51,479 nucleotides of DNA from Methanobacteriota archaeon. Lineage in GTDB: Archaea; Thermoplasmatota; DTKX01; VGTL01. Below, piece by piece: positions 1-51,479 of this stretch. Location of the stretch: assembly GCA_016874675.1 (NCBI GenBank), contig VGTL01000013.1, forward strand, positions 1 to 51,479. The letters are read 5' to 3'. How positions within the stretch are numbered: the stretch's first letter is position 1; each line of letters begins with the position of its first letter. The notes under the pieces were generated by a model, which was given only the letters and a program-made list of their open reading frames with translations, ran no database searches and was not told the origin of the DNA. The position numbers were made by a program, and so were the translations under genes.

Positions 1-20
1 GATCTTCCGGACGAAGCTCA

Positions 21-94
21 TGTAGTGTATACATTGTACACCACATATATAAGCCTGTCTATTACCGGTGGTGGCATGTTCGTTATACACTACA
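21..94. repeat. 11-bp inverted repeat flanking a TATA-like promoter
   Basis: TGTAGTGTATA at 21-31 and its exact complement TATACACTACA at 84-94 enclose a TATA-like stretch (44-52) and an ATG at 76 that lies about 27 bases downstream. No recognisable protein starts at that ATG. The arrangement could be an operator pair around a promoter or the ends of a small non-autonomous element. Only the repeat itself is seen directly. Confidence 0.5.
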
Positions 95-268
95 GGGGCT
101 CAATTCAACCAGCTATTGCCGCAATAGCATCTGAATTGCCCGTGAAAAGGTCTGCTTCAATATGTACTGGCATCAATCCAGTTGGATATTCGGGAAAAAC
201 CGTTGATTTGTGCACATACAAACGGGCTGGAAGTGGCGCTCACGCGCCCAAAGACCGTGGAGCGGCCG
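95..268. other. AT-richer stretch without a recognisable gene
   Basis: This segment is visibly less GC-rich than the genes downstream. An open frame from ATG 76 runs through it, but its product resembles no family I know, and from about 240 onward it is only a shadow of the winged-helix remnant in another frame. I see no RNA gene or repeat beyond the inverted repeat upstream. Confidence 0.4.
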
Positions 269-370
269 GTCGTCAACGACGAGGCCGTCGGGTACCACCT
301 GCGCAAGCTCGCGCGCGAGGGGAGGCCGGCCCGGGACCGGAAGGGGAGGGCGAGGGTGTATTATCCGGTC
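269..370 (+). pseudogene. remnant of a winged-helix regulator C-terminus
   Basis: Frame 2 of this stretch reads VVNDEAVGYHLRKL, then a basic segment and VYYPV. This parallels the end of the intact tandem winged-helix protein at 2146-2520 (VVSNDVVKYHTRKL ... RYFPLEK): recognition helix, wing and final strand in the same order. There is no matching N-terminal wing helix-turn-helix upstream, so it looks like a decayed or truncated paralogue. It may instead be the tail of a very short gene starting at 182. The similarity is short, so confidence is moderate. Confidence 0.45.
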
Positions 371-394
371 CAAAAACAGGGCCAATGGGTTTGA

Positions 395-643
395 GCGGCT
401 GGAAGAGGGCAGACGGCATGATCAGGAGAATCCCTCCCTGGCAGCGTTCTAACGTCAAATAACGTAAACCTTGGTTTTTTAACGTTATCCTCCTGCCGAA
501 GAATCATGCCTATTGCCGCGCTTTTTATGAAATCATGTCAGTATATTGTCATGGATTTCAATTCCCTCCTCGGTCCAAGGCCGAGCGGAGGCAGCCAATC
601 GGTCGACGGCCCATCCGAAGGCCCAGGCCCGGGAAGTCCCCCT
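395..643. other. intergenic region with a promoter-like motif copy
   Basis: No convincing gene. It contains at 447-470 a sequence matching 19 of 24 bases of 2088-2111, which lies just upstream of the winged-helix gene at 2146. Four AACGT pentamers (one inside AACGTTA) cluster at 451-488. A copied regulatory segment is plausible but unproved. Confidence 0.35.
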
Positions 644-1987
644 TCACCGGGCAGGAGGTTTGACCGGTTCCCGACCCGCGGCCCCGGTCGGATTCCCATC
701 CGGGGTCATGAGCAGCCATTTCCAGGCCGGGATGTGGACGATCCTCCTCTCGCCGGACTTATCGTCCCCCTCGTAGTCCCAGGTGACGATCATAAGGTTC
801 TTGCACCGGAGCGATTCAGCCCCCGCGAGCAGGCTCCTCCTCTCCCGGTTGTCCACCTCGTCCCTCCCGGACGCGTGTGTGACCTGCACCAGGGCCGTAA
901 CGGTATTGCCGCGCCGGACGACGAAGTCGATCTCCCGGTCCTGGTAGTCCTTCCAGAAGAAGAGCTCGGTGGTGCGGTCCAGCGCCCTCCTTCTCAGGAG
1001 CTCGAGGAAGACCGCGTTCTCGAGCTGCGCCCCGCGGTCTTTGGCCGGCGAGAGCGACAGGGCGTTCATCAGCCCGGTGTCGATGACATACGCCTTCTTC
1101 GGGGAGTTCAGGATCTCCTTCGGCTTGGGCGAGTATTTGTCAAGAACAAAGACCAGGTACGCCTCCGAAAGGTAATCCACGTAGTTCCTTGCCGTGTGGA
1201 CGCTTCCGAGGCCGAAGGTGTTCTTGAGCTTGTTGTAGGTGAGCGGGCGGGCAAGATTCGACACGATGCTCGCCGCCATCTCCCGGAATGTCTTTGCGTG
1301 CCTTATGCGGTACCTCGCCAGGATGTCCCTGGTTATGATGCTCGTGTACAGGGACGAAAGGTAGATGTTCCCCATGGCCGGCTCGGCCACCACCTCCGGG
1401 AACCCGCCCCCGGCCAGATAGGAGGCTAGCGCGCGCCGGAGCGCTGCCTTTCCGGCGGTCGTGGGGCGTGCCTCCAGGCCCTGCCACGCGGCATACTCCC
1501 GGAACGAGAACGGGAATACCTCAATCTGGATGAACCGCCCGGTGAGGTGCGTGGCAAGCTCCCGGCTGAGCATGTGGGCGCTGCTCCCGCTCACGAACAC
1601 CTTCATCCCCGAGCGCTGGAGCCGGTTCACGAAGAGCTCCCAGGCCGGGACGTTCTGCACCTCGTCGAGGAAGAGGTATTCGAAGGCGCCGTGAATCTCG
1701 TGGAGCGCCCCTAATATGACGTCGAGGTCCTCCCTGCCGGCCGCCGCGAGCCTCTCGTCGTCGAAATCGACCGACGCGAACCGGCGGTCCCCCAGGAGCT
1801 GGCGGGTGAACACCGTCTTCCCGGACCTCCTCACGCCGGTCGTCACCTTCGCGACACCGGCGGAAGCGAACCGTCGCCAGGGGGCGAGGGCCTCTCGCTC
1901 CAGGACCCTTCCGCCGCCCGGGACCGGCGATGACTGCGCGGCCTGGTCCTCCAGGACCTCCCGTATCGCGCTCCGCTGCATGTGCAT
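644..1987 (-). CDS. AAA ATPase with C-terminal DUF4143 domain
   Basis: ATPase of the AAA_14/DUF4143 family, common as accessory genes in archaea and anaerobic bacteria, with no settled function. Walker A is GVRRSGKT (about residues 51-58), Walker B is YLFLDEVQ (104-111), followed by VSGSSA as a sensor-1-like strand (132-137). The C-terminal third holds the DUF4143 region, with REIDFVV and then a short strand with Gln-Val near residues 350-375, resembling the E-x-D...(E/Q)-x-K core of the restriction-endonuclease fold. At 447 residues it has about the usual family length. Two ATGs lie six bases apart (1987 and 1981); a TATA box at 2001-2014 is about 26 bases from the second, so ATG 1981 on a leaderless message is the better start. 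Genes 2.1-3.2 kb beside it are also accessory types (regulator, toxin-antitoxin). Confidence 0.88.
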   Translation of the reverse strand: MHMQRSAIREVLEDQAAQSSPVPGGGRVLEREALAPWRRFASAGVAKVTTGVRRSGKTVFTRQLLGDRRFASVDFDDERLAAAGREDLDVILGALHEIHGAFEYLFLDEVQNVPAWELFVNRLQRSGMKVFVSGSSAHMLSRELATHLTGRFIQIEVFPFSFREYAAWQGLEARPTTAGKAALRRALASYLAGGGFPEVVAEPAMGNIYLSSLYTSIITRDILARYRIRHAKTFREMAASIVSNLARPLTYNKLKNTFGLGSVHTARNYVDYLSEAYLVFVLDKYSPKPKEILNSPKKAYVIDTGLMNALSLSPAKDRGAQLENAVFLELLRRRALDRTTELFFWKDYQDREIDFVVRRGNTVTALVQVTHASGRDEVDNRERRSLLAGAESLRCKNLMIVTWDYEGDDKSGERRIVHIPAWKWLLMTPDGNPTGAAGREPVKPPAR

Positions 1988-2000
1988 TCATAGTGCAAGC

Positions 2001-2014
2001 TTTATATTTAAAGT
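2001..2014 (-). promoter_or_regulatory. TATA box for the DUF4143 ATPase
   Basis: The minus strand reads TTTAAATATAAAG here. Its centre is about 26 bases before ATG 1981, the spacing expected for a leaderless archaeal transcript. Confidence 0.55.
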
Positions 2015-2022
2015 TTGCAGTG

Positions 2023-2038
2023 GCAATGCACACATTGC
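2023..2038. promoter_or_regulatory. palindromic operator candidate GCAATG-N4-CATTGC
   Basis: A perfect 6+6 dyad sits directly upstream of the ATPase TATA box, over the TFB-recognition position, between two divergent genes. A repressor bound here would be expected to block TFB/TBP. The neighbouring winged-helix protein is the obvious candidate binder; that link is inference. Confidence 0.45.
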
Positions 2039-2145
2039 AACCCTGACCGGACGGCGGGCAAGCCCGGGAAACTCCCGCCTGGGAACATTCTAGCGTCAAA
2101 TGATACAAACCATCGATTGTTGACCGTGGCCGCATACAGCACTGC

Positions 2146-2520
2146 ATGACGGAGTATCAGGGCGAGCACTACACGGCCCTGAAAAGGGCCCTGAGGCTGT
2201 CCAACAGCGTCATCGTCTACCACCTTCTCGTCTTGGAGCGCGAGGGCTTCATCAAGTCATTGCGCGACGGGACGATGAAGCGGTTCTACCTGGTCTCGGT
2301 CAAGACCCCGGAGGTCAGGAAAAGGACGCCGGAAGAGATAGACGCCGAGATCCTTGCGGTCGTCGAGCAGAGGCCCGGCATGACCCACAAGGATCTCATG
2401 GAGCACCTCGTGGTCTCAAACGACGTCGTCAAGTACCACACCCGAAAGCTCGTGCGCGCCCGAAGGATGCTGAGCTCGAAGGACGGGAAGACGCGCAGGT
2501 ATTTCCCGCTTGAAAAATGA
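2146..2520 (+). CDS. tandem winged-helix transcriptional regulator
   Basis: A 124-residue protein with two winged-helix modules. The first has HYTALKRALRLSNSVIVYHL as its helix-turn-helix (about residues 8-27) and a wing ending in KRFYLV. The second spans about 63-124, with the recognition helix near SNDVVKYHTRKL and a final strand RRYFPLEK. This is the archaeal MarR/ArsR-like type used by small DNA-binding regulators. The frame stays open upstream to 2104 and encodes VDRGRIQHC, which fits the first helix these proteins normally have, so ATG 2146 probably shortens the protein; an ATT at 2116 would be the only start-like codon giving the full helix. It is transcribed away from the ATPase gene and may regulate it and itself. 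A decayed relative lies at 269-370. Confidence 0.8.
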   Translation: MTEYQGEHYTALKRALRLSNSVIVYHLLVLEREGFIKSLRDGTMKRFYLVSVKTPEVRKRTPEEIDAEILAVVEQRPGMTHKDLMEHLVVSNDVVKYHTRKLVRARRMLSSKDGKTRRYFPLEK

Positions 2521-2521
2521 A

Positions 2522-3001
2522 TCACCGGTTTCCCATCATCCAGGTCCCAAGCACCTCCGAGGCGGTCATTACACGCCCCCGAAGGAGCCTCTTGACGGCC
2601 GGTGCGAACAGCTTCCTGTCTCCCGTGACAAGGACGCAATCGCGGCCCTCGTCCAGTCGGTGAAGGGCAAATGCGACGATGGGGCGGTCCTTGCGGTCCG
2701 TGACGCATGACCTTGTCAGGTCGATCTCGGACTGCCGGACGGCGTCCGAGACGCGCACCTTCACGCTCGGAAACGTTCCGAGGAACTCCAGCAGCGTTCC
2801 GGGGGAAACCCCCTTCCTTCCCAGCACCTTCCCGAGCTCGTCCAGGACGTAATCCAGAAGCACCACCGGAACATGACGGTGGTCGGCCTCTTCGAGCAGC
2901 CAGGCCGGATTGCCGTACGGATAAAGGATCGCCGAATAGAATATGTTGGTGTCGACAATCAGTTCAGGCGAACCTCTTGTACTTCTTTGCGAATAATTCA
3001 T
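2522..3001 (-). CDS. PIN-domain ribonuclease, VapC-like toxin
   Basis: Predicted Mg-dependent single-strand RNase of the PIN fold, here 159 residues. The four acidic positions of PIN active sites are visible: Asp17 in VDTNIF, Glu55 in LDELGKV, Asp105 in DRKDRPIV and Asp128 in VTGDRKL. Its start overlaps the end of the upstream RHH gene by 38 bases, the usual antitoxin-first, translationally coupled arrangement. The sequence is closer to the stand-alone PIN_3-like group than to classical VapC, so the exact RNA target cannot be guessed. It probably acts as a toxin neutralised by the partner at 2964-3197. Confidence 0.85.
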   Translation of the reverse strand: MNYSQRSTRGSPELIVDTNIFYSAILYPYGNPAWLLEEADHRHVPVVLLDYVLDELGKVLGRKGVSPGTLLEFLGTFPSVKVRVSDAVRQSEIDLTRSCVTDRKDRPIVAFALHRLDEGRDCVLVTGDRKLFAPAVKRLLRGRVMTASEVLGTWMMGNR

Positions 3002-3197
3002 CCGCGGCCCCGTCCCTCAATCTATCGAGGTCCTCCGGCTTGAAGCCGTTCTCGGCCAGTGTCCGGACCATGTCCAGCCTGATAAGCTCCCGGATGGCCT
3101 CGCGCACGACCTCGCTGCGGCTCTTGTACAGCCCTTTCCTGACCTTGGAATCAAGGTAGTCCAACAGGCCGGGCGTGACCTCGATGCTGATATTCAT
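2964..3197 (-). CDS. ribbon-helix-helix antitoxin
   Basis: A 77-residue protein beginning MNISIEVTPGLLDYLDSKV, the short beta strand and first helix of a ribbon-helix-helix (CopG/VapB-like) DNA-binding domain; the second helix is SRSEVVREAIREL. The C-terminal part after about residue 48 is charged and would wrap the toxin. ATG 3197 is chosen because GGTGAT, complementary to the 16S tail, ends three bases before it and because the longer open frame upstream looks non-coding. It precedes and overlaps the PIN gene. A palindrome in the promoter (3223-3236) is a likely autoregulatory site. Confidence 0.82.
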   Translation of the reverse strand: MNISIEVTPGLLDYLDSKVRKGLYKSRSEVVREAIRELIRLDMVRTLAENGFKPEDLDRLRDGAADELFAKKYKRFA

Positions 3198-3222
3198 GCA
3201 ATCACCGACGCTATCATCATCT

Positions 3223-3236
3223 ATTAGCGGGCTAAT
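3223..3236. promoter_or_regulatory. palindrome ATTAGC-N2-GCTAAT, likely VapB operator
   Basis: A perfect 6+6 dyad lies next to a minus-strand TATA-like sequence (3232-3240), between promoter and start codon of the RHH antitoxin. RHH antitoxins commonly bind such short dyads to repress their own operon. The binding is inferred, the palindrome is seen. Confidence 0.55.
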
Positions 3237-3335
3237 ATACATTTCGATTGCCTTCCTCCACACCCCGCAAGGGGGATGACAAAGCTTGAGCTGAAGATGC
3301 ATATAAACCGATCCGGAAGGGGTCGGCGAAAGTGC

Positions 3336-3575
3336 TCAGAAAAGCCTCTTCACCTGCACCCCCATGGCCTCGAGCTTCTCGAAGCCCTTGCGGGTGAGGA
3401 AGTACACGGTCTGGTTCTCGCGCTTTTGCTTGATGAGCCAGCCCTGCTTGACCAGGACCTCGACGAGAAGGCCGCAGAGAGTGAGCGAGTTCACCGGCCT
3501 GGGGATGTAGTCGTCCTCGTGGGCCGGCCTCGTGGTGGCGTCGTAATCCAGGTCCTCGGTCCAGTCCTCGGCCAT
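3336..3575 (-). CDS. small winged-helix-like protein
   Basis: A 79-residue protein whose second half (GLLVEVLVKQGWLIKQKREN, then VYFLTRKGFEKLEAMG) looks like the last helix, wing and final helix of a winged-helix fold as in PadR or phage-type repressors. The N-terminal 25 residues are acidic. ATG 3575 is selected because the frame upstream reads into the promoter of the divergent TPR gene. A minus-strand TATA-like site lies at about 3614-3621. The first helix-turn-helix helix is not obvious, so it may be a dimerisation or protein-binding version. I do not recognise a named family. Confidence 0.6.
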   Translation of the reverse strand: MAEDWTEDLDYDATTRPAHEDDYIPRPVNSLTLCGLLVEVLVKQGWLIKQKRENQTVYFLTRKGFEKLEAMGVQVKRLF

Positions 3576-3676
3576 CGGGTTGCCCTCGGAAATGGAAATG
3601 GCTTTTGCGAATATAAGACTATCCCCGTGGAAAGGAATATTAGCGGACAGGACAATGCCGCTACGGAAGTGCTCGG

Positions 3677-4795
3677 ATGATCCGCTGCCCCGCCTGCGGG
3701 ACCGCCAACATGGACGGCTCGACCATATGCAAGAAGTGCCGCCAGGCCCTGCCCGCGACGGGCCCGGCGCCCGGGCCGCCGGCACCGGAGAGGCGCAACG
3801 CCCGGGAGCTCTTGGAGGAGCTCAAGGCCCTGGACCCGGTCTCCGTCGAGCCCCCGGGGGTCGTCCGCTCGCTGGTGGACATGCTGCTCCAGGCCGACAT
3901 CCCGGTGCTCATCGAGAACTACCCGGCCCAGCCCGTTTCCGACATTCAGAAGTTCCTCGCCGGGATGGTCGAGGAGAAGCTCGAGGAGCTCGAGCGGCAC
4001 ACGGGCGCGCCCGTCAGGGATTCGCTGCTGATGCTCTACCTGGGCTGCGCCGCCTACATCAACGGGGACTTCGAGCGCGCCCTGGGCCGCTTCACGGTGG
4101 CGGCCGAGACCGACCGGACGGACGCGGTCGCCGAGTACGACCGGGGCATGGCCCTCCAGTCACTGGGCCGCTACGAGGAGGCGATGGAGTCGTTCACGCG
4201 GGCCATCTCCCTGCGGCCGGAGTTCGAGCAGGCCTGGGCCAACAAGGCCCGCACCCTAGTGCTCCAGGGCCGGGGCAAGGACGCGCTGGAGTACTTCGAG
4301 CGCGCCCTGTGCCTGGACCGCAGCGACCCGGTGGCCTGGTTCGGCAAGGGCGCGACCGAGGAGGACATCGGGCAGTACGAGGAGGCCCTGCGCTGCCTGG
4401 ACACGGCAATAAGGCTCCGTCCGGACTTCGTCCAGGCCTGGAACTACAAGGGCGACGCGCTGTACCATCTGGGGCGCGTCGAGGAGGCCAGGAAGGCCTA
4501 CGAGAGCGCCCTGCTGGTCCGGCCCCACGACTTCGATGCCTGGAACAACCTGGGCATCGTGCACTTCACCATGAAGAGCCTGGACAAGGCCCTGGACGCC
4601 TTCAACAAGGCCCTGATGGTCCGGGTGGAGTCCGACGACGCCTGGCTCAACAAGGGCACCGTGCTGGAGCTCAAGGGCGACCTCCAGGAGGCGCTGGCCT
4701 GCTACGACCGCGCCCTGCGCCTCAACCCGGAGTGCGACCAGGCCCGGAAGGCCCGGGAGAAGCTCTACACCCTGGGCATGACGAGCGGGCTTTGA
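3677..4795 (+). CDS. zinc-ribbon TPR protein
   Basis: A 372-residue soluble protein. It begins with a zinc ribbon (CPAC at 4-7, CKKC at 18-21), followed by a Pro/Ala linker and a helical spacer (about 35-110). From about residue 112 to the end there are seven to eight 34-residue tetratricopeptide repeats with the usual W-x3-G-x2-Y...A...F pattern (for example AWNNLGIVHFTMKSLDKAL). Such proteins are protein-protein scaffolds; the partner is unknown. It converges on the DUF835 gene, with a short C-rich repeat between them. The start ATG 3677 begins directly at the zinc ribbon, which supports it. A TATA-like AATATT lies about 35 bases upstream. Confidence 0.85.
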   Translation: MIRCPACGTANMDGSTICKKCRQALPATGPAPGPPAPERRNARELLEELKALDPVSVEPPGVVRSLVDMLLQADIPVLIENYPAQPVSDIQKFLAGMVEEKLEELERHTGAPVRDSLLMLYLGCAAYINGDFERALGRFTVAAETDRTDAVAEYDRGMALQSLGRYEEAMESFTRAISLRPEFEQAWANKARTLVLQGRGKDALEYFERALCLDRSDPVAWFGKGATEEDIGQYEEALRCLDTAIRLRPDFVQAWNYKGDALYHLGRVEEARKAYESALLVRPHDFDAWNNLGIVHFTMKSLDKALDAFNKALMVRVESDDAWLNKGTVLELKGDLQEALACYDRALRLNPECDQARKAREKLYTLGMTSGL

Positions 4796-4798
4796 GAA

Positions 4799-4846
4799 CC
4801 CTTGCGCCCCGCGCCTTCCACCCTGCACCCTGCACCCTGCGCCTTC
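4799..4846. repeat. short tandem C-rich units of the dispersed hairpin family
   Basis: Between two convergent stop codons there are three near-copies of CACCCTG followed by CGCCTTCC. This matches one arm of the hairpin repeats seen elsewhere (for example 40650-40705), without its partner arm. Confidence 0.5.
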
Positions 4847-5806
4847 CTAGATTATCTCCGCCTCCGCGGCGATCTTTTGGAACTCGCCCGGGGTCAGGGA
4901 GCTCGGCGGGACCTGTATCAGCAGGTTCCCCTTGCGGACTCGCGCGAGGTCCTTGAGGTGCGTCACGGCGCGGTAGAGCTCGTTGAAGCCGACCTCGGCT
5001 ATGAGCAGGTCTATGCCGTCCAGGAGAAGGATTGCCCGGTCCTTGGACAGGAACTGGGTCAGCCGCTCGAAGAGCTCGGCGGGCCGGTCGGGACGCACGA
5101 CGTCCGGGTGGGAGGCCCGGCTCAGCCAGTGGAACTCGGTCCAGGCGGGCATGAGCGCCTGCTCCCTAAGCGAATCCGGGAAGGTCCGCACCACGCACAT
5201 CAGCTGGCGGTCGCACCGGGCCGCCTCGGCGGCGATGCGGTAGGCCCGCTTCCCGCCGGACTTGAGCACGTAGGTATGGCCCTCGACCATCTTGAGCGCC
5301 GGGAGGAAGCTGTCGGGGGGGTTCTCGTCCGAGAAAATGAGCCGCGCAAGCCGGCTCATCTTGCGGTACTGTCCCTCCTCCAGAGCGCGCCTGTCCAGGG
5401 AGATGATGGTGATGGAATCCCTGTGGTGGGTATCGTCGCGGATGTAGCTGTAGAACTTGAAGACGTTGGCGAAGTCGTTGGCGCTGACCAGGTGGGTGAA
5501 TATGTCCAGGAGCAATATGGTCTTTTGGTGCTTCTCGAGGAACCGCTCCCGCCGGGCGTTTATCTGGTCTATCATCGCCGGCTTGAGCGCGCCCGGCACC
5601 GACACGTCGGTGACCCAGGTGATGTCCACCTTGTCCGCCACGGCGAGGCGGTGGCGCGCTAGCTCCGGCGGCTCGCCGGTGATGTAGAGCCCGGCCCGGC
5701 CGGTGCGGACATGGCCCTCGAAGACGGCCACGGACATGCCCGGGGAGGTCTCGTCGACGAGGTATGTCCCGCCGCCCTGGAGCGGCCCGTAGTGGTCTGT
5801 CGTCAA
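4847..5806 (-). CDS. tandem DUF835 protein
   Basis: A 319-residue protein with two copies of DUF835, an archaeal domain of RecA-like/KaiC-like appearance without a P-loop. Copy one spans about 13-150 (GTYLVDE ... ITWVTD ... TILLLDIFTHLVSANDF ... ITIISLD) and copy two about 173-312 (HTYVLK ... FHWLSR ... AILLLDGIDLLIAEVGF ... NLLIQVPP). DUF835 is often found with signalling domains in methanogens and Thermoplasmata, and its role is unknown. No Walker A is visible. The start is TTG 5806; no better codon exists before the first domain. A TATA-like site at about 5856-5864 is shared with the divergent dehydrogenase. It may belong with the other signalling-type proteins in this window. Confidence 0.82.
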   Translation of the reverse strand: MTTDHYGPLQGGGTYLVDETSPGMSVAVFEGHVRTGRAGLYITGEPPELARHRLAVADKVDITWVTDVSVPGALKPAMIDQINARRERFLEKHQKTILLLDIFTHLVSANDFANVFKFYSYIRDDTHHRDSITIISLDRRALEEGQYRKMSRLARLIFSDENPPDSFLPALKMVEGHTYVLKSGGKRAYRIAAEAARCDRQLMCVVRTFPDSLREQALMPAWTEFHWLSRASHPDVVRPDRPAELFERLTQFLSKDRAILLLDGIDLLIAEVGFNELYRAVTHLKDLARVRKGNLLIQVPPSSLTPGEFQKIAAEAEII

Positions 5807-5955
5807 CCTTTGACCCCCGCCGGTGGTCCGGCCCTCCCAACAGTACGCGCTGGAGCGTATTTATTCTTATCTGCCGGCCTCCCGGCGGCCTCCCGTCCCG
5901 ATGTCAGAAATCATAAAATACGGTCATTTCGATTCTCCAAGCGGGGTGGATCACC

Positions 5956-6810
5956 ATGCACCACAAGATAGCGGTAATCGGCGCGGGCCAGATGGGGAAC
6001 GGCATCGCCCAGGTCGCCGCGGCGGCCGGGTTCGAGGTCGTGATGCGGGACATAGAGCAGAGGTTCGTCGACAACGGCCTCAAGACCATCGACAAGAACC
6101 TGGGGCGCATGGTGGAGAAGGGCAAGCTCCCGGCCGAGGAGAAGCAGAAGATACTGGGCCGCATCAAGGGCACGCTGGAGCTCAAGGACTGCTACGACGC
6201 CATGGTGGTCGTGGAGGCCATAATAGAGAGGGCCGACCTCAAAAAGCAGCTCTTCAAGGAGCTGGACCAGAACTGCCCGCCGGAGACCATCCTCGCCTCC
6301 AACACCTCCTCGATATCGATCACCGAGCTTGCGGCCAGCACGAAGCGGCCGGACCGGTTCATCGGGATGCACTTCATGAACCCGGTGCCGGTGATGAAGC
6401 TCGTCGAGATAATAAAAGGCGTCGCCACCTCCGAGGAGACCACCCGCGCGATCGTGGAGCTATCCAGGAAGATGGGCAAGGAGCCGGTCGAGGCCAACGA
6501 CTACCCGGGCTTCATAGTGAACCGCATCCTCATGCCCATGATAAACGAGGCCTGCTTCGCCCTCATGGAGGGCGTGGGCACCAGGGAGGGCATCGACACC
6601 TGCATGAAGCTCGGCACCAACGCCCCGATGGGCCCGCTGGAGCTCGCCGACCTCATCGGCCTGGACACCTGCCTGGCCATCATGGACGTCCTCTACTGCG
6701 GCCTGGGCGACCCGAAGTACCGCGCCTGCCCGCTTTTGAAGAAGATGGTGGCCGCCGGCAGGCTCGGAAGGAAGACGGGAATGGGCTTCTACGACTATAC
6801 GAAGAAATGA
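5956..6810 (+). CDS. hbd: 3-hydroxyacyl-CoA (3-hydroxybutyryl-CoA) dehydrogenase
   Basis: Cytoplasmic NAD(P)-dependent enzyme that interconverts (S)-3-hydroxyacyl-CoA and 3-oxoacyl-CoA in beta-oxidation or butyrate-type pathways. The Rossmann motif GAGQMG is at 9-14. The catalytic dyad is visible as His140 and Glu152 in [13 protein letters not shown], and the C-terminal domain starts with the conserved [12 protein letters not shown]. At 284 residues it has the length of single-domain Hbd/PaaH proteins, without a fused crotonase. ATG 5956 gives the conserved start of the Rossmann strand. A TATA-like CATAAAATAC lies about 40 bases upstream. A crotonase lies 3.9 kb downstream on the same strand and could supply the preceding step. 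Confidence 0.93.
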
Positions 6811-6818
6811 GAGCGCTG

Positions 6819-7097
6819 GGAAAGGCAGGAAGGGAGCAAGGGAGCAAGGCAGCAAGGGAGCAAGGCAGCAAGGGAGCAAGGCAGCAAGGGAGCAAGGCAG
6901 CAAGGGAAGGCAGCAAGGGAGCAAGGGAGCAAGGGAGCAAGGCAGCAAGGGAGCAAGGCAGCAAGGGAAGGCGGGAAGGCAGAAAGGGAGAAGGGCGGCA
7001 GGGGGACGGAACGACAAGTCGTCCCCTTGCTGCCTTGCTGCCTTGCTGCCTTGCTGCCTTGCTGCCTTGATCCCTTGCTGCCTTGATCCCTTGCTGC
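6819..7097. repeat. hairpin repeat: AGCAAGG tandem arms around a GGGGAC...GTCGTCCCC core
   Basis: The left arm (6819-7000) is built from repeated GGGAGCAA and GGCAGCAA octamers, with some GGAAGGCA units near the end. The core at 7002-7026 reads GGGGACGGAACGACAAGTCG then TCCCC. The right arm (7027-7097) is repeated TTGCTGCC, the complement of the left units. The arms differ in length (about 180 and 70 bases). The transcript could fold into a long imperfect hairpin. It fills the gap between two co-directional genes, so it may attenuate or terminate. Open frames through it encode only low-complexity Gly-Ser-Lys-Ala-Arg-Gln repeats and are not genes. Confidence 0.85.
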
Positions 7098-7107
7098 CCG
7101 CTGACTC

Positions 7108-7119
7108 GTTTTTTATATT
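7108..7119 (+). promoter_or_regulatory. TATA box for the STAND-like ATPase
   Basis: TTTTTTATATT is centred about 28 bases before ATG 7143, immediately after the hairpin repeat. This spacing predicts a leaderless message and confirms the start. Confidence 0.6.
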
Positions 7120-7142
7120 CATAATGCCATGATTCCCCCGGC

Positions 7143-10100
7143 ATGTCGCTCGCCCCGGGAAGGATGGTCGGGAGGGAGGCGGAGCTCCGAAAGCTCTCCG
7201 AGCGGCTGGAGGCCGCGAGGGTGGGCAACGGTTCGACCGTCATTATATGCGGCGAGACCGGGATAGGCAAGACGCGCCTTCTGGACGAGCTCGCCTCCTC
7301 GGCCGTGGGCGTCCGGATGCTGCGCGGCTCGTGCCTGCTCGAGTCCGCCTCGCCGTTCCTGCCTTTCAGGGAGGCGCTGGCCTCCGGGGGCCTGGGCGCC
7401 CTTCTCGCCGGCGGCCAGAGCCCCCGGCTCGAGGCCGTCTACCTCATCAGCCTCCAGGGGCTGCTCCTGGGCAAGGCGGAGCGCAGGAGCACCGACTTCG
7501 ACGCCGACGTGTTCTCCTCGATGCTCCACGCCGTGGAGTCCTTCGTGCAGGATTCGCTTTCCCGCTTCTCCGGCCGGGAGACCCAAGACGGCCTGAACAG
7601 CATGGGCTACGGCCGGTACACCATCCTCCTCCAGAAGTGCCGGCTCTTCTCGATGGTCGCGATGATCTCCGGCCAGCGCAACGAGTTCCTGATAGAGGAC
7701 CTGGGGGCGGCCTCGGGTACCATCCTGCGCGACTTCGGCTCCAAAATTGAATACTGGAACGGCATAGTCGACCGGGTGAAGGGCATAGAGGGCCCGCTGG
7801 AGGCGCTGCTCTCTTCGGGCAAGTACGACGGCATAGACTACGCCCGGGACGACCCGAGGCTGCGCCAGGCCAACATAATGGAGAACGTCGCCCGCGGGCT
7901 TGAGCGCGAAAGCCGCGCCTTCCCGGTCTGCCTCGTGCTCGAGGACCTGCAGTGGTCCGATCCCTCTTCACTGGCCCTGCTCCACTTCCTGTCGCGCAAC
8001 ACGCGACGGGACCCGGTGCTCCTGATCGGCACCTACCGGCCGGAGGACCTCCTGCCGTCGCCGGACGGCTCGGAGCACCCCCTCCTGGCCTTCCTGCGCA
8101 CGGCCGCCTCCGAAAACCTCCTCGAGCGCACCGAGCTCGGGAGGCTGGGCCCGGAGCACACCGACGAGATGGTCCGGGACGTGCTCGGTCCCTCGGAGCT
8201 GCCGCCGGAGTTCACCGCGCAGGTCCACCGGGAGACCGACGGCAACCCGATGTTCGTTTTGGAGCTTCTGCGCCTCTACGAGCAGGAGGGCGCCGTATTC
8301 CGGGAGGGCGGCGCCTGGCGCGCCCGGGAGGCGTGCACCACCTGCGCCCCGGCGCGGGTCAACGAGGTGGTTCTGAGGAGGCTGGGCCGGCTCTCCCAGG
8401 AGCAGCGCGACGTCTTGGACTGCGCCAGCGTCATCGGGCTGGAGTTTTCGGCCGACCTCCTGGGCCGGGCGCTGGACCTCAACCGGCTCAGGCTCCTGCG
8501 CACCCTCAAGGAGCTCGAGGACCCGCACCGCCTGGTCCGGGCCCGCCAGGACCGCTACCGCTTCGACCAGACCCGGGTGCGCGAGCTCCTCTACTCAGGG
8601 CTGGGCCCGGACCTCCGCCGGGAGTACCACCGCCTCGTGGCGGCGGCTATGGAGGGGGCGGCGCCGGAGGGCCCGGCCGCAGAGGAGCTGGCCTACCACT
8701 ACATGAAGGGCGGGGAGCCGGCCAAGGCCGTCCCGCTCCTGGCCGCCGCCGGCGACCGCGCCCGGAGGGAGTACGCCAACCCGGAGGCCCTGAGATACTA
8801 CACGGACGCCCTGGATCTCATGGGCGCGGACCCGCAGTACGCCGGCGACATCGCCGGGCTCCAGGACCGCTCGGGCGAGGTGCTCTCGGCCACGGGGGAC
8901 TTCGACCGGGCCGTGGAGCGCTACCGGAAGGCCCTGGCGGTGCTGACCTCGGGCCGGCTCGGCTGGGGCCCGCCGGCGCGCCTGCGCGCGGCCGCGGTGA
9001 TGCGCCGGATGTCCGAATCCCTTGAGAAGAAGGGCGACCTCGAGAGCGCCGAGCACGGGCTGGAGAGCGCCCTCCAGATGCTCGGGGAGGACGACCCCGC
9101 CGAGAGGGGCCGGGCGCTCCTGGGGAAGGGCGTGCTGCGCTGGAAGCAGGGCGACTACGCAGGCGCCGATGCGTTCATAAGGGAGTCGCTGGGGGCGCTC
9201 GGGACGGCCGGCGCCGACCGCAAGGACCTCTCCAAGGCGCACAACCTGGCGGGCCTCGTGGCCCAGAGCCGGGGCGACTACGACGGCGCCCTCCTGGAGT
9301 TCCAAACAAGCCTGGACATCGACCTCTCGACGGGGGACCTTCGCAGCGCCATCTCCACCCGGAACAACATCGGCGTCGCCCTGTGGAACAAGGACGACTA
9401 CGACCGGGCCTTGCGCATCTTCGAGGAGAACCTGGCCAGCATCGAGAAGGTGGGGGACCGGCACGCCCTGGGGAACACCCTGAACAACCTGGGCCTCATC
9501 CAGTGGAACCGCGGCCGGTACGCGCAGGCGCGCGAGTGGCACCTGAAGAGCCTGGCGGTCCGGGAGCGCATCGGCGACCGGCCGGGCATCGCCTCCTGCC
9601 TGAACAACCTGGGCCTGGTGGACTGGGGGCTCGGCGAGCACGCCTCGGCGCTCCAAAGCTTCGGGCGGTGCCTGGCGCTGCGAGAGGAGCTCGGCGACCG
9701 CAGCGGGACCGCGGTGGTGCTCAACAACATCGGCAACGTCCTGGCGGACCGCTCGCGCTACGGCGAGGCCCTGGACCACTACCGCCGGAGCCTGGCCATA
9801 TCGGAGGAGCTGGGCGACCGCCAGGGGATAGCCATCGCCCTGAACAACCTGGGCGACGTCTCCTCGAGGCTGGGCCGGATGGACGAGGCGTTCGGCCACC
9901 ACCAGAGGTCCGTCGGGATCCTCGAGAGCATCGGCGACATCCAGGGCGTGGCCGTGGCCTACAACAACATCGGCAACCTGTACATCGAGAAGGGCGAGTA
10001 CGACCGGACGCTCGAGTACTTCGAGAAGAGCCGGGCCATCATCGAGAGGATAGGCGACGAGAGGGGGCTCGCGGTGGCGCTCAACAACCTGGGGGACCTC

Positions 10101-10613
10101 CACTACTACAAGGGAGAGCCGGCGAGGGCGGAGGAGCTCTACCTTCAGAGCGTGGCCATCGCGGAGAGGACGGGCGACCGGCGGATACTGGTGGAGAACT
10201 TCTGCGGGCTGGCCGAGGCGCGCCTCCGGCAGGGCGACCTGGAGGGGGCGGCCTCCCACGCGAGCACGGCCAACGAGATGTCCCGGGCGGTCGGGCTGCG
10301 CGAGAACGAGGGCTGGAGCCTGCGCATACTGGGCCGCGTGTACGGCAAGCAGGGCAAGTGGATGAAATGCATGGAGCTTTTGGACCAGGGGGTCAGGCTC
10401 TACCGGGAGATCGGCCTGGAGGCCGAGGAGGGGGACGCCCTCCTGGAGATAGGCGAGGCCTACCTCGAGAGGGGGGAGCTCGAGAAGGCCGGGGACTGCC
10501 TCGAGAAGGCGGCCGACATCTTCGAGAGGCGGGGGATGGCGGCGAAGGCCGAGCGCGCCCGGGTGTCGCTAGAGAAGATGGGGTCGCCGGGCGCCGCCGC
10601 CGACAACCACTGA
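7143..10613 (+). CDS. STAND-like ATPase with an inserted Roadblock-like domain and a TPR array
   Basis: A 1156-residue soluble protein. The AAA_16 ATPase has Walker A GETGIGKT (37-44) and Walker B CLVLEDLQWSD (about 260-270), with sensor-type GTYRPEDL nearby and a winged region to about 500. Between the Walker motifs, residues about 95-225 form an extra domain that matches the cytoplasmic tail of the kelch protein at 43966-49512: DADVFSSMLHAVESFVQDS against DADLMASMLTAVKAFIKES, and MGYGRYTILLQKCR against MEYGENKILLQKGR. The rest (about 560-1150) is a superhelix with eleven or so 40-residue TPRs, many with the signature GDRxGIAxxLNNLG. The layout resembles MalT/AfsR-type signal ATPases, but no DNA-binding domain is seen at either end, so the output is probably protein-based. 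A leaderless promoter lies at 7108-7119. Confidence 0.87.
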   Translation: MSLAPGRMVGREAELRKLSERLEAARVGNGSTVIICGETGIGKTRLLDELASSAVGVRMLRGSCLLESASPFLPFREALASGGLGALLAGGQSPRLEAVYLISLQGLLLGKAERRSTDFDADVFSSMLHAVESFVQDSLSRFSGRETQDGLNSMGYGRYTILLQKCRLFSMVAMISGQRNEFLIEDLGAASGTILRDFGSKIEYWNGIVDRVKGIEGPLEALLSSGKYDGIDYARDDPRLRQANIMENVARGLERESRAFPVCLVLEDLQWSDPSSLALLHFLSRNTRRDPVLLIGTYRPEDLLPSPDGSEHPLLAFLRTAASENLLERTELGRLGPEHTDEMVRDVLGPSELPPEFTAQVHRETDGNPMFVLELLRLYEQEGAVFREGGAWRAREACTTCAPARVNEVVLRRLGRLSQEQRDVLDCASVIGLEFSADLLGRALDLNRLRLLRTLKELEDPHRLVRARQDRYRFDQTRVRELLYSGLGPDLRREYHRLVAAAMEGAAPEGPAAEELAYHYMKGGEPAKAVPLLAAAGDRARREYANPEALRYYTDALDLMGADPQYAGDIAGLQDRSGEVLSATGDFDRAVERYRKALAVLTSGRLGWGPPARLRAAAVMRRMSESLEKKGDLESAEHGLESALQMLGEDDPAERGRALLGKGVLRWKQGDYAGADAFIRESLGALGTAGADRKDLSKAHNLAGLVAQSRGDYDGALLEFQTSLDIDLSTGDLRSAISTRNNIGVALWNKDDYDRALRIFEENLASIEKVGDRHALGNTLNNLGLIQWNRGRYAQAREWHLKSLAVRERIGDRPGIASCLNNLGLVDWGLGEHASALQSFGRCLALREELGDRSGTAVVLNNIGNVLADRSRYGEALDHYRRSLAISEELGDRQGIAIALNNLGDVSSRLGRMDEAFGHHQRSVGILESIGDIQGVAVAYNNIGNLYIEKGEYDRTLEYFEKSRAIIERIGDERGLAVALNNLGDLHYYKGEPARAEELYLQSVAIAERTGDRRILVENFCGLAEARLRQGDLEGAASHASTANEMSRAVGLRENEGWSLRILGRVYGKQGKWMKCMELLDQGVRLYREIGLEAEEGDALLEIGEAYLERGELEKAGDCLEKAADIFERRGMAAKAERARVSLEKMGSPGAAADNH

Positions 10614-10652
10614 CAGCTATCCTCAAATACGCACCCTGCGATTACCGGGCCG

Positions 10653-11444
10653 GTGTCTGAGATGGCCTACGAGAATGTCTCGGTCTCCAAGGAGGAGGGC
10701 ATCGGGATCGTCACGGTGAACCGGCCGAAGGCGCTCAACGCGCTCAACGCGGCCACGCTGAGGGAGCTTTCGGCGGCGTTCGACGAGATGGCGCAGGCGG
10801 CCGACGTCAGGGCGGTCGTACTGACGGGCGGCGGGGACCGCGCCTTCGTCGCCGGGGCCGACATCTCCGAGATGGTCGGATACGCGCCGATGGACGCCGA
10901 GCTCTTCGCGGCGCTGGGCCAGGGCGTGATGTTCAAAATCGAGCGCCTGCCCAAGCCCGTCATCGCCGCCGTGCACGGGTTCGCCCTGGGCGGCGGCTGC
11001 GAGCTGGCGATGGCCTGCGACATCAGAATCGCCTCGGACAAGCTGAGGATAGGCCAGCCCGAGGTGAAGCTGGGCATCCCGCCGGGGTTCGGCGGCACGC
11101 AGCGCCTGGCCCGCATCGTCGGCCCCGGCAAGGCCAAGGAGATGATATTCTCGGGCGACATGTACGACGCGGCGGAGGCGCTCAGGATAGGCCTGGTGGA
11201 CCGGGTGGTCCCGTTCGAGAAGCTGATGGAGGAGGCCAAAAAGCTCGCAAGGACCATCGCATCCCGCGGCGAGGTGGCCGTGCGCCTCTCGAAGGACGCC
11301 ATCAACGCCGGGATGGACGTGGACATCGAGAGCGGCTGCATGCTGGAGCGCAAGGCGTTCGGCATGTGCTTTGCGAGCCGGGACCGGCTGGAAGGGATGA
11401 AGGCGTTCCTGGAGAAGAGGGAGCCGAGGTTTTCGGGCAAGTGA
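10653..11444 (+). CDS. enoyl-CoA hydratase/isomerase family protein (crotonase)
   Basis: Hydrates trans-2-enoyl-CoA to 3-hydroxyacyl-CoA, the step before the dehydrogenase at 5956. From the GTG start, the oxyanion-hole segments AFVAGADISEM (64-74) and HGFALGGGCELAMACD are present, and both catalytic glutamates are in place: Glu117 and Glu137 (in GQPEVKLGIPPGFGGTQRL), twenty residues apart as in true hydratases. Length 263 is typical. Two starts are possible: GTG 10653 and ATG 10662. A TATA-like TCAAATAC (10623-10630) is about 27 bases before the GTG, favouring GTG on a leaderless message. Exact chain-length preference cannot be read from sequence. Confidence 0.92.
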   Translation: MSEMAYENVSVSKEEGIGIVTVNRPKALNALNAATLRELSAAFDEMAQAADVRAVVLTGGGDRAFVAGADISEMVGYAPMDAELFAALGQGVMFKIERLPKPVIAAVHGFALGGGCELAMACDIRIASDKLRIGQPEVKLGIPPGFGGTQRLARIVGPGKAKEMIFSGDMYDAAEALRIGLVDRVVPFEKLMEEAKKLARTIASRGEVAVRLSKDAINAGMDVDIESGCMLERKAFGMCFASRDRLEGMKAFLEKREPRFSGK

Positions 11445-11482
11445 GAGGCCCTCAGGCCCCCGCACCCTGGACCCTCATCCAA

Positions 11483-11893
11483 TCACGCCAGGAACACCTG
11501 CACCTCGTCCACCTTCTTGACGGACTGCAACCCGTCGATGGCCTTCCTCACCCTCTCAGCCGCCCCCCTGAAGACGAGTATCTCGCAGCAGCGGGTGCTC
11601 TTCACCTCGAAGTCGCAGTGGGTGTACGACCTGAAGATGTCCGTGAACCCGTGCCTGAGCTCCGACACGCCGTGCTCGGCCGCGTGGTCGTATATGAGAA
11701 TGATGACGCCTTCCGATATCCCGACGAGCCTTTCCAGCCTCTCGTTGTTCTTGAGCAGAAGCCGCACGCCGTCGCGAATCAGCTCCGAGCGCGTCGGGTA
11801 CCCTATCGCCCTCGAGGTCGCGTCCAGTTTCCTCACGAGCTCCCGGGGCAGGCTGAACGACAGTATCTCGGTCCCGTTCCTCTTGCTTGTCAT
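11483..11893 (-). CDS. NikR-family RHH metal regulator with altered ligand set
   Basis: A 136-residue regulator with an N-terminal ribbon-helix-helix (FSLPRELVRKLDATSRAIGY, SRSELIR-like second helix) and a C-terminal ACT-like sensing domain, the NikR architecture. Canonical NikR uses His, His-x-His and Cys for nickel. Here His81 and Cys102 (followed by Cys103) are kept, but the His-x-His strand reads His92-Cys93-Asp94-Phe95-Glu96, so at least one histidine is replaced by an acidic residue. Its ATG overlaps the permease stop by 4 bases (ATGA), making it the last gene of the zinc-type uptake operon. It probably controls this operon in response to a metal other than, or in addition to, nickel. 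The metal is inference. Confidence 0.82.
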   Translation of the reverse strand: MTSKRNGTEILSFSLPRELVRKLDATSRAIGYPTRSELIRDGVRLLLKNNERLERLVGISEGVIILIYDHAAEHGVSELRHGFTDIFRSYTHCDFEVKSTRCCEILVFRGAAERVRKAIDGLQSVKKVDEVQVFLA

Positions 11894-12723
11894 GTGGCAT
11901 CCCCCAGCCTCGAATACACGGTCGTGACGGCCGCCACGGCCATCGCGGTGAATATTATCGCGGCGGAGGCGGCGATGTTGGCCACCGCCGACACGATCAC
12001 GCCCGTGGTGACGGACGCCGCGGACGCCGCTATCGCAAAGAGCATCGTCCCGCGAAACGACAGTCGAAGCTGCATCGCCGCCACGCCGGGCAGGATGAGC
12101 AGCGCCGTGACGAGCAGTATGCCGATTATCTTTATGGAGAGGGCCACCGTGAGCGCCACCAGGATGTTGAATGCGAAGTCTATCCTCTCCACGGGGATGC
12201 CCGACACGCGCGCCGCCTTCTCGTCGAAGGTGATGGAGAGCACCTCCTTGTGCAGGGCCAGAAGGAACACAAGCACCCCGGCGGCGAGGCCCGCCGAGAT
12301 GAGCAGGTCCTGGGCGTCTATCGTCAGCACCGAGCCGAAAAGATAGGTGAAAAGGTCGACGTTGAACCCGCCCGACAGGCTCAGGAGCACGAGCCCCAGC
12401 GAGAGCCCGAAGGCGACCACAATCCCTATCGCAGCGTCCGAGTTGGCGATGCCCCGGCGCCGGAGCCAGCCGATGAAGAGCGTCGCCGCGACCGAGAGCA
12501 GCAGGGCCGTGTACACGGGGTACACGCCGATAAACAGGCCCAGCGCTATCCCGCCGAACGAGACGTGCGCTATGCCCTCCCCGATAAGGGCCTCGCGGCG
12601 AAGGAGCATGAAGAGCCCGATGGCGGCGCAGGTGGCCGCCGCGAGCGTCCCGCCCAGGACGGCGTACTGCATGAACTGATAGCCGAAGAGCGACGGGATG
12701 TCCGAAAACGGAATGCCGCTCAC
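11890..12723 (-). CDS. znuB: zinc/manganese ABC transporter permease
   Basis: A 277-residue ABC-3 family membrane permease with about eight to nine hydrophobic helices, starting near YAVLGGTLAAATCAAIGLFM and including the family segment ALIGEGIAHVSFGGIALG and the late ALLILPGVAAMQL. A much longer open frame exists upstream but only overlaps the ATPase gene. The true start is GTG 12723: it overlaps the ATPase stop as GTGA, and AAGGAGGA lies six bases upstream as a strong Shine-Dalgarno site. The permease delivers metal across the membrane using the ATPase at 12720-13496 and the binding protein at 13493-14461. The symbol follows the His-rich zinc-type binding protein; manganese remains possible. 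Confidence 0.88.
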   Translation of the reverse strand: MSGIPFSDIPSLFGYQFMQYAVLGGTLAAATCAAIGLFMLLRREALIGEGIAHVSFGGIALGLFIGVYPVYTALLLSVAATLFIGWLRRRGIANSDAAIGIVVAFGLSLGLVLLSLSGGFNVDLFTYLFGSVLTIDAQDLLISAGLAAGVLVFLLALHKEVLSITFDEKAARVSGIPVERIDFAFNILVALTVALSIKIIGILLVTALLILPGVAAMQLRLSFRGTMLFAIAASAASVTTGVIVSAVANIAASAAIIFTAMAVAAVTTVYSRLGDAT

Positions 12724-13496
12724 CGGAAATCCTCCTTGCACTCGTGCCGGTGATACACGATGTTGAAGTGCTCGCCGTAGACCTTCTTGAGCACCTCCTC
12801 CTCGGCGTGACCGTCGACCGGGGAGGAATAGACCACCCGGTTGACGCAAAGCACCCTGGACATGCGGCAGAAGACGGTCGAGAGGTCGTGGGACACGACG
12901 AGCACCGTGACGCCCCGCTGACGGTGGAGCTCGGAGAGCTTGCCGTAGAACCGCTCCAGCGCCGTGGCGTCCATGCCCCGCTCGGGCTCGTCGAGGACCA
13001 GGAGCTCCGGGCTGCGCACCAGCGCCCGCGCCACCACCACGCGCTGCCGCTGTCCCCCGGAGAGCTCGCCCACGCGCTTTTTGGCGATGTCCGAGATGCC
13101 CATGAACCCGAGCTCCTCGTCCACCCGCCTCCACTGGGCGGCGCGCAAGGGCCGGCCGGTGTTCTTGCCGGAGACCAGGCCTATCCCGACGAGCTCCCGC
13201 ACGGTCAGGGGGAACCTGTCGTCGTAGTTCGTGGCGTCTTGGGAGATGTAGCCCACCTTCTCCCAGTCTTTGAACTCGTGCAACCGGACGCCGTACATCC
13301 ATATCTCGCCCTTGGAGCGCGGGAGCAGCCCGAGCAGCGCCTGGACGAGGGTGGTCTTGCCGCCCCCGTTGGGGCCGACGATGCCCACGAAGTCCCCCCT
13401 CTCGATGGAGAAGGCGGCCCGCTCTATGACCACCGCCCCGTTGCGCCGGACCTCGAGGTTCTCCGCGCGGATGGCCGGCGCCGCTTCTCCGGTCAT
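12720..13496 (-). CDS. znuC: zinc/manganese ABC transporter ATPase
   Basis: A 258-residue ABC ATPase that powers metal import. Walker A GPNGGGKTT is at 41-49, the Q-loop is near YISQDA, the signature is LSGGQRQR, Walker B is LLVLDEP and the switch histidine is in VVSHDLS. The residue after LDEP is Glu rather than the usual Thr/Phe. The C-terminus ends in YHRHECKEDF, a His-x-His-x-Cys cluster that could bind metal and is not a standard part of the fold. Start ATG 13496 overlaps the binding-protein stop (ATGA), and its stop overlaps the permease start (GTGA), showing tight translational coupling. Confidence 0.92.
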   Translation of the reverse strand: MTGEAAPAIRAENLEVRRNGAVVIERAAFSIERGDFVGIVGPNGGGKTTLVQALLGLLPRSKGEIWMYGVRLHEFKDWEKVGYISQDATNYDDRFPLTVRELVGIGLVSGKNTGRPLRAAQWRRVDEELGFMGISDIAKKRVGELSGGQRQRVVVARALVRSPELLVLDEPERGMDATALERFYGKLSELHRQRGVTVLVVSHDLSTVFCRMSRVLCVNRVVYSSPVDGHAEEEVLKKVYGEHFNIVYHRHECKEDFR

Positions 13497-14461
13497 GCGC
13501 CCTCCGCCCCCAGCCCGATGGCGAGGTTTTCGATGTTTTGGCGCTGTATCTCGAAATAGTCCATCCCCGAGTGGGGGCCGGACCTCCCGTGTATGCCGTC
13601 CAGGACGAGCACCCGCACCTCCCGGCCGGACCGCCGCGTCACCTCCCCGGCGATGGTCTCCATGTAGCGGTCCGAGTAGACGGGCTCCCCGAAGACGACC
13701 GGCAGGTCGTGCTCCAAGACGACGTCCACGAGCTCTGCGATCTTGGCGGCGCCGGGCTGCTCGTCGGGCGAGAGGCCCAGGACCGATTCGGCCGTGAAGT
13801 TGTACCGGCCTGCCAGGTAGTCGAAGCCCTCGTGCGTCGTCACTATAGTGTCGCGGGTGCGGTTGGCGAGCGCCTCGCGGTATTCGGCGTCCAGCGCGTC
13901 CAGGCGCGCCTTGAGGTCATTGGCGTTCGAGGCGTAGTAGGCGGCGTTGGCCGGGTCGGCCCGGACGAAGCCGCCGAGGATGTTGTCCACCTGCATCGCG
14001 GCGAGCACGGGGTCGATCCAGACATGCGGATTGAGGCCGTGGCCGTGCTCGCCGCCGTGGTTGTCGCCCTCCTCCTCCACGATCGGCAGGCCCTTGACGG
14101 CCTCGACCACCGTCATCCGGTGGCGGTTCTGGAGCGAGCCCAGGAGGTCCTCCACCCACGGCTCCAGGTCGGCGCCGTTGTAGATGAAGAGGCGCGCCCT
14201 GTCGGCGTTGACGATGTCGGCGGGGCGCGGCTCCCAGCTGTGGGGCTCGGAGTTGAAGGGGATGAGCGGCTCGACCCGCGCCCGGTCGCCGCCTATCTCT
14301 TCGGAGAAGTAGTACAGCGGGTAGAAGGTGGCCACGACGCGCAGCCGGCCGTCGCCGCCGGCGGCGTCCGGCGAGGCGAGGTACCCCGCCGCCAGAAGGA
14401 GCAGCAGGGCGACCGCCAATGAGGCCAGGAAGACCTTCTGCCGGGAATTCACGACATGCAT
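13493..14461 (-). CDS. znuA: zinc-type metal ABC transporter binding lipoprotein/periplasmic-type protein
   Basis: A 322-residue cluster A-I solute-binding protein exported by an N-terminal signal (VFLASLAVALLLLLAAGYLA). Metal ligands expected for the family are visible: His74 in NSEPHSWEP, His146 in NPHVWID, His210 in TTHEGFDY and an acidic residue near 259 or 288. A charged His-rich loop (about 129-142, GDNHGGEHGHG) precedes NPHVWID; this loop is characteristic of zinc-specific members. ATG 14461 or GTG 14452 could start it; TATA spacing from the copy at 14475-14485 fits GTG 14452 better. It is the first gene of a four-gene operon ending with a NikR-like regulator. Confidence 0.88.
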   Translation of the reverse strand: MHVVNSRQKVFLASLAVALLLLLAAGYLASPDAAGGDGRLRVVATFYPLYYFSEEIGGDRARVEPLIPFNSEPHSWEPRPADIVNADRARLFIYNGADLEPWVEDLLGSLQNRHRMTVVEAVKGLPIVEEEGDNHGGEHGHGLNPHVWIDPVLAAMQVDNILGGFVRADPANAAYYASNANDLKARLDALDAEYREALANRTRDTIVTTHEGFDYLAGRYNFTAESVLGLSPDEQPGAAKIAELVDVVLEHDLPVVFGEPVYSDRYMETIAGEVTRRSGREVRVLVLDGIHGRSGPHSGMDYFEIQRQNIENLAIGLGAEGA

Positions 14462-14474
14462 ATTCTGGCGGTGG

Positions 14475-14506
14475 TTAATAAATATTTGCCGATAATTAAT
14501 AAATAT
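14475..14506 (-). promoter_or_regulatory. duplicated TATA/operator element upstream of znuA
   Basis: TTAATAAATAT occurs twice, at 14475-14485 and 14496-14506, exactly 21 bases (two helical turns) apart. One copy must serve as TATA; the other may be an operator half-site for the operon's RHH regulator or a second TATA. From the downstream copy the expected start site falls at GTG 14452. Confidence 0.55.
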
Positions 14507-14534
14507 GGGGTTGGGGGATCCCGCGGTGTTCGAG

Positions 14535-14576
14535 CTGACAGAAAAGCTATTTAACAGATACATCCTTTTCTGTCAG
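14535..14576. promoter_or_regulatory. 12-bp perfect inverted repeat around a TATA-like site
   Basis: CTGACAGAAAAG (14535-14546) and CTTTTCTGTCAG (14565-14576) enclose CTATTTAA, a TATA candidate. An ATG follows at 14578, and the large lipoprotein gene starts at 14718. The dyad could be an operator or an RNA hairpin at the edge of the lower-GC block. The short frame from ATG 14578 has no recognisable product. Confidence 0.5.
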
Positions 14577-14717
14577 GATGGACCGCAATAGAGTATTGTC
14601 ATCGCTCTGTAACGATGCCGACCGTGGCAGCACTCCATCCATGACCGAACTGGCCCTGGGAATGACCCAGGAATTGCACAAAGGCCACACCCCGGTACTT
14701 ATGTTGGAGGAAGGTCA

Positions 14718-17700
14718 ATGCGTGAAAATGGGAAAAATAAAATTAGTGCATACGTGTTTGTGATTGTCACCGCCGGGGCATTGATATCCTCCGCTTGCAT
14801 CTCGAATGAGCAAAAACCAAAGGCTCCATCCGAACCGCAGAATCTCTCGGCGACTGCGGGAGATGGATACATCTCGCTCTCCTGGCAGGCCCCCAGAGAC
14901 AATGGAGGAGCGGCGATACAATATTACAGGATCTATTGTTCCAGCTCGTTCCTGACGCAAGTGGACGCAAAGACATTTTCAATATTGGACACCGGTCTCC
15001 AAAACGGGATCAGATACACCTACCAAGTTTCTGCTGTGAACTCCGCAGGCGAGGGCCCGAAAAGCAATATGGCAAGCGCAACGCCAATCACTGTTACCGC
15101 AGGTATCGTCTTTAACGAGAATTTAAGGCTGCCTGAATATCACCAAGGACTCAGGGATGTTGTTGTCCAAAACGATTCCGTTACATACAAATACTATTCT
15201 GATCCTGGAACGCTGAATTATACCGCTGGAGATATCATAGCTGGAGCAACAGGTTTGGGTTATTTGAGAAAAGTGGTGGATGTACAACAAACAGGGAACC
15301 TTGTCAAGGTCCAAACGACAAATGCCTCTCTGACAGAAGCCATCCGGCACGGAAAATTGCAAGCACAAAAATATCTGTCCCCCACCGGAAGGTCCTTTTC
15401 AGGACCGGTTTGGAATATCGATCTTGCTCGCACGATCTATGATGCCGACGGAATTACGGTGGATATCGTCGGCAATGCCAAGATGAGCGTCAATCTCATT
15501 TTCAACTTTGAAATCAAAGACTGGAAATTACATAATCTCTCGTTTATCATCGAAACGGAAGAAGAGGTCTCGCTGGGCATCGAGGCGACAAAAGGTATCG
15601 AGCTTTCCAAGGAGGCAACGGTCTATTCGGTGACCCTCTCACCCATGACATTATTTATAGGGCCTCTCCCCATCGTTCTCGTCCCCCGATTTGACTTCGG
15701 TGTGGGCGTGGATGTCAATTTTGAGGCCACTCTTTCCACCTCCATCTCATTTACCCAGACCACGAGAACCGGTATCGAGTACAGGAATAACAAATGGACG
15801 CCAGTGTCCGAACAGACCAAACAGACAACGTTCTCACCACCCGAGCTCAGCCTGTCTGCGGATGCGAGGGCCTATGCCTGCATCCCGGAATTTCAATTGC
15901 TCGTGTATGGTGTCGTTGGACCGACCGCCGAGCTGCAACCCTATCTCAGGTTGCATGCATCCCCGAGTGAGGACCCCTGGTGGGCCCTCTATTTCGGATT
16001 GTGCGGGAACGCAGGTATGGAATTGGAAATCCTCGACCGCAAAATTGCAGACATTTCATTCGAAATCTTTGACTTCGAATGGGAGATCGCGCGCGCGTCC
16101 AACGAGTCCCCGGATCAGGAAATAAAATACATGTTTCAAGAGGATTTCGAAAAATACGATGCGGGAACATTCCCATCTTCAGGCGGTTGGGAGATTGTCC
16201 ATAATGGGAAAGGGGACGATTATCAATACGTAAGCGATTCCTTTTCCAAATCACCGACAAAGTCATTCCACCTTTGGGGGCAAAAGGGCTGGTCATGCAA
16301 TGTCAGAAAAAAGTTCACAACAGATGCAGAGGCGATCGGCTTTGAATTTGCCATAATGCTGGGCAACCGAACCTCAGGTGCTGATCACCCCGGGTTCTAT
16401 AAAAAAGGGGCGGAGGGACAGACATGGGGCACTTACTATGCCTCGGTGAATTTCAACCACATTGATGGAAAAATAATGTCCGAGGATGATACTATCCTGG
16501 GAGACTGGGTTCCGAAAAGGTGGTATAAAATAAAAACGATCCTTGACAGGCCGTCAAAAACCTATAGTGTGTGGGTGGATGGTTTGCTCAAAGGCTCTGA
16601 TATGGGAATAGACATGAAACAACCCGAACTCATCGATGCGATCTCGTTAATCGCGGGTCATCCGGGTGTTGAGGTATATTATGACGATGTAAAGGTGTTC
16701 GAATACATAACCGGGAAAGCACCACCTTCAGCTCCACAGAATCTGCAAGCAAGCGCAGGCGATGGACAAATAACATTGGGATGGAACCCCCCCTTATCGG
16801 ATGGTGGCTCTCCAATAACAAAATATCGGGTATACCGTGGCCTGACCTCCGGAGGAGCAACCTACCTGAAAGAGGTGGGTGATGTACTGACATTCACCGA
16901 CACGGGCCTATCGAACGGACAGACCTACTATTATCAGCTCTCGGCCGTCAATGCGGTCGGTGAAGGCCCCAGATCAAACCAGGCCAGCGCAAGACCGCAA
17001 TCGGTCGATGCGCCATCCACGATAACGCCGATCTGGTGGAGGACATGGGGCGGGAGTGAAGGGGATTATGCAGGCTCGATCACAGTGGGTGGCACAAGCT
17101 TGTATGTTGTTGGTCGTACCCAAAGCTATGACGCGAATTGGGCCGACGCATTGGTCCTCAAATACGACCTGAACGGGAATTTGCTATGGAATAGGACGTG
17201 GAATGGAGGTGATCATTCCCAAAATCACGCCGACTCAATAGCATTGGATGGCACAAGTCTTTATGCTGCCGGCGGGACGGACAGTTTTGATTCGAATGGA
17301 AATGATTATAGCGAGGATGATGCGCTCCTTCTCAAATATGACACGAACGGGAACCTGCTCTGGTACAAAACATGGGGCGGGAGTGGAAATGAGGTGGCAA
17401 CGTCCATAGTGGTGGGCAGCACGAACATCTACATTGCCGGATACACAGAAAGTTTTGGTGCGGGAAAGAACGATGCATTCCTACTCAAATACACGCTTAA
17501 TGGAGATCTGGGCTGGTACAAGACATGGGGCGGGAGCAATGATGATAAGGCGTCATCCCTGAAGCTGGACGGTACCAACATTTACGTTTGTGGTTTTACA
17601 GAGAGTTATGGTGCAGGCGGCAGTGATGCATTCATCCAAAAATACGACCAGGATGGGAACCAGATATGGTACAAGACGTGGGGCGGAAGCGATTATGATG

Positions 17701-18137
17701 GAGCAAGCTCCCTGGCGGTGAGCAACGCAAAGATATACATCACTGGTACTACCGGATATACAGAAAGTGCTGGTGCAGGCCTGCCCGATGTATTTTTACA
17801 AGAATACGATTCGGACGGGAATCTACTCTGGACCAAGACCTGGGGTGGCAGCGATCATGACTATGCGACTTCCATGGCGATCGACAATACCCACATCTAC
17901 ATCACTGGTTTGACATACAGCTATGGCGCAGGCAGATTTGATTCCTTTATCCTCAAGTTCGATTTGAACGGTGATTTGATTTGGGACAGGACGTGGGGTG
18001 GAGAAGAAAGCGATGAAGCAAGCTCCTTGGCAATAGATACATCGAATATTTACATGGCTGGAAGAACATTTAGCTTTGGTGCCGGTTCAAACGATATCTT
18101 CCTCCTTAAGACCGATAAAACGAACGGTGGGGGTTGA
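14718..18137 (+). CDS. large secreted lipoprotein with FN3 domains and a seven-bladed propeller
   Basis: An 1139-residue surface protein. The N-terminal signal ends in a lipobox-like LISSAC (about 22-27), so it is probably lipid-anchored. Domains in order: fibronectin type III (about 34-125, SEPQNLSATAGDGYISLSW), a region of unknown fold (130-470), a concanavalin-like jelly roll (about 475-660, ending YYDDVKVFEY), a second FN3 (about 670-760), and seven 50-residue repeats to the C-terminus with KTWGGS ... IYITGxT ... FLLKYDxxGNLLW, typical of SBBP beta-propellers. A Shine-Dalgarno GGAGGAAGG precedes ATG 14718. Its base composition is clearly lower in GC and its codons softer than all neighbours, suggesting recent transfer. 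Likely role is binding or adhesion outside the cell. Confidence 0.8.
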   Translation: MRENGKNKISAYVFVIVTAGALISSACISNEQKPKAPSEPQNLSATAGDGYISLSWQAPRDNGGAAIQYYRIYCSSSFLTQVDAKTFSILDTGLQNGIRYTYQVSAVNSAGEGPKSNMASATPITVTAGIVFNENLRLPEYHQGLRDVVVQNDSVTYKYYSDPGTLNYTAGDIIAGATGLGYLRKVVDVQQTGNLVKVQTTNASLTEAIRHGKLQAQKYLSPTGRSFSGPVWNIDLARTIYDADGITVDIVGNAKMSVNLIFNFEIKDWKLHNLSFIIETEEEVSLGIEATKGIELSKEATVYSVTLSPMTLFIGPLPIVLVPRFDFGVGVDVNFEATLSTSISFTQTTRTGIEYRNNKWTPVSEQTKQTTFSPPELSLSADARAYACIPEFQLLVYGVVGPTAELQPYLRLHASPSEDPWWALYFGLCGNAGMELEILDRKIADISFEIFDFEWEIARASNESPDQEIKYMFQEDFEKYDAGTFPSSGGWEIVHNGKGDDYQYVSDSFSKSPTKSFHLWGQKGWSCNVRKKFTTDAEAIGFEFAIMLGNRTSGADHPGFYKKGAEGQTWGTYYASVNFNHIDGKIMSEDDTILGDWVPKRWYKIKTILDRPSKTYSVWVDGLLKGSDMGIDMKQPELIDAISLIAGHPGVEVYYDDVKVFEYITGKAPPSAPQNLQASAGDGQITLGWNPPLSDGGSPITKYRVYRGLTSGGATYLKEVGDVLTFTDTGLSNGQTYYYQLSAVNAVGEGPRSNQASARPQSVDAPSTITPIWWRTWGGSEGDYAGSITVGGTSLYVVGRTQSYDANWADALVLKYDLNGNLLWNRTWNGGDHSQNHADSIALDGTSLYAAGGTDSFDSNGNDYSEDDALLLKYDTNGNLLWYKTWGGSGNEVATSIVVGSTNIYIAGYTESFGAGKNDAFLLKYTLNGDLGWYKTWGGSNDDKASSLKLDGTNIYVCGFTESYGAGGSDAFIQKYDQDGNQIWYKTWGGSDYDGASSLAVSNAKIYITGTTGYTESAGAGLPDVFLQEYDSDGNLLWTKTWGGSDHDYATSMAIDNTHIYITGLTYSYGAGRFDSFILKFDLNGDLIWDRTWGGEESDEASSLAIDTSNIYMAGRTFSFGAGSNDIFLLKTDKTNGGG

Positions 18138-18249
18138 TATAAAATACCAGAAAAGATCCCATTTGTTTCGTAATGCGTCGACCATACGGCCGGGACGAGC
18201 GGCCGGCCGGACAGGACTGTCGGCACCCGTCCCTCCGGAGACGGCCCCC

Positions 18250-18411
18250 TCACCGCCGGGCCGCGTCCGCCCGCGCCCGCCGGGCGGCCCGCGCCCCGGT
18301 CATCGCGCCCTTCATGCCCATCCGGACTATCTGCGACGTCTCCAGGTACATCTCCGTGAGCCTGCGGACCTCCTCCTTGAGGTCCTCCTCCGGCCCGGGC
18401 TCCTCCGGCAT
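18250..18411 (-). CDS. small hypothetical helical protein
   Basis: A 53-residue frame starting MPEEPGPEEDLKEEVRRL, with one amphipathic helix (EEDLKEEVRRLTEMYLETSQ) and a basic Ala/Arg tail. A TATA-like CTATTTG on the minus strand (about 18436-18443) is near 29 bases upstream of ATG 18411, consistent with a leaderless transcript. I do not recognise a family. The longer frame upstream is repeat-like and unlikely to be coding. It may be a spurious frame in GC-rich DNA. Confidence 0.4.
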   Translation of the reverse strand: MPEEPGPEEDLKEEVRRLTEMYLETSQIVRMGMKGAMTGARAARRARADAARR

Positions 18412-18465
18412 CGGAGGTCGGAGCGGCCTTCGGCCACAAATAGGTTGCGACGGCTCCCACGGGCG

Positions 18466-18502
18466 CAAGGGACAAGGGAGCAAGGGACGAGGGCGCAAGG
18501 AT
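18466..18502 (+). repeat. short tandem units of the dispersed hairpin family
   Basis: GGGCGCAAGGGACAAGGGAG then CAAGGGACGAGGGCGCAAGG shows the same AAGG-containing 7-8 base periodicity as the left arms of the large hairpins, but has no complementary right arm. Confidence 0.5.
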
Positions 18503-18537
18503 GATATCGCCGGCACCTATTCCGGATGGGGTGGCCC

Positions 18538-19404
18538 ATGAGGTACGGCGACCTGGGCGGCAGGGGCAGGGTCTACGACTCGAGTGGAGAGTTGATCCTC
18601 ATGAAGGGCGAGGTGCCCATGGGGAAGGCCGTGCTGCGCTTCGGGGTCTACCGGAGCCTTCCGAGCTCCAAACCCTTCCTCCTGGATTTCTACGACGGGT
18701 CGGTCTTCCTCTCGGACCGGCGCCTGGCGGGCATCCGCAGGCCCGACCCGCGCAAGGCGGCCCTGGCGCGCCTTTCGTACACCGCGGACATGGACGTGCT
18801 CGAGACCGCCGACCGGACGAGGATGGTGCTGGAGAAGGGGGGGTTCGAGTTCTTCAGCGTGAGACTCGACGAGGTGCTCAGGGCCGCCCACTTTCATCCA
18901 CCCCCCCGGAGCCCTTTTATCCGCGGAAGGAGAGCGGATGCCGGGGAGAGCATGGGGAGGAGCGTTCCGACATACAGGCTGAAGCTCGAGGAGCTGATAG
19001 CGGGGCTGGGGGACTACCGGCGGGCCCTGCGCGAGGAGGACCGCCGGGCGTTCGACGCCCTGATGAACCGCGCCAGGAGGTACGCCTCTGCCGCCGGCTT
19101 CCAGGCCTCGTCCGATCCGATGGAGACGGCCCTGCTGTCGATGCTCGTCGGCATCGAGAAGGAGCTCGGGGCGCTCAGGGGGGAGGCGGCCGGGGACGGT
19201 ACCGCCGCGGCCTCTCTTCGGGCCGGAGGACCTCCGCGAGCGGCTCCGGCTCCGGGACCCGCGCAAGCTGCGCCGGCCGGCGGGCCCACGCAAGCGGCAG
19301 CGCCGCAGGAGCCTCCGTATACGGCACCGCTGGAGAAGCCTCCCCAACCGGCACCTGCACGGGCGCCTCCGCAAAAGGCCCCGGCGGGGGGATGCCCTCC
19401 ATGA
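18538..19404 (+). CDS. hypothetical protein, possibly two genes read as one frame
   Basis: One open frame of 288 residues from ATG 18538. The first part (about 1-120, RGRVYDSSGELILMKGEVP ... FLLDFYDGSVFLSDRRL) is a beta-rich module I do not recognise. The second part begins at an internal ATG, 18952, with MGRSVPTYRLKLEELIAGLG and resembles a small archaeal helical family of unknown function that normally starts exactly there. Upstream of 18952 are GGGGAG and a TTTTAT sequence, so it may be an independent gene (18952-19404). A run of seven or eight C at 18899-18907 separates the parts; an indel there could have removed a stop codon. The Ala/Pro-rich tail overlaps the end of the convergent PKD gene by 230 bases. 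Confidence 0.55.
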   Translation: MRYGDLGGRGRVYDSSGELILMKGEVPMGKAVLRFGVYRSLPSSKPFLLDFYDGSVFLSDRRLAGIRRPDPRKAALARLSYTADMDVLETADRTRMVLEKGGFEFFSVRLDEVLRAAHFHPPPRSPFIRGRRADAGESMGRSVPTYRLKLEELIAGLGDYRRALREEDRRAFDALMNRARRYASAAGFQASSDPMETALLSMLVGIEKELGALRGEAAGDGTAAASLRAGGPPRAAPAPGPAQAAPAGGPTQAAAPQEPPYTAPLEKPPQPAPARAPPQKAPAGGCPP

Positions 19405-21466
19405 CCGGCCGTGCCTCGGGCGGAGGGGCGCCGGGCGGACGGGCCGCGGGCGGCGGGTCCATCGACAGCACCTCGGTTCGGGCGGGCAGCAGCCGCCAGA
19501 GGCGCCGGCCGGCGGCCCCAAGCGGCCTCCTTGCGAGGTAGAGCCCCTGGGCCGCCAGTATCGCGAGTATGAGGTAGAGGATGGTGTACACCGGCGGTGG
19601 CGGCGGCGGGACCGGGCCCATCACGGTCAGGTTCCAGGTGTAGTTGGCGCCCCCGCCGCGGCCGTCGTCGACCAGCACCGTGATCCGGTAACCGCTCTCC
19701 TTTCCCGGGACGAAGCGGTGGCTGCTAGCGTTCTCGCCCTCCAGGGGAAGGCCGTTCACGGTCCAGCTGTAGCTCAGCGGGTCCCCGTCCGGGTCCACAG
19801 CCTCCACCGAGAGGTTGAGGCCCTGAGCCGGGGAGATCGCCACGTCCCCGGGCGGGTTGCGCATCACCAGCGACGGCGGCCGGTTTATGTTGATGGTGGC
19901 CGTCGCGAAGGACGAGGCCTCGTCATCGTCGCGTACCCAGAGCCGCACGGTGTAGTCGCCCGGCGAGGCGAACAGGTGGGTGACCCAAAGCCCGCTGGCC
20001 GAGCCCCCGTCGCCGAAGGTCCACTCGGCGGCCGTGATGGAGCCGTCCGCGTCGGTCGAGGTCGACACGAACTCGAAGGGCACGGCGAGGTCGCCGGGCG
20101 TCACGATGAACGAGGCGGAAGGGGGCTGGTTGCGCGCCCGGACGCGCACGGTGCACTGGGCTTCCGAGAGCATCCCGTCGACATCGCGCACGCTGACCCG
20201 TACCGTGTACTGTCCCTGGGTCTCGAAGATGTGCACGATGTCGCTGAAGTGGACCCAGTCCGTGACCATGCCGTCGCCGAAGTCGAACCTGTACTCCAGC
20301 CGGTCCCCGTCGATGTCGGTGGAGGCGGAGGCGATGAAGCGGTACTCCTGCCCGGCGTGGCCGTCTCTCCGGTCGGCAAACAGCCGGGCGCTGGGGGGAT
20401 GGCCGATGAACTCGAAGCTGAGGTTGCCCCGGCCCTTCGTGCCCTCGTCGTCGGTGACGGTGAGCTCGACCGTGCAGGGGCCGGTGAAGAAGGAGTGGAG
20501 CACGATGTCGGGCTTGGTCGGCTGCACCATGGTCGTGAACGGCGGGGCGACGAGGAGGGTCCAGTTGTAGTCCACGAGCGACGCGTCGGCCGAGAACGTG
20601 GTGGCGAAGATGTGCAGCTGCGTGTCCTTGTACGGGGTGCCGGCCATGTCCAGGTAGACGACCGGGGGGTGGTTGCCCACGTTCAGCGTGATGTCGGCGC
20701 TGCGGTTGGCACCGTACCCGTCGGACACGGTGAGCCGGAATGTGTGGGGCCCGTTGTAGTACGGGGTGAACGCGAGCGAGGGCTGGTCCGTCCGGCCCAG
20801 CCGGGCGGCCGGCCCCTCCACCTGGCTCCAGGCGTAGGTGAGCTCGTCCCCGTCGGGGTCGACGGCGCGCGAGTTGATGACGGTCTGGTCGCGCTTGTAG
20901 ATCGAGGTCCCCTTGGGGCACTCCAGGGAGAGAATCTGGGGAGGCAGGTCGACGGCGGCCTCGAGCCACAGGGAGGACAGCACGGGGGTGCTTTGCGGAT
21001 CGGTGCTGCGAAGCTCGGCGCGGACCCGGATCTTCCCGCTCTCGGGGCGGGCCTTGGCCAGGCTCCCGTTCTCGTGGACGGAGCGCCAGCTCTCGCCGCC
21101 GTCCGTGGAGACCAAAAGGAGTATCCCGCAGCCGCCCGGGACGGTCGAGTCGGTGTCCAGCCGGTCCCAGCGGACGAGGTTCTCCAAGACGAGGTCGCGC
21201 GTGGTCACCGTGCCGTAGGGTAGGCGCTGCCCCGTCCCGTTGTCGAAAGCCAGCTCGGCCCCGCCGGCGGTGACGGCCGTGCCGGCCAGCTGGTAGCCGG
21301 CCGGGCCGTTCAGCCTCCAGACTATGACCCTGCGGTGGCGGTCGGTCGCGCCTATCTCGGGGTCCCCGGGCGCCGGCGGCCCGGTGTCACCGGTCACCGT
21401 CGAGGGCGGAATCGCGCAGGTGAGCACTAGCGCGCAAAGCGCAATGGCGCTCCTCGATCGGTCCAT
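19175..21466 (-). CDS. PKD-domain surface protein with C-terminal membrane anchor
   Basis: A 763-residue exported protein with signal sequence (AIALCALVLTCAIPPSTVTG). A first beta domain (about 25-165) carries a stimulus-independent fold of unknown type, followed by about five PKD/Ig-like domains with recurring motifs such as DPDGDELTYAWSQVEGP, FDFGDG, WTFGDGGS and DPDGDPLSYSW. One helix near residues 640-660 (ILYLILAILAAQGLYLA) anchors it, and a long Pro/Ala-rich tail would be cytoplasmic. The start is ATG 21466, because GGAGG lies five bases upstream; GTG 21472 would place that site inside the start. It converges with the hypothetical gene at 18538. Likely a cell-surface binding or scaffold protein. 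Confidence 0.82.
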   Translation of the reverse strand: MDRSRSAIALCALVLTCAIPPSTVTGDTGPPAPGDPEIGATDRHRRVIVWRLNGPAGYQLAGTAVTAGGAELAFDNGTGQRLPYGTVTTRDLVLENLVRWDRLDTDSTVPGGCGILLLVSTDGGESWRSVHENGSLAKARPESGKIRVRAELRSTDPQSTPVLSSLWLEAAVDLPPQILSLECPKGTSIYKRDQTVINSRAVDPDGDELTYAWSQVEGPAARLGRTDQPSLAFTPYYNGPHTFRLTVSDGYGANRSADITLNVGNHPPVVYLDMAGTPYKDTQLHIFATTFSADASLVDYNWTLLVAPPFTTMVQPTKPDIVLHSFFTGPCTVELTVTDDEGTKGRGNLSFEFIGHPPSARLFADRRDGHAGQEYRFIASASTDIDGDRLEYRFDFGDGMVTDWVHFSDIVHIFETQGQYTVRVSVRDVDGMLSEAQCTVRVRARNQPPSASFIVTPGDLAVPFEFVSTSTDADGSITAAEWTFGDGGSASGLWVTHLFASPGDYTVRLWVRDDDEASSFATATININRPPSLVMRNPPGDVAISPAQGLNLSVEAVDPDGDPLSYSWTVNGLPLEGENASSHRFVPGKESGYRITVLVDDGRGGGANYTWNLTVMGPVPPPPPPVYTILYLILAILAAQGLYLARRPLGAAGRRLWRLLPARTEVLSMDPPPAARPPGAPPPEARPVMEGIPPPGPFAEAPVQVPVGEASPAVPYTEAPAALPLAWARRPAQLARVPEPEPLAEVLRPEERPRRYRPRPPPP

Positions 21467-21472
21467 CGCCAC

Positions 21473-21480
21473 CTCCCGGA
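21473..21480 (-). promoter_or_regulatory. Shine-Dalgarno GGAGGTG that decides the PKD gene start
   Basis: On the minus strand CGGGAGGTGGCGATGG places GGAGG five bases before ATG 21466. The overlapping GTG at 21472 is therefore unlikely to be the start. A TATA-like ATCATTATTAAG lies about 60 bases upstream of the ATG. Confidence 0.6.
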
Positions 21481-21618
21481 TCCCGGCAGCTCCGCTCCTG
21501 ACCAGGCCCTCCGGCTTAATAATGATATTGGTCCAACATCAGATTATATGAACCCCGGGCGGGCCGGGCGAAGTGACCGCCTTCCGGCCGGGGTGGTTTT
21601 CCCGGTCCCCTGTCAAGG

Positions 21619-21630
21619 ATTAAATAACCC
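21619..21630 (+). promoter_or_regulatory. TATA box for the DUF72 gene
   Basis: GATTAAATAACC is centred about 26 bases before GTG 21650, predicting a leaderless message starting at that GTG. Confidence 0.55.
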
Positions 21631-21649
21631 CAGGCCATAGCGACCTCCC

Positions 21650-22552
21650 GTGAAGGTGCGCATCGGCTGCTGCGGGTGGCAGTACGACGACTGGGTGGGC
21701 CCCTTCTACCCCCCGGAAGCGAGGAACCGCCGGGCGGGCTGGCTCGAGCACTACGGCCGCTTCTTCGACTCGGTCGAGATCGACAGCACCCACTACTCGG
21801 TCCCGGGGCGCAGGACGGTCGACGCCTGGGTCCAGAAGGGGCGGCGCATCGGGAACTTCGAGTTCTCGCTCAAGGTGCACCAGGAGGTCACCCACGGCCG
21901 TCTCGTGGCGCTGGATGCCGCCGGGGCCGCAGCGCTCGCCCGGGACTTCGAGCGGGATGTGCTCGCCCCCCTGGACGACGCCCGGCTGCTGGGCGCGGTG
22001 CTGCTCCAGCTCTCCCCCCACTTCCGCCGGGTGGACGACGCTCGGGGCTCCTCGCAGGCGGTCCTCCGGGATTTCCTTGGCGGCCTGGACACCGGGCGCT
22101 ACCGGTACGTCGTGGAGTTCCGCCACGAAAGCTGGCTGGACGCCGGGCGCAGGGAGATCCATCCCGGGGCGCTCGACATACTTCGGGAGCGCAAGGTGGC
22201 CGTGTGCGTCCTGGATTCCCCGGGGTTCCCGGTGACCTCTGCCCAGACCGCCGACACCGCTTACATCCGCTTCCACGGGCAGAACCGGGATATCTGGTTC
22301 TCGCGCGAAAAGCCCGGGGGCGACACCCGGCTCAACCGCTACGACTACCTGTACTCCGAGGAGGAGCTCGGCCCCTGGGTCGACCGGGTGGAGGACATCG
22401 AGCGCCGGTGCCGGGAGGTCCGGATAGCCTTCAACAACCACGGCCACGCCAAGGCCGTGAGGAACGCCCTTGTGTTCCGCCGCATGCTGGGCGGGGACGC
22501 CGGCGGGAAGGAAACCCGGATGCCGGAGAGGGTGACGCTGGACAGTTTTTGA
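21650..22552 (+). CDS. DUF72 (YecE-like) TIM-barrel protein
   Basis: A 300-residue protein of the DUF72 family, widespread and of unconfirmed biochemical role. Family marks are IGCCGWQYDDWVGPFYP at the start, FDSVEIDSTHYSVP, FEFSLKVHQEVTH, VVEFRHESWL, and near the end AYIRFHGQN and IAFNNHGHAKAVRNAL. All main conserved blocks are present and the length is normal. The start is GTG 21650 on a leaderless transcript. It converges with the Tus-like operon; a hairpin repeat separates them. No operon partner is visible. Confidence 0.88.
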   Translation: MKVRIGCCGWQYDDWVGPFYPPEARNRRAGWLEHYGRFFDSVEIDSTHYSVPGRRTVDAWVQKGRRIGNFEFSLKVHQEVTHGRLVALDAAGAAALARDFERDVLAPLDDARLLGAVLLQLSPHFRRVDDARGSSQAVLRDFLGGLDTGRYRYVVEFRHESWLDAGRREIHPGALDILRERKVAVCVLDSPGFPVTSAQTADTAYIRFHGQNRDIWFSREKPGGDTRLNRYDYLYSEEELGPWVDRVEDIERRCREVRIAFNNHGHAKAVRNALVFRRMLGGDAGGKETRMPERVTLDSF

Positions 22553-22715
22553 AGGGCAGGAAGGCAGGAAGGCAGAAAGGCAGCAAGGGAGGGCAGGAAG
22601 GCAGAAAGGCAGCAAGGGAGGAAGGGGACGGCCGTCGTTCCTTCCTGCCTTCCTGCCCTGCTGCCTTTTTGCCTTCCCTTTCTGCCTTCCTGCCTTGTTG
22701 CCCTGCTGCCTTTCT
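22553..22715. repeat. hairpin repeat: AAGGCAGG tandem arms around GGGGACGGCCGTCGTTCC
   Basis: Left arm units GGAAGGCA and GGCAGCAA run from 22553 to 22620; the core lies at 22624-22641; the right arm is GCCTTCCT and TGCTGCCT units to 22715. It sits between convergent genes, so a terminator role is possible here. The core contains the exact palindrome GACGGCCGTC. Confidence 0.85.
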
Positions 22716-22722
22716 CCCCACA

Positions 22723-23022
22723 CTACAGCCAGGGCACGACCTCGTACTTCTCCACGAGGGAGACGAAGCCATCGTAGTCGACGGTCCGGATGCCCTCGAG
22801 CATCAGGACGCCCGAAAGACCCCGGGCCTCGAGGTCCTCCTGGAGGGCGAAGACCGAGACGCCCTCGTCCATGAGGCGCTGGAGGAGCTGTCGCGCAGGG
22901 GAGCCGTTCACGGCGGAGAGCACGCCGTCTTCTATGAGGAGCAGCGCCCCCGAGGCGACTCGGGAGGCGGCCAGGAGGTCGGAATGAGAGCTCGCCGGGC
23001 GGGAGACGATGTGCAGCTTCAG
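22723..23022 (-). CDS. TusB/DsrH-like sulfur-relay protein, CTG start
   Basis: A 99-residue protein reading KLHIVSRPASSHSDLLAASR then GALLLIEDGVLSAVNG, the TusB/DsrH pattern. ATG/GTG/TTG starts in this frame would begin only at residue 34 and remove the first strand. CTG 23022 restores the full fold, overlaps the preceding stop as CTGA exactly where the operon elsewhere uses ATGA, and has GGTGAT six bases upstream (23029-23034). It is the last gene of a TusA-D-C-B order. In bacteria the TusBCD complex carries sulfur from TusA towards tRNA 2-thiouridine; in archaea the target is unknown. Confidence 0.75.
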   Translation of the reverse strand: MKLHIVSRPASSHSDLLAASRVASGALLLIEDGVLSAVNGSPARQLLQRLMDEGVSVFALQEDLEARGLSGVLMLEGIRTVDYDGFVSLVEKYEVVPWL

Positions 23023-23411
23023 AACGGCATCACCACCTTCGCCTCGTCCATCAGGGCCCGCAGCTCGGTGACCCGGATGGCCCGCAACTGCGCGTCCACG
23101 AGATCCTCGATGCGGACCCTCCGGTCCGCCAGGTCCTCCTGCAGCACGAGCAGTTCCTTGATGCCGTTTGCGACCAGCCCGGCGAAGGCCGCACCCAGGT
23201 CCCCGAAGCCAAGCGTGCCCTTGCCCTGCCCCTTCACCAGGTTGAAGACACCGTCCTCGAGGAACACCGCCTTGACGGGGATCTGGAACGCCAGGAGCGC
23301 CTCGGCCATCCGCAGCCCCTCGGCCGGGAACACCGTGCCGTGGGGCGGCCGCCGGAAAAGGAGCAGCACGGGCCGCTCGGCGCCGGGTTCGGCGGGCATG
23401 TCGGGCGACAT
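23019..23411 (-). CDS. TusC/DsrF-like (DsrE superfamily) protein
   Basis: A 130-residue protein. VLLLFRRPPHGTVFPAEGLRM and ALLAFQIPVKAVFLEDGVFNL match the first two strands and helices of the DsrE/TusC fold, and ELLVLQEDLADRRV fits the later strand. ATG 23411 is used because the open frame upstream only overlaps the TusD-like gene; one base separates it from that gene's stop. As in TusC/DsrF, no cysteine is needed and none is conserved. It is predicted to be a structural subunit of a TusBCD-like hexamer in the cytoplasm. Confidence 0.78.
   Translation of the reverse strand: MSPDMPAEPGAERPVLLLFRRPPHGTVFPAEGLRMAEALLAFQIPVKAVFLEDGVFNLVKGQGKGTLGFGDLGAAFAGLVANGIKELLVLQEDLADRRVRIEDLVDAQLRAIRVTELRALMDEAKVVMPF
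23029..23034 (-). promoter_or_regulatory. ribosome binding site GGTGAT supporting a CTG start
   Basis: GGTGAT on the minus strand matches the archaeal anti-Shine-Dalgarno (AUCACC) and ends six bases before CTG 23022. It lies inside the end of the TusC-like gene, as expected in a coupled operon. Confidence 0.6.
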
Positions 23412-23412
23412 C

Positions 23413-23766
23413 TCAGCCGCCCCCGAAGACGAGGAACCGGTCGCAGTCCTGGAGCATCTTGACGAGCGCCCCCATGCCGCCCATCGCGGTTTTGGGGGCG
23501 AGGAGGTCCTTGCCAAGGCCGCGGAAGCGCGCGCAGGTCCCGCAGGCCACCACGCGGGTTTTGGCCCCCAGCTCGGAGAACATCTGTCCGATGTTGCGGA
23601 AGCCGGGCGCGGCGATGGCGCGGTTGGCGTTGTTCACGCCGTCGGTGTAGAGGAAGATGCCCAGCACCTCGTGGCCCCGGGCGAGCGCCGCCTTCGCGAA
23701 ATGGTAGGCGGTGTCGGAGGCCTCGTGCTGGTAGGGCCCGGTCAGGAGAAGGATGCCTATCTTCAT
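23413..23766 (-). CDS. TusD/DsrE-like sulfurtransferase subunit
   Basis: A 117-residue protein starting MKIGILLLTGPYQHEASDTA, with ARGHEVLGIFLYTDGVNNAN, the DsrE signature. The strand VVACGTCARFRGL holds Cys75 and Cys78; the latter position corresponds to the active persulfide cysteine of TusD/DsrE. Its ATG overlaps the TusA-like stop (ATGA). It should receive sulfur from the TusA-like protein directly upstream. The final partner may be tRNA modification, or sulfur delivery to cofactors; the window does not decide. Confidence 0.82.
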   Translation of the reverse strand: MKIGILLLTGPYQHEASDTAYHFAKAALARGHEVLGIFLYTDGVNNANRAIAAPGFRNIGQMFSELGAKTRVVACGTCARFRGLGKDLLAPKTAMGGMGALVKMLQDCDRFLVFGGG

Positions 23767-23969
23767 TTCGAGGTCTTCCTGATGATGGCGCAGATGATGC
23801 TGTCCTTCTCTTCGATGGACACGAGCTCGTTCCCGGTGCGCCGGCACCAGGCAGGTATGTCCTCGAGCGAGCCCGGGTCGTCCGCGGTGATCATGAGCGT
23901 CCGGCCGCTCTCCATGGTCTTGAACGCCTCGGCCAGCTTGAGGACGGGCTCCGGGCAGTAGAGACCCAC
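23763..23969 (-). CDS. TusA/SirA-like sulfur carrier
   Basis: A 68-residue protein from GTG 23969 with the TusA motif CPEP at residues 5-8 (LYCPEPVLKLAEAF) and the expected strand order to the C-terminus (SIICAIIRK). The cysteine is the persulfide carrier. The GTG start leaves out the first beta strand; in-frame DNA upstream encodes ADRIIDAV, which fits it. With a TATA box at 24038-24049 the message should begin near 24017-24020, and CTG 24023, ATC 24008 or ATA 24002 could be the true start. The gene heads the TusA-D-C-B-like operon. Confidence 0.8.
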   Translation of the reverse strand: MGLYCPEPVLKLAEAFKTMESGRTLMITADDPGSLEDIPAWCRRTGNELVSIEEKDSIICAIIRKTSK

Positions 23970-24037
23970 GGCGTCTATTATCCGGTCGGCTTCGGGATGT
24001 ATTCCGATTCCCCCAACGGGCAGTTGAACCTTTTTGC

Positions 24038-24049
24038 AATATATATAGG
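24038..24049 (-). promoter_or_regulatory. TATA box of the Tus-like operon
   Basis: The minus strand reads CCTATATATATT. Its centre is about 75 bases upstream of GTG 23969 but only about 21 from CTG 24023 and 36 from ATC 24008, which argues that the operon's first gene starts earlier than GTG 23969. Confidence 0.55.
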
Positions 24050-24055
24050 TTATTC

Positions 24056-24235
24056 ACGGGGCAGCGAGGAGCGGTGGGGCAGCAGGCAGCGGGCCCGCAG
24101 GCGAGCGAAGCTCGCCCAGGCAAGGACGACCGGAGGCCGTCCGGGAGCGGGGAGCGGTGACGAGACGGAGCCCGTCGTCCACCGCTCCCCGCTGCCCGCT
24201 CCCCGCTGCCCAGTCTTCCCGATGCCCGTTGCCCG
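24056..24235. repeat. hairpin repeat: GGGAGCGGGGAGCGG arms and nested small hairpins
   Basis: This member is composite. GGCGAGCGAAGCTCGCC (24101-24117) and GGACGACCGGAGGCCGTCC (24124-24142) are nested hairpins; the main core GGTGACGAGACGGAGCCCGT then CGTCCACC (24156-24183) is flanked by GGAGCGG and CCGCTCC units out to about 24235. It lies between divergent genes, so it cannot be a simple terminator there. Confidence 0.8.
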
Positions 24236-24287
24236 TTGCGCCAATTTATCACAATTCTTATCTAGTAATTGAGCACATCCCCTGCCG

Positions 24288-26429
24288 ATGATGGGAGAGA
24301 CGAGGCCCGAGGAGCTGCGCGCCCTGGTGTCGCGCTACTTCACGGTGGTCGGGCTCCACTACGACGAGCAGTCCGTGTTCCTGCCCATCGCGATGCGGGA
24401 GGTGGACGGGGACTTCGAGAGGTCGTTCGACCTTCTGCGCCGGGAGCTGGTCCCCCGGGGCTTCATACCCATGCTCATCAAGGACCAGGGCGAGCTGGGC
24501 GTCTACATCGCCCGCAAGCCGCCGACGAGGTACCGCAGCACCAGGGTCAACCTCGTGATGCTCGTCGTCACCATCTGCACGACCGTCTTCGCCGGGACGG
24601 TCGCCTGGGCCCCCTACGAGGACCTGGGGGTGTTCTCGGCGCGCTCGCTTGTCCTCGGCTCGGTCTTCTTCGCCCTCCCGCTGATGCTCATACTCGGCGT
24701 GCACGAGCTTTCCCACTTCATGGCCGCCCGGCGCCACGGCGTGGCGGCGTCGCTCCCCTTCTTCCTCCCGGCCTTCCCGCCCCTGGGCACCTTCGGCGCC
24801 TTCATCTCGATGCGCGACCCGATACCCGACCGAAAGGCGCTGCTCGACATCGGCGTGTCGGGCCCCATCGCCGGGTTCGTGATGGCCATCATCGTGACGT
24901 TCCTGGGGGTCTGGCTCACGGGCCTTTTCGCCATCCCGGTGCCCAAGGACACCGGCGGGCTGCTCTACCTGGGCTCCCCGCTGCTCTTCGACTGGATCTG
25001 GCGGGCGGTCGGCGCCGGTGGAAACTACCTCATGCACCCCACGGCGTTCGCCGGCTGGGTGGGCTTCCTCGTGACCGCGCTCAACCTGCTCCCCGCCGGG
25101 CAGCTCGACGGCGGCCACGTCGCCCGGGCCGTGCTGGGCGAGAGGTCCCGGTTCGCCGGCTACGCCGCGGTGGTGGCCCTGGGCATACTGTCGATGGTGT
25201 CCTTCGACATCGACTGGGCGACCGGGCAGGTCATCATAGGGCCGGGCTACATCGGCTGGTTCGTGTTCATCTTCCTCATACTCTTCCTGGGCCTCTACCA
25301 CCCGCCGCCCCTGAACGACCTCACGCGCCTGGACCGGCGCCGCAAGGGGCTGGGGCTGCTCGCCGCCGTCATCCTCGTCATAGCGTTCGTGCCGGTGCCG
25401 ATGGTGCAGGGGACCCCCGAGTACGATCTGCGGCTGGTGGCCGAGGAGACCTCCGGCAACGTCGGGGCGAACGGGTCGATGAATTACACCCTGTACATCG
25501 AGAACACCGGGAACGTGGGCACGGACATGAAGCTGAACGCCTCTTTCGCGGACCGCTCCTCCGAGGGCGCCGGCTGGAGGCTCCACGTTTCCAACTCGAA
25601 GCTCTTCGTGCCGGCCGCCGGCTTCCGGGCCGCAAACATCACCGTCCAGGCGCCCGAGACCGCCCAGCCGGGCGCGAGGTCCTCGGTGGTCGTCAAGGCC
25701 TGGCCGGCCCAGAGCGCCCAGAAGCAGCGCACGATGGAGTTCAACACCACGGTCGGGCACCTCCGGCTGATGGCAGACCCCCGCTCGATGCCGGCTGTCC
25801 CGTCGGGGCCGGACCACCTCCCCCGGGCCTCGTTCAACCTGACATTGCAAAACCTCCAGGACGCGAACCGCAGCGTCCGCTTCAACCTGAGCATATCCGG
25901 GAACTCCTCCTGGTTCGACTGGCCCTCGGGCAACCTCTCCGTGGCCCTGTCGAGCCTGCAGAACTTCACCTTCTGGTTCAACGTGACCCCCCCGCTGTCC
26001 GTCCCGCCCGGCGTGCGCGCGACCTTCACGGTCGCCGCGGAGGAGGCCGGGAACTCCAGCCGCAACGCCTCCGTCCCGCTCGAGGTCGAGATGCCGGCGG
26101 TGCACGTGCTTCGGATAAGGCCTCTGGGGGAGAACGCCACCAGCCCCTCCATCGCGCGGGGCGACACCGCGGTGGTGCAGTTCATCGCCGACTACAACGG
26201 GAACTTCGGCGACAGCTACGCGATCGAGGTCCGGAGCTCCGCGGGGCTCGACGTGACTTTCGAGCCCGGGCCGCTCCGGTTCCCGGGTCCGGGTAGTGCC
26301 ACGCGCCATCTCTCGCTCGCCGTGGCGCCGGACGCCCCGGCGGGAATCCTCACCGCGACCGTCTCGTTCCGCTCGGCCTACGACCAGGAGGTCCAGTCCA
26401 AGCTCCTGTTCTCGGTGACCGTGGGATGA
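24288..26429 (+). CDS. site-2-type (M50) membrane metalloprotease with exported repeat domain
   Basis: A 713-residue membrane protein. The N-terminal 75 residues form a soluble domain, followed by helices of an M50 protease: HELSH at about 139-143 supplies the zinc histidines and Glu, GTFGAFI follows, and NLLPAGQLDGGH (about 266-277) supplies the third ligand Asp. About seven transmembrane segments end near residue 375 (LLAAVILVIAFVPV). The remaining 340 residues lie outside and carry two to three beta-sandwich domains of CARDB/NEW3 type rich in NxS/T sites (YTLYIENTGNVGTDMKLNAS). Such proteases cut membrane-spanning regulators. A TATA-like TTCTTATCT about 28 bases before ATG 24288 supports the start. 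The extracellular fusion is unusual. Confidence 0.85.
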   Translation: MMGETRPEELRALVSRYFTVVGLHYDEQSVFLPIAMREVDGDFERSFDLLRRELVPRGFIPMLIKDQGELGVYIARKPPTRYRSTRVNLVMLVVTICTTVFAGTVAWAPYEDLGVFSARSLVLGSVFFALPLMLILGVHELSHFMAARRHGVAASLPFFLPAFPPLGTFGAFISMRDPIPDRKALLDIGVSGPIAGFVMAIIVTFLGVWLTGLFAIPVPKDTGGLLYLGSPLLFDWIWRAVGAGGNYLMHPTAFAGWVGFLVTALNLLPAGQLDGGHVARAVLGERSRFAGYAAVVALGILSMVSFDIDWATGQVIIGPGYIGWFVFIFLILFLGLYHPPPLNDLTRLDRRRKGLGLLAAVILVIAFVPVPMVQGTPEYDLRLVAEETSGNVGANGSMNYTLYIENTGNVGTDMKLNASFADRSSEGAGWRLHVSNSKLFVPAAGFRAANITVQAPETAQPGARSSVVVKAWPAQSAQKQRTMEFNTTVGHLRLMADPRSMPAVPSGPDHLPRASFNLTLQNLQDANRSVRFNLSISGNSSWFDWPSGNLSVALSSLQNFTFWFNVTPPLSVPPGVRATFTVAAEEAGNSSRNASVPLEVEMPAVHVLRIRPLGENATSPSIARGDTAVVQFIADYNGNFGDSYAIEVRSSAGLDVTFEPGPLRFPGPGSATRHLSLAVAPDAPAGILTATVSFRSAYDQEVQSKLLFSVTVG

Positions 26430-26453
26430 CGCTCGCGGCGCGGCCGGGCGCGC

Positions 26454-28064
26454 TCAGCGCCGGGGCGACGACATCGCCACGAGCGCCAGCGCGGCTCCTG
26501 TGAGTATGACCATCCCGATGGCCATCGCCCTGGGCGGCGGCGGCGCCGAGCGGACGACGGCGGGGAGCGAGCGCTGGTTGTTTCCCTCCGAGAGCTCGGC
26601 AAGGTCCATCCCGCTGTCGGCCACCGCCCTGACGGTGTGCTTCCCGGGAGTGGCGGTCCAGTCGAACGTGAGGTTGCGCCAGCCGCCGGGCGACAGGGAG
26701 TCGACGGGCTGCCGGTACGCCACCTCCCCGTCGATGTAGACCGCTATCCGGAAGTTGCGCGCCGGCACCTGGCCCAGGTTCTGCACCCTGACGGTCAGGG
26801 GGACCCGGTCGCCCGGGGAGGCCCCGTCTATCGGGCCGCCGAGGGAGCGGACCGAGAGGTCTGGGTAGAGGTCCAGCCTGAGGGTGAAGCTGATGCTGTA
26901 GGTCCCGTCGAGCGTGGTGGAGTTCCTGGCCCCCGCTTTCGAGGCCGTCGCGGTGAACGGCAGGTGCCGCCTCTCGGAGCCGTCGGGGAGCCTCTCGTAG
27001 GCGGTGAGCACGACGAACTCAGGGTCGCCCGAAAAGACCGTCCTGCCGCCCGAGTCCGTTATGGTGACGGGCGTCCGGAGGGGCTGGCCGTTGGCGTCGA
27101 CGCAGGAGCCCGCGGCGAGCACCATCTCGTTGACGTCCGCCAGCCGGTTCCTCTCCCCTCCCGGCCCGATGAAGAGGTTGTCCCGGGTGCCCTCGAGCGG
27201 CCCCAGGGAGGCCACGCCGATGTCGTTACCGGCGATCAGGTTCCCCGACAGCCTGTCGAGGCCGGCCCAGGAGCGGACGCCTATCCCGTTCCCGGTGAGC
27301 CGGTTTTCGGCTATCCGCAGCGTGCCGGTGGAGTTTATCGCCTCCAGGCATCCGGAGATGTCGTTGCCCGAGACGGTGCCGCCGACCCAGATGGACGCCT
27401 CGATGCCGCTCACGCACCCGGAGATGGTGTTGTTCGTGACGGTGGCGCAGTCGTAGAGGTAGATGCCGGACTCGTCGGGGAGACCGCGGCCGAAGACGTT
27501 CGAGGCGATGACCGTGCGCGAGGGCGGGAACACTGAGAGCGGCGAATCCCGGAAGGTGCAGTTGCGCACGGTGGAGGCGTCGCCGCTGAACCTGACCTGG
27601 GTGAGGTTGAACGTGCAGTCGTGGAGGTCGAGCGCGGTGCGGTACCCGAAGAACGAGCCCCCGGTGAAGTCGGCAAACGAGAGCGACTGGGGCCCCGCTC
27701 CCGGGCCGGCGTAGACCAGAAGGGCCTCCCGGCCGGCGGCGCACACCTCGCCGTCCTCCGTGACGTAAATGAACCTTATGCGGGCGCTCCCGTTGCCGTC
27801 GGCCACCAGGCCCCCGGCGACCGTTACCAGGGGCGCGCTGCCCTCGGTGCAGCTGGGCGCGAGCGCCCGGATGCGCACCTCCGTCCCGGGCCTGATGACC
27901 AGCGTCCGGTCGGCGCCGAACGTCACGCTCTCGTTGACGAGGACCCGTCCCTCCCAGATTACCACGGCGGGCGCGGGCTCCTGCGCGGCGGCGGGCGGCG
28001 GGGCGAGGGCGAGCACCGTCGAAAGCAGGGCCACGAGCAGGAGACCGCGGGCCGGATTGCGCAT
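26454..28064 (-). CDS. beta-helix surface protein with CARDB domain and membrane anchor
   Basis: A 536-residue secreted protein: signal peptide (GLLLVALLSTVLALAPPPAAA), then a right-handed parallel beta-helix of NosD/PbH1 type (about 95-320) with short repeats such as VRNCTFRDSPL, VTNNTISGCVSGI and ISGNDISGCLEAI-like turns, an intermediate beta domain (about 325-410), a CARDB domain (about 415-505, LTVRVQNLGQVPARNFRIAV), and one C-terminal helix (AMAIGMVILTGAALALVAM) followed by basic residues. Beta-helix proteins of this kind often bind or cut polysaccharides; no catalytic residues can be named. It lies downstream of two membrane-protein genes on the same strand, 50 bases after the second. 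Confidence 0.82.
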   Translation of the reverse strand: MRNPARGLLLVALLSTVLALAPPPAAAQEPAPAVVIWEGRVLVNESVTFGADRTLVIRPGTEVRIRALAPSCTEGSAPLVTVAGGLVADGNGSARIRFIYVTEDGEVCAAGREALLVYAGPGAGPQSLSFADFTGGSFFGYRTALDLHDCTFNLTQVRFSGDASTVRNCTFRDSPLSVFPPSRTVIASNVFGRGLPDESGIYLYDCATVTNNTISGCVSGIEASIWVGGTVSGNDISGCLEAINSTGTLRIAENRLTGNGIGVRSWAGLDRLSGNLIAGNDIGVASLGPLEGTRDNLFIGPGGERNRLADVNEMVLAAGSCVDANGQPLRTPVTITDSGGRTVFSGDPEFVVLTAYERLPDGSERRHLPFTATASKAGARNSTTLDGTYSISFTLRLDLYPDLSVRSLGGPIDGASPGDRVPLTVRVQNLGQVPARNFRIAVYIDGEVAYRQPVDSLSPGGWRNLTFDWTATPGKHTVRAVADSGMDLAELSEGNNQRSLPAVVRSAPPPPRAMAIGMVILTGAALALVAMSSPRR

Positions 28065-28113
28065 GCTTCCGGCGAGCGGGCTCGACGGATATCAGCTTTT
28101 TGGTGGCGGCGGC

Positions 28114-28839
28114 TCAGCGGGCGGCGCGCCGGCGCTCGCGCCGTATCCTGCGCTTGAGCTCCCCGGGAACGAACTCGGGAATGGAGTTTCGCCAGACGAG
28201 GAGCAGCAGCCAGAGGGAGTAGGCCACCAGGAGCACGAGGAAGAGCGCCCAGTAGACCACGCCGGTCGCGACCGATATGTAGATCCCCAGGATGAGCGCG
28301 TTGTACGGGAGCTGGGCGGCCAGGGCGCGCCCGTACCATGGCCAGGGGGTGCCGCGCGCGCTGCCGATGCCCACGAGCGCCCCAGCCGCCGTCCGGAGGA
28401 AGGTCGACGAGAGCGCAAGCCCCACCAGCATGACCACTCCGGGGGGGCTGACCAGGAAATCGGACCGGGCGGCCTGGTTGTAGGCGAGCCCCATGACGCC
28501 CGAGGCCGAGAAGCCGGCCCCGAGCGCCACGCCGACGAACGCGGCCTCGGGCTTGCCCCGGACCCACTTGTGGTTGAGGACCACGAAGAGCACCAGGTTC
28601 TCGAGGGCCGAGAAGGCGACGACGTAGATGACGGCTCCGAGAAGGCCCCCCAGTATCAGCCCGGCGTCGAGGAGGATGTGGAATGTGAAGCCGACCAGCC
28701 CCAGGATCATGCCGAAGCCGAATCCCAAAAAGAGCTTTCGCTCCTCGAGCGCGGGCGCGAAGCCGCGCAGGATGTAGTACATGGCCAGGAGCGCCGGGCC
28801 GGCCCCGAGCGTCATCGCGACCAGAAGGGCGAGCTGCAT
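28114..28839 (-). CDS. polytopic membrane protein, distantly PrsW-like
   Basis: A 241-residue protein with about seven hydrophobic segments and a basic C-terminus (ELKRRIRRERRRAAR). ALENLVLFVVLNHKWVRGKP then VGVALGAGFSASGVMGLAYN resembles the region of PrsW-type membrane proteases that carries Glu...Lys and Gly-rich helix motifs, but the second catalytic Glu motif is not clear. It could be a degenerate or inactive relative, or an unrelated membrane protein. Its ATG follows the upstream gene's TGA directly (TGAATG), so the two are coupled. Confidence 0.6.
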   Translation of the reverse strand: MQLALLVAMTLGAGPALLAMYYILRGFAPALEERKLFLGFGFGMILGLVGFTFHILLDAGLILGGLLGAVIYVVAFSALENLVLFVVLNHKWVRGKPEAAFVGVALGAGFSASGVMGLAYNQAARSDFLVSPPGVVMLVGLALSSTFLRTAAGALVGIGSARGTPWPWYGRALAAQLPYNALILGIYISVATGVVYWALFLVLLVAYSLWLLLLVWRNSIPEFVPGELKRRIRRERRRAAR

Positions 28840-29118
28840 TCAATCGCCTCCCCGGCCCCTGCCGCCCGGGACGCCGGCGCCCGGGGGCCCGGGCCGGGCG
28901 CCTTCGGGCCCGGCCGCCCCCCTGGCGCCAGGGGCCCGCTCCGCCCGATAGCGCGAGCGCACGTGGAGGTTCCCGGCCAGGAGCGCCAGCGCGAACGCGG
29001 CAAGCAGGTTCGCGAGCAGGGCGGTGGTGTCCCCGATGAAGAGAACGAGCGGGGCCGCCACCGCGGCGCAGAACGACGCCATCGCGGCCGTGGTCCTCCA
29101 GTGGAGCGCCCGGGCCAT
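28840..29118 (-). CDS. small two-helix membrane protein
   Basis: A 92-residue protein from ATG 29118 with two hydrophobic helices (TTAAMASFCAAVAAPLVLFI and LLANLLAAFALALLAG) and a Gly/Pro/Arg-rich tail. A TATA box at 29139-29154 is about 29 bases upstream, predicting a leaderless message. It is translationally coupled to the PrsW-like gene. No family recognised; it may assist that membrane protein. Confidence 0.6.
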   Translation of the reverse strand: MARALHWRTTAAMASFCAAVAAPLVLFIGDTTALLANLLAAFALALLAGNLHVRSRYRAERAPGARGAAGPEGARPGPPGAGVPGGRGRGGD

Positions 29119-29138
29119 CGGCGCAGGATAAACGCCAA

Positions 29139-29154
29139 ACGCTAAATATATATC
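29139..29154. promoter_or_regulatory. shared AT-rich promoter between divergent genes
   Basis: CTAAATATATATCC reads as a TATA box on both strands. On the minus strand it fits the start at 29118. On the plus strand it is about 20 bases from ATG 29166. Confidence 0.5.
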
Positions 29155-29165
29155 CATTGGGAGTT

Positions 29166-32100
29166 ATGAAGAGCCGACGGTGCGGAGGGCGGCGCGTGCC
29201 GCGCACTGGCAGGGAGAAAGGGTTCGGATGGGGGTTGGGCTTGGAAGGTAACGGTGGCGCCGGCGAGGATCCGCCCGGGACCGGGCTCGAACTGGCCCAG
29301 AGGATGAGGCAGCTCAAGGCCGCCGAGGATGAGGTCGAGAGGGGGCGCGCCGATCTCGAGAGGCGCAAGCAGGACTTCACCGGCAGGGCGGAGGAGCTCA
29401 GGAAGATAGCCGAGGAGCTCGCGCGCAGGGAGGCGCAGCTCCGGGAGCGGGAGGGGGCGACCGCCGCGGCCGAGGAGAGGACGAGGGCGCTCGAGGCCAA
29501 CGCCAGGGCCGTCGAGGACGAGGGCAGGAGGAACGCCGTCGACGCCCGCAACCTCAAGAACTTCGCCATGCAGCTGCAGAAGAAGGAACAGGAGATGAAC
29601 ATCCGGATCAAGAACTTCAACGACGAGGCCGAGACTGAGCTTCGCGGCCGCGTGGAGGCGCTGGCGCGGCGGGAGCAGGAGGCCCAGCGCAGGGACCAAG
29701 ACAGCGTCGCCCGGACCCACGAGGCCTCGCGGCGGGAGCAGGAGCTCGAAAAGCGCGAGAAGGCGGCCTCCGAGAAGCTCCAGGAGGTGGCCCGCCGGGA
29801 GGACCAGCTCCGGTTCCGGGAGGAAGGGCTCGAGCGGCGCGAGAAGTCGCTCCAGCGAGGCGAGCAGAGGGCGGCCCTGGGCGACGGTCAACCGCAGGGG
29901 GACGCCGCCGCCGATGCGGCCGGCGCGCCCGGTGAGGGGACCGGAACGATCGGCGAGGGGGCCGGCGCGACTCCGCAGGCCCGGGAGCAGGAGCTGGGCC
30001 TCTGGGAGGAGCGGCTCAACCAGCAGACCGGCGAGCTCACGCTCAGGCAGGAGGAGCTGCGCGCCCGAGAGGACTCCCTTCGGGCCGTGTCGGAGGATGT
30101 TGGCCGCCGGGAGGAGGAGCTCCTGAAGAGGGAGGAGGCGCTCGCCGCCCGGGGACAGGCGCTCGCCTCCCGCGAGGCGGCCCCGGCGCCCGTGCCGGGC
30201 GCGACCTCGGCCCAGGAGGAGCTCGCCACCGAGCTCGAGGCAAAGCGCGAGGAGCTGCGATTGCGGGACAAGGAGCTCAAGCTCAGGCAGGAGGAGCTCG
30301 AGCGGCGCGAGGTCGCCCTGAGGGAGGGCTCGGCGAAGCTCTCAGTGGGGCAGGAGCACCTCGAGCGCGCCGGGGGGCGGCTGAGGGAGTCCGTCGCCTC
30401 CCCACGGGAACTCTCGGACGAGGACAAGGTGCGCCTGGACGCCGACCTCATGCGCCGGTCGGAGGAGCTCCGGCTCCGGGACGAGGAGCTGCAGGCCGCC
30501 GCCCGGCGCGCCATGGAGCAGCTCGACGAGCGCGAGCGCGACCTCACCGCCCGGGAGGAGGAGCTGTCAGCCTCCTCGGGGCGGCTCGCCGAGGGCGAGA
30601 CGGGGCTCGCCGGCCGCGAGCGGGAGCTCGACGCCCGCGAGCTGAACCTCCAAAAGCTCCTGGCGGGCCTCGACGACAGGGCGCAGGTGGCCAAGGAGCT
30701 CGACGAGCGCACGAGGCTCCTCGAGGAGCGGGAGCGGGTGGCCGAGCAGTTCAACCAGGAGCTCCGGGCCCTGGACGCCGTCATCCAGAAGAGGGCCGCC
30801 GAGCAGGAGGAGGCCGACCGCAACCTGCGAGAGCGGGAGGAGGCATTGGACCACGACGAGGACGCGCTGGACGCCGAGCGCGACGAGCTGCTCCGGATGA
30901 AGCGGGACATCGAGACCGGCTCCGAGAAACTGCGGGTGCGGGGCCTGGAGCTAGAGAACGGCGCCAAAAGCCTCGCCGAGCGCGAGGGCGTCCTCAAGGC
31001 CGAGGAGCAGCGCATGGACCAGCAGCTCGAGCAGATAGCAAAACGCGGCGGCGAGGTCGAGGACCTCCAGAGGGACCTGCGCGCCAAGGAGGTCCACCTC
31101 GCCGCCCTCGAGGAGGAGACCAAGGACTGCCCCTACTGCTCCGCCAAGGACGGCTTCGTGAGCACCATGCGCGCCATCGCCGAGGCCAAGGCGCTGGGGG
31201 CCGACACCTCGGACGCCGAGCGGCTCTTCAAGCAGGCGCGCGCCGCCCTGGACGGCTCCAGCTACGAGGGCGCCGTGCAGTACGCGCGCAAGGCGATGAT
31301 ACTGGCCCGGGAGGCCAAGCAGAAGTACCTCGTGTACGGCGTCTCCTACATCCTCTCGAGCGCCGAGCGGGCCGTGCGGAGCGCCGCCCAGCTCGGGGTG
31401 GACAACGTCGAGGCGGAGGGCCTGCTCGCCTCGGCCCGGGAGGCGCTCGGGAAGAAGGACTACGAGAGGGCCGAGACACTCGCCAAGCGGGCCGAGCGCG
31501 CCGCCATATTGGCAGAGGACAAGGTGCGGGAGCTGGGCGACCGGCTGGAGCGCACCGCCCGGCGGCTGGAGGAGGCCCGCTCCTACGGCATCGACATGTC
31601 CGAGGCCGAGTCGGCGGTGCAGTCCGCGAGCGCGCTCATGAAGGACCGGAAGCAGCCCGACGCGCGCGCCCGGCTGGAGGGCGTGGAGGAGATGATATTC
31701 CTGGCCTTCCGCAGGGAGGCCACCCGGGTCCTGGACGAGGCCCGCGACAGCCTCATGGCCCACCGCATCGAGGGGCTGGACCTCTCCGACGCCGAGCTGT
31801 TCTTCGCCAAGGCGGAGGAGAGGCTGGCCGAGGGCGACTATGGCAAGTGCATCCAGTGCTCCCGCGAGGCGGTGCGGCTGGCCGGCGAGGCCAAGACGGC
31901 CGCGGCCGCCGAGAGCACCTCTCAGGAGGGCGCGCCCCGCCGCCATCGCGCCCGCCCCAGGATCCTCGCGGCGACCATGAGGCTCCCCCAGCCGGGCGGC
32001 TCCCAGATCCCGCCGGTCATTGTGGCCCCTCCACAGGACAACGGCGAGCCGCAGGGCGGCGGGCGGGTCCCGCCCGGGGCCGCCGCACCCGCCGGTCCCC

Positions 32101-32297
32101 AGATAGTGGCGCCGGGCGCGCCGCAGCCGGACCTCGCCAAGGCCGGCCCCAGGCAGTCCCCGGTGGCCGTCGCCGGAGGCCCTCCGCCCAGCGAGTACGA
32201 GTGCCCCAACTGCCGGAACCGCTTCCTGGTCGAGGACCGGCGCCGGCCCCTGATGACCAAGTGCCCGCGCTGCACCACCTTGATGAGGCTTACTTGA
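29166..32297 (+). CDS. giant coiled-coil protein with terminal zinc ribbon
   Basis: A 1043-residue soluble protein. Residues about 45-645 are an almost continuous charged coiled coil with heptads such as RREEELLKREEALAAR, interrupted by Ala/Gly-rich breaks near 245-270 and 340-350. A Cys pair (CPYC, about 653) starts a helical region (660-910) of three to four 50-residue repeats, each with DxxDAExLFxxA...YExAxxxAxxA, a TPR-like or SAS-6-like bundle. After a Pro/Gly linker, the C-terminus is a zinc ribbon (CPNC ... CPRC). It resembles archaeal structural or SMC/Rad50-like filaments, but has no ATPase. ATG 29166 and TTG 29157 are possible starts; the TATA spacing would allow a later TTG. Role unknown, possibly cytoskeletal. 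Confidence 0.78.
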   Translation: MKSRRCGGRRVPRTGREKGFGWGLGLEGNGGAGEDPPGTGLELAQRMRQLKAAEDEVERGRADLERRKQDFTGRAEELRKIAEELARREAQLREREGATAAAEERTRALEANARAVEDEGRRNAVDARNLKNFAMQLQKKEQEMNIRIKNFNDEAETELRGRVEALARREQEAQRRDQDSVARTHEASRREQELEKREKAASEKLQEVARREDQLRFREEGLERREKSLQRGEQRAALGDGQPQGDAAADAAGAPGEGTGTIGEGAGATPQAREQELGLWEERLNQQTGELTLRQEELRAREDSLRAVSEDVGRREEELLKREEALAARGQALASREAAPAPVPGATSAQEELATELEAKREELRLRDKELKLRQEELERREVALREGSAKLSVGQEHLERAGGRLRESVASPRELSDEDKVRLDADLMRRSEELRLRDEELQAAARRAMEQLDERERDLTAREEELSASSGRLAEGETGLAGRERELDARELNLQKLLAGLDDRAQVAKELDERTRLLEERERVAEQFNQELRALDAVIQKRAAEQEEADRNLREREEALDHDEDALDAERDELLRMKRDIETGSEKLRVRGLELENGAKSLAEREGVLKAEEQRMDQQLEQIAKRGGEVEDLQRDLRAKEVHLAALEEETKDCPYCSAKDGFVSTMRAIAEAKALGADTSDAERLFKQARAALDGSSYEGAVQYARKAMILAREAKQKYLVYGVSYILSSAERAVRSAAQLGVDNVEAEGLLASAREALGKKDYERAETLAKRAERAAILAEDKVRELGDRLERTARRLEEARSYGIDMSEAESAVQSASALMKDRKQPDARARLEGVEEMIFLAFRREATRVLDEARDSLMAHRIEGLDLSDAELFFAKAEERLAEGDYGKCIQCSREAVRLAGEAKTAAAAESTSQEGAPRRHRARPRILAATMRLPQPGGSQIPPVIVAPPQDNGEPQGGGRVPPGAAAPAGPQIVAPGAPQPDLAKAGPRQSPVAVAGGPPPSEYECPNCRNRFLVEDRRRPLMTKCPRCTTLMRLT

Positions 32298-32395
32298 AGG
32301 GCAGCAAGGCAGCAAGGCAACAAGGCAGCAAGGGGGGAAGTGGACGGCCGTCGTCCCTTTCTCCCTTGCTGCCTTGCTGCGCCGCCGCTGCTTTC
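32298..32395. repeat. hairpin repeat: GGCAGCAA arms around GTGGACGGCCGTCGTCCC
   Basis: Left arm GGCAGCAA x3-4 (32298-32335), core 32340-32357 with the palindrome GACGGCCGTC, right arm CTTGCTGC x2. It separates two convergent genes. Confidence 0.82.
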
Positions 32396-32405
32396 TTCCT
32401 CCCTA

Positions 32406-35400
32406 TCACAGTCTAGCCCGTTTCCGGCCGCCCCGGTGGCCCCCCGGCCTGCGCCTGAGGAACATCACGACGGCCATGACGGCCGCCAGCGCCAGCATGG
32501 CGCCCGCCGCCAGCTGGACATGGGGGAACGGCGCATCGACCGGCGGAACGGTCTGGGGGCGCTCCACGTCGATGACCCAGGTGTGGCCGGTGGAATCGAT
32601 CCCGTCGGTCACGTTGACGGTCAGGGTCTCCGTCCCGGGGCGATCGGGCGCGACGAGGTCGAAGGCGCGGTCGCTGGAGCCGGCGGGCTGGCCCGACAGG
32701 CGCCACTCGTAGACAAGTGGATTGCCGTCGGGGTCCGTCGCCCGGACCTCAAAGTGCGCCGGTTCGCCGGTGTGCAGCCGGACCCTGCTTGCCGGCGTAG
32801 ACGACTCTATGACCGGGGGGCGGTTGACGTCGATGACCCTGACCAGCCAGGTGGAGGAGGCCGAGAGCACCCCGTCGGAGACCGACACCGTCAGGTTGTG
32901 CACCCCGCTCTCCGTGTGGTCCGGCCTGTAGACGAAGCCCATCGTGCCGGTCTCCACCTGGATTCCGTCCAGGAGCCACCGGGACGACAGCGCGTCACCG
33001 TCGGGATCTATGGCGGTGACTGAGAACGCCAGCAGGCCCCCCTCGTCGACGTCGGGCGCCACCTCCGGGTCCCTGGAGAGTATGCGGGGCGGCCTGTCGT
33101 AGGAGATGCGGATGTTGTCGACCGTGAGGTACCCGGGCGTGGCGGAGGTGAAGTTGAGGCGCACCGTGGCGTTGGGCAGGAGGGCCCGCCGGGCCTCCTG
33201 CACCAGGCGGTTGAAATCATCGCGCAGCTCCGGGCTCGAGTGGTTGCCGTCGGGCAGGGCCCCCGGCAAATTCCAGGCGGTCACCCCCGAGCGGCCCAAG
33301 AGCAGGCTGACGTCCGAGGGGCGGCTCTCCATCCCCAGGTCCAGGAAGACCGACGAGAGCGTCGGTGTCGACGACGGGGATCCGTCCAGCACCAGCCGGT
33401 ACACCAGGACGCGTCCGGTTCCGGAGAACTCGAAAGGGAGGCCCGGCCGGAGGGATTGCCAGGTGGTGCCGTTGTCCGGGCTGAGCTCCATCCCGAGCGA
33501 GGCGGGGCCCTCGCCCTGCCGGCCCTCGGCGAGATAGACGTCGGCCGTCCGGAGGGGATGCGGGAGTATGAAGTGCCTGGAGCGGAGCGTCCCCCTGGCG
33601 GGGTGGGAAAGGTAGTCGAGACCGAGCGAGGCCAGGGCGGGCGTGGCGGTGGGATCCTTCGTGGACAGAGAAACCCTCCAGCGCAGGTACCTTGCGGCGG
33701 GGGGCCCGTCGGGGGCCCCGGCAGCCGAGATGTCGAAGAAGTCGGACCAGGGCCCGCCCGCACCCGGCGAGGTCGACAGCTCCACGCCCAGGGTGGTGTT
33801 GTCCGGCAGGTCGCCCGACCAGTCGGCCCCCGCCAGCGCCGCCGGGACCGTCCCGAGGTCCTGGGGCGGTGAGAGGAACTCCCCGGCGGGGAAGTAGGGG
33901 ATGGTCCCCCGGGAGTGGAAGATCTGGAAGTTGGTGCCGAAGGCACCCTGGCGCGTGCGGTTGTCCCACCAGGCCACGTGGACCCAGCCCTGGGCGTCCA
34001 CTCCCAGGGCCGGCGAGTACGAGAGCGTGTCGCGTGGCGCGTCGTCCACCAGGACCGGCGGGCCGAAGGACTTGCCGCCGGAGGTGGAGTTGGCGTAGAA
34101 TATGTCCGGGTAGGTGTTGCGGCGGTCGTGCCAGGCGACGTGCACCGTGCCGTCGGCGCCGAGGCGCACGCGCGGCTGGAACTGGTCCTTGCCCGGGCCG
34201 GCGACCATTGAAACCGGAAGGTTGGCGGAGAAGGCTATCCCGTCCGGGGAGCGGGAGTACATTATCCTGTAGCCCTCGTAGCGTCGGTCGTGCCAGACCA
34301 CGTGAACCGTCTGGTCGGGCCCCACCGCCACCGCCGGCAGCGCCTGGAACGAGCCCTGGTCCCCGGTGTCGTCCACCCTCCTCTCCGGAAGGAAGCCGCT
34401 CCCCCCGGAGCGGGCGTAGTATATGTCGAAGTCGCCGCTGCGGTTGTCGTACCACACGGCGTGGAAGCGGCCGTCGCTGCCCGCCGCCAGGCGGGGCCGG
34501 AGCTGCTCCCGCCCGCTGCCGTCGTTGTTCAGGCGGACCGAGGGCGAGAAGGTCGCACCGTCGTCGGAGAGGGCGCAGCGGACGTCCTTGTCCCCGGCGC
34601 GCGTGTCCTCCCAGGCCACCGCCACCCTGCCCGAGGGCGACAGCGCGAGCGAGGGGAAGGAGGCGTTGGTCCCCGGGGGCCCGTCATCGACGCGCACGTT
34701 CGGGGAGAACGTGGCGCCGCCATCCGTGGAGGCCGAAAGGTAGATGTCCTCGTTGCCGCTGCGGTTGTCCGTCCAGGCGACGTAGATCCGGTCCCCGGGC
34801 CCGATGGCGACCTCGGCCGCCTCCTGGCGGGCCTTGTTGGAGCCGAGATCGTCGTTCACCCTGACCGCCCGGGAGAAGTTGGCGCCCCCCTCACCGGTGG
34901 CGGCCAGGTATATGTTGAAGTCGTACTCGCCCTGGTCGGTCCAGGCGATGACGACGCGCCCTCGGGAGTCCACCGCGAGCGCCGGGTCGTACTGCGGCTG
35001 GTTCGTGGGGTGGATGCGGAGGTTTTTCGAAAAGTACATCGCGCCGGCGTCCAGCGAGAGCCTGAGGGTGCGGTCCACCACGGCCGTGCCGCAGGCCGGA
35101 TTGCCCTGCCAGGCGGAGAAACCCAACGAGCCCGGGACGTCGGCGAGGCGCAGGAGGTCGCCGTCGAGCACCAGCCCGTCGGAGGTGCCTCCCTCCAGGA
35201 GGCCGGCGCCGGCGACGGTCAGGTTGGTCGACATCCGGACCGGGGAGGGGCTCAGGTCGAACCGGGCGCCCTGGACCAGGGCCTCCGAGGGGAGCGTGAA
35301 CGACACGGAGTCGTTGTAGCCGGGAGGCACCCGCACCAGGAGCTCTGCGGAGGTGTCGCCCGCGGAGGTCTTGTAGAGCTCCGAGCCGCCGACCGCGACG

Positions 35401-35480
35401 GGCATGAGCTGCAGGACGGCCGGGGCCAGAAGGAGGGCTGCGGCCAGCGCTGCGGCCGCCCTCGCCCGACGCCAGGTCAT
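32406..35480 (-). CDS. sialidase-fold surface protein with Ig-like domains and membrane anchor
   Basis: A 1024-residue exported protein. After the signal (AAAALAAALLLAPAVLQLMP) and a beta domain, residues about 165-530 form a six-bladed BNR/sialidase propeller; each blade has DxxVHVAWxDxR then DIYYAxS and FSPxVRVDD, with Asp-box-like SxDGG turns (SASTDGGATF). The catalytic Arg triad of true sialidases is not evident, so it is probably a binding propeller. A jelly-roll-like segment (about 540-800) and two PKD/Ig domains (about 810-985, DPDGDALSSRWLLDG, DPDGNPLVYEWRLSG) precede one helix (LAAGAMLALAAVMAVVMFL) and a basic tail. TATA at 35500-35515 is 27 bases from ATG 35480. Confidence 0.83.
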   Translation of the reverse strand: MTWRRARAAAALAAALLLAPAVLQLMPVAVGGSELYKTSAGDTSAELLVRVPPGYNDSVSFTLPSEALVQGARFDLSPSPVRMSTNLTVAGAGLLEGGTSDGLVLDGDLLRLADVPGSLGFSAWQGNPACGTAVVDRTLRLSLDAGAMYFSKNLRIHPTNQPQYDPALAVDSRGRVVIAWTDQGEYDFNIYLAATGEGGANFSRAVRVNDDLGSNKARQEAAEVAIGPGDRIYVAWTDNRSGNEDIYLSASTDGGATFSPNVRVDDGPPGTNASFPSLALSPSGRVAVAWEDTRAGDKDVRCALSDDGATFSPSVRLNNDGSGREQLRPRLAAGSDGRFHAVWYDNRSGDFDIYYARSGGSGFLPERRVDDTGDQGSFQALPAVAVGPDQTVHVVWHDRRYEGYRIMYSRSPDGIAFSANLPVSMVAGPGKDQFQPRVRLGADGTVHVAWHDRRNTYPDIFYANSTSGGKSFGPPVLVDDAPRDTLSYSPALGVDAQGWVHVAWWDNRTRQGAFGTNFQIFHSRGTIPYFPAGEFLSPPQDLGTVPAALAGADWSGDLPDNTTLGVELSTSPGAGGPWSDFFDISAAGAPDGPPAARYLRWRVSLSTKDPTATPALASLGLDYLSHPARGTLRSRHFILPHPLRTADVYLAEGRQGEGPASLGMELSPDNGTTWQSLRPGLPFEFSGTGRVLVYRLVLDGSPSSTPTLSSVFLDLGMESRPSDVSLLLGRSGVTAWNLPGALPDGNHSSPELRDDFNRLVQEARRALLPNATVRLNFTSATPGYLTVDNIRISYDRPPRILSRDPEVAPDVDEGGLLAFSVTAIDPDGDALSSRWLLDGIQVETGTMGFVYRPDHTESGVHNLTVSVSDGVLSASSTWLVRVIDVNRPPVIESSTPASRVRLHTGEPAHFEVRATDPDGNPLVYEWRLSGQPAGSSDRAFDLVAPDRPGTETLTVNVTDGIDSTGHTWVIDVERPQTVPPVDAPFPHVQLAAGAMLALAAVMAVVMFLRRRPGGHRGGRKRARL

Positions 35481-35499
35481 GGGACCAACATGCCCCGCC

Positions 35500-35515
35500 G
35501 ATATTATAATAATTC
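35500..35515 (-). promoter_or_regulatory. TATA box of the sialidase-fold gene
   Basis: ATTATTATAATATC on the minus strand, centred 27 bases before ATG 35480; supports a leaderless start. Confidence 0.58.
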
Positions 35516-35545
35516 ACTCCTCGTGGGGATTTCAACATAATTTCG

Positions 35546-35820
35546 ATAAAGGCGCAAGGCGCAAGGCGCAAGGCGCGAGGCTTGAGGCGCAAGGGTCAAG
35601 GCATATGGAACAAGGGGGAGGGAGCAAGGCAGCAAGGCAGCAAGGCAGCAAGGCAGCAAGGCAGCAAGGCAGCAAGGCAGCAAGGCAACAAGGGGACGAC
35701 GGGTCGTTCCATACCCCCTGCTGCCTTGCTGCCTTGCTGCCTTCCCTTGCTCCCTTTCTGCATTCCTGCCTTCCTGCCTTTTCCCCTCGCGCCCTGCGCC
35801 TTGCGCCTTGCGCCTTTTTC
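35546..35820. repeat. hairpin repeat with two nested unit types (AAGGCGC outside, GGCAGCAA inside)
   Basis: Outer units AAGGCGC x4-5 (35549-35580) pair with GCGCCTT units at 35790-35817; inner GGCAGCAA repeated about eight times (35628-35690) pairs with TTGCTGCC x3 (35718-35745). The core at 35692-35710 is GGGGACGACGGGTCGTTCC. It lies between divergent genes, just outside the V4R promoter. The nesting of two unit types in symmetric order is clear. Confidence 0.85.
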
Positions 35821-35873
35821 ATGCGCGATACAACAAGGTTTATCTATGTCGTACAGCGTTGAAGCATCCGGCC

Positions 35874-36290
35874 ATGTCCGGCAGGCACGTGTTGATTTCG
35901 CAGGAGGAGCTCAACGAGATACGCGCGCTCTACGAGGGCGTGATGTCCAACGCCTCCCACGGCCTGTTCTTCAAGGAAGGGAGCATAATCGGCATCGGGG
36001 TCGCCTCCATCGCCAACCGGGACCGGGGGACCTACTTCGAGACCTGCCGCAGGGTGCTTAGGGAGAAGAACTGGGTGAAGGACATCGCGTTCGACCAAGA
36101 CACCGTCTCCGCCACGGGCTCCATAGAGGCGTCCCGGGGGGAATCCCCCACCTGCCACCGCCTGCGCGGCATAATCCGGAAGATATACGAGGTTTATATG
36201 GAAAGAAAGGTATACTGCCAGGAGGTGGAGTGCGAGTCCACCGGGCGGGAGCGGTGCCAGTTCAAGATCCTTTCCGAATCGAAATGGTGA
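35874..36290 (+). CDS. V4R-domain protein
   Basis: A 138-residue cytoplasmic protein. The C-terminal half (about 75-135) is a V4R domain, shown by the end motif YCQEVECESTGRERCQFKI with three cysteines in the usual spacing; V4R domains bind small aromatic or hydrophobic ligands and may bind metal. The N-terminal half (EIRALYEGVMSNASHGLFFKEG ... IGIGVAS) is the usual leading part of the V4R/4VR fold. ATG 35874 is the first start within the conserved region; a TATA-like TTTATC lies about 33 bases upstream. It is followed after 13 bases by the Roadblock gene, so the pair is probably one operon. Confidence 0.8.
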   Translation: MSGRHVLISQEELNEIRALYEGVMSNASHGLFFKEGSIIGIGVASIANRDRGTYFETCRRVLREKNWVKDIAFDQDTVSATGSIEASRGESPTCHRLRGIIRKIYEVYMERKVYCQEVECESTGRERCQFKILSESKW

Positions 36291-36303
36291 CGGGGGAAAC
36301 AAG

Positions 36304-36666
36304 ATGCTTCGGTCCGAAAAGCTGGGGGAGATCCTGCGGGAGCTCAAGAAGGTCGGGGGCATCGAGGCCTCGGCGGTCGTGAGCCGCGACGGCATCCTGA
36401 TGGCCTCGGACATCCCGGACGACGTCCACGGCGAGACCTTCGCCATCATGAGCGCGACCATGCTGGGGGCCGCCATCACCGCCAACTCCGAGCTGCGCAA
36501 GAAGCTCCCCGACCGCATAATAGTCGAATCGGGCGACGGCCGCACCGTGGTGGCCGGCGCCGGGGAGAAGAGCCTGCTCGTCGTCAGCACCCGGGGGGCC
36601 GCCGACATTGCGGCGGTGCTCAAGGGCATCGACGGGGCCTGCTCCCGCGTCGAGGAGATGGAGTAG
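36304..36666 (+). CDS. Roadblock/LC7-domain protein (MglB-like)
   Basis: A 120-residue single-domain Roadblock protein: helix KLGEILRELKKVGGIEASAV, then VVSRDGILMASDIP, AIMSATMLGAAITAN, RIIVESGDG and LLVVSTRG, the strand-helix order of the family. Members act as GAP-like or scaffold partners of small Ras-like GTPases, or pair with V4R proteins in archaea and Myxococcus-type polarity systems. No GTPase gene is in this window. GGGGGAAACAAG precedes the ATG. It is downstream of and probably co-transcribed with the V4R gene. Confidence 0.88.
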   Translation: MLRSEKLGEILRELKKVGGIEASAVVSRDGILMASDIPDDVHGETFAIMSATMLGAAITANSELRKKLPDRIIVESGDGRTVVAGAGEKSLLVVSTRGAADIAAVLKGIDGACSRVEEME

Positions 36667-36735
36667 GGACCGGGGCGCCCGGGAACGCCGGCCGTTGCCG
36701 GGCCGCCGGCGGGAACGCTCTCGGGGGATGGGAAT

Positions 36736-39700
36736 TTGACGGCACGGTTGACCGCGGTCGCGTCATTGGCCCTCGTGGCCTGCATTGCCATCCCGGCCGC
36801 TCCGCCCCTTCAGTCGCCGGGGGTTGCGCTCGCCCCGGCGGACGGTGGCGCAGCCGGACGCGCCGTCCCCCTCTTCGCCAACGCCTCGGCCGCGGCGGGG
36901 CTTTCGGGCGTCGGGGGCAACTTCTTCGCCTGGGGCGACTACGACAACGACGGCCACGAGGACCTGCTCGTGGACGGCCAGAGGCTTTTTCGGAACAACG
37001 GCCCGCCGGGCTGGACCTTCACGGAGGTGACCGCGGCCGCGGGAATCGGCCAGAGCGGGGCCAACTGCGGCAACTGGGCGGACTACGACAACGACGGGTA
37101 CCTGGACCTCTTCTGCCCCTCGGGCGGGTGGTCCACGGACTACGACCCGCGCTGGGACGTCCTGTGGCACAATAACGGCGACGGCACGTTCACCAACGTC
37201 ACGGAGGCGGCAGGGCACGTGACCGACGGCTTCCCGTCCGTGGCGGCGGGGTGGGGCGACTACGACCGCGACGGCTTCGTCGACCTCTACGTGGCCAACT
37301 ACGAGAACGCCTCGATGAGCTCCTACTACCCGGACGTGCTTTGGCGCAACGACGGCGACGGGACGTTCACGAACGCGACCTCTTCGGCCCACATGAACGA
37401 GAGCGCCGACCCCAAGCCGGGCCGGGGAGTGTCCTGGTGCGACTTCAACAACGACGGCTGGCCGGACGTGTACGTTTCGAACTACAGGCTCAAGGCCAAC
37501 TACCTCTACATCAACGACCGGGATGGCACGTTCACGGAATGGGCGACCCATCTCAACTGCGCCGGCGAGCCCACCAACCGGCTGGGCCAGACCTACTACG
37601 GCCACAGCGTGGGCGCCGCCTGGTCCGACATCGACAACGACGGCGACTTCGATCTTTGGGTGACCAACCTGGCGCACAAGGACCCCTACCGCGGGCCCAT
37701 CTGCGACGACTCGGAGCTCTACCTGAACTACGGCAACGCCTCCATCGGGGGCATAAACCACAACTACGACTTCACCGGCATACGCGACACGAGCGGCATC
37801 CCGACCAAGCGCATCCTCGGAGGCGAGGACGAGCTCTTCGTGGGCTGCGCCTGGGGCGACTTCGACAACGACGGGTACGAGGACCTGTTCATCCCCCAGA
37901 TATACAACGACATAACCTACGCCTATTCGTTCCTGTACCGCAACAACGGCAACAACACCTTCACGGACGTGTCCGAGGATGCCGGAGTGCGCGTGTGGGA
38001 CACCTACGGCGGGGCCTGGTGCGACTTCGACGGGGACGGGGACCTGGACCTCGTGACCGGCGGCAAGGGGACCCCCGACACGAACGGCACGCACGAGATA
38101 CATCTCTACAGGAACCTCCTGAACGACCAGGGGGACTCGACCTGGCTCGGTCTGCGGCTGGTCGGCACGAAGAGCAACGCCGCGGCGATCGGGGCGAGGG
38201 TCTACGCATACGAGAACCCCGCGGAAATACAAATGCGCGAGGTGCAGGGGGGCATGGGCCCCCACTCCATGCAGAGCTCGATGGTCGTGCATTTCGGGCA
38301 CGCCGGGCACACGCGGTATCTCAACATCCGGATAGATTGGCCCTCCGGCCTTGTACAGAACCTGCTCTTCCGCGAGGACGACCTGGTGTACCACCTCAAC
38401 CAGACCGTCACGATAGTCGAGCCGGCGCTCGAGCCCGACCTCGTGTCCGACATAGAGCTCGTCCCCTCCAGTCCCGTTGAGGGGGACAGGCTCCTGGTCC
38501 GGGCGCACATCAAAAACACCGGCTCCAAGGCCTCCGCGGAATACACCGTCCGCATGGCGATGGACGGCGAGACCGTCCGGGACCTCCGCATCGACGAGCC
38601 CCTCCAGGCCCAAGCGAGCCGCACGTTCGAACACGTGTACGACACGACCGGGAAGGCCGGCACCCACGAGCTGACCGTGAGGGCGACCTCAACGGCCCCG
38701 CCTGACGCCAACCCGGGAAACGACGATCGGTCCCGGATCTTCACCGTCCTGCCCGCGGGGTCGGGCCGGCCGCCCGTGGCCTCGCTGGCCGTGACGCCGG
38801 CCGGCGTGCAGCTGGGCCAGCCCGCCTACTTCGACGGCGGCGGCTCCTACGACCCGGACGGCACCGTCACCGCCTACGAGTTCACCTTCGGTGACGGCCA
38901 GTCCTCCGGCTGGGTGGCGGACACGGTCGTTCAGCACTCCTACGCCTCGCCCGGCACGTACACCGCCTCTCTGCGGGTGCGGGACAATTCCTCGATGACC
39001 AGCGGGAACGACGCCCGGGCGCCGGTGACCGTCTCGCTGCCCCCCAACAAGCCGCCCGTCGCCCGCATCGCCTCCATACTGCCCAATCCGGCGACCGAGG
39101 GCGACGCCGTCACGTTCACGGGCGACGCCTACGACCCCGACGGCCGGGTGGTCGCCTGTTGCTGGACATCGAGCATCGACGGCGACCTCGCCACCGCGAT
39201 GACCTTCTCCTGGACGGGCCTGTCGACCGGCACCCACACCGTCTGGTTCCGGGTCCGAGACGACCGGGGCGACTGGTCGGCGCGCGTCTCGAGCGGCGTC
39301 GAGGTCTCGCCCCGGCCCGCCAACCAGCCCCCCGTCGCCCGCATAGTCTCGATATCGCCCAATCCGGCCGTCGCCGGCGAGAGCGTCCGGTTCAACGGCA
39401 TCGGGGACGACCCGGACGGCTCGGTGGTCGAGTACCGCTGGAGCTCGTCCCTGCAGGGAGTGCTCGGCTCGGGGACGCCGCTCACCGTGTCCAGCCTGGT
39501 CGAGGGCGCCCACGTCGTAACGCTGGCCGTGCGGGACGACGACGGCGCCTCGTCGGCCGACACCACCGCCCGCCTCGTGGTGGAGCCGGCGCCCGAGCCC
39601 GAGACGCCCAACCGCGCACCCCGGGCCTCGCTTTCGGTCTCCCGTTCCGTGATGAACCTTACCGACGTGCTCGTGCTGGACGGCGGCGGCTCCACGGACC

Positions 39701-40002
39701 CCGACGGCCGGGTCATGCTCTATCTTTTCGATTTCGGCGACGGGACGGATTCGTGCTGGACGCTGTCGCCCTCCGTGGACCACTCCTACGCCTCGCCGGG
39801 CCAGTACGTTGTCCGGCTGAGGGTCCAAGACGACAAGGGAGCCCAGAGCCCCTGGTCCAGGGAGATAACCGTCGAGGTCAAGGCGGCCCGGCCCAAGGCG
39901 GCGGAGAAGGGCCTCCTCCCGGGTATGGAGGGGGCGGCGGCGGCCGGGGCGCTTCTCGGGGCGCTCTTTCTCGGGCGACACCGCCGGAAGCGTCCGGCCT
40001 GA
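36736..40002 (+). CDS. FG-GAP/ASPIC propeller protein with CARDB and PKD domains
   Basis: A 1088-residue exported and anchored protein. Start TTG 36736 precedes a signal (VASLALVACIAIPAAPP); the ATG nearby (36728) runs into a stop. Seven calcium-binding FG-GAP/VCBS repeats (about 50-480), each with Dx(D/N)xDGxxDL such as DYDNDGHEDLLV, form an integrin-like seven-bladed propeller, followed by an ASPIC/UnbV domain (about 490-590, WLGLRLVGTKSNAAAIGARV). A CARDB domain (590-680), four PKD-type domains (690-1060; FTFGDGQ, FDFGDGTD) and a final helix (EGAAAAGALLGALFLG) complete it. Calcium-dependent surface binding is likely. Nothing suggests an enzyme. Confidence 0.85.
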   Translation: MTARLTAVASLALVACIAIPAAPPLQSPGVALAPADGGAAGRAVPLFANASAAAGLSGVGGNFFAWGDYDNDGHEDLLVDGQRLFRNNGPPGWTFTEVTAAAGIGQSGANCGNWADYDNDGYLDLFCPSGGWSTDYDPRWDVLWHNNGDGTFTNVTEAAGHVTDGFPSVAAGWGDYDRDGFVDLYVANYENASMSSYYPDVLWRNDGDGTFTNATSSAHMNESADPKPGRGVSWCDFNNDGWPDVYVSNYRLKANYLYINDRDGTFTEWATHLNCAGEPTNRLGQTYYGHSVGAAWSDIDNDGDFDLWVTNLAHKDPYRGPICDDSELYLNYGNASIGGINHNYDFTGIRDTSGIPTKRILGGEDELFVGCAWGDFDNDGYEDLFIPQIYNDITYAYSFLYRNNGNNTFTDVSEDAGVRVWDTYGGAWCDFDGDGDLDLVTGGKGTPDTNGTHEIHLYRNLLNDQGDSTWLGLRLVGTKSNAAAIGARVYAYENPAEIQMREVQGGMGPHSMQSSMVVHFGHAGHTRYLNIRIDWPSGLVQNLLFREDDLVYHLNQTVTIVEPALEPDLVSDIELVPSSPVEGDRLLVRAHIKNTGSKASAEYTVRMAMDGETVRDLRIDEPLQAQASRTFEHVYDTTGKAGTHELTVRATSTAPPDANPGNDDRSRIFTVLPAGSGRPPVASLAVTPAGVQLGQPAYFDGGGSYDPDGTVTAYEFTFGDGQSSGWVADTVVQHSYASPGTYTASLRVRDNSSMTSGNDARAPVTVSLPPNKPPVARIASILPNPATEGDAVTFTGDAYDPDGRVVACCWTSSIDGDLATAMTFSWTGLSTGTHTVWFRVRDDRGDWSARVSSGVEVSPRPANQPPVARIVSISPNPAVAGESVRFNGIGDDPDGSVVEYRWSSSLQGVLGSGTPLTVSSLVEGAHVVTLAVRDDDGASSADTTARLVVEPAPEPETPNRAPRASLSVSRSVMNLTDVLVLDGGGSTDPDGRVMLYLFDFGDGTDSCWTLSPSVDHSYASPGQYVVRLRVQDDKGAQSPWSREITVEVKAARPKAAEKGLLPGMEGAAAAGALLGALFLGRHRRKRPA

Positions 40003-40005
40003 CCC

Positions 40006-40506
40006 TCAGCGCCTGCCGCCGTACCTTTCCCAGTGGACCAGCTTCCCCATCGGCTTCTTCGGGGCCGGCCGGGGTTTCCCGGCGGGGACGCCCACGGCGA
40101 GCAGCATCACGACATGCCGGTCACGGGGGATGCAGAGGAGCTCCTTGACCCTCCTTTCCGAAAACGAGCCGATGTAGCAGCTGCCCAGTCCCAGCTCGAC
40201 GGCCTCGAGGACGATGTGCTCCATCGCCAGCGCCAGGTCAACGTCGGCCCACTTCGCCCCGGGGTCGTCCACGCCGCAGAACACGGCCCCGGCATCGGCC
40301 ACGAAGGACTGGTTGTTGCAGGCCTCCATCAGAAGGAGCCTCCGGTCGGGCCTCGTCACGACCACGAGCTCCCAGGGCTGGAGGTTCATCCCCGAGGGCG
40401 CCAGGCGGGCGGCCTCGAGGAGCTTTTCCAGATCCTCGGCTTGGACCGGCTCGCTTGTGTATTTCCGGAACGTGTGGCGCTTCCTTACGGCCTCCATGAC
40501 GTCCAT
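40006..40506 (-). CDS. nitroreductase-family flavoprotein
   Basis: A 166-residue FMN-dependent nitroreductase-like enzyme. RKRHTFRKYTSEPV is the usual N-terminal FMN-phosphate segment with Arg, APSGMNLQPWELVVVT follows, and the late GLGSCYIGSF and LLAVGVPAGKPRP complete the FMN site. It is slightly shorter than typical members because the substrate loop is brief. Substrate cannot be told from sequence. A TATA box at 40526-40538 is 27 bases from ATG 40506, predicting a leaderless transcript. The gene converges with the FG-GAP gene, with three bases between their stop codons. Confidence 0.9.
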   Translation of the reverse strand: MDVMEAVRKRHTFRKYTSEPVQAEDLEKLLEAARLAPSGMNLQPWELVVVTRPDRRLLLMEACNNQSFVADAGAVFCGVDDPGAKWADVDLALAMEHIVLEAVELGLGSCYIGSFSERRVKELLCIPRDRHVVMLLAVGVPAGKPRPAPKKPMGKLVHWERYGGRR

Positions 40507-40525
40507 GGGTGCTCAGAATGCAAAG

Positions 40526-40538
40526 CGATTGTATAAAT
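40526..40538 (-). promoter_or_regulatory. TATA box of the nitroreductase gene
   Basis: ATATTTATACAAT on the minus strand, centred near 27 bases before ATG 40506. Confidence 0.6.
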
Positions 40539-40549
40539 ATTTTGAACGG

Positions 40550-40705
40550 GGCACGGGATAAGGGAAGGGCAGCGGGCAGCGGGCTGGGTGCTGGGTGCTG
40601 GGTGCTGCGTGCTGTGTGCCGGGTGAAGGGGACTTGCCCGGTTCCCTTCCCGCACCCCGCACCCCGCACCCTGCACCCTGCCCGCTGCCCGCTCCCTTGC
40701 CCCTC
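40550..40705. repeat. hairpin repeat: GGGTGCT/GGGCAGC arms around GGGGACTTGCCCGGTTCCC
   Basis: Left units GGGCAGC and GGGTGCT (40565-40620), core 40628-40646, right units GCACCCC and GCACCCTG followed by CCCGCTGC to 40705. The order of unit types is mirrored on both sides. It lies between divergent genes. Confidence 0.82.
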
Positions 40706-40722
40706 TGACCGTTCATACAAAT

Positions 40723-40734
40723 ATCTTTATACCC
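40723..40734 (+). promoter_or_regulatory. TATA box of panD
   Basis: ATCTTTATACCC has its TTTATA about 26 bases before ATG 40755, indicating a leaderless message. Confidence 0.6.
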
Positions 40735-40754
40735 GTAGATTTCTGGCCGCTCCG

Positions 40755-41147
40755 ATGCAGCGCCTGATGTGCTGGGGCAAGATCCACCGGGCCACGGTGA
40801 CGGGGGCGGTGGTGGACTACGTCGGCAGCATCACGATCGACGAGGGACTGCTGGAGGCCGCCGACATCCTGCCCTACGAGCTTGTCCACGTGTACGACAT
40901 CACCAACGGCGCCCGGCTGGAGACCTACACCATCCCGGCCCCGCGGGGCTCCGGCACGGTCGAGATGAACGGCGCCGCGGCCAAGCTGATACACAAGGGC
41001 GACCTGGTGATCATCGTGAGCTACGTGTGGATGGAGGACGACGAAGCCCACCGGCACAAGCCCCGCATCATCATTGTGGACGAGCGGAACCGGCCCACTG
41101 CTGCCCGGCGGGGCCAGTCCCAGCGGGACCCGAAGGGACGGTTCTGA
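40755..41147 (+). CDS. panD: aspartate 1-decarboxylase (pyruvoyl type)
   Basis: Makes beta-alanine from aspartate for pantothenate and coenzyme A. With ATG 40755 the numbering matches the bacterial enzyme exactly: Lys9, Tyr22, the self-cleavage site Gly24-Ser25 in YVGSITID, Arg54 and Tyr58. Ser25 becomes the pyruvoyl group after autocleavage. Length 130 residues is typical. Most archaea use a PLP-dependent decarboxylase instead, so this bacterial-type gene suggests transfer from bacteria. A TATA box sits 26 bases upstream. A transporter gene follows immediately and may be co-transcribed. Confidence 0.94.
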   Translation: MQRLMCWGKIHRATVTGAVVDYVGSITIDEGLLEAADILPYELVHVYDITNGARLETYTIPAPRGSGTVEMNGAAAKLIHKGDLVIIVSYVWMEDDEAHRHKPRIIIVDERNRPTAARRGQSQRDPKGRF

Positions 41148-41160
41148 GCCCGGTGGTCCC

Positions 41161-42165
41161 CTGCCCGACCTTGCCGGCGTCACCTGGATAATCGTCGCCG
41201 CGCTGCTCTTCGGCAGCCAGTTCGTTTTCCACAAGTACTGCCCGGGCTTTGGGCCCGGCGCCTACAACATCACGATGGCGCTGGGCATCCTGCTTGGTGC
41301 CGCCGCGGCCCAGCCGCTGCTGGGCCTTTCCTCGATGCCCGTAATGCTGGGCGCCCTGGCGTTCGCCGGCGGGATGGTCTGGGTCTTCGGCAACCTCCTC
41401 CTGGTCTACGCGGTGGCGAGCGCCGGGATGGCCCGCGCCTTCATCATCGTCAATTTCACGGCGGTGTTCTCGTTCTTCGGGGGGATCGCCTTCCTGGGCG
41501 AGCTGCCCGCGCTGACGGCCCCGAGGCTGGGCCTGATAGTCACCGGCATCGGGCTGGTGATGGCGGGGGCGTTCCTGGTCGGGACGACGGTGCCGAGGAA
41601 CAGGGTGCAGGGTGCCGGGGGCAGGGGGAAGGATGGACGGGGGCAGCAAGGCAGCGGGGCAGAGGGCAACGGAGGGAACGGGCCGGGGACGGACGGGGCC
41701 AGGATGCGACGGGGGCTGGTCGCGGTCTTCATCGCCACGCTCTTCTTCTCGACCTATAACGCTATGATAGCGTTTGCCATCAACCGGGAGGGCGCCCCGG
41801 CCGGGCCGACGTTAGGCCTTCTTGCCCCGGGGGCGGTCGCCGGGGCCGTCCTGGCGGCGGCGGTGGCGGGCGGCGGCAGCCTCTCCGCCTGGCGAGCCGC
41901 GCCCCGGAAGTGGCACCTTCTGGCCCTGGCGCAGGGGCTGGTGTGGGCCGCCGCCATGGCCTGCATCATGTTCGGCTGGATGGGCACCGGCATAGCGATG
42001 GGCACGCCCGTACAGGTCGGGACCCAGACCCTGGTCAGCTCCCTCTGGGGCATCGTGATGTTCGGGGAGCTGCGGGATGTCGGGGACCGGCGGGGGGCCT
42101 ATGCCAAGTTCATCAGCGGCGCGGCGCTCACCGTTGGTGGCATCGCGTTGATAACGTTCACCTGA
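41161..42165 (+). CDS. ten-helix DMT/GRP-type transporter, possible CTG start
   Basis: A 334-residue membrane protein with about ten helices, of the drug/metabolite transporter group resembling GRP sugar uptake (GlcU/TMEM144-like) proteins: GVTWIIVAALLFGSQFVFHK at the start and VQVGTQTLVSSLWGIVMFGE near the end. The only ATG/GTG/TTG start (TTG 41074) lies 74 bases inside panD and adds a non-membrane N-terminus. CTG 41161, fourteen bases after the panD stop and three bases after GGTGGT, begins right before the first helix and is preferred. The cytoplasmic loop between helices 5 and 6 carries about 30 Gly-rich residues encoded by a piece of the hairpin repeat family (41602-41670). Substrate unknown. 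Confidence 0.72.
   Translation: MPDLAGVTWIIVAALLFGSQFVFHKYCPGFGPGAYNITMALGILLGAAAAQPLLGLSSMPVMLGALAFAGGMVWVFGNLLLVYAVASAGMARAFIIVNFTAVFSFFGGIAFLGELPALTAPRLGLIVTGIGLVMAGAFLVGTTVPRNRVQGAGGRGKDGRGQQGSGAEGNGGNGPGTDGARMRRGLVAVFIATLFFSTYNAMIAFAINREGAPAGPTLGLLAPGAVAGAVLAAAVAGGGSLSAWRAAPRKWHLLALAQGLVWAAAMACIMFGWMGTGIAMGTPVQVGTQTLVSSLWGIVMFGELRDVGDRRGAYAKFISGAALTVGGIALITFT
41602..41670 (+). repeat. hairpin-family repeat units inside a coding region
   Basis: Units GGGTGCAG/GGGTGCCG, then GGGGGCAGCAAGGCAGCGGG occur in frame in the transporter gene and encode a Gly/Gln/Asp-rich loop. They match left-arm units of the intergenic hairpins; no complementary right arm follows. Confidence 0.6.
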
Positions 42166-42174
42166 GCCGCATTC

Positions 42175-42196
42175 ACCCCGGACTGAAGTCCGGGGT
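42175..42196 (+). terminator. 10-bp perfect stem-loop after the transporter gene
   Basis: ACCCCGGACT (42175-42184) and AGTCCGGGGT (42187-42196) form a stem with a two-base spacer, ten bases after the stop codon. It is followed by repeat-like GCTGCCCGCTCCCCGCTGCC, not a T-run. It may mark the transcript end between convergent genes. Confidence 0.4.
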
Positions 42197-42211
42197 ATCC
42201 AGCTTTCAGAC

Positions 42212-42239
42212 GCCCGCGCTGCCCGCTCCCCGCTGCCCT
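42212..42239. repeat. short GCTGCCC/GCTCCCC repeat units
   Basis: CGCTGCCCGCTCCCCGCTGC matches right-arm units of the dispersed hairpin family (compare 24180-24215), ending at the stop codon of the next gene. Confidence 0.5.
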
Positions 42240-42506
42240 TCATTCGATTCCCAAAAGATCAACAACTGTCCTCTGGGCGATGAACTTCTTGGCGAGCTCG
42301 ATGATGCGGTTCATGTCGTCGATGCTCTTGGCGCTGCGCTCGGCCTCCTCGAACGCCTGGCGGTACTTGGGGTCGATGAGCTGGGCGAGGTAGTTCATCG
42401 CGACCTTCATCTGGATCATCCGGTCGGTGCGGGTTATCTCCTCCTCCAGCCCTGCAAGGTGGTCGACTTCGGTGCCCTTCTTGGACAGGTCCCCTTTCCC
42501 GAGCAT
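42240..42506 (-). CDS. small helical protein of unknown function
   Basis: An 88-residue, all-helical, charged protein (HLAGLEEEITRTDRMIQMKV, PKYRQAFEEAERSAKSIDDM, IIELAKKFIAQRTVVDLLGI). It has no cysteines and no obvious signal or membrane helix. It could be a subunit or a DNA-associated protein; I do not recognise a family. A minus-strand TATA-like CATACTTATATGC lies at about 42555-42568, giving a leader of about 30 bases before ATG 42506. It is downstream of the nucleotide-sugar dehydrogenase, but has its own promoter. Confidence 0.65.
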   Translation of the reverse strand: MLGKGDLSKKGTEVDHLAGLEEEITRTDRMIQMKVAMNYLAQLIDPKYRQAFEEAERSAKSIDDMNRIIELAKKFIAQRTVVDLLGIE

Positions 42507-42597
42507 TTTCGCAACCCCTGAGGTTCGGCTTGCCGGACGGCAGATATGGCTACGCGCATATAAGTATGATGCCTCGGTTCTTGAGAGCCGGCCGTTT

Positions 42598-43917
42598 TCA
42601 GGGCCCGTCGGGGGCGCCTATCGCCAGGTACCTCACCCCGGCCTTGCGCAGCTTTCCGGCGTCCGCCGTCCTCCGGCCGTCGATGACCACCGGCCCCCTC
42701 ATGAGCTTGGCGTAGCGGGTGGCGCGGATGCGGTGAAACTCCCTCCACTCGGTCTGGAAGATGACCGCGTCCTTGTCCCGCATCGCCCCCTCGGCCGATC
42801 GGGCGTACGCTATCTGCAGCCCGAACTCGGTTTTGAAGTTGTCCATGCCCCTGGGGTCGTAGGCCGTCACCGTGGCGCCCCGGGCCAGCAGGCCTTTTAT
42901 GATGGGGGCCGCCCGGGAGAAGCGCACGTCGTCCGTGTCGGGTTTGAACGTCAGCCCCAGGACGGCGACATCCTTCCCGGAAAGGCCTCCCAGCGCCTTC
43001 TCGGCCAGCTCGACCACCCGAAGGGGCTGCTCCTCGTTCTGGTCGAGCACCGCCTCGAGGATGCGCGAGCGCGCCCCCCGGGATTCGGCGAGCCGGGCCA
43101 GGGCGGAGAGGTCCTTGGGGAAGCAGGAGCCGCCGAACCCGGCGCCCGCCCGCAGGAAGTGGGGGCCTATGCGCGGGTCCAGCCCGACGGCCTCCATCAC
43201 CTGGTATACGTCCACATCGAACGTCTGGCACAGGTTGGCCATCTCGTTGGAGAACGCGATCTTGGTCGCCAGGAAGGAGTTGGAGGCGTACTTGACGAGC
43301 TCGGCGGCGGTCGTGCCCATGGTCAGCTTGGGGCACTTCTTGCGCTTGTAGAAATCGAGGAGCCGGCGGCCGCTTTTTCCGTCGATGGCCCCGATCACTA
43401 TCCGGTCGGGCTCCCGGCTGTCTTGGAGGGCGCTGCCCTCGCGCAGGAACTCGGGGTTCATCGCCGCCCCGAACCCGCCGGCCGATATCCCGGCGAGCTG
43501 CGCGATCGTCGGGACGAAAAGGCCAGCGCAGGTGCCCGGGGGCACGGTGCTCTTCATGACCGCGACGTGGTAGTGCTTGCACGGGCGGAGCGCCTCGCCT
43601 ATCGCCCGGGCGGCCTCCTTCACCCAGCGCAGGTCGGCGCTGCCGTCCTCCATCGGGGGCGTTCCGACGCAGGTGAACGAGAGGTCCGAATCGCGCAGGC
43701 CGCCGACCAGGTCCGTCGAGGCGCGCAACCGGCCCTTGCGCACCATCTTCCGGATAGCGGAATCCAGCCCGGGCTCGAAGAAGGGGGCCCTGCCGGCGTT
43801 GAGCGCCTCCACCTTCTCGCGCAAGACGTCGAGGCAGACCGCCTCGTGGCCGTCGAGCGCCGCGGTCACGCCGGTTACGACCCCGACATAGCCGGTCCCG
43901 ATTATCGCAGCTTTCAT
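42598..43917 (-). CDS. ugd: UDP-glucose/GDP-mannose-type dehydrogenase
   Basis: Oxidises a nucleotide sugar to its uronic acid by two NAD-dependent steps; used for surface polysaccharides or protein glycosylation. ATG 43917 gives 439 residues with GTGYVG (7-12) as NAD site, TCVGTPP (82-88), NPEFLREG (154-161), Lys209 and Asn213 in ELVKYASNSF, and the catalytic Cys265 in GFGGSCFPKDL. The C-terminal nucleotide-sugar domain has AVLGLTFKPDTDDVR. UDP-glucose is the most common substrate, but GDP-mannose or UDP-ManNAc relatives cannot be excluded. It follows the giant kelch gene by 48 bases on the same strand; its product may modify the many NxS/T-rich surface proteins here (inference). Confidence 0.9.
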   Translation of the reverse strand: MKAAIIGTGYVGVVTGVTAALDGHEAVCLDVLREKVEALNAGRAPFFEPGLDSAIRKMVRKGRLRASTDLVGGLRDSDLSFTCVGTPPMEDGSADLRWVKEAARAIGEALRPCKHYHVAVMKSTVPPGTCAGLFVPTIAQLAGISAGGFGAAMNPEFLREGSALQDSREPDRIVIGAIDGKSGRRLLDFYKRKKCPKLTMGTTAAELVKYASNSFLATKIAFSNEMANLCQTFDVDVYQVMEAVGLDPRIGPHFLRAGAGFGGSCFPKDLSALARLAESRGARSRILEAVLDQNEEQPLRVVELAEKALGGLSGKDVAVLGLTFKPDTDDVRFSRAAPIIKGLLARGATVTAYDPRGMDNFKTEFGLQIAYARSAEGAMRDKDAVIFQTEWREFHRIRATRYAKLMRGPVVIDGRRTADAGKLRKAGVRYLAIGAPDGP

Positions 43918-43965
43918 GTGCGCACCCGCCCCTGGACGGCTGTGGGAATGCGGATGCACCCATTT

Positions 43966-46900
43966 TTAGTTTTTCGTCTCGGTCTCCCCGGCCGCCATCT
44001 CCTGCTCCGAGGCCTTGTCCAGGAGCGTCCGCACGTTCGCCACGGCGGCGACCGCTTCGGGCTCCGTCACCTGGGCGGCCTGCGGCCTCCCCTTCTGGGT
44101 CTCCAGCTCCCGGTTCAGGTCCGATTTCAACTCGGCGAGCATCCCGGTGAGCATGAGCGTCGAGCTGGAGGCCACGAAGAACTCCAGCACCTTCTTTTCA
44201 CCCAGGACGCGGGCCCTTATCACCAGCCTGTCCGGCCGGCCCTTCGCCTTCCCGTAGTACCAGGCCTCTCCGATGAATGGCCTCTCCTCGGCGAACTCCC
44301 TCACGAGTCGCACGTCGTGGTGCTGCACCGCCGCCTCGGCGAGGTCGAAGGCGATCTCCGGCGCGAGTGAAGGTGGAATCGAGAAGACCTTCGTGTCCTT
44401 CTTGTCGAGCTCCTCGGCCGCCATCCTCTTTATCATCGCCGTGTTTATGTTCTCATCGGTGTACATTATCGGGCACACCACCGAGGCGAGCTTGCGTGGC
44501 ATCTTGAGGGTCTCCAGATTGCCATGCGCGTCCTTGAACGTCAGGACGCCCTCGACATAGGATTCCGTGCATGTCTGCGGGTCCAGGTAGAACGCCACGG
44601 TCCGCTTCTCTCCGGGGTCCACTATGCCCAAGACGACCTGCTCGCCCTTCCTTTCGCACTCCGGCTCGACGCGGTCGAGCCTCAGGACGGACTCGTTGTA
44701 CATCAATGTGAAGGCGGCACGGGTGATGTTGGTTTGCATGTTGTTCTTGACCGCCACCTTCAGCCTGACGAAGCCCTGGTAGAACTCCAGCTCGGACTTG
44801 AGCAAGACATCTGCCCGGGGCGGCGCGGTGGCGGCCTCCGCGGCCTTGTAGGCTCCAAGCTGCGACAGGAACCGCCGAGCCCCGTCGAGCCTCAGCGCGC
44901 GGCCGTCCCAGGATTCCAGCACCGGCCCGAACTCGCTTTCGACGTTGGACACCGTTCCCTTCATCTCGTCCCTGAAACCGGGGGGCTCGGCACCTTCGAT
45001 GACCGCCGCCAGGACGACGCGCCTGCCTTTCTGGAGGAGTATCTTGTTCTCCCCGTACTCCATCGCGCCCAGCTCCGTCCCCTCGGCCATCCCGACGCTC
45101 TCCTTTATGAAAGCCTTGACCGCGGTCAGCATCGAGGCCATCAGGTCGGCGTCCATGTCGGCCTTCATCCTGCGGGTCGTGTGCTGGATGAGCCGGCCGT
45201 CCTGGTACATCAGGAAGAGGTCCTCGACGGCGAAGCCCGCGGGCGCGACGGTGACCGTTGCGGGAATCGCCGGGGACGGTTCAGCGACCGGCGCGATTAT
45301 TGTCGGTGGAGGGAGGGCCTCAGCCGCCGACTTGGCCGGAATGGCGTGGGTCCCAGGCAATGGCCCCACCATCGAAGGCTCCGGTTCCTTTTCAGGCTCC
45401 TTCGGTGGGGCTTCCTCTCCGACTGGCGGGGGCGGCGCCTCTTCGGCTTCGGTCGCCGACGGTCCCGGAACGATAGCCCCGGCCTTCCTTTTTCGCAGTG
45501 CTCTCCAGCCGACGGTGCCAACGGCCGCCACCGCAACGATGAGCAGCAGAAGCATCACCGGGACGAGGTACGAGACCCCGCCGGTCGCGGGTGGCGAGTA
45601 CTTTATGGTCGCCGAGACCGGGTCGGCCACATTTCCCGCCTTGTCCCTGACCTTTAGATAAATCGTCTTGCTGCCCCGGTCCTTCGTGAGATTCCAGGCC
45701 TTGGAGGCGGCAAAAGGTTCCCAATCCAAGAAGAGTATCCCATCGGTGCTGAAACAGATGGAATCCAGGCCCGAGAGGTTGTCCGAGGCCAGAATCGAGA
45801 GCGAGACCTTTGTCTTTGCGGTCTCTTTCCTCCCTTCGTTGATCTTAAGGAATATCTGGCCCGGTGGAGTTCTGTCGATGTAGGCCGGCACGGTGCCCTC
45901 GGCGCAGTTGCCGGCGACGTCGTAGGCCCTCACGACGACCTCTTGCCGGCCCTCGGAAAGGTTGGCGAACCGGCAGGGGCTCGTCCGGACTGCCAGATTC
46001 TTATCCGCGAGGCCGACCTCGTACCGGCTGACGCCGCTCGTGTTGTCCACGGTCGAGAAGGTGATGTCCGGGTCCTGGTTCGTCCAAGAGGCCGGGCTGG
46101 CGACGGGCGTGAAATTGGCCGGTGGCGTCTTGTCGATGAAGAGCTCGATCGTCGCCTCGGCGCAATTGGCTGCCCGGTCATAGGCCCTTATCGTGATGTT
46201 GTGCCGGCCGTCGGGAAGGTCGGGCACCTGAAAAGGGCTTGTCCGGCACGCGAAACCGGCGCCCGGCAGCTTCACATCGTACCGGTCGATTTCGCTCGTG
46301 TTGTCCAGGGCGTGGAAGGTGATGTTGGGGTCCTTGTTCGTCCACCCGGTGAAATCGAGGGAAATGCTGAAATTGAACGGCCCGGCGCTGTCCAGGTAGA
46401 CGATCACGGCGCCGTCCATGAAGTTGCCTGCCCTGTCAAAGGCCCGGACCGTGATGTTGTGCCGGCCGTCAGGAAGGGTCGGAAGGGTGAACGGGCTTGT
46501 CTGGCAGGAGAAGGCGCCTCCGCCCACGCTGACCCTGTAGCGCTCGACGCCGCTGGAGGCGTCGGACGTTTCGAAAGTTATACGCGGCGAGCCGTTGGTC
46601 CAGCCGGGAGGTTCCGCGGCGGGAGCGAACGCAAGCGGGGGCGTCCGGTCCTGAAAGACATCCAGTTGACCAATCGCATAATTCCATAGCCTGTCGAACG
46701 CCCTGACCGTGATGTTGTGCTCTCCGTCCGACAGTGGCGGGAGGGTGAAGGGGCTTGCCTGAGCGCCTTGGGAGAGGCCATCTATCTCCACCTCATAATG
46801 GTCCATCCCGGCGAAAGCGTCGGTCGTTTCAAATGAGACCTGGATAGTCCCGTTGGTCCATCCGGGCGGAGAGGCTATCGGCTGGAATGATTCCGGGGGG

Positions 46901-49512
46901 CTGGCATCGATGCGCAGCAGGCGCCCAGCACAGTAGGGACCCCAGCCGCCGTCGCTGTCCAGCGTCCTGACGCGCCAGTAGTACGCGCCGTCGGCGATGG
47001 GGTTCTCCGGCTGGTATGCCAGCTCGCTCGAGTCGACCTGGCCGCTGTCGAGGATTATCGAATCGAAGAGCGACGAATCGTCCAGTTGCCACTGGAAGCC
47101 GGCCACCGAGGAATCCCGGTCGGAGAAATTCCAGCCAAACAGCGGCCTGGAATCGTTGGACCAGGCCCCTTCGTACGGGGAATTGAGTGTGGCGTTCTCC
47201 GGCAGGAGATTGTAATTTATCGTGACATTGCGAAGAAGAGGCGTAAAGCCCGGCTCGGTGGTGCACAGGTATGCGCGGTACTGGAACCAGCGGGAGCCGT
47301 TGTGGCCGCTGAATATCCCCTGCCCGGTCGTGCTGTAGCATGTCTTGTTGGTGCCGTCGGGACCGATGAAGGGCGTGGAATTGAGGCCTGCCTCCGTGTC
47401 GGCGGTGCGGAACTGGAATGTCAGGGTCGTGTTGGCGGGAACGGTCGCGTTCCACCTAAGCTCGCCGAAGCAGGCGGCGCCGCTAGAATCTATTGGCTGG
47501 GAGGTGAAGTTGCCGGAGGGGAGGTAGCGCTTGAGATTGTAGGCCCAGGTGTCGGCGAGAGTGTAGCCGAATGGATGGCCACCGAATAATACTATCGTTC
47601 CCGTGTTGCTGTCACATGCCATGCCTGCCATGAACCGAGCGACCGGCATCTTTGAAGGTGTGAGCTGCGTCCAGACATTACGGCTCAGGTTGTAGGTCCA
47701 CATGTCCGCCGGTTCAAAATATGTATCTTTGAACAGGACCATTCCGCCAAGTGACGGATCATAAACCAGACGCCCCGTCATAGGAGGTGGGGAGACCGAG
47801 GGTTTCATTTCCGTCCAAGTGTCGTTTGTCACATTGTATGTCCAGGTGTCGTTGTACTCTACTGCGCCTATACCGCCGAAAAGCACCATGACCCCGTTGC
47901 TCCGGTCATAATCCATGGCAGGGCACCATCTTGCGGGCGGGTGAGAGGCCGGTTTCTTCTCCTCCCAAACATTGTTACTTATATTGTACGTCCATGTATC
48001 GACAAGATATGCACCGAAATAAGTACAACCTCCGTACATGATCACCATACCGTTCTTCGAATCATAAGAAAGGACATGTCCATTTCGGCGAGTTGGGGCC
48101 GGATTCGGATGCATACTCGTCCAGGTATCCTTGCTAAGGTCGTAGGTCCAAGTGTAATCGTCCAGGTCCGGATTCCCAAACAATACCGCCACCCCGTTGG
48201 CGCTGTCGAACGCCAACCGGGCATCAGAGGTGCCGGGCGGGGATAGCTTGGGGCGTCTCTCGGTCCACCGGCCGGTCTTCGTGTCGAAGGTCCAGGTGTC
48301 GTTGGGGTAGGAACCATCAACCCCTTTCCCCCCGAATAAAATGATCGCATCATTCCTGTCATCATGCGTCATTCCCATTGAGTACCTGTGGGACGGGGAT
48401 GAAGTCTTCCTCGTCCACATATTTCTGCTCAGGTTGTATGTCCAGGTATCATCGCCTACTTGCGTGCCACTCCACACATTCCCGCCGAAGAGAACGGTTT
48501 CACCACCTCCAGAATCGTATGACATTCCGTGATAGCATCTCGGCAAAGGCGCCAGGGACGGCTTCTGCTCGGTCCAGGTGTTGGTGGCGAGGTCATATGT
48601 CCAGGTATCATTCACCAATCCGGATGGGACCGAGGGGTCAGCCCCTCCGAAAAGGATTGCCTTGCCGTTATGGCTGTCAAAGACCATGGAATAGCCCGTC
48701 CTGTTGGACGGGGCATTGGTGGGTGACTGGTTTGTCCAGAGGTTCGTGCTGACATCGTACGTCCACGTGTCATTCAAATAGCGGCGATCTTGGTCCTCCC
48801 CACCGAACAGCGCAACCTTCCTGTTGATGCTATCATAGACCATCGCGCCAGAGCTCCGTCCGGGAGGCGACACAGCAGGCATCGCATTGGTCCATTTCCT
48901 GGAAGACGAATTGTAGAGCCATGTCTCATTTATATAACCGAGTCCGCCGAAGAGCACCGCCACCTTGTTGGCGCTGTCATAGGCCATTGCCTGTGCGCCA
49001 TTGGGGGCTGGCCCCGGACGGATGTCCCTGGAGGTCCATTTGTCAGCGCTCACGTTGTAGCTCCACGTATAATAATAATATAGGAGCATCTCGCCGTTGG
49101 CGCTGTCGTAGACAATCGGATTCGATGTTGCGCCGCCTGGATTCTCTTTGGGGTGTCTTTCTGTCCAGGTATTGGTGCTGTGATTGTAGACCCAGGTCTC
49201 ATTGCAATAGAGCCACTTGATGCCTCCGAAGAGCACCGAGACCCCGTTGGCGCTGTCGTAGGCCATGAAATGGGTCCATCTGTTGTCCGGCCACGAGTTC
49301 ATCCTCGTCCAGTTGTTCAGGCAGGTCTCGTTGTAGGGAAGCCGCATTCCCTGCGGAGTGACGGTGGCGTTGAACCTCGTCGCGTTCTGGAAACCCTCGG
49401 TTCCCTGTGTCAACGATGTCTCGCCGTCGGAGACCTGGGACGCCATCGGTGGCAAAAGCATCGTGGCGACGGTGATTATGCTGGCGAGCCGGGCCGCGGC
49501 CGGACAAGGCAT
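43966..49512 (-). CDS. giant kelch transmembrane protein with cytoplasmic Roadblock-like domain
   Basis: An 1848-residue type I membrane protein. After the signal (AARLASIITVATMLLPPMA), about eleven to twelve kelch repeats (about 45-640) show MxYDSxNGxxVLFGG then NDTWTYNxSTNxW. Next come a jelly-roll-like region (650-760), an FN3-like domain (about 765-860), and five tandem 85-residue Ig-like domains (865-1230), each with PPGWTNGxxxITFETxD and LPDGRHNITVRAFDRAGN. A further Ig-like segment leads to one helix at about 1290-1320 (LVPVMLLLLIVAVAAVGTVG). After a Pro/Glu linker, a domain at about 1425-1530 (VEDLFLMYQDGRLIQHTTRR) matches the insert of the ATPase at 7143, and a last region (about 1545-1848) is of unknown fold. 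The TATA at 49535-49543 is 27 bases from ATG 49512. Confidence 0.87.
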   Translation of the reverse strand: MPCPAAARLASIITVATMLLPPMASQVSDGETSLTQGTEGFQNATRFNATVTPQGMRLPYNETCLNNWTRMNSWPDNRWTHFMAYDSANGVSVLFGGIKWLYCNETWVYNHSTNTWTERHPKENPGGATSNPIVYDSANGEMLLYYYYTWSYNVSADKWTSRDIRPGPAPNGAQAMAYDSANKVAVLFGGLGYINETWLYNSSSRKWTNAMPAVSPPGRSSGAMVYDSINRKVALFGGEDQDRRYLNDTWTYDVSTNLWTNQSPTNAPSNRTGYSMVFDSHNGKAILFGGADPSVPSGLVNDTWTYDLATNTWTEQKPSLAPLPRCYHGMSYDSGGGETVLFGGNVWSGTQVGDDTWTYNLSRNMWTRKTSSPSHRYSMGMTHDDRNDAIILFGGKGVDGSYPNDTWTFDTKTGRWTERRPKLSPPGTSDARLAFDSANGVAVLFGNPDLDDYTWTYDLSKDTWTSMHPNPAPTRRNGHVLSYDSKNGMVIMYGGCTYFGAYLVDTWTYNISNNVWEEKKPASHPPARWCPAMDYDRSNGVMVLFGGIGAVEYNDTWTYNVTNDTWTEMKPSVSPPPMTGRLVYDPSLGGMVLFKDTYFEPADMWTYNLSRNVWTQLTPSKMPVARFMAGMACDSNTGTIVLFGGHPFGYTLADTWAYNLKRYLPSGNFTSQPIDSSGAACFGELRWNATVPANTTLTFQFRTADTEAGLNSTPFIGPDGTNKTCYSTTGQGIFSGHNGSRWFQYRAYLCTTEPGFTPLLRNVTINYNLLPENATLNSPYEGAWSNDSRPLFGWNFSDRDSSVAGFQWQLDDSSLFDSIILDSGQVDSSELAYQPENPIADGAYYWRVRTLDSDGGWGPYCAGRLLRIDASPPESFQPIASPPGWTNGTIQVSFETTDAFAGMDHYEVEIDGLSQGAQASPFTLPPLSDGEHNITVRAFDRLWNYAIGQLDVFQDRTPPLAFAPAAEPPGWTNGSPRITFETSDASSGVERYRVSVGGGAFSCQTSPFTLPTLPDGRHNITVRAFDRAGNFMDGAVIVYLDSAGPFNFSISLDFTGWTNKDPNITFHALDNTSEIDRYDVKLPGAGFACRTSPFQVPDLPDGRHNITIRAYDRAANCAEATIELFIDKTPPANFTPVASPASWTNQDPDITFSTVDNTSGVSRYEVGLADKNLAVRTSPCRFANLSEGRQEVVVRAYDVAGNCAEGTVPAYIDRTPPGQIFLKINEGRKETAKTKVSLSILASDNLSGLDSICFSTDGILFLDWEPFAASKAWNLTKDRGSKTIYLKVRDKAGNVADPVSATIKYSPPATGGVSYLVPVMLLLLIVAVAAVGTVGWRALRKRKAGAIVPGPSATEAEEAPPPPVGEEAPPKEPEKEPEPSMVGPLPGTHAIPAKSAAEALPPPTIIAPVAEPSPAIPATVTVAPAGFAVEDLFLMYQDGRLIQHTTRRMKADMDADLMASMLTAVKAFIKESVGMAEGTELGAMEYGENKILLQKGRRVVLAAVIEGAEPPGFRDEMKGTVSNVESEFGPVLESWDGRALRLDGARRFLSQLGAYKAAEAATAPPRADVLLKSELEFYQGFVRLKVAVKNNMQTNITRAAFTLMYNESVLRLDRVEPECERKGEQVVLGIVDPGEKRTVAFYLDPQTCTESYVEGVLTFKDAHGNLETLKMPRKLASVVCPIMYTDENINTAMIKRMAAEELDKKDTKVFSIPPSLAPEIAFDLAEAAVQHHDVRLVREFAEERPFIGEAWYYGKAKGRPDRLVIRARVLGEKKVLEFFVASSSTLMLTGMLAELKSDLNRELETQKGRPQAAQVTEPEAVAAVANVRTLLDKASEQEMAAGETETKN

Positions 49513-49534
49513 GCGCAAAACACGTATCTCGACA

Positions 49535-49543
49535 CAAATAAAC
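49535..49543 (-). promoter_or_regulatory. TATA box of the giant kelch gene
   Basis: The minus strand reads GTTTATTTG, centred 27 bases before ATG 49512, which therefore beats TTG 49518 as the start of a leaderless message. Confidence 0.58.
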
Positions 49544-49558
49544 GTTTCGCCGGCCGGG

Positions 49559-49825
49559 TCAGCCGCCCGCGACGAATGGCATTATCGAAAGGACATCCCC
49601 TTCCGCCAGCGGCGTATCAGGGTCCGGCCCCTCCAGCGCCCCGCCGTTGAGCACGAGCACCGCCGACCCTTTTCCGGGGCCGTCCAAGAGCTCGGCCACC
49701 CTTTTCCAGCGGCGCCGCACCTCTTCGAGGAGCGCCCCCAGCGAAGCGCCCCCGAACACCACTCGGGCGCTCTCCGTGCCCGCCGCGACGGCGAAACCCC
49801 CGTAGAACCGGACCTCGATCTCCAT
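49559..49825 (-). CDS. MoaD/ThiS-family sulfur carrier protein
   Basis: An 88-residue ubiquitin-like protein ending in Gly-Gly (IMPFVAGG), the site that is adenylated and thiocarboxylated. The fold is shown by MEIEVRFYGGFAVAAG, GASLGALLEEVRRRW, VLVLNGG and PLAEGDVLSI. MoaD-like genes often lie beside tungsten aldehyde oxidoreductases and supply sulfur for the tungstopterin cofactor; here it is directly downstream of one on the same strand, 50 bases after its stop. ATG 49825 is preceded by GGGGGAG. A small repeat lies between the two genes. Confidence 0.88.
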   Translation of the reverse strand: MEIEVRFYGGFAVAAGTESARVVFGGASLGALLEEVRRRWKRVAELLDGPGKGSAVLVLNGGALEGPDPDTPLAEGDVLSIMPFVAGG

Positions 49826-49829
49826 CTCC

Positions 49830-49873
49830 CCCTGCTCCCTTGCTGCCTTGCTGCCTTGCTCCCTTCCACCCTT
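49830..49873. repeat. short TTGCTGCC tandem repeat
   Basis: CTCCCTTGCTGCCTTGCTGC then CTTGCTCCC are right-arm units of the dispersed hairpin family, here inside an apparent operon between the oxidoreductase and MoaD genes, without the opposite arm. Confidence 0.6.
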
Positions 49874-49875
49874 TC

Positions 49876-51479
49876 CTACTGGTGTTTTCGGACCAGCTCG
49901 ACGACATCGGGGAAATCGATTCCCAGCTCCTTTATCTTTTCCAAGGTCGGGACCCCTTCCTTCGTCCAGCCCCGTCTCTTGTACACGGCGTCCTTGAGCT
50001 TTTCGTACTGATCCTCCCTGTATTTGCGCAGCGCCGCCACCTTCTCCTGCGTGCCCTTCCCTTCCGGGTCCGTTATGCCCTTCTCCCGAAGCTGCTTGTC
50101 GTACCGCTCCTTGCGAGACTCGTATTCCTCGGCCGTGACGGGTCCCACGGCCCGGTAGGGCACCGTGTCGTGCCTGCGGGTCCCGAAGCCCTGGCGAAGG
50201 TTGAACACGCGCTGGAAGTTGTAGACGCGCTCGCTCATCGTTATCATGTCCTCGACCGAGACCTTCCGGCCGGTCACGCCCGTGAAGTACTCGGCGTACC
50301 ACTCGACGTGCTGCATCACCTTGGCCGGCTCGGGCGTCTGCTTGTTCTCGGGCGGGACGATGTCGTTCCAGGGCAGCTTGCACAGGCCGTTGAGGCCGAA
50401 CCAGGTGCGCCACATCGGGAACCAGAATAGCGCCTCCGCCTTCTTCTCGAACGTGGGCAGGTAGCCGTGGACCATGTCCAGGAATATGAGCCAGGCCTCG
50501 TCGTGCTGGGGCCCCTTGAGGGCAAGGCCGTAGCCCCCCTGTTGCGCGAGGGATTCCTTGGTCATGTACTCGGAGAACTCCAGGCCCTTGGCCTCCATGC
50601 CGATGTCCTCCATGAGCTTTTTATCGGCCCCGAACCGCCCGGCGAACTCCTCCTTCATGCGACGGATGCCCTGGCCGACGATGGCGCCGAAGCCCTCGCC
50701 CCTCGCCGCCCGATGAAGGAGCTCCAGCGCCGCCTCGCCGTTGCCGAAGCGCAGCTCCAGCCCGCCGGTGTGCTCCTTCTTCAGCAATCCACGCTCGTAG
50801 CACTCCATGACGAACGCAAGCCCGGTCCCGACCGATATTGTGTCCAGGCCGTAGGTGTCGCAGTAGAAGTTGAGCTCGGTGACCGTGGCCGGGTCGAATA
50901 TTCCCAGATTCGAGCCGCAGCCGGCGATGGTCTCGTACTCCGGGCCGTCCACCCAGACCTTCTGGCCTTTGTACGGCCCGGTCCGGGGCTGGAAGTCCTT
51001 CTGCATGTGCGAGCAGGCCACGGAGCAGCCTATCCAGCAGCCGTCGAACCCCGGGTGGAACAGCTTGCGGAAGGCCTCCCGGCCCATGCTGGCGGCGTCC
51101 TTGTGGCTCCCGTACTGGAAGTTTCTCGTCGGCAGGAGGTCGTGGTCGTTCATGATGGTGACCAGGTGCGTGGTCCCTATGGTCGCCATCTCGTTCTGCT
51201 TGGGGTCGAGCTCCCTTATCTCGTTGCTGTAGCGGCGCCCGCCTGTCTTGAGGGCCTCCAGGTCCGCCGGGGCGTTGAGCTCGGGCGTCACCTTCGGATA
51301 CCTGACGACGAGCGCCCTTATCCGCTTGTTCCGCATCACCGTGCCTATCCCGCCCCGGCCGGCCTGCTTGCAGTGGAAGGACTTGCGCGCCAGGTCGTAG
51401 TAGGAGAAGTTCAGATGGCCCCAGAGGCTCTTGTCGGCGCCGGAGCCGGCCGTCACGGTGGATATGGACCTGGGGTTGC
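49876..51479 (-). CDS. tungsten-type aldehyde ferredoxin oxidoreductase, N-terminus outside the window
   Basis: Partial protein (at least 533 residues; the frame continues past the window edge, so 51456 is not the true start). AOR family members oxidise aldehydes or related substrates with a tungstopterin and one 4Fe-4S cluster. RGGIGTVMRNKRIRALVV is the family's domain 1 to 2 transition; HKDAASMGREAF, then GCWIGCSVACSH supply three cluster cysteines (C-x3-C-x3-C, the spacing of a distinct AOR subgroup that also includes BamB-like proteins), the fourth probably being in LCKLPWND. DGPEYETIAGCGSNLGIFD and NFYCDTYGLDTISVGTGLAF are the cofactor-binding blocks. The C-terminus (about 440-526) carries RQGFGTRRHDTVPYRA. 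MoaD follows downstream. Substrate unknown. Confidence 0.92.
   Translation of the reverse strand, partial: NPRSISTVTAGSGADKSLWGHLNFSYYDLARKSFHCKQAGRGGIGTVMRNKRIRALVVRYPKVTPELNAPADLEALKTGGRRYSNEIRELDPKQNEMATIGTTHLVTIMNDHDLLPTRNFQYGSHKDAASMGREAFRKLFHPGFDGCWIGCSVACSHMQKDFQPRTGPYKGQKVWVDGPEYETIAGCGSNLGIFDPATVTELNFYCDTYGLDTISVGTGLAFVMECYERGLLKKEHTGGLELRFGNGEAALELLHRAARGEGFGAIVGQGIRRMKEEFAGRFGADKKLMEDIGMEAKGLEFSEYMTKESLAQQGGYGLALKGPQHDEAWLIFLDMVHGYLPTFEKKAEALFWFPMWRTWFGLNGLCKLPWNDIVPPENKQTPEPAKVMQHVEWYAEYFTGVTGRKVSVEDMITMSERVYNFQRVFNLRQGFGTRRHDTVPYRAVGPVTAEEYESRKERYDKQLREKGITDPEGKGTQEKVAALRKYREDQYEKLKDAVYKRRGWTKEGVPTLEKIKELGIDFPDVVELVRKHQ

Follow-up and report, generated by a model that had tools for sequence, protein, structure and literature searches.

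Tandem G-rich units of 7 nt (GGGAATC or GGGGA(C/T)T) have been described as bacterial repeats that number hundreds per genome (Rehm et al. 2015, PMC4692102). In Xanthomonas, the GGGAATC heptamers are intergenic, lie near stop codons and form 70-75 convergent inverted pairs per genome, and Nostoc carries related heptamer repeats with few pairs (Rehm et al. 2015, PMC4692102). Palindromes with other designs are also known. REP, REPIN and BIME sequences, with their RAYT transposases, are dispersed extragenic palindromes that form long hairpins and are copied as whole units (PMC3116915). CGTC-tagged REPs are palindromes of 20-40 bp in which CGTC is an unpaired end tag and which have no associated transposase gene (PMC3733652), and the intrastrand-triplex or Box C repeats are dispersed sequences whose purine-rich and pyrimidine-rich domains fold back on one another (PMC4666352).

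The hairpins considered here come from an archaeal metagenome-assembled genome (MAG) of 3.36 Mb in 189 contigs, which encodes TFIIB, a protein whose matches among 14 control genomes were confined to archaea. The window, which is the whole 51,479-nt stretch of DNA analyzed and is contig C13 of this genome, carries all six elements that an earlier note had located there, each built of tandem short units with a G-rich left arm and a C-rich right arm.

6822..7098, unstranded: largest element, class A (GGCAGCAA/GGGAGCAA units), with left arm 6822-7001, core 7002-7026 and right arm 7027-7098; in a co-directional gap, about 12 bp past the stop codon of 5956-6810
7002..7026, plus strand: core GGGGACGGAACGACAAGTCGTCCCC of the largest element
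22553..22719, unstranded: class A element, core about 22624-22641, occupying the entire convergent gap, with flanking stop codons at 22552 and 22723
24059..24239, unstranded: class D element (GGGCAGC/GGGGAGC units) in a divergent gap, containing embedded short hairpins at about 24096-24142
32298..32403, unstranded: small class A element, core GGACGGCCGTCGTCC about 32342-32356, between convergent stop codons 32297 and 32406
35546..35820, unstranded: nested element in a divergent gap, class B outside (GGCGCAA arms about 35546-35610 and 35780-35820) and class A inside (core 35692-35716)
40560..40702, unstranded: class C/D element (GGGCAGC then GGGTGCT units) in a divergent gap, with a weak core at about 40628

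The largest element folds as DNA with z = -12.0 relative to dinucleotide shuffles, and the element at 22553 folds as RNA with z = -10.2. No Rfam family matched in the window. Short paired mini-hairpins lie inside some arms, at 24096-24142 of the window, at about 13095-13150 of L067 and at 7771-7906 of L103, examples being GGCGAGCGAAGCTCGCC adjoining GGACGACCGGAGGCCGTCC and also CCGTAGAAGACCGCTGCGGCGGTCTTCTACGG; these are perhaps a second repeat family inserting into the G-first elements.

The window was read together with 40 further stretches, 825 kb of the host genome in all, and genome-wide pattern counts were added. Within this sample 125 elements were parsed, about one per 6.6 kb, in agreement with the density of about one per 8 kb first proposed and, by extrapolation, corresponding to roughly 500 elements per genome. 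They are about 80-290 bp in size, with a median seed-extent of 160 nt, and account for some 3% of the sampled genome. When each element was assigned to a class by the dominant unit of its left arm, at least four classes with units of 7-8 nt emerged in this one genome (GGCAGCAA, GGCGCAA, GGGTGCC and GGGCAGC). The sample holds 50 elements of class A (GGCAGCAA), which may be over-represented because the second half of the sample was picked from contigs with core matches, along with 35 of class B (GGCGCAA), 17 of class D (GGGCAGC/GGGGAGC), 14 of class C (GGGTGCC/GGGGGCC), and a few each of the minor classes F (AAGGGGC) and E (units of about 25 nt with GGGGGACGTGTTGGT). Genome-wide scans found the pattern well beyond the window, with 1432 three-unit runs of class A, 1068 runs of class B, and 46 matches to the class C hairpin pattern versus 0 in its C-first control, bearing out a dispersed family with hundreds of members. 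The agreement of class between left and right arms of the 125 parsed elements follows from the way they were detected, and we therefore relied instead on G-arrays found blind to any partner; their class and that of the right-hand C-array agree nearly always, and the proposal that unit class is the same on both sides of a locus and differs between loci holds on this independent footing.

The closest known design is that of the GGGAATC heptamer inverted arrays of Xanthomonas (PMC4692102), so the earlier statement that no named repeat family has this design was too strong. Both consist of tandem G-rich units in intergenic spacers near the upstream stop codon, and in both there are inverted pairs with facing G-rich arrays. 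The layout is thus the same while the sequence is not, since the archaeal units GGCAGCAA, GGCGCAA, GGGTGCC and GGGCAGC depart from the GGGNATC or GGGGAYT of the Rehm repeats. The archaeal family further differs in having four or more unit classes per genome, 8-nt units among them, longer arms, mostly paired arrays, nested B-A-A-B elements and many units that are not G4-capable, and its common GACGACGG/CCGTCGTC tip was not seen in the bacterial loci. REPINs and CGTC-tagged REPs are similar in behavior and fail on structure. Like REPINs, the archaeal elements are dispersed extragenic palindromes that form long hairpins and are copied as complete units; unlike them, they end in variable-length tandem arms of 7-8 nt units, have no GTAG-type tagged REPs, and do not flank the Y1 transposase genes of the archaeon (C71, C5). 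Like CGTC-tagged REPs they contain CGTC and lack an associated transposase gene, but in the archaeon this motif is part of the paired tip, and the whole element measures ~80-290 bp. Box C repeats share the dispersal and the purine-rich and pyrimidine-rich fold-back domains, whereas the archaeal elements have no third arm and their units are not homopurine. The elements are therefore a new version of an already described heptamer-array design, marked by a strong polarity rule.

Near-exact cores, with up to 3 mismatches to GGGGACGGAACGACCCGTCGTCCCC, occur at 39 places in the genome. The earlier note had ascribed a shared core of the form GGGGAC..GTCGTYCC to all members, and this stands for part of the family. 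GTCGTC or GACGAC lies no more than 30 nt from the apex in 60% of class A, 59% of class D and 29% of class C elements and in all three of class E. Class B, second in size among the classes, shows it in just 6% of its elements, which is the background level of random windows (also 6%). The member reported at 40550 is likewise present, although its core is merely a weak variant. Where cores could be anchored on GGAACG, the right side (CGTCGTCCCC) is better conserved than the left side expected to pair with it, left positions -4 and -3 reaching 54% and 42% in a set of 26 sequences, a few of them from outside class A. That the right side is kept better hints that the core may be under sequence recognition and not pairing alone.

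The order of the arms is far from random. In the 825 kb sample, clusters with 12 or more seeds were G-left in 77 cases and C-left in 0. Of the 145 G-arrays found blind to their partner, 117 had a C-array on the right no further than 250 nt away, and 0 had one on the left. A unit-agnostic period-7 pattern, (GGGN4)3...(CCCN4)3, gave 326 matches genome-wide versus 2 for its C-first version, which served as the control, and G-left order is also kept by the 22 elements in divergent gaps. This G-first polarity is far beyond chance. A C-first hairpin would pair equally well, so that neither terminator nor cruciform models predict the polarity. One possible cause is that self-folding and self-copying are limited to G-rich nascent ends; another is that selection keeps transcripts G-rich-first from either side.

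A scan for GGGAATC found hairpins in Xanthomonadales, Solimonas, Gemmatimonadota and one Planctomycetota MAG. The GGGAATC arrays of these bacteria have a right partner in 52 cases and a left partner in 0, a polarity that is partly ascertained because it was the G-first GGGAATC pattern that served to select the ten bacterial genomes compared; that reservation does not extend to further unit classes in the same genomes or to the near-zero controls. The unit-agnostic pattern gave 12-85 matches per genome versus 0-1 in the control. The bacterial apices carry a recurrent motif of their own (AAAAGC..GCTTTT types) and not the archaeal one. Several unit classes occur in each of the Gemmatimonadota MAGs, such as GGGAATC, GGGAACC and GGGGATG, and in having multiple heptamer classes within one genome Gemmatimonadaceae ES-bin-78 (L147/L156) and a Gemmatimonas MAG (L133) resemble the archaeon; G-first hairpins of GGGAATC, GGGAACC, GGGGATG/GGGAGTG and GGGACTC were observed per genome in these two. 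The occurrence of the same order in Xanthomonadales, Gemmatimonadota and Planctomycetota suggests a cross-domain rule, and it raises a simple question on how tandem-arm hairpins arise or are selected. Tentatively, G-first heptad and octad hairpins might form a general, unnamed class of prokaryotic intergenic elements in bacteria and archaea, with unrelated units and one obligatory polarity, either produced by a common process (fold-back of a G-rich nascent strand followed by copying of the finished hairpin) or retained for the stalling of RNA polymerase by G-rich-first transcripts from both sides.

Several pairs of archaeal elements are near-identical over their whole length. Inverted copies at 8553 and 12640 of L077 share 217 identities over 257 nt, the elements at 3037 and 11027 of L088 are also whole-element near-matches, and the window element at 35551 matches L101 5001 in inverted orientation, the apex of 35546..35820 being near-identical to that of L101 5001-5219. 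Three class B copies (L074 4310, L080 17340 and L084 10004) are near-identical, and a non-arm tail of ~50 nt past the right arm (..CTGGAAAAAGAGTTGAARTTCCTACTAGGAAT..) is common to L074 4310-4560, L080 17340-17500 and L084 10004-10200, so that the copied unit can exceed the hairpin. An apex 14-mer absent from the arms was shared with another element at 55 of 125 apices, compared to 0-4 of 125 random windows, and by class these shared tips were found in 64% of A, 71% of D and 1 of 14 C elements. Arms of one locus, on the other hand, match little beyond their class. Likeness between same-class arms is only slightly greater within a locus than between loci (for class A, 0.595 versus 0.558), the true partner of an arm has a median rank of 18 among 41, arm lengths correlate between left and right in class A alone (rho 0.35), and the composition of variant units correlates weakly between sides except in class C. 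From locus to locus, class B marker units (CTTG, GTC and GAC variants) follow one another towards the tip in a consistent order, and at a given locus the left arm often carries other markers than the right. A left-versus-right comparison per locus thus upholds the matching of class, while variants match weakly outside class C, and the earlier suggestion that arms are re-copied from each other is not well supported; near-identical full-length elements located far apart, and in both orientations, point to finished hairpins having been copied.

Whole-element copies, shared apices and weak left-right matching together fit dispersal of founder hairpins followed by unit slippage better than they fit arms re-copied from each other. 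With moderate confidence, we therefore regard the hairpins as a dispersed family of palindromic, non-coding repeats whose behavior is that of a non-autonomous element, mobile or copied, in the manner of REPINs or MITEs. Its dispersal, whole-element copies, unit classes, polarity, stop-codon adjacency and lineage restriction can be read directly from the DNA. The founders, each built from a single class of tandem unit and often bearing the common tip, would have been copied as complete hairpins into gaps, chiefly the spacer right after stop codons, by a transposition-like process via a putative enzyme. Their arms would then grow and shrink by slippage of 7-8 nt units, largely independently per side, so that length and the mix of units would come to differ from locus to locus. 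Retention beside stop codons may reflect tolerance at such sites. Transcription from either side would put the G-rich RNA arm first, and its pairing with the C-rich partner could turn the hairpin into a bidirectional read-through barrier.

No mobilizing gene could be tied to the family among the Y1 (HUH) transposases, reverse transcriptase and gene-bearing copies examined. Compared to a MITE, no target-site duplication was visible at the boundaries of copy pairs, and the 825 kb sample yielded no gene-bearing (autonomous) copy. A Y1 transposase as driver is not supported, neither of the two Y1 loci checked (C71, C5) being flanked by the family's hairpins, and the single reverse transcriptase found resembles a group II intron protein. 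A broken Y1 gene at L079 7500-8560 (contig C5) adjoins a dense cluster of other small palindromes, such as CCACCGGTTGAAACC.. and CCGCCTTCCTGAAACAGGC... Separately, L086 1036-1371 holds repeated and inverted copies of TCGAATCCCAGCGCGGGCGCCCACCA, which resembles the 3' end of a tRNA, as would be seen where an element has integrated.

Birth in place, the idea of the earlier note, would have G-rich units expand by slippage, the nascent strand fold back and copy itself, and the arms be re-matched by template switching. It would explain the polarity directly, since fold-back would be limited to a G-rich nascent 3' end, and it accords with the several same-polarity unit classes in Gemmatimonadota and with one copy pair that differs by 16 nt in both arms simultaneously. 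The tips shared by most A and D elements, the whole-element copies and the weak agreement of left with right arms in A, B and D nevertheless make it unlikely for the family as a whole. Class C is the best case for it, since its apices are mostly private and the two arms of a locus resemble each other more closely, and this class may have been born in place.

Elements lie in all types of gap, as the earlier note had held, co-directional gaps holding 67 of them, convergent gaps 27 and divergent gaps 22. The median distance is 11 bp to a stop codon (quartiles 2 and 23) and 68 bp to a start codon, start positions being approximate because genes were called with an in-house, simple codon-usage caller; in co-directional gaps the stop codon was nearer than the start in 57 of 66 cases (p = 1e-9). 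The gap space left after subtracting the element is at least about that of element-free gaps in co-directional (91 versus 52 bp) and divergent (162 versus 165 bp) gaps, which fits addition without loss, and convergent gaps are the exception (16 versus 51 bp).

Selection for functional bidirectional transcription terminators or 3'-end stabilizers could account for elements that sit flush with stop codons, form very stable RNA hairpins and occupy convergent gaps most (32% versus 20-23%). A T5 tract was present in 5.8% of distal flanks versus 4.1% of controls, however, a small excess short of the T-tract of intrinsic terminators; core orientation shows no dependence on the direction of transcription (7 same, 10 opposite), and neither do arm lengths (93 versus 92 nt). 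The elements are therefore not ordinary intrinsic terminators, and with 22 of 116 in divergent gaps the view that they are not only terminators is upheld. Most gaps are empty, and 388 other genomes of the phylum manage without the elements, so that a selected terminator or stabilizer as the explanation of the family seems to us quite improbable, although such a role is not exclusive of dispersal. A G-quadruplex nature of the elements, which Rehm et al. (2015) proposed for the GGGAATC repeats, is highly improbable. The motif (G3+N1-7)x4 is found in 14 of 14 class C, 13 of 17 class D and 4 of 4 class F elements but is mostly missing from the largest classes (10 of 50 in A, 11 of 35 in B) and from class E (0 of 3), so that it cannot be the common feature of the family. 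Assembly artefact, or purine-loading of transcripts mimicking the polarity, can be practically dismissed: this is a single MAG and several cores lie <300 bp from contig ends, yet hundreds of copies with distinct flanks lie within contigs between intact genes, divergent gaps are G-left too, the opposite of what purine-loading predicts, and relatives are without the elements.

The core and class A arms were absent from 59 relatives, and no such cluster was found in 160 kb of the sole same-family relative. The unit-agnostic pattern is absent or near-absent from 388 other genomes of the phylum (0-5 matches per genome), which makes a recent rise of the family probable. Several unit classes in one archaeon, filling ~3% of its sampled genome and all but missing from those 388 other genomes, are what give the family its significance. 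A scan for class A arms in genome contigs beyond the host genome found nothing. Viral contigs with runs of GGCGCAA or GGCAGCAA were rejected as they had no paired arm, and class C and D hairpin patterns were found in none of the viral contigs. Among IMG/VR contigs L169-L171, L174 and L175, several carry unpaired GGCGCAAGG arrays just past apparent terminators.

Follow-up and report, generated by a model that had tools for sequence, protein, structure and literature searches.

A longin-like domain is inserted into the nucleotide-binding core of a STAND-type ATPase encoded in the window (that is, the whole 51,479-nucleotide stretch of DNA analysed), and the same domain is found in the tail of a transmembrane kelch protein encoded in the same window. 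Genes for Ras-family GTPases travel with the domain, and point to a previously unreported signalling link from GTPase to ATPase. Longin domains, archaeal Ras-family GTPases and STAND ATPases are all already known; what is new is the longin-like domain within the STAND core, joining two known kinds of protein.

The ATPase gene (7143–10613, + strand) encodes 1156 amino acids, forming an AAA_16 nucleotide-binding domain (4.9e-21) followed by a long array of TPR repeats (TPR_12, 8e-75). From the N terminus, Walker A (GETGIGKT, residues 37–44; 7251–7274, +) is followed by the longin-like domain (residues 94–228; 7422–7826, +), and then by Walker B (VCLVLEDLQW, residues 262–271; 7926–7955, +). The inserted segment therefore lies between the two Walker motifs, where the first-pass annotation had put it. 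The C-terminal TPR repeats are matched by Pfam at 8850–10553 (+), and this arm is presumed to be the ligand-binding (sensor) arm of the protein. Walker A, Walker B, the downstream STAND core and the repeat array are all present, placing the protein in the STAND/AAA_16 class. Walker B reads LVLEDLQW, with glutamate where the first aspartate is usual.

The kelch receptor-like protein (43966–49518, − strand) is the second of the two reading frames to which attention had been drawn, both of which are present. It comprises 1850 amino acids. A transmembrane helix is predicted from the sequence at residues 1317–1338 (45505–45570, −) and is followed by RALRKRK; because positive residues follow the helix, the tail is probably cytoplasmic. 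The longin-like domain of the tail (residues 1429–1557; 44848–45234, −) was located by BLASTP and by a structure model. Beyond it lies a conserved module of ~230 residues (1575–1808; 44095–44796, −) that is predicted to fold as an Ig-like sandwich and an alpha/beta platform. The module has no Pfam family and no significant sequence match in the PDB, and recurs in many receptor-like proteins (in the window and at L002, L003, L004, L006, L010, L030, L043, L046 and L051). The order of sandwich and then platform in the model fits that of an adaptin appendage, and appendages of COPI and AP2 make up the first 13 PDB matches (E = 1.4e-9 to 5.9e-7), though with poor superposition (TM 0.19–0.25).

The ATPase insert and the kelch segment are homologous. 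Aligned by BLASTP as a single pair, ATPase residues 94–228 and kelch residues 1429–1557 are identical at 42 of 134 positions (31%, E = 7e-18). The first-pass annotation had paired DADVFSSMLHAVESFVQDS with DADLMASMLTAVKAFIKES by eye, with 10 of 19 residues identical; this count is correct, and the alignment of the whole segments bears out the proposal that the proteins share one domain. Its position for the kelch copy, given as plus coordinates about 44930–45240, is the same spot, but the domain extends slightly further in both proteins than was thought. Neither segment matches a family in Pfam or NCBIfam, and no significant match to the domain was found in the PDB at the level of sequence. The residues conserved in the domain are D..D, ML.A, F and WDG; no signature of a pocket is evident.

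The structure of the insert was modelled using AlphaFold2 with 35 family members (pLDDT 89.8). The secondary structure elements are ordered E-E-H-E-E-E-H-H, and the first part of the kelch tail model has the same order. Both models have the longin order b1-b2-a1-b3-b4-b5-a2-a3. Roadblock domains have a helix ahead of the first strand. That order (a1-b1-b2-a2-b3-b4-b5-a3) is absent from both models, which start with b1 and end in two helices. A fold common to the two segments, of Roadblock or longin type, had been anticipated; structure prediction and a fold search indicate the longin order specifically. The best 50 PDB matches listed for the insert model are all assemblies of the longin/roadblock superfamily; many of them are GTPase-binding, and there are no ligand sensors among the 50. 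The top match is Bet5/TRAPPC1 (E = 4.5e-5, TM 0.67, a moderate similarity), and the others include TRAPP, Mon1-Ccz1, AP sigma, zeta-COP, AP/COPI small chains, Ragulator and MglB. No Pfam longin or roadblock model scores above its curated cut-off. Single members give weak matches to Fuz_longin_1 (0.0019) and Robl_LC7 (0.0058), and such sub-threshold matches to longin and roadblock sequences are in weak agreement with the predicted fold. The domain may thus be termed longin-like by its predicted fold, but is not assigned to any Pfam family.

Assignment of the domain as a Roadblock was considered and rejected. PF03259 (Roadblock/LC7) calls none of the copies in the window, the order of elements is different, and the real Roadblock protein of the window fails to align to the domain profile. 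The latter is a stand-alone protein of 120 amino acids of the MglB-like family (36304–36666, +; PF03259, 1.5e-11). In its genomic context it lies back to back with the gene of a V4R-domain protein (35808–36290, +; V4R, 7.2e-11), the pair lying some 25 kb away from the ATPase gene and roughly 7 kb from that of the kelch protein. According to PMC10933270, TRAPPC3/Bet3 belongs to the V4R fold family.

The segment had been described as interrupting the AAA_16 domain, and it is a true insertion. Uninserted STAND paralogs coexist with the insert-bearing ATPases in the same genomes, and have a variable linker at the insertion site. Within the phylum the spacing from Walker A to Walker B is 98–154 residues in most uninserted paralogs (two have 89–91, and one whose linker is long has 173) compared with 219–232 in those bearing the insert. 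In a joint alignment the flanks of the insert are continuous, with PFxPFxxAL upstream and R.RMFENV...P-hhhhDDLQWAD downstream. The possibility that the insert is a normal part of the AAA_16 core is ruled out by the uninserted paralogs, even though the Pfam AAA_16 match extends into it.

The insertion recurs in homologous ATPases, as had been expected. A domain profile search places it in 29 STAND loci of nine genomes and six families, and an insert-bearing relative that is 45% identical over 376 residues is present in the Thermoplasmata MAG RS_14_3. When the tree is calculated from the core, leaving out the insert, the window ATPase falls in a clade of 16 members spanning four families, all of which carry the insert (support 99/97); further insert-bearing proteins fall outside this clade. 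Bootstrap trees require 4–5 changes of label, while the strong branches are compatible with a single origin. The 29 loci include a second insert-bearing ATPase of the window's genome (L159, G000:C20:34500-40058) that has a frameshift within the longin-like domain; it could be a pseudogene or the result of a sequencing error. Its relative in G001:C32 is intact.

The domain itself is more widely distributed. The genome of the window has about 20 copies, the ATPase and the kelch protein included, in proteins of very different build, and 33 of 293 Thermoplasmatota genomes have the domain. Two Asgard genomes (Hermodarchaeota and Thorarchaeota) contain nine copies each, and a copy from Thorarchaeota aligns along the length of the domain profile with an hhalign probability of 98%. 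A search of the two Asgard genomes yielded no STAND ATPase carrying the insert.

Longin and Roadblock domains act as platforms for small GTPases (PMC3521125, PMC10933270), and therefore Ras-family GTPases were predicted to track the domain. This prediction held. They are present in 30 of the 33 genomes with the domain and in 6 of the 260 without (Fisher 1e-31, uncorrected for phylogeny, with counts inflated by related genomes). Presence varies among the listed genomes of families f24, f27 and f37, and there, at the strong threshold, the domain goes with the GTPase; small genomes holding one domain copy and one GTPase retain both. The genes are also linked, which is independent evidence. A GTPase gene lies within 2 kb of 14 of 131 domain copies, against 1.5 expected, in about eight independent lineages. 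Among the ATPases, a GTPase gene lies no more than 2.5 kb from 7 of the 29 with the insert and from none of 69 uninserted paralogs (p 1e-4), the seven including close relatives such as both G253 and G256. Adjacent pairs of this kind are seen, for example, at G253:C33, G281:C17, G014:C33 and G023:C122. The remaining 22 have no GTPase neighbour, and in families f1–f3 (the class of the window itself) no GTPase gene adjoins any insert-bearing ATPase. None was recognised among the window ORFs scanned, and 13 are located elsewhere in the genome. The first-pass annotation suggested that the ATPase and the kelch protein respond to a common partner; co-distribution and gene linkage indicate indirectly that Ras-family GTPases are the most likely candidates.

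The neighbouring GTPases are of the Ras family, with PF00071 E values of 3e-25 to 3e-43 in nine scanned. They contain the P-loop, WDxxGQ, NKxD and SAK motifs (G1, G3, G4 and G5). At L143 and L144 (G014:C33 and G023:C122) the GTPase genes are divergent from that of the insert-bearing ATPase, and the proteins have an N-terminal TPR extension of ~170 residues. No natural fusion of longin and GTPase was found in eight GTPase loci inspected. Ras-family GTPases are known in archaea (PMC4915359, PMC4316618), and a small GTPase drives vesicle formation in haloarchaea (PMC10927574).

The site of insertion can be occupied by a second kind of module. Two STAND paralogs of genome G079 (L118, G079:C145 and L128, G079:C129) have 293 and 304 residues from Walker A to Walker B; their additional segment, at the site taken by the longin-like domain, is DUF835 (PF05763, E = 5.5e-35 and 5.7e-28). 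This is listed as an output domain of inactive-KaiC type in archaeal two-component systems (PMC5847659). Elsewhere in G079 one ORF fuses a Ras-family GTPase with DUF835 (L169:1525-2748, +; G079:C59), and a 416-aa ORF of G079:C161 matches both. Both modules found between Walker A and Walker B are therefore tied to the same GTPases. DUF835 also serves as a control for the co-distribution, being present in about 24 of the 33 genomes with the longin-like domain and in 135 of the 260 without, a far weaker association than that of the GTPases. A correlation due to genome richness alone is countered by this control and by the uninserted ATPases. GTPase and DUF835 genes adjoin in G001:C36, G002:C56, G003:C85, G253:C20 and G212:C24, and the genome of the window has a cassette (L154, G000:C40:6715-8630) of a GTPase, a V4R–DUF835 protein and a second GTPase.

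We think it probable, with some reservation, that the insert is a longin platform that docks a GTPase and so gates the STAND ATPase, and that the platform is shared with receptors. What the analysis establishes is the homology, insertion, recurrence, predicted fold class, co-distribution and gene linkage; both GTPase binding and the control of hydrolysis are inferred. The longin-type domain occupies the linker that runs from the second strand to the Walker B strand, and there it would most likely dock a Ras-family GTPase, either alone or as a longin homodimer or heterodimer. Once bound in one of its nucleotide states, the GTPase would then alter how the nucleotide-binding domain is arranged, or draw ATPase protomers together. 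Activation of the ATPase by ATP would depend upon two inputs, from the TPR arm and from the GTPase, with the GTPase licensing the switch. The domain is also carried by the kelch receptor and by some 18 further proteins of the genome, which would place surface receptors and the ATPase on one GTPase circuit, in which recruitment to the membrane is a further putative step. Docking of a GTPase has points against it besides the 22 insert-bearing ATPases with no GTPase neighbour, the lack of such neighbours in the class of the window and the inflated counts: some longin domains, such as the N-termini of SNAREs, have no GTPase role, and the similarity of fold is moderate (best TM 0.67).

The main rival is that the insert is a dimerisation module, forming longin–longin heterodimers with the receptor tails that bring the ATPase to the receptor with no contact with a GTPase. 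That a single genome has one domain family both in its ATPase and in its receptor tails is in keeping with this, as is the frequent dimerisation of longin and roadblock domains in the matched solved complexes. Yet it leaves unexplained the co-distribution and adjacency of Ras-family GTPases and the linkage that is specific to the insert, and the ATPase and kelch genes are 33 kb apart in the window. We consider it unlikely as the full account, while pairing with receptor tails is itself compatible with GTPase docking.

A further alternative is a small-molecule sensor of PAS-like topology that acts directly on ATP hydrolysis; the first-pass annotation had proposed a sensing domain with direct control of this kind. 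Related alpha/beta sensory folds do bind ligands, and sensors, too, are found in many contexts, as this domain is in about 20 differently built proteins. But the 50 fold matches listed are longin/roadblock assemblies that bind proteins or GTPases, the conserved residues outline no evident pocket, and the link to GTPases is not accounted for, making the proposal improbable. The fold and the genomic company of the insert fit better with a platform for docking of GTPases or other proteins than with a ligand sensor. It is more doubtful still that the insert is a tolerated passenger with no regulatory role, its correlation with GTPases reflecting genomes rich in signalling proteins. The linker is indeed variable in uninserted paralogs, two unrelated domains can fill the site, and rich genomes hold many of everything. 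Against this, the domain is conserved across the 29 loci and six families, with the well-supported 16-member clade; even small genomes that have only one copy and one GTPase keep the two together; and DUF835, although also a signalling domain, tracks the longin-like domain far less.

More tentatively, and with rather less confidence than we have in GTPase docking at the insert, the data can be read for the Thermoplasmatota as a whole. These archaea may run a Ras-GTPase circuit built from parts related to regulators of eukaryotic trafficking (longin, V4R/Bet3-fold, Roadblock and adaptin-appendage-like), with the longin module placed both in surface receptors and in the STAND core. A small GTPase might then gate the STAND switch directly, and the linker between Walker A and Walker B would be a place where GTPase-linked modules have landed repeatedly. 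Control of STAND ATPases, the class to which NLRs and apoptotic switches belong, is generally attributed to the repeat arm and to terminal adaptor domains. If the GTPase-docking reading is true, placing a docking module within the nucleotide-binding core would amount to a different principle of control. This domain family occurs outside the Asgard archaea alongside V4R, Roadblock and Ras-family GTPases as well as a receptor tail of appendage-like type, which bears on when the eukaryotic membrane-traffic toolkit arose. Neither a longin-like domain in the nucleotide-binding core of a STAND protein nor its linkage to GTPases in Thermoplasmatota was found in the literature searched, which covered few subscription journals.

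Compared with known AAA_16/TPR STAND ATPases, the window protein has an ordinary Walker A, Walker B, downstream core and TPR array, but where those have a short variable linker it has the longin-like domain. Asgard archaea also have longin-domain proteins (PMC10933270, PMC11188069), and the present domain family occurs in two Asgard genomes, but the available parts of those papers do not describe the Thermoplasmatota family. The combination of longin and adaptin appendage reported for Asgard ESCRT-linked proteins (PMC11188069) parallels the architecture of the kelch tail. MglB, the Roadblock/LC7 regulator of MglA, shares the superfamily fold, and its pairing with a small GTPase gene has a counterpart for the longin-like domain in the gene pair at G250:C23. 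It differs in that the longin-like domain lacks the N-terminal helix order of Roadblock, and the true Roadblock proteins of the genome are a separate family. The longins of TRAPP (Bet5/TRAPPC1 and Trs23) and of Mon1-Ccz1 differ in their setting, as the archaeal domain sits in the STAND core or on receptors and is missed by the Pfam longin models. They nonetheless have the same order of strands and helices and provide the best structural matches, and they too keep the company of Ras/Rab-family GTPases; in the present genomes the domain also occurs with V4R (Bet3-fold) genes.
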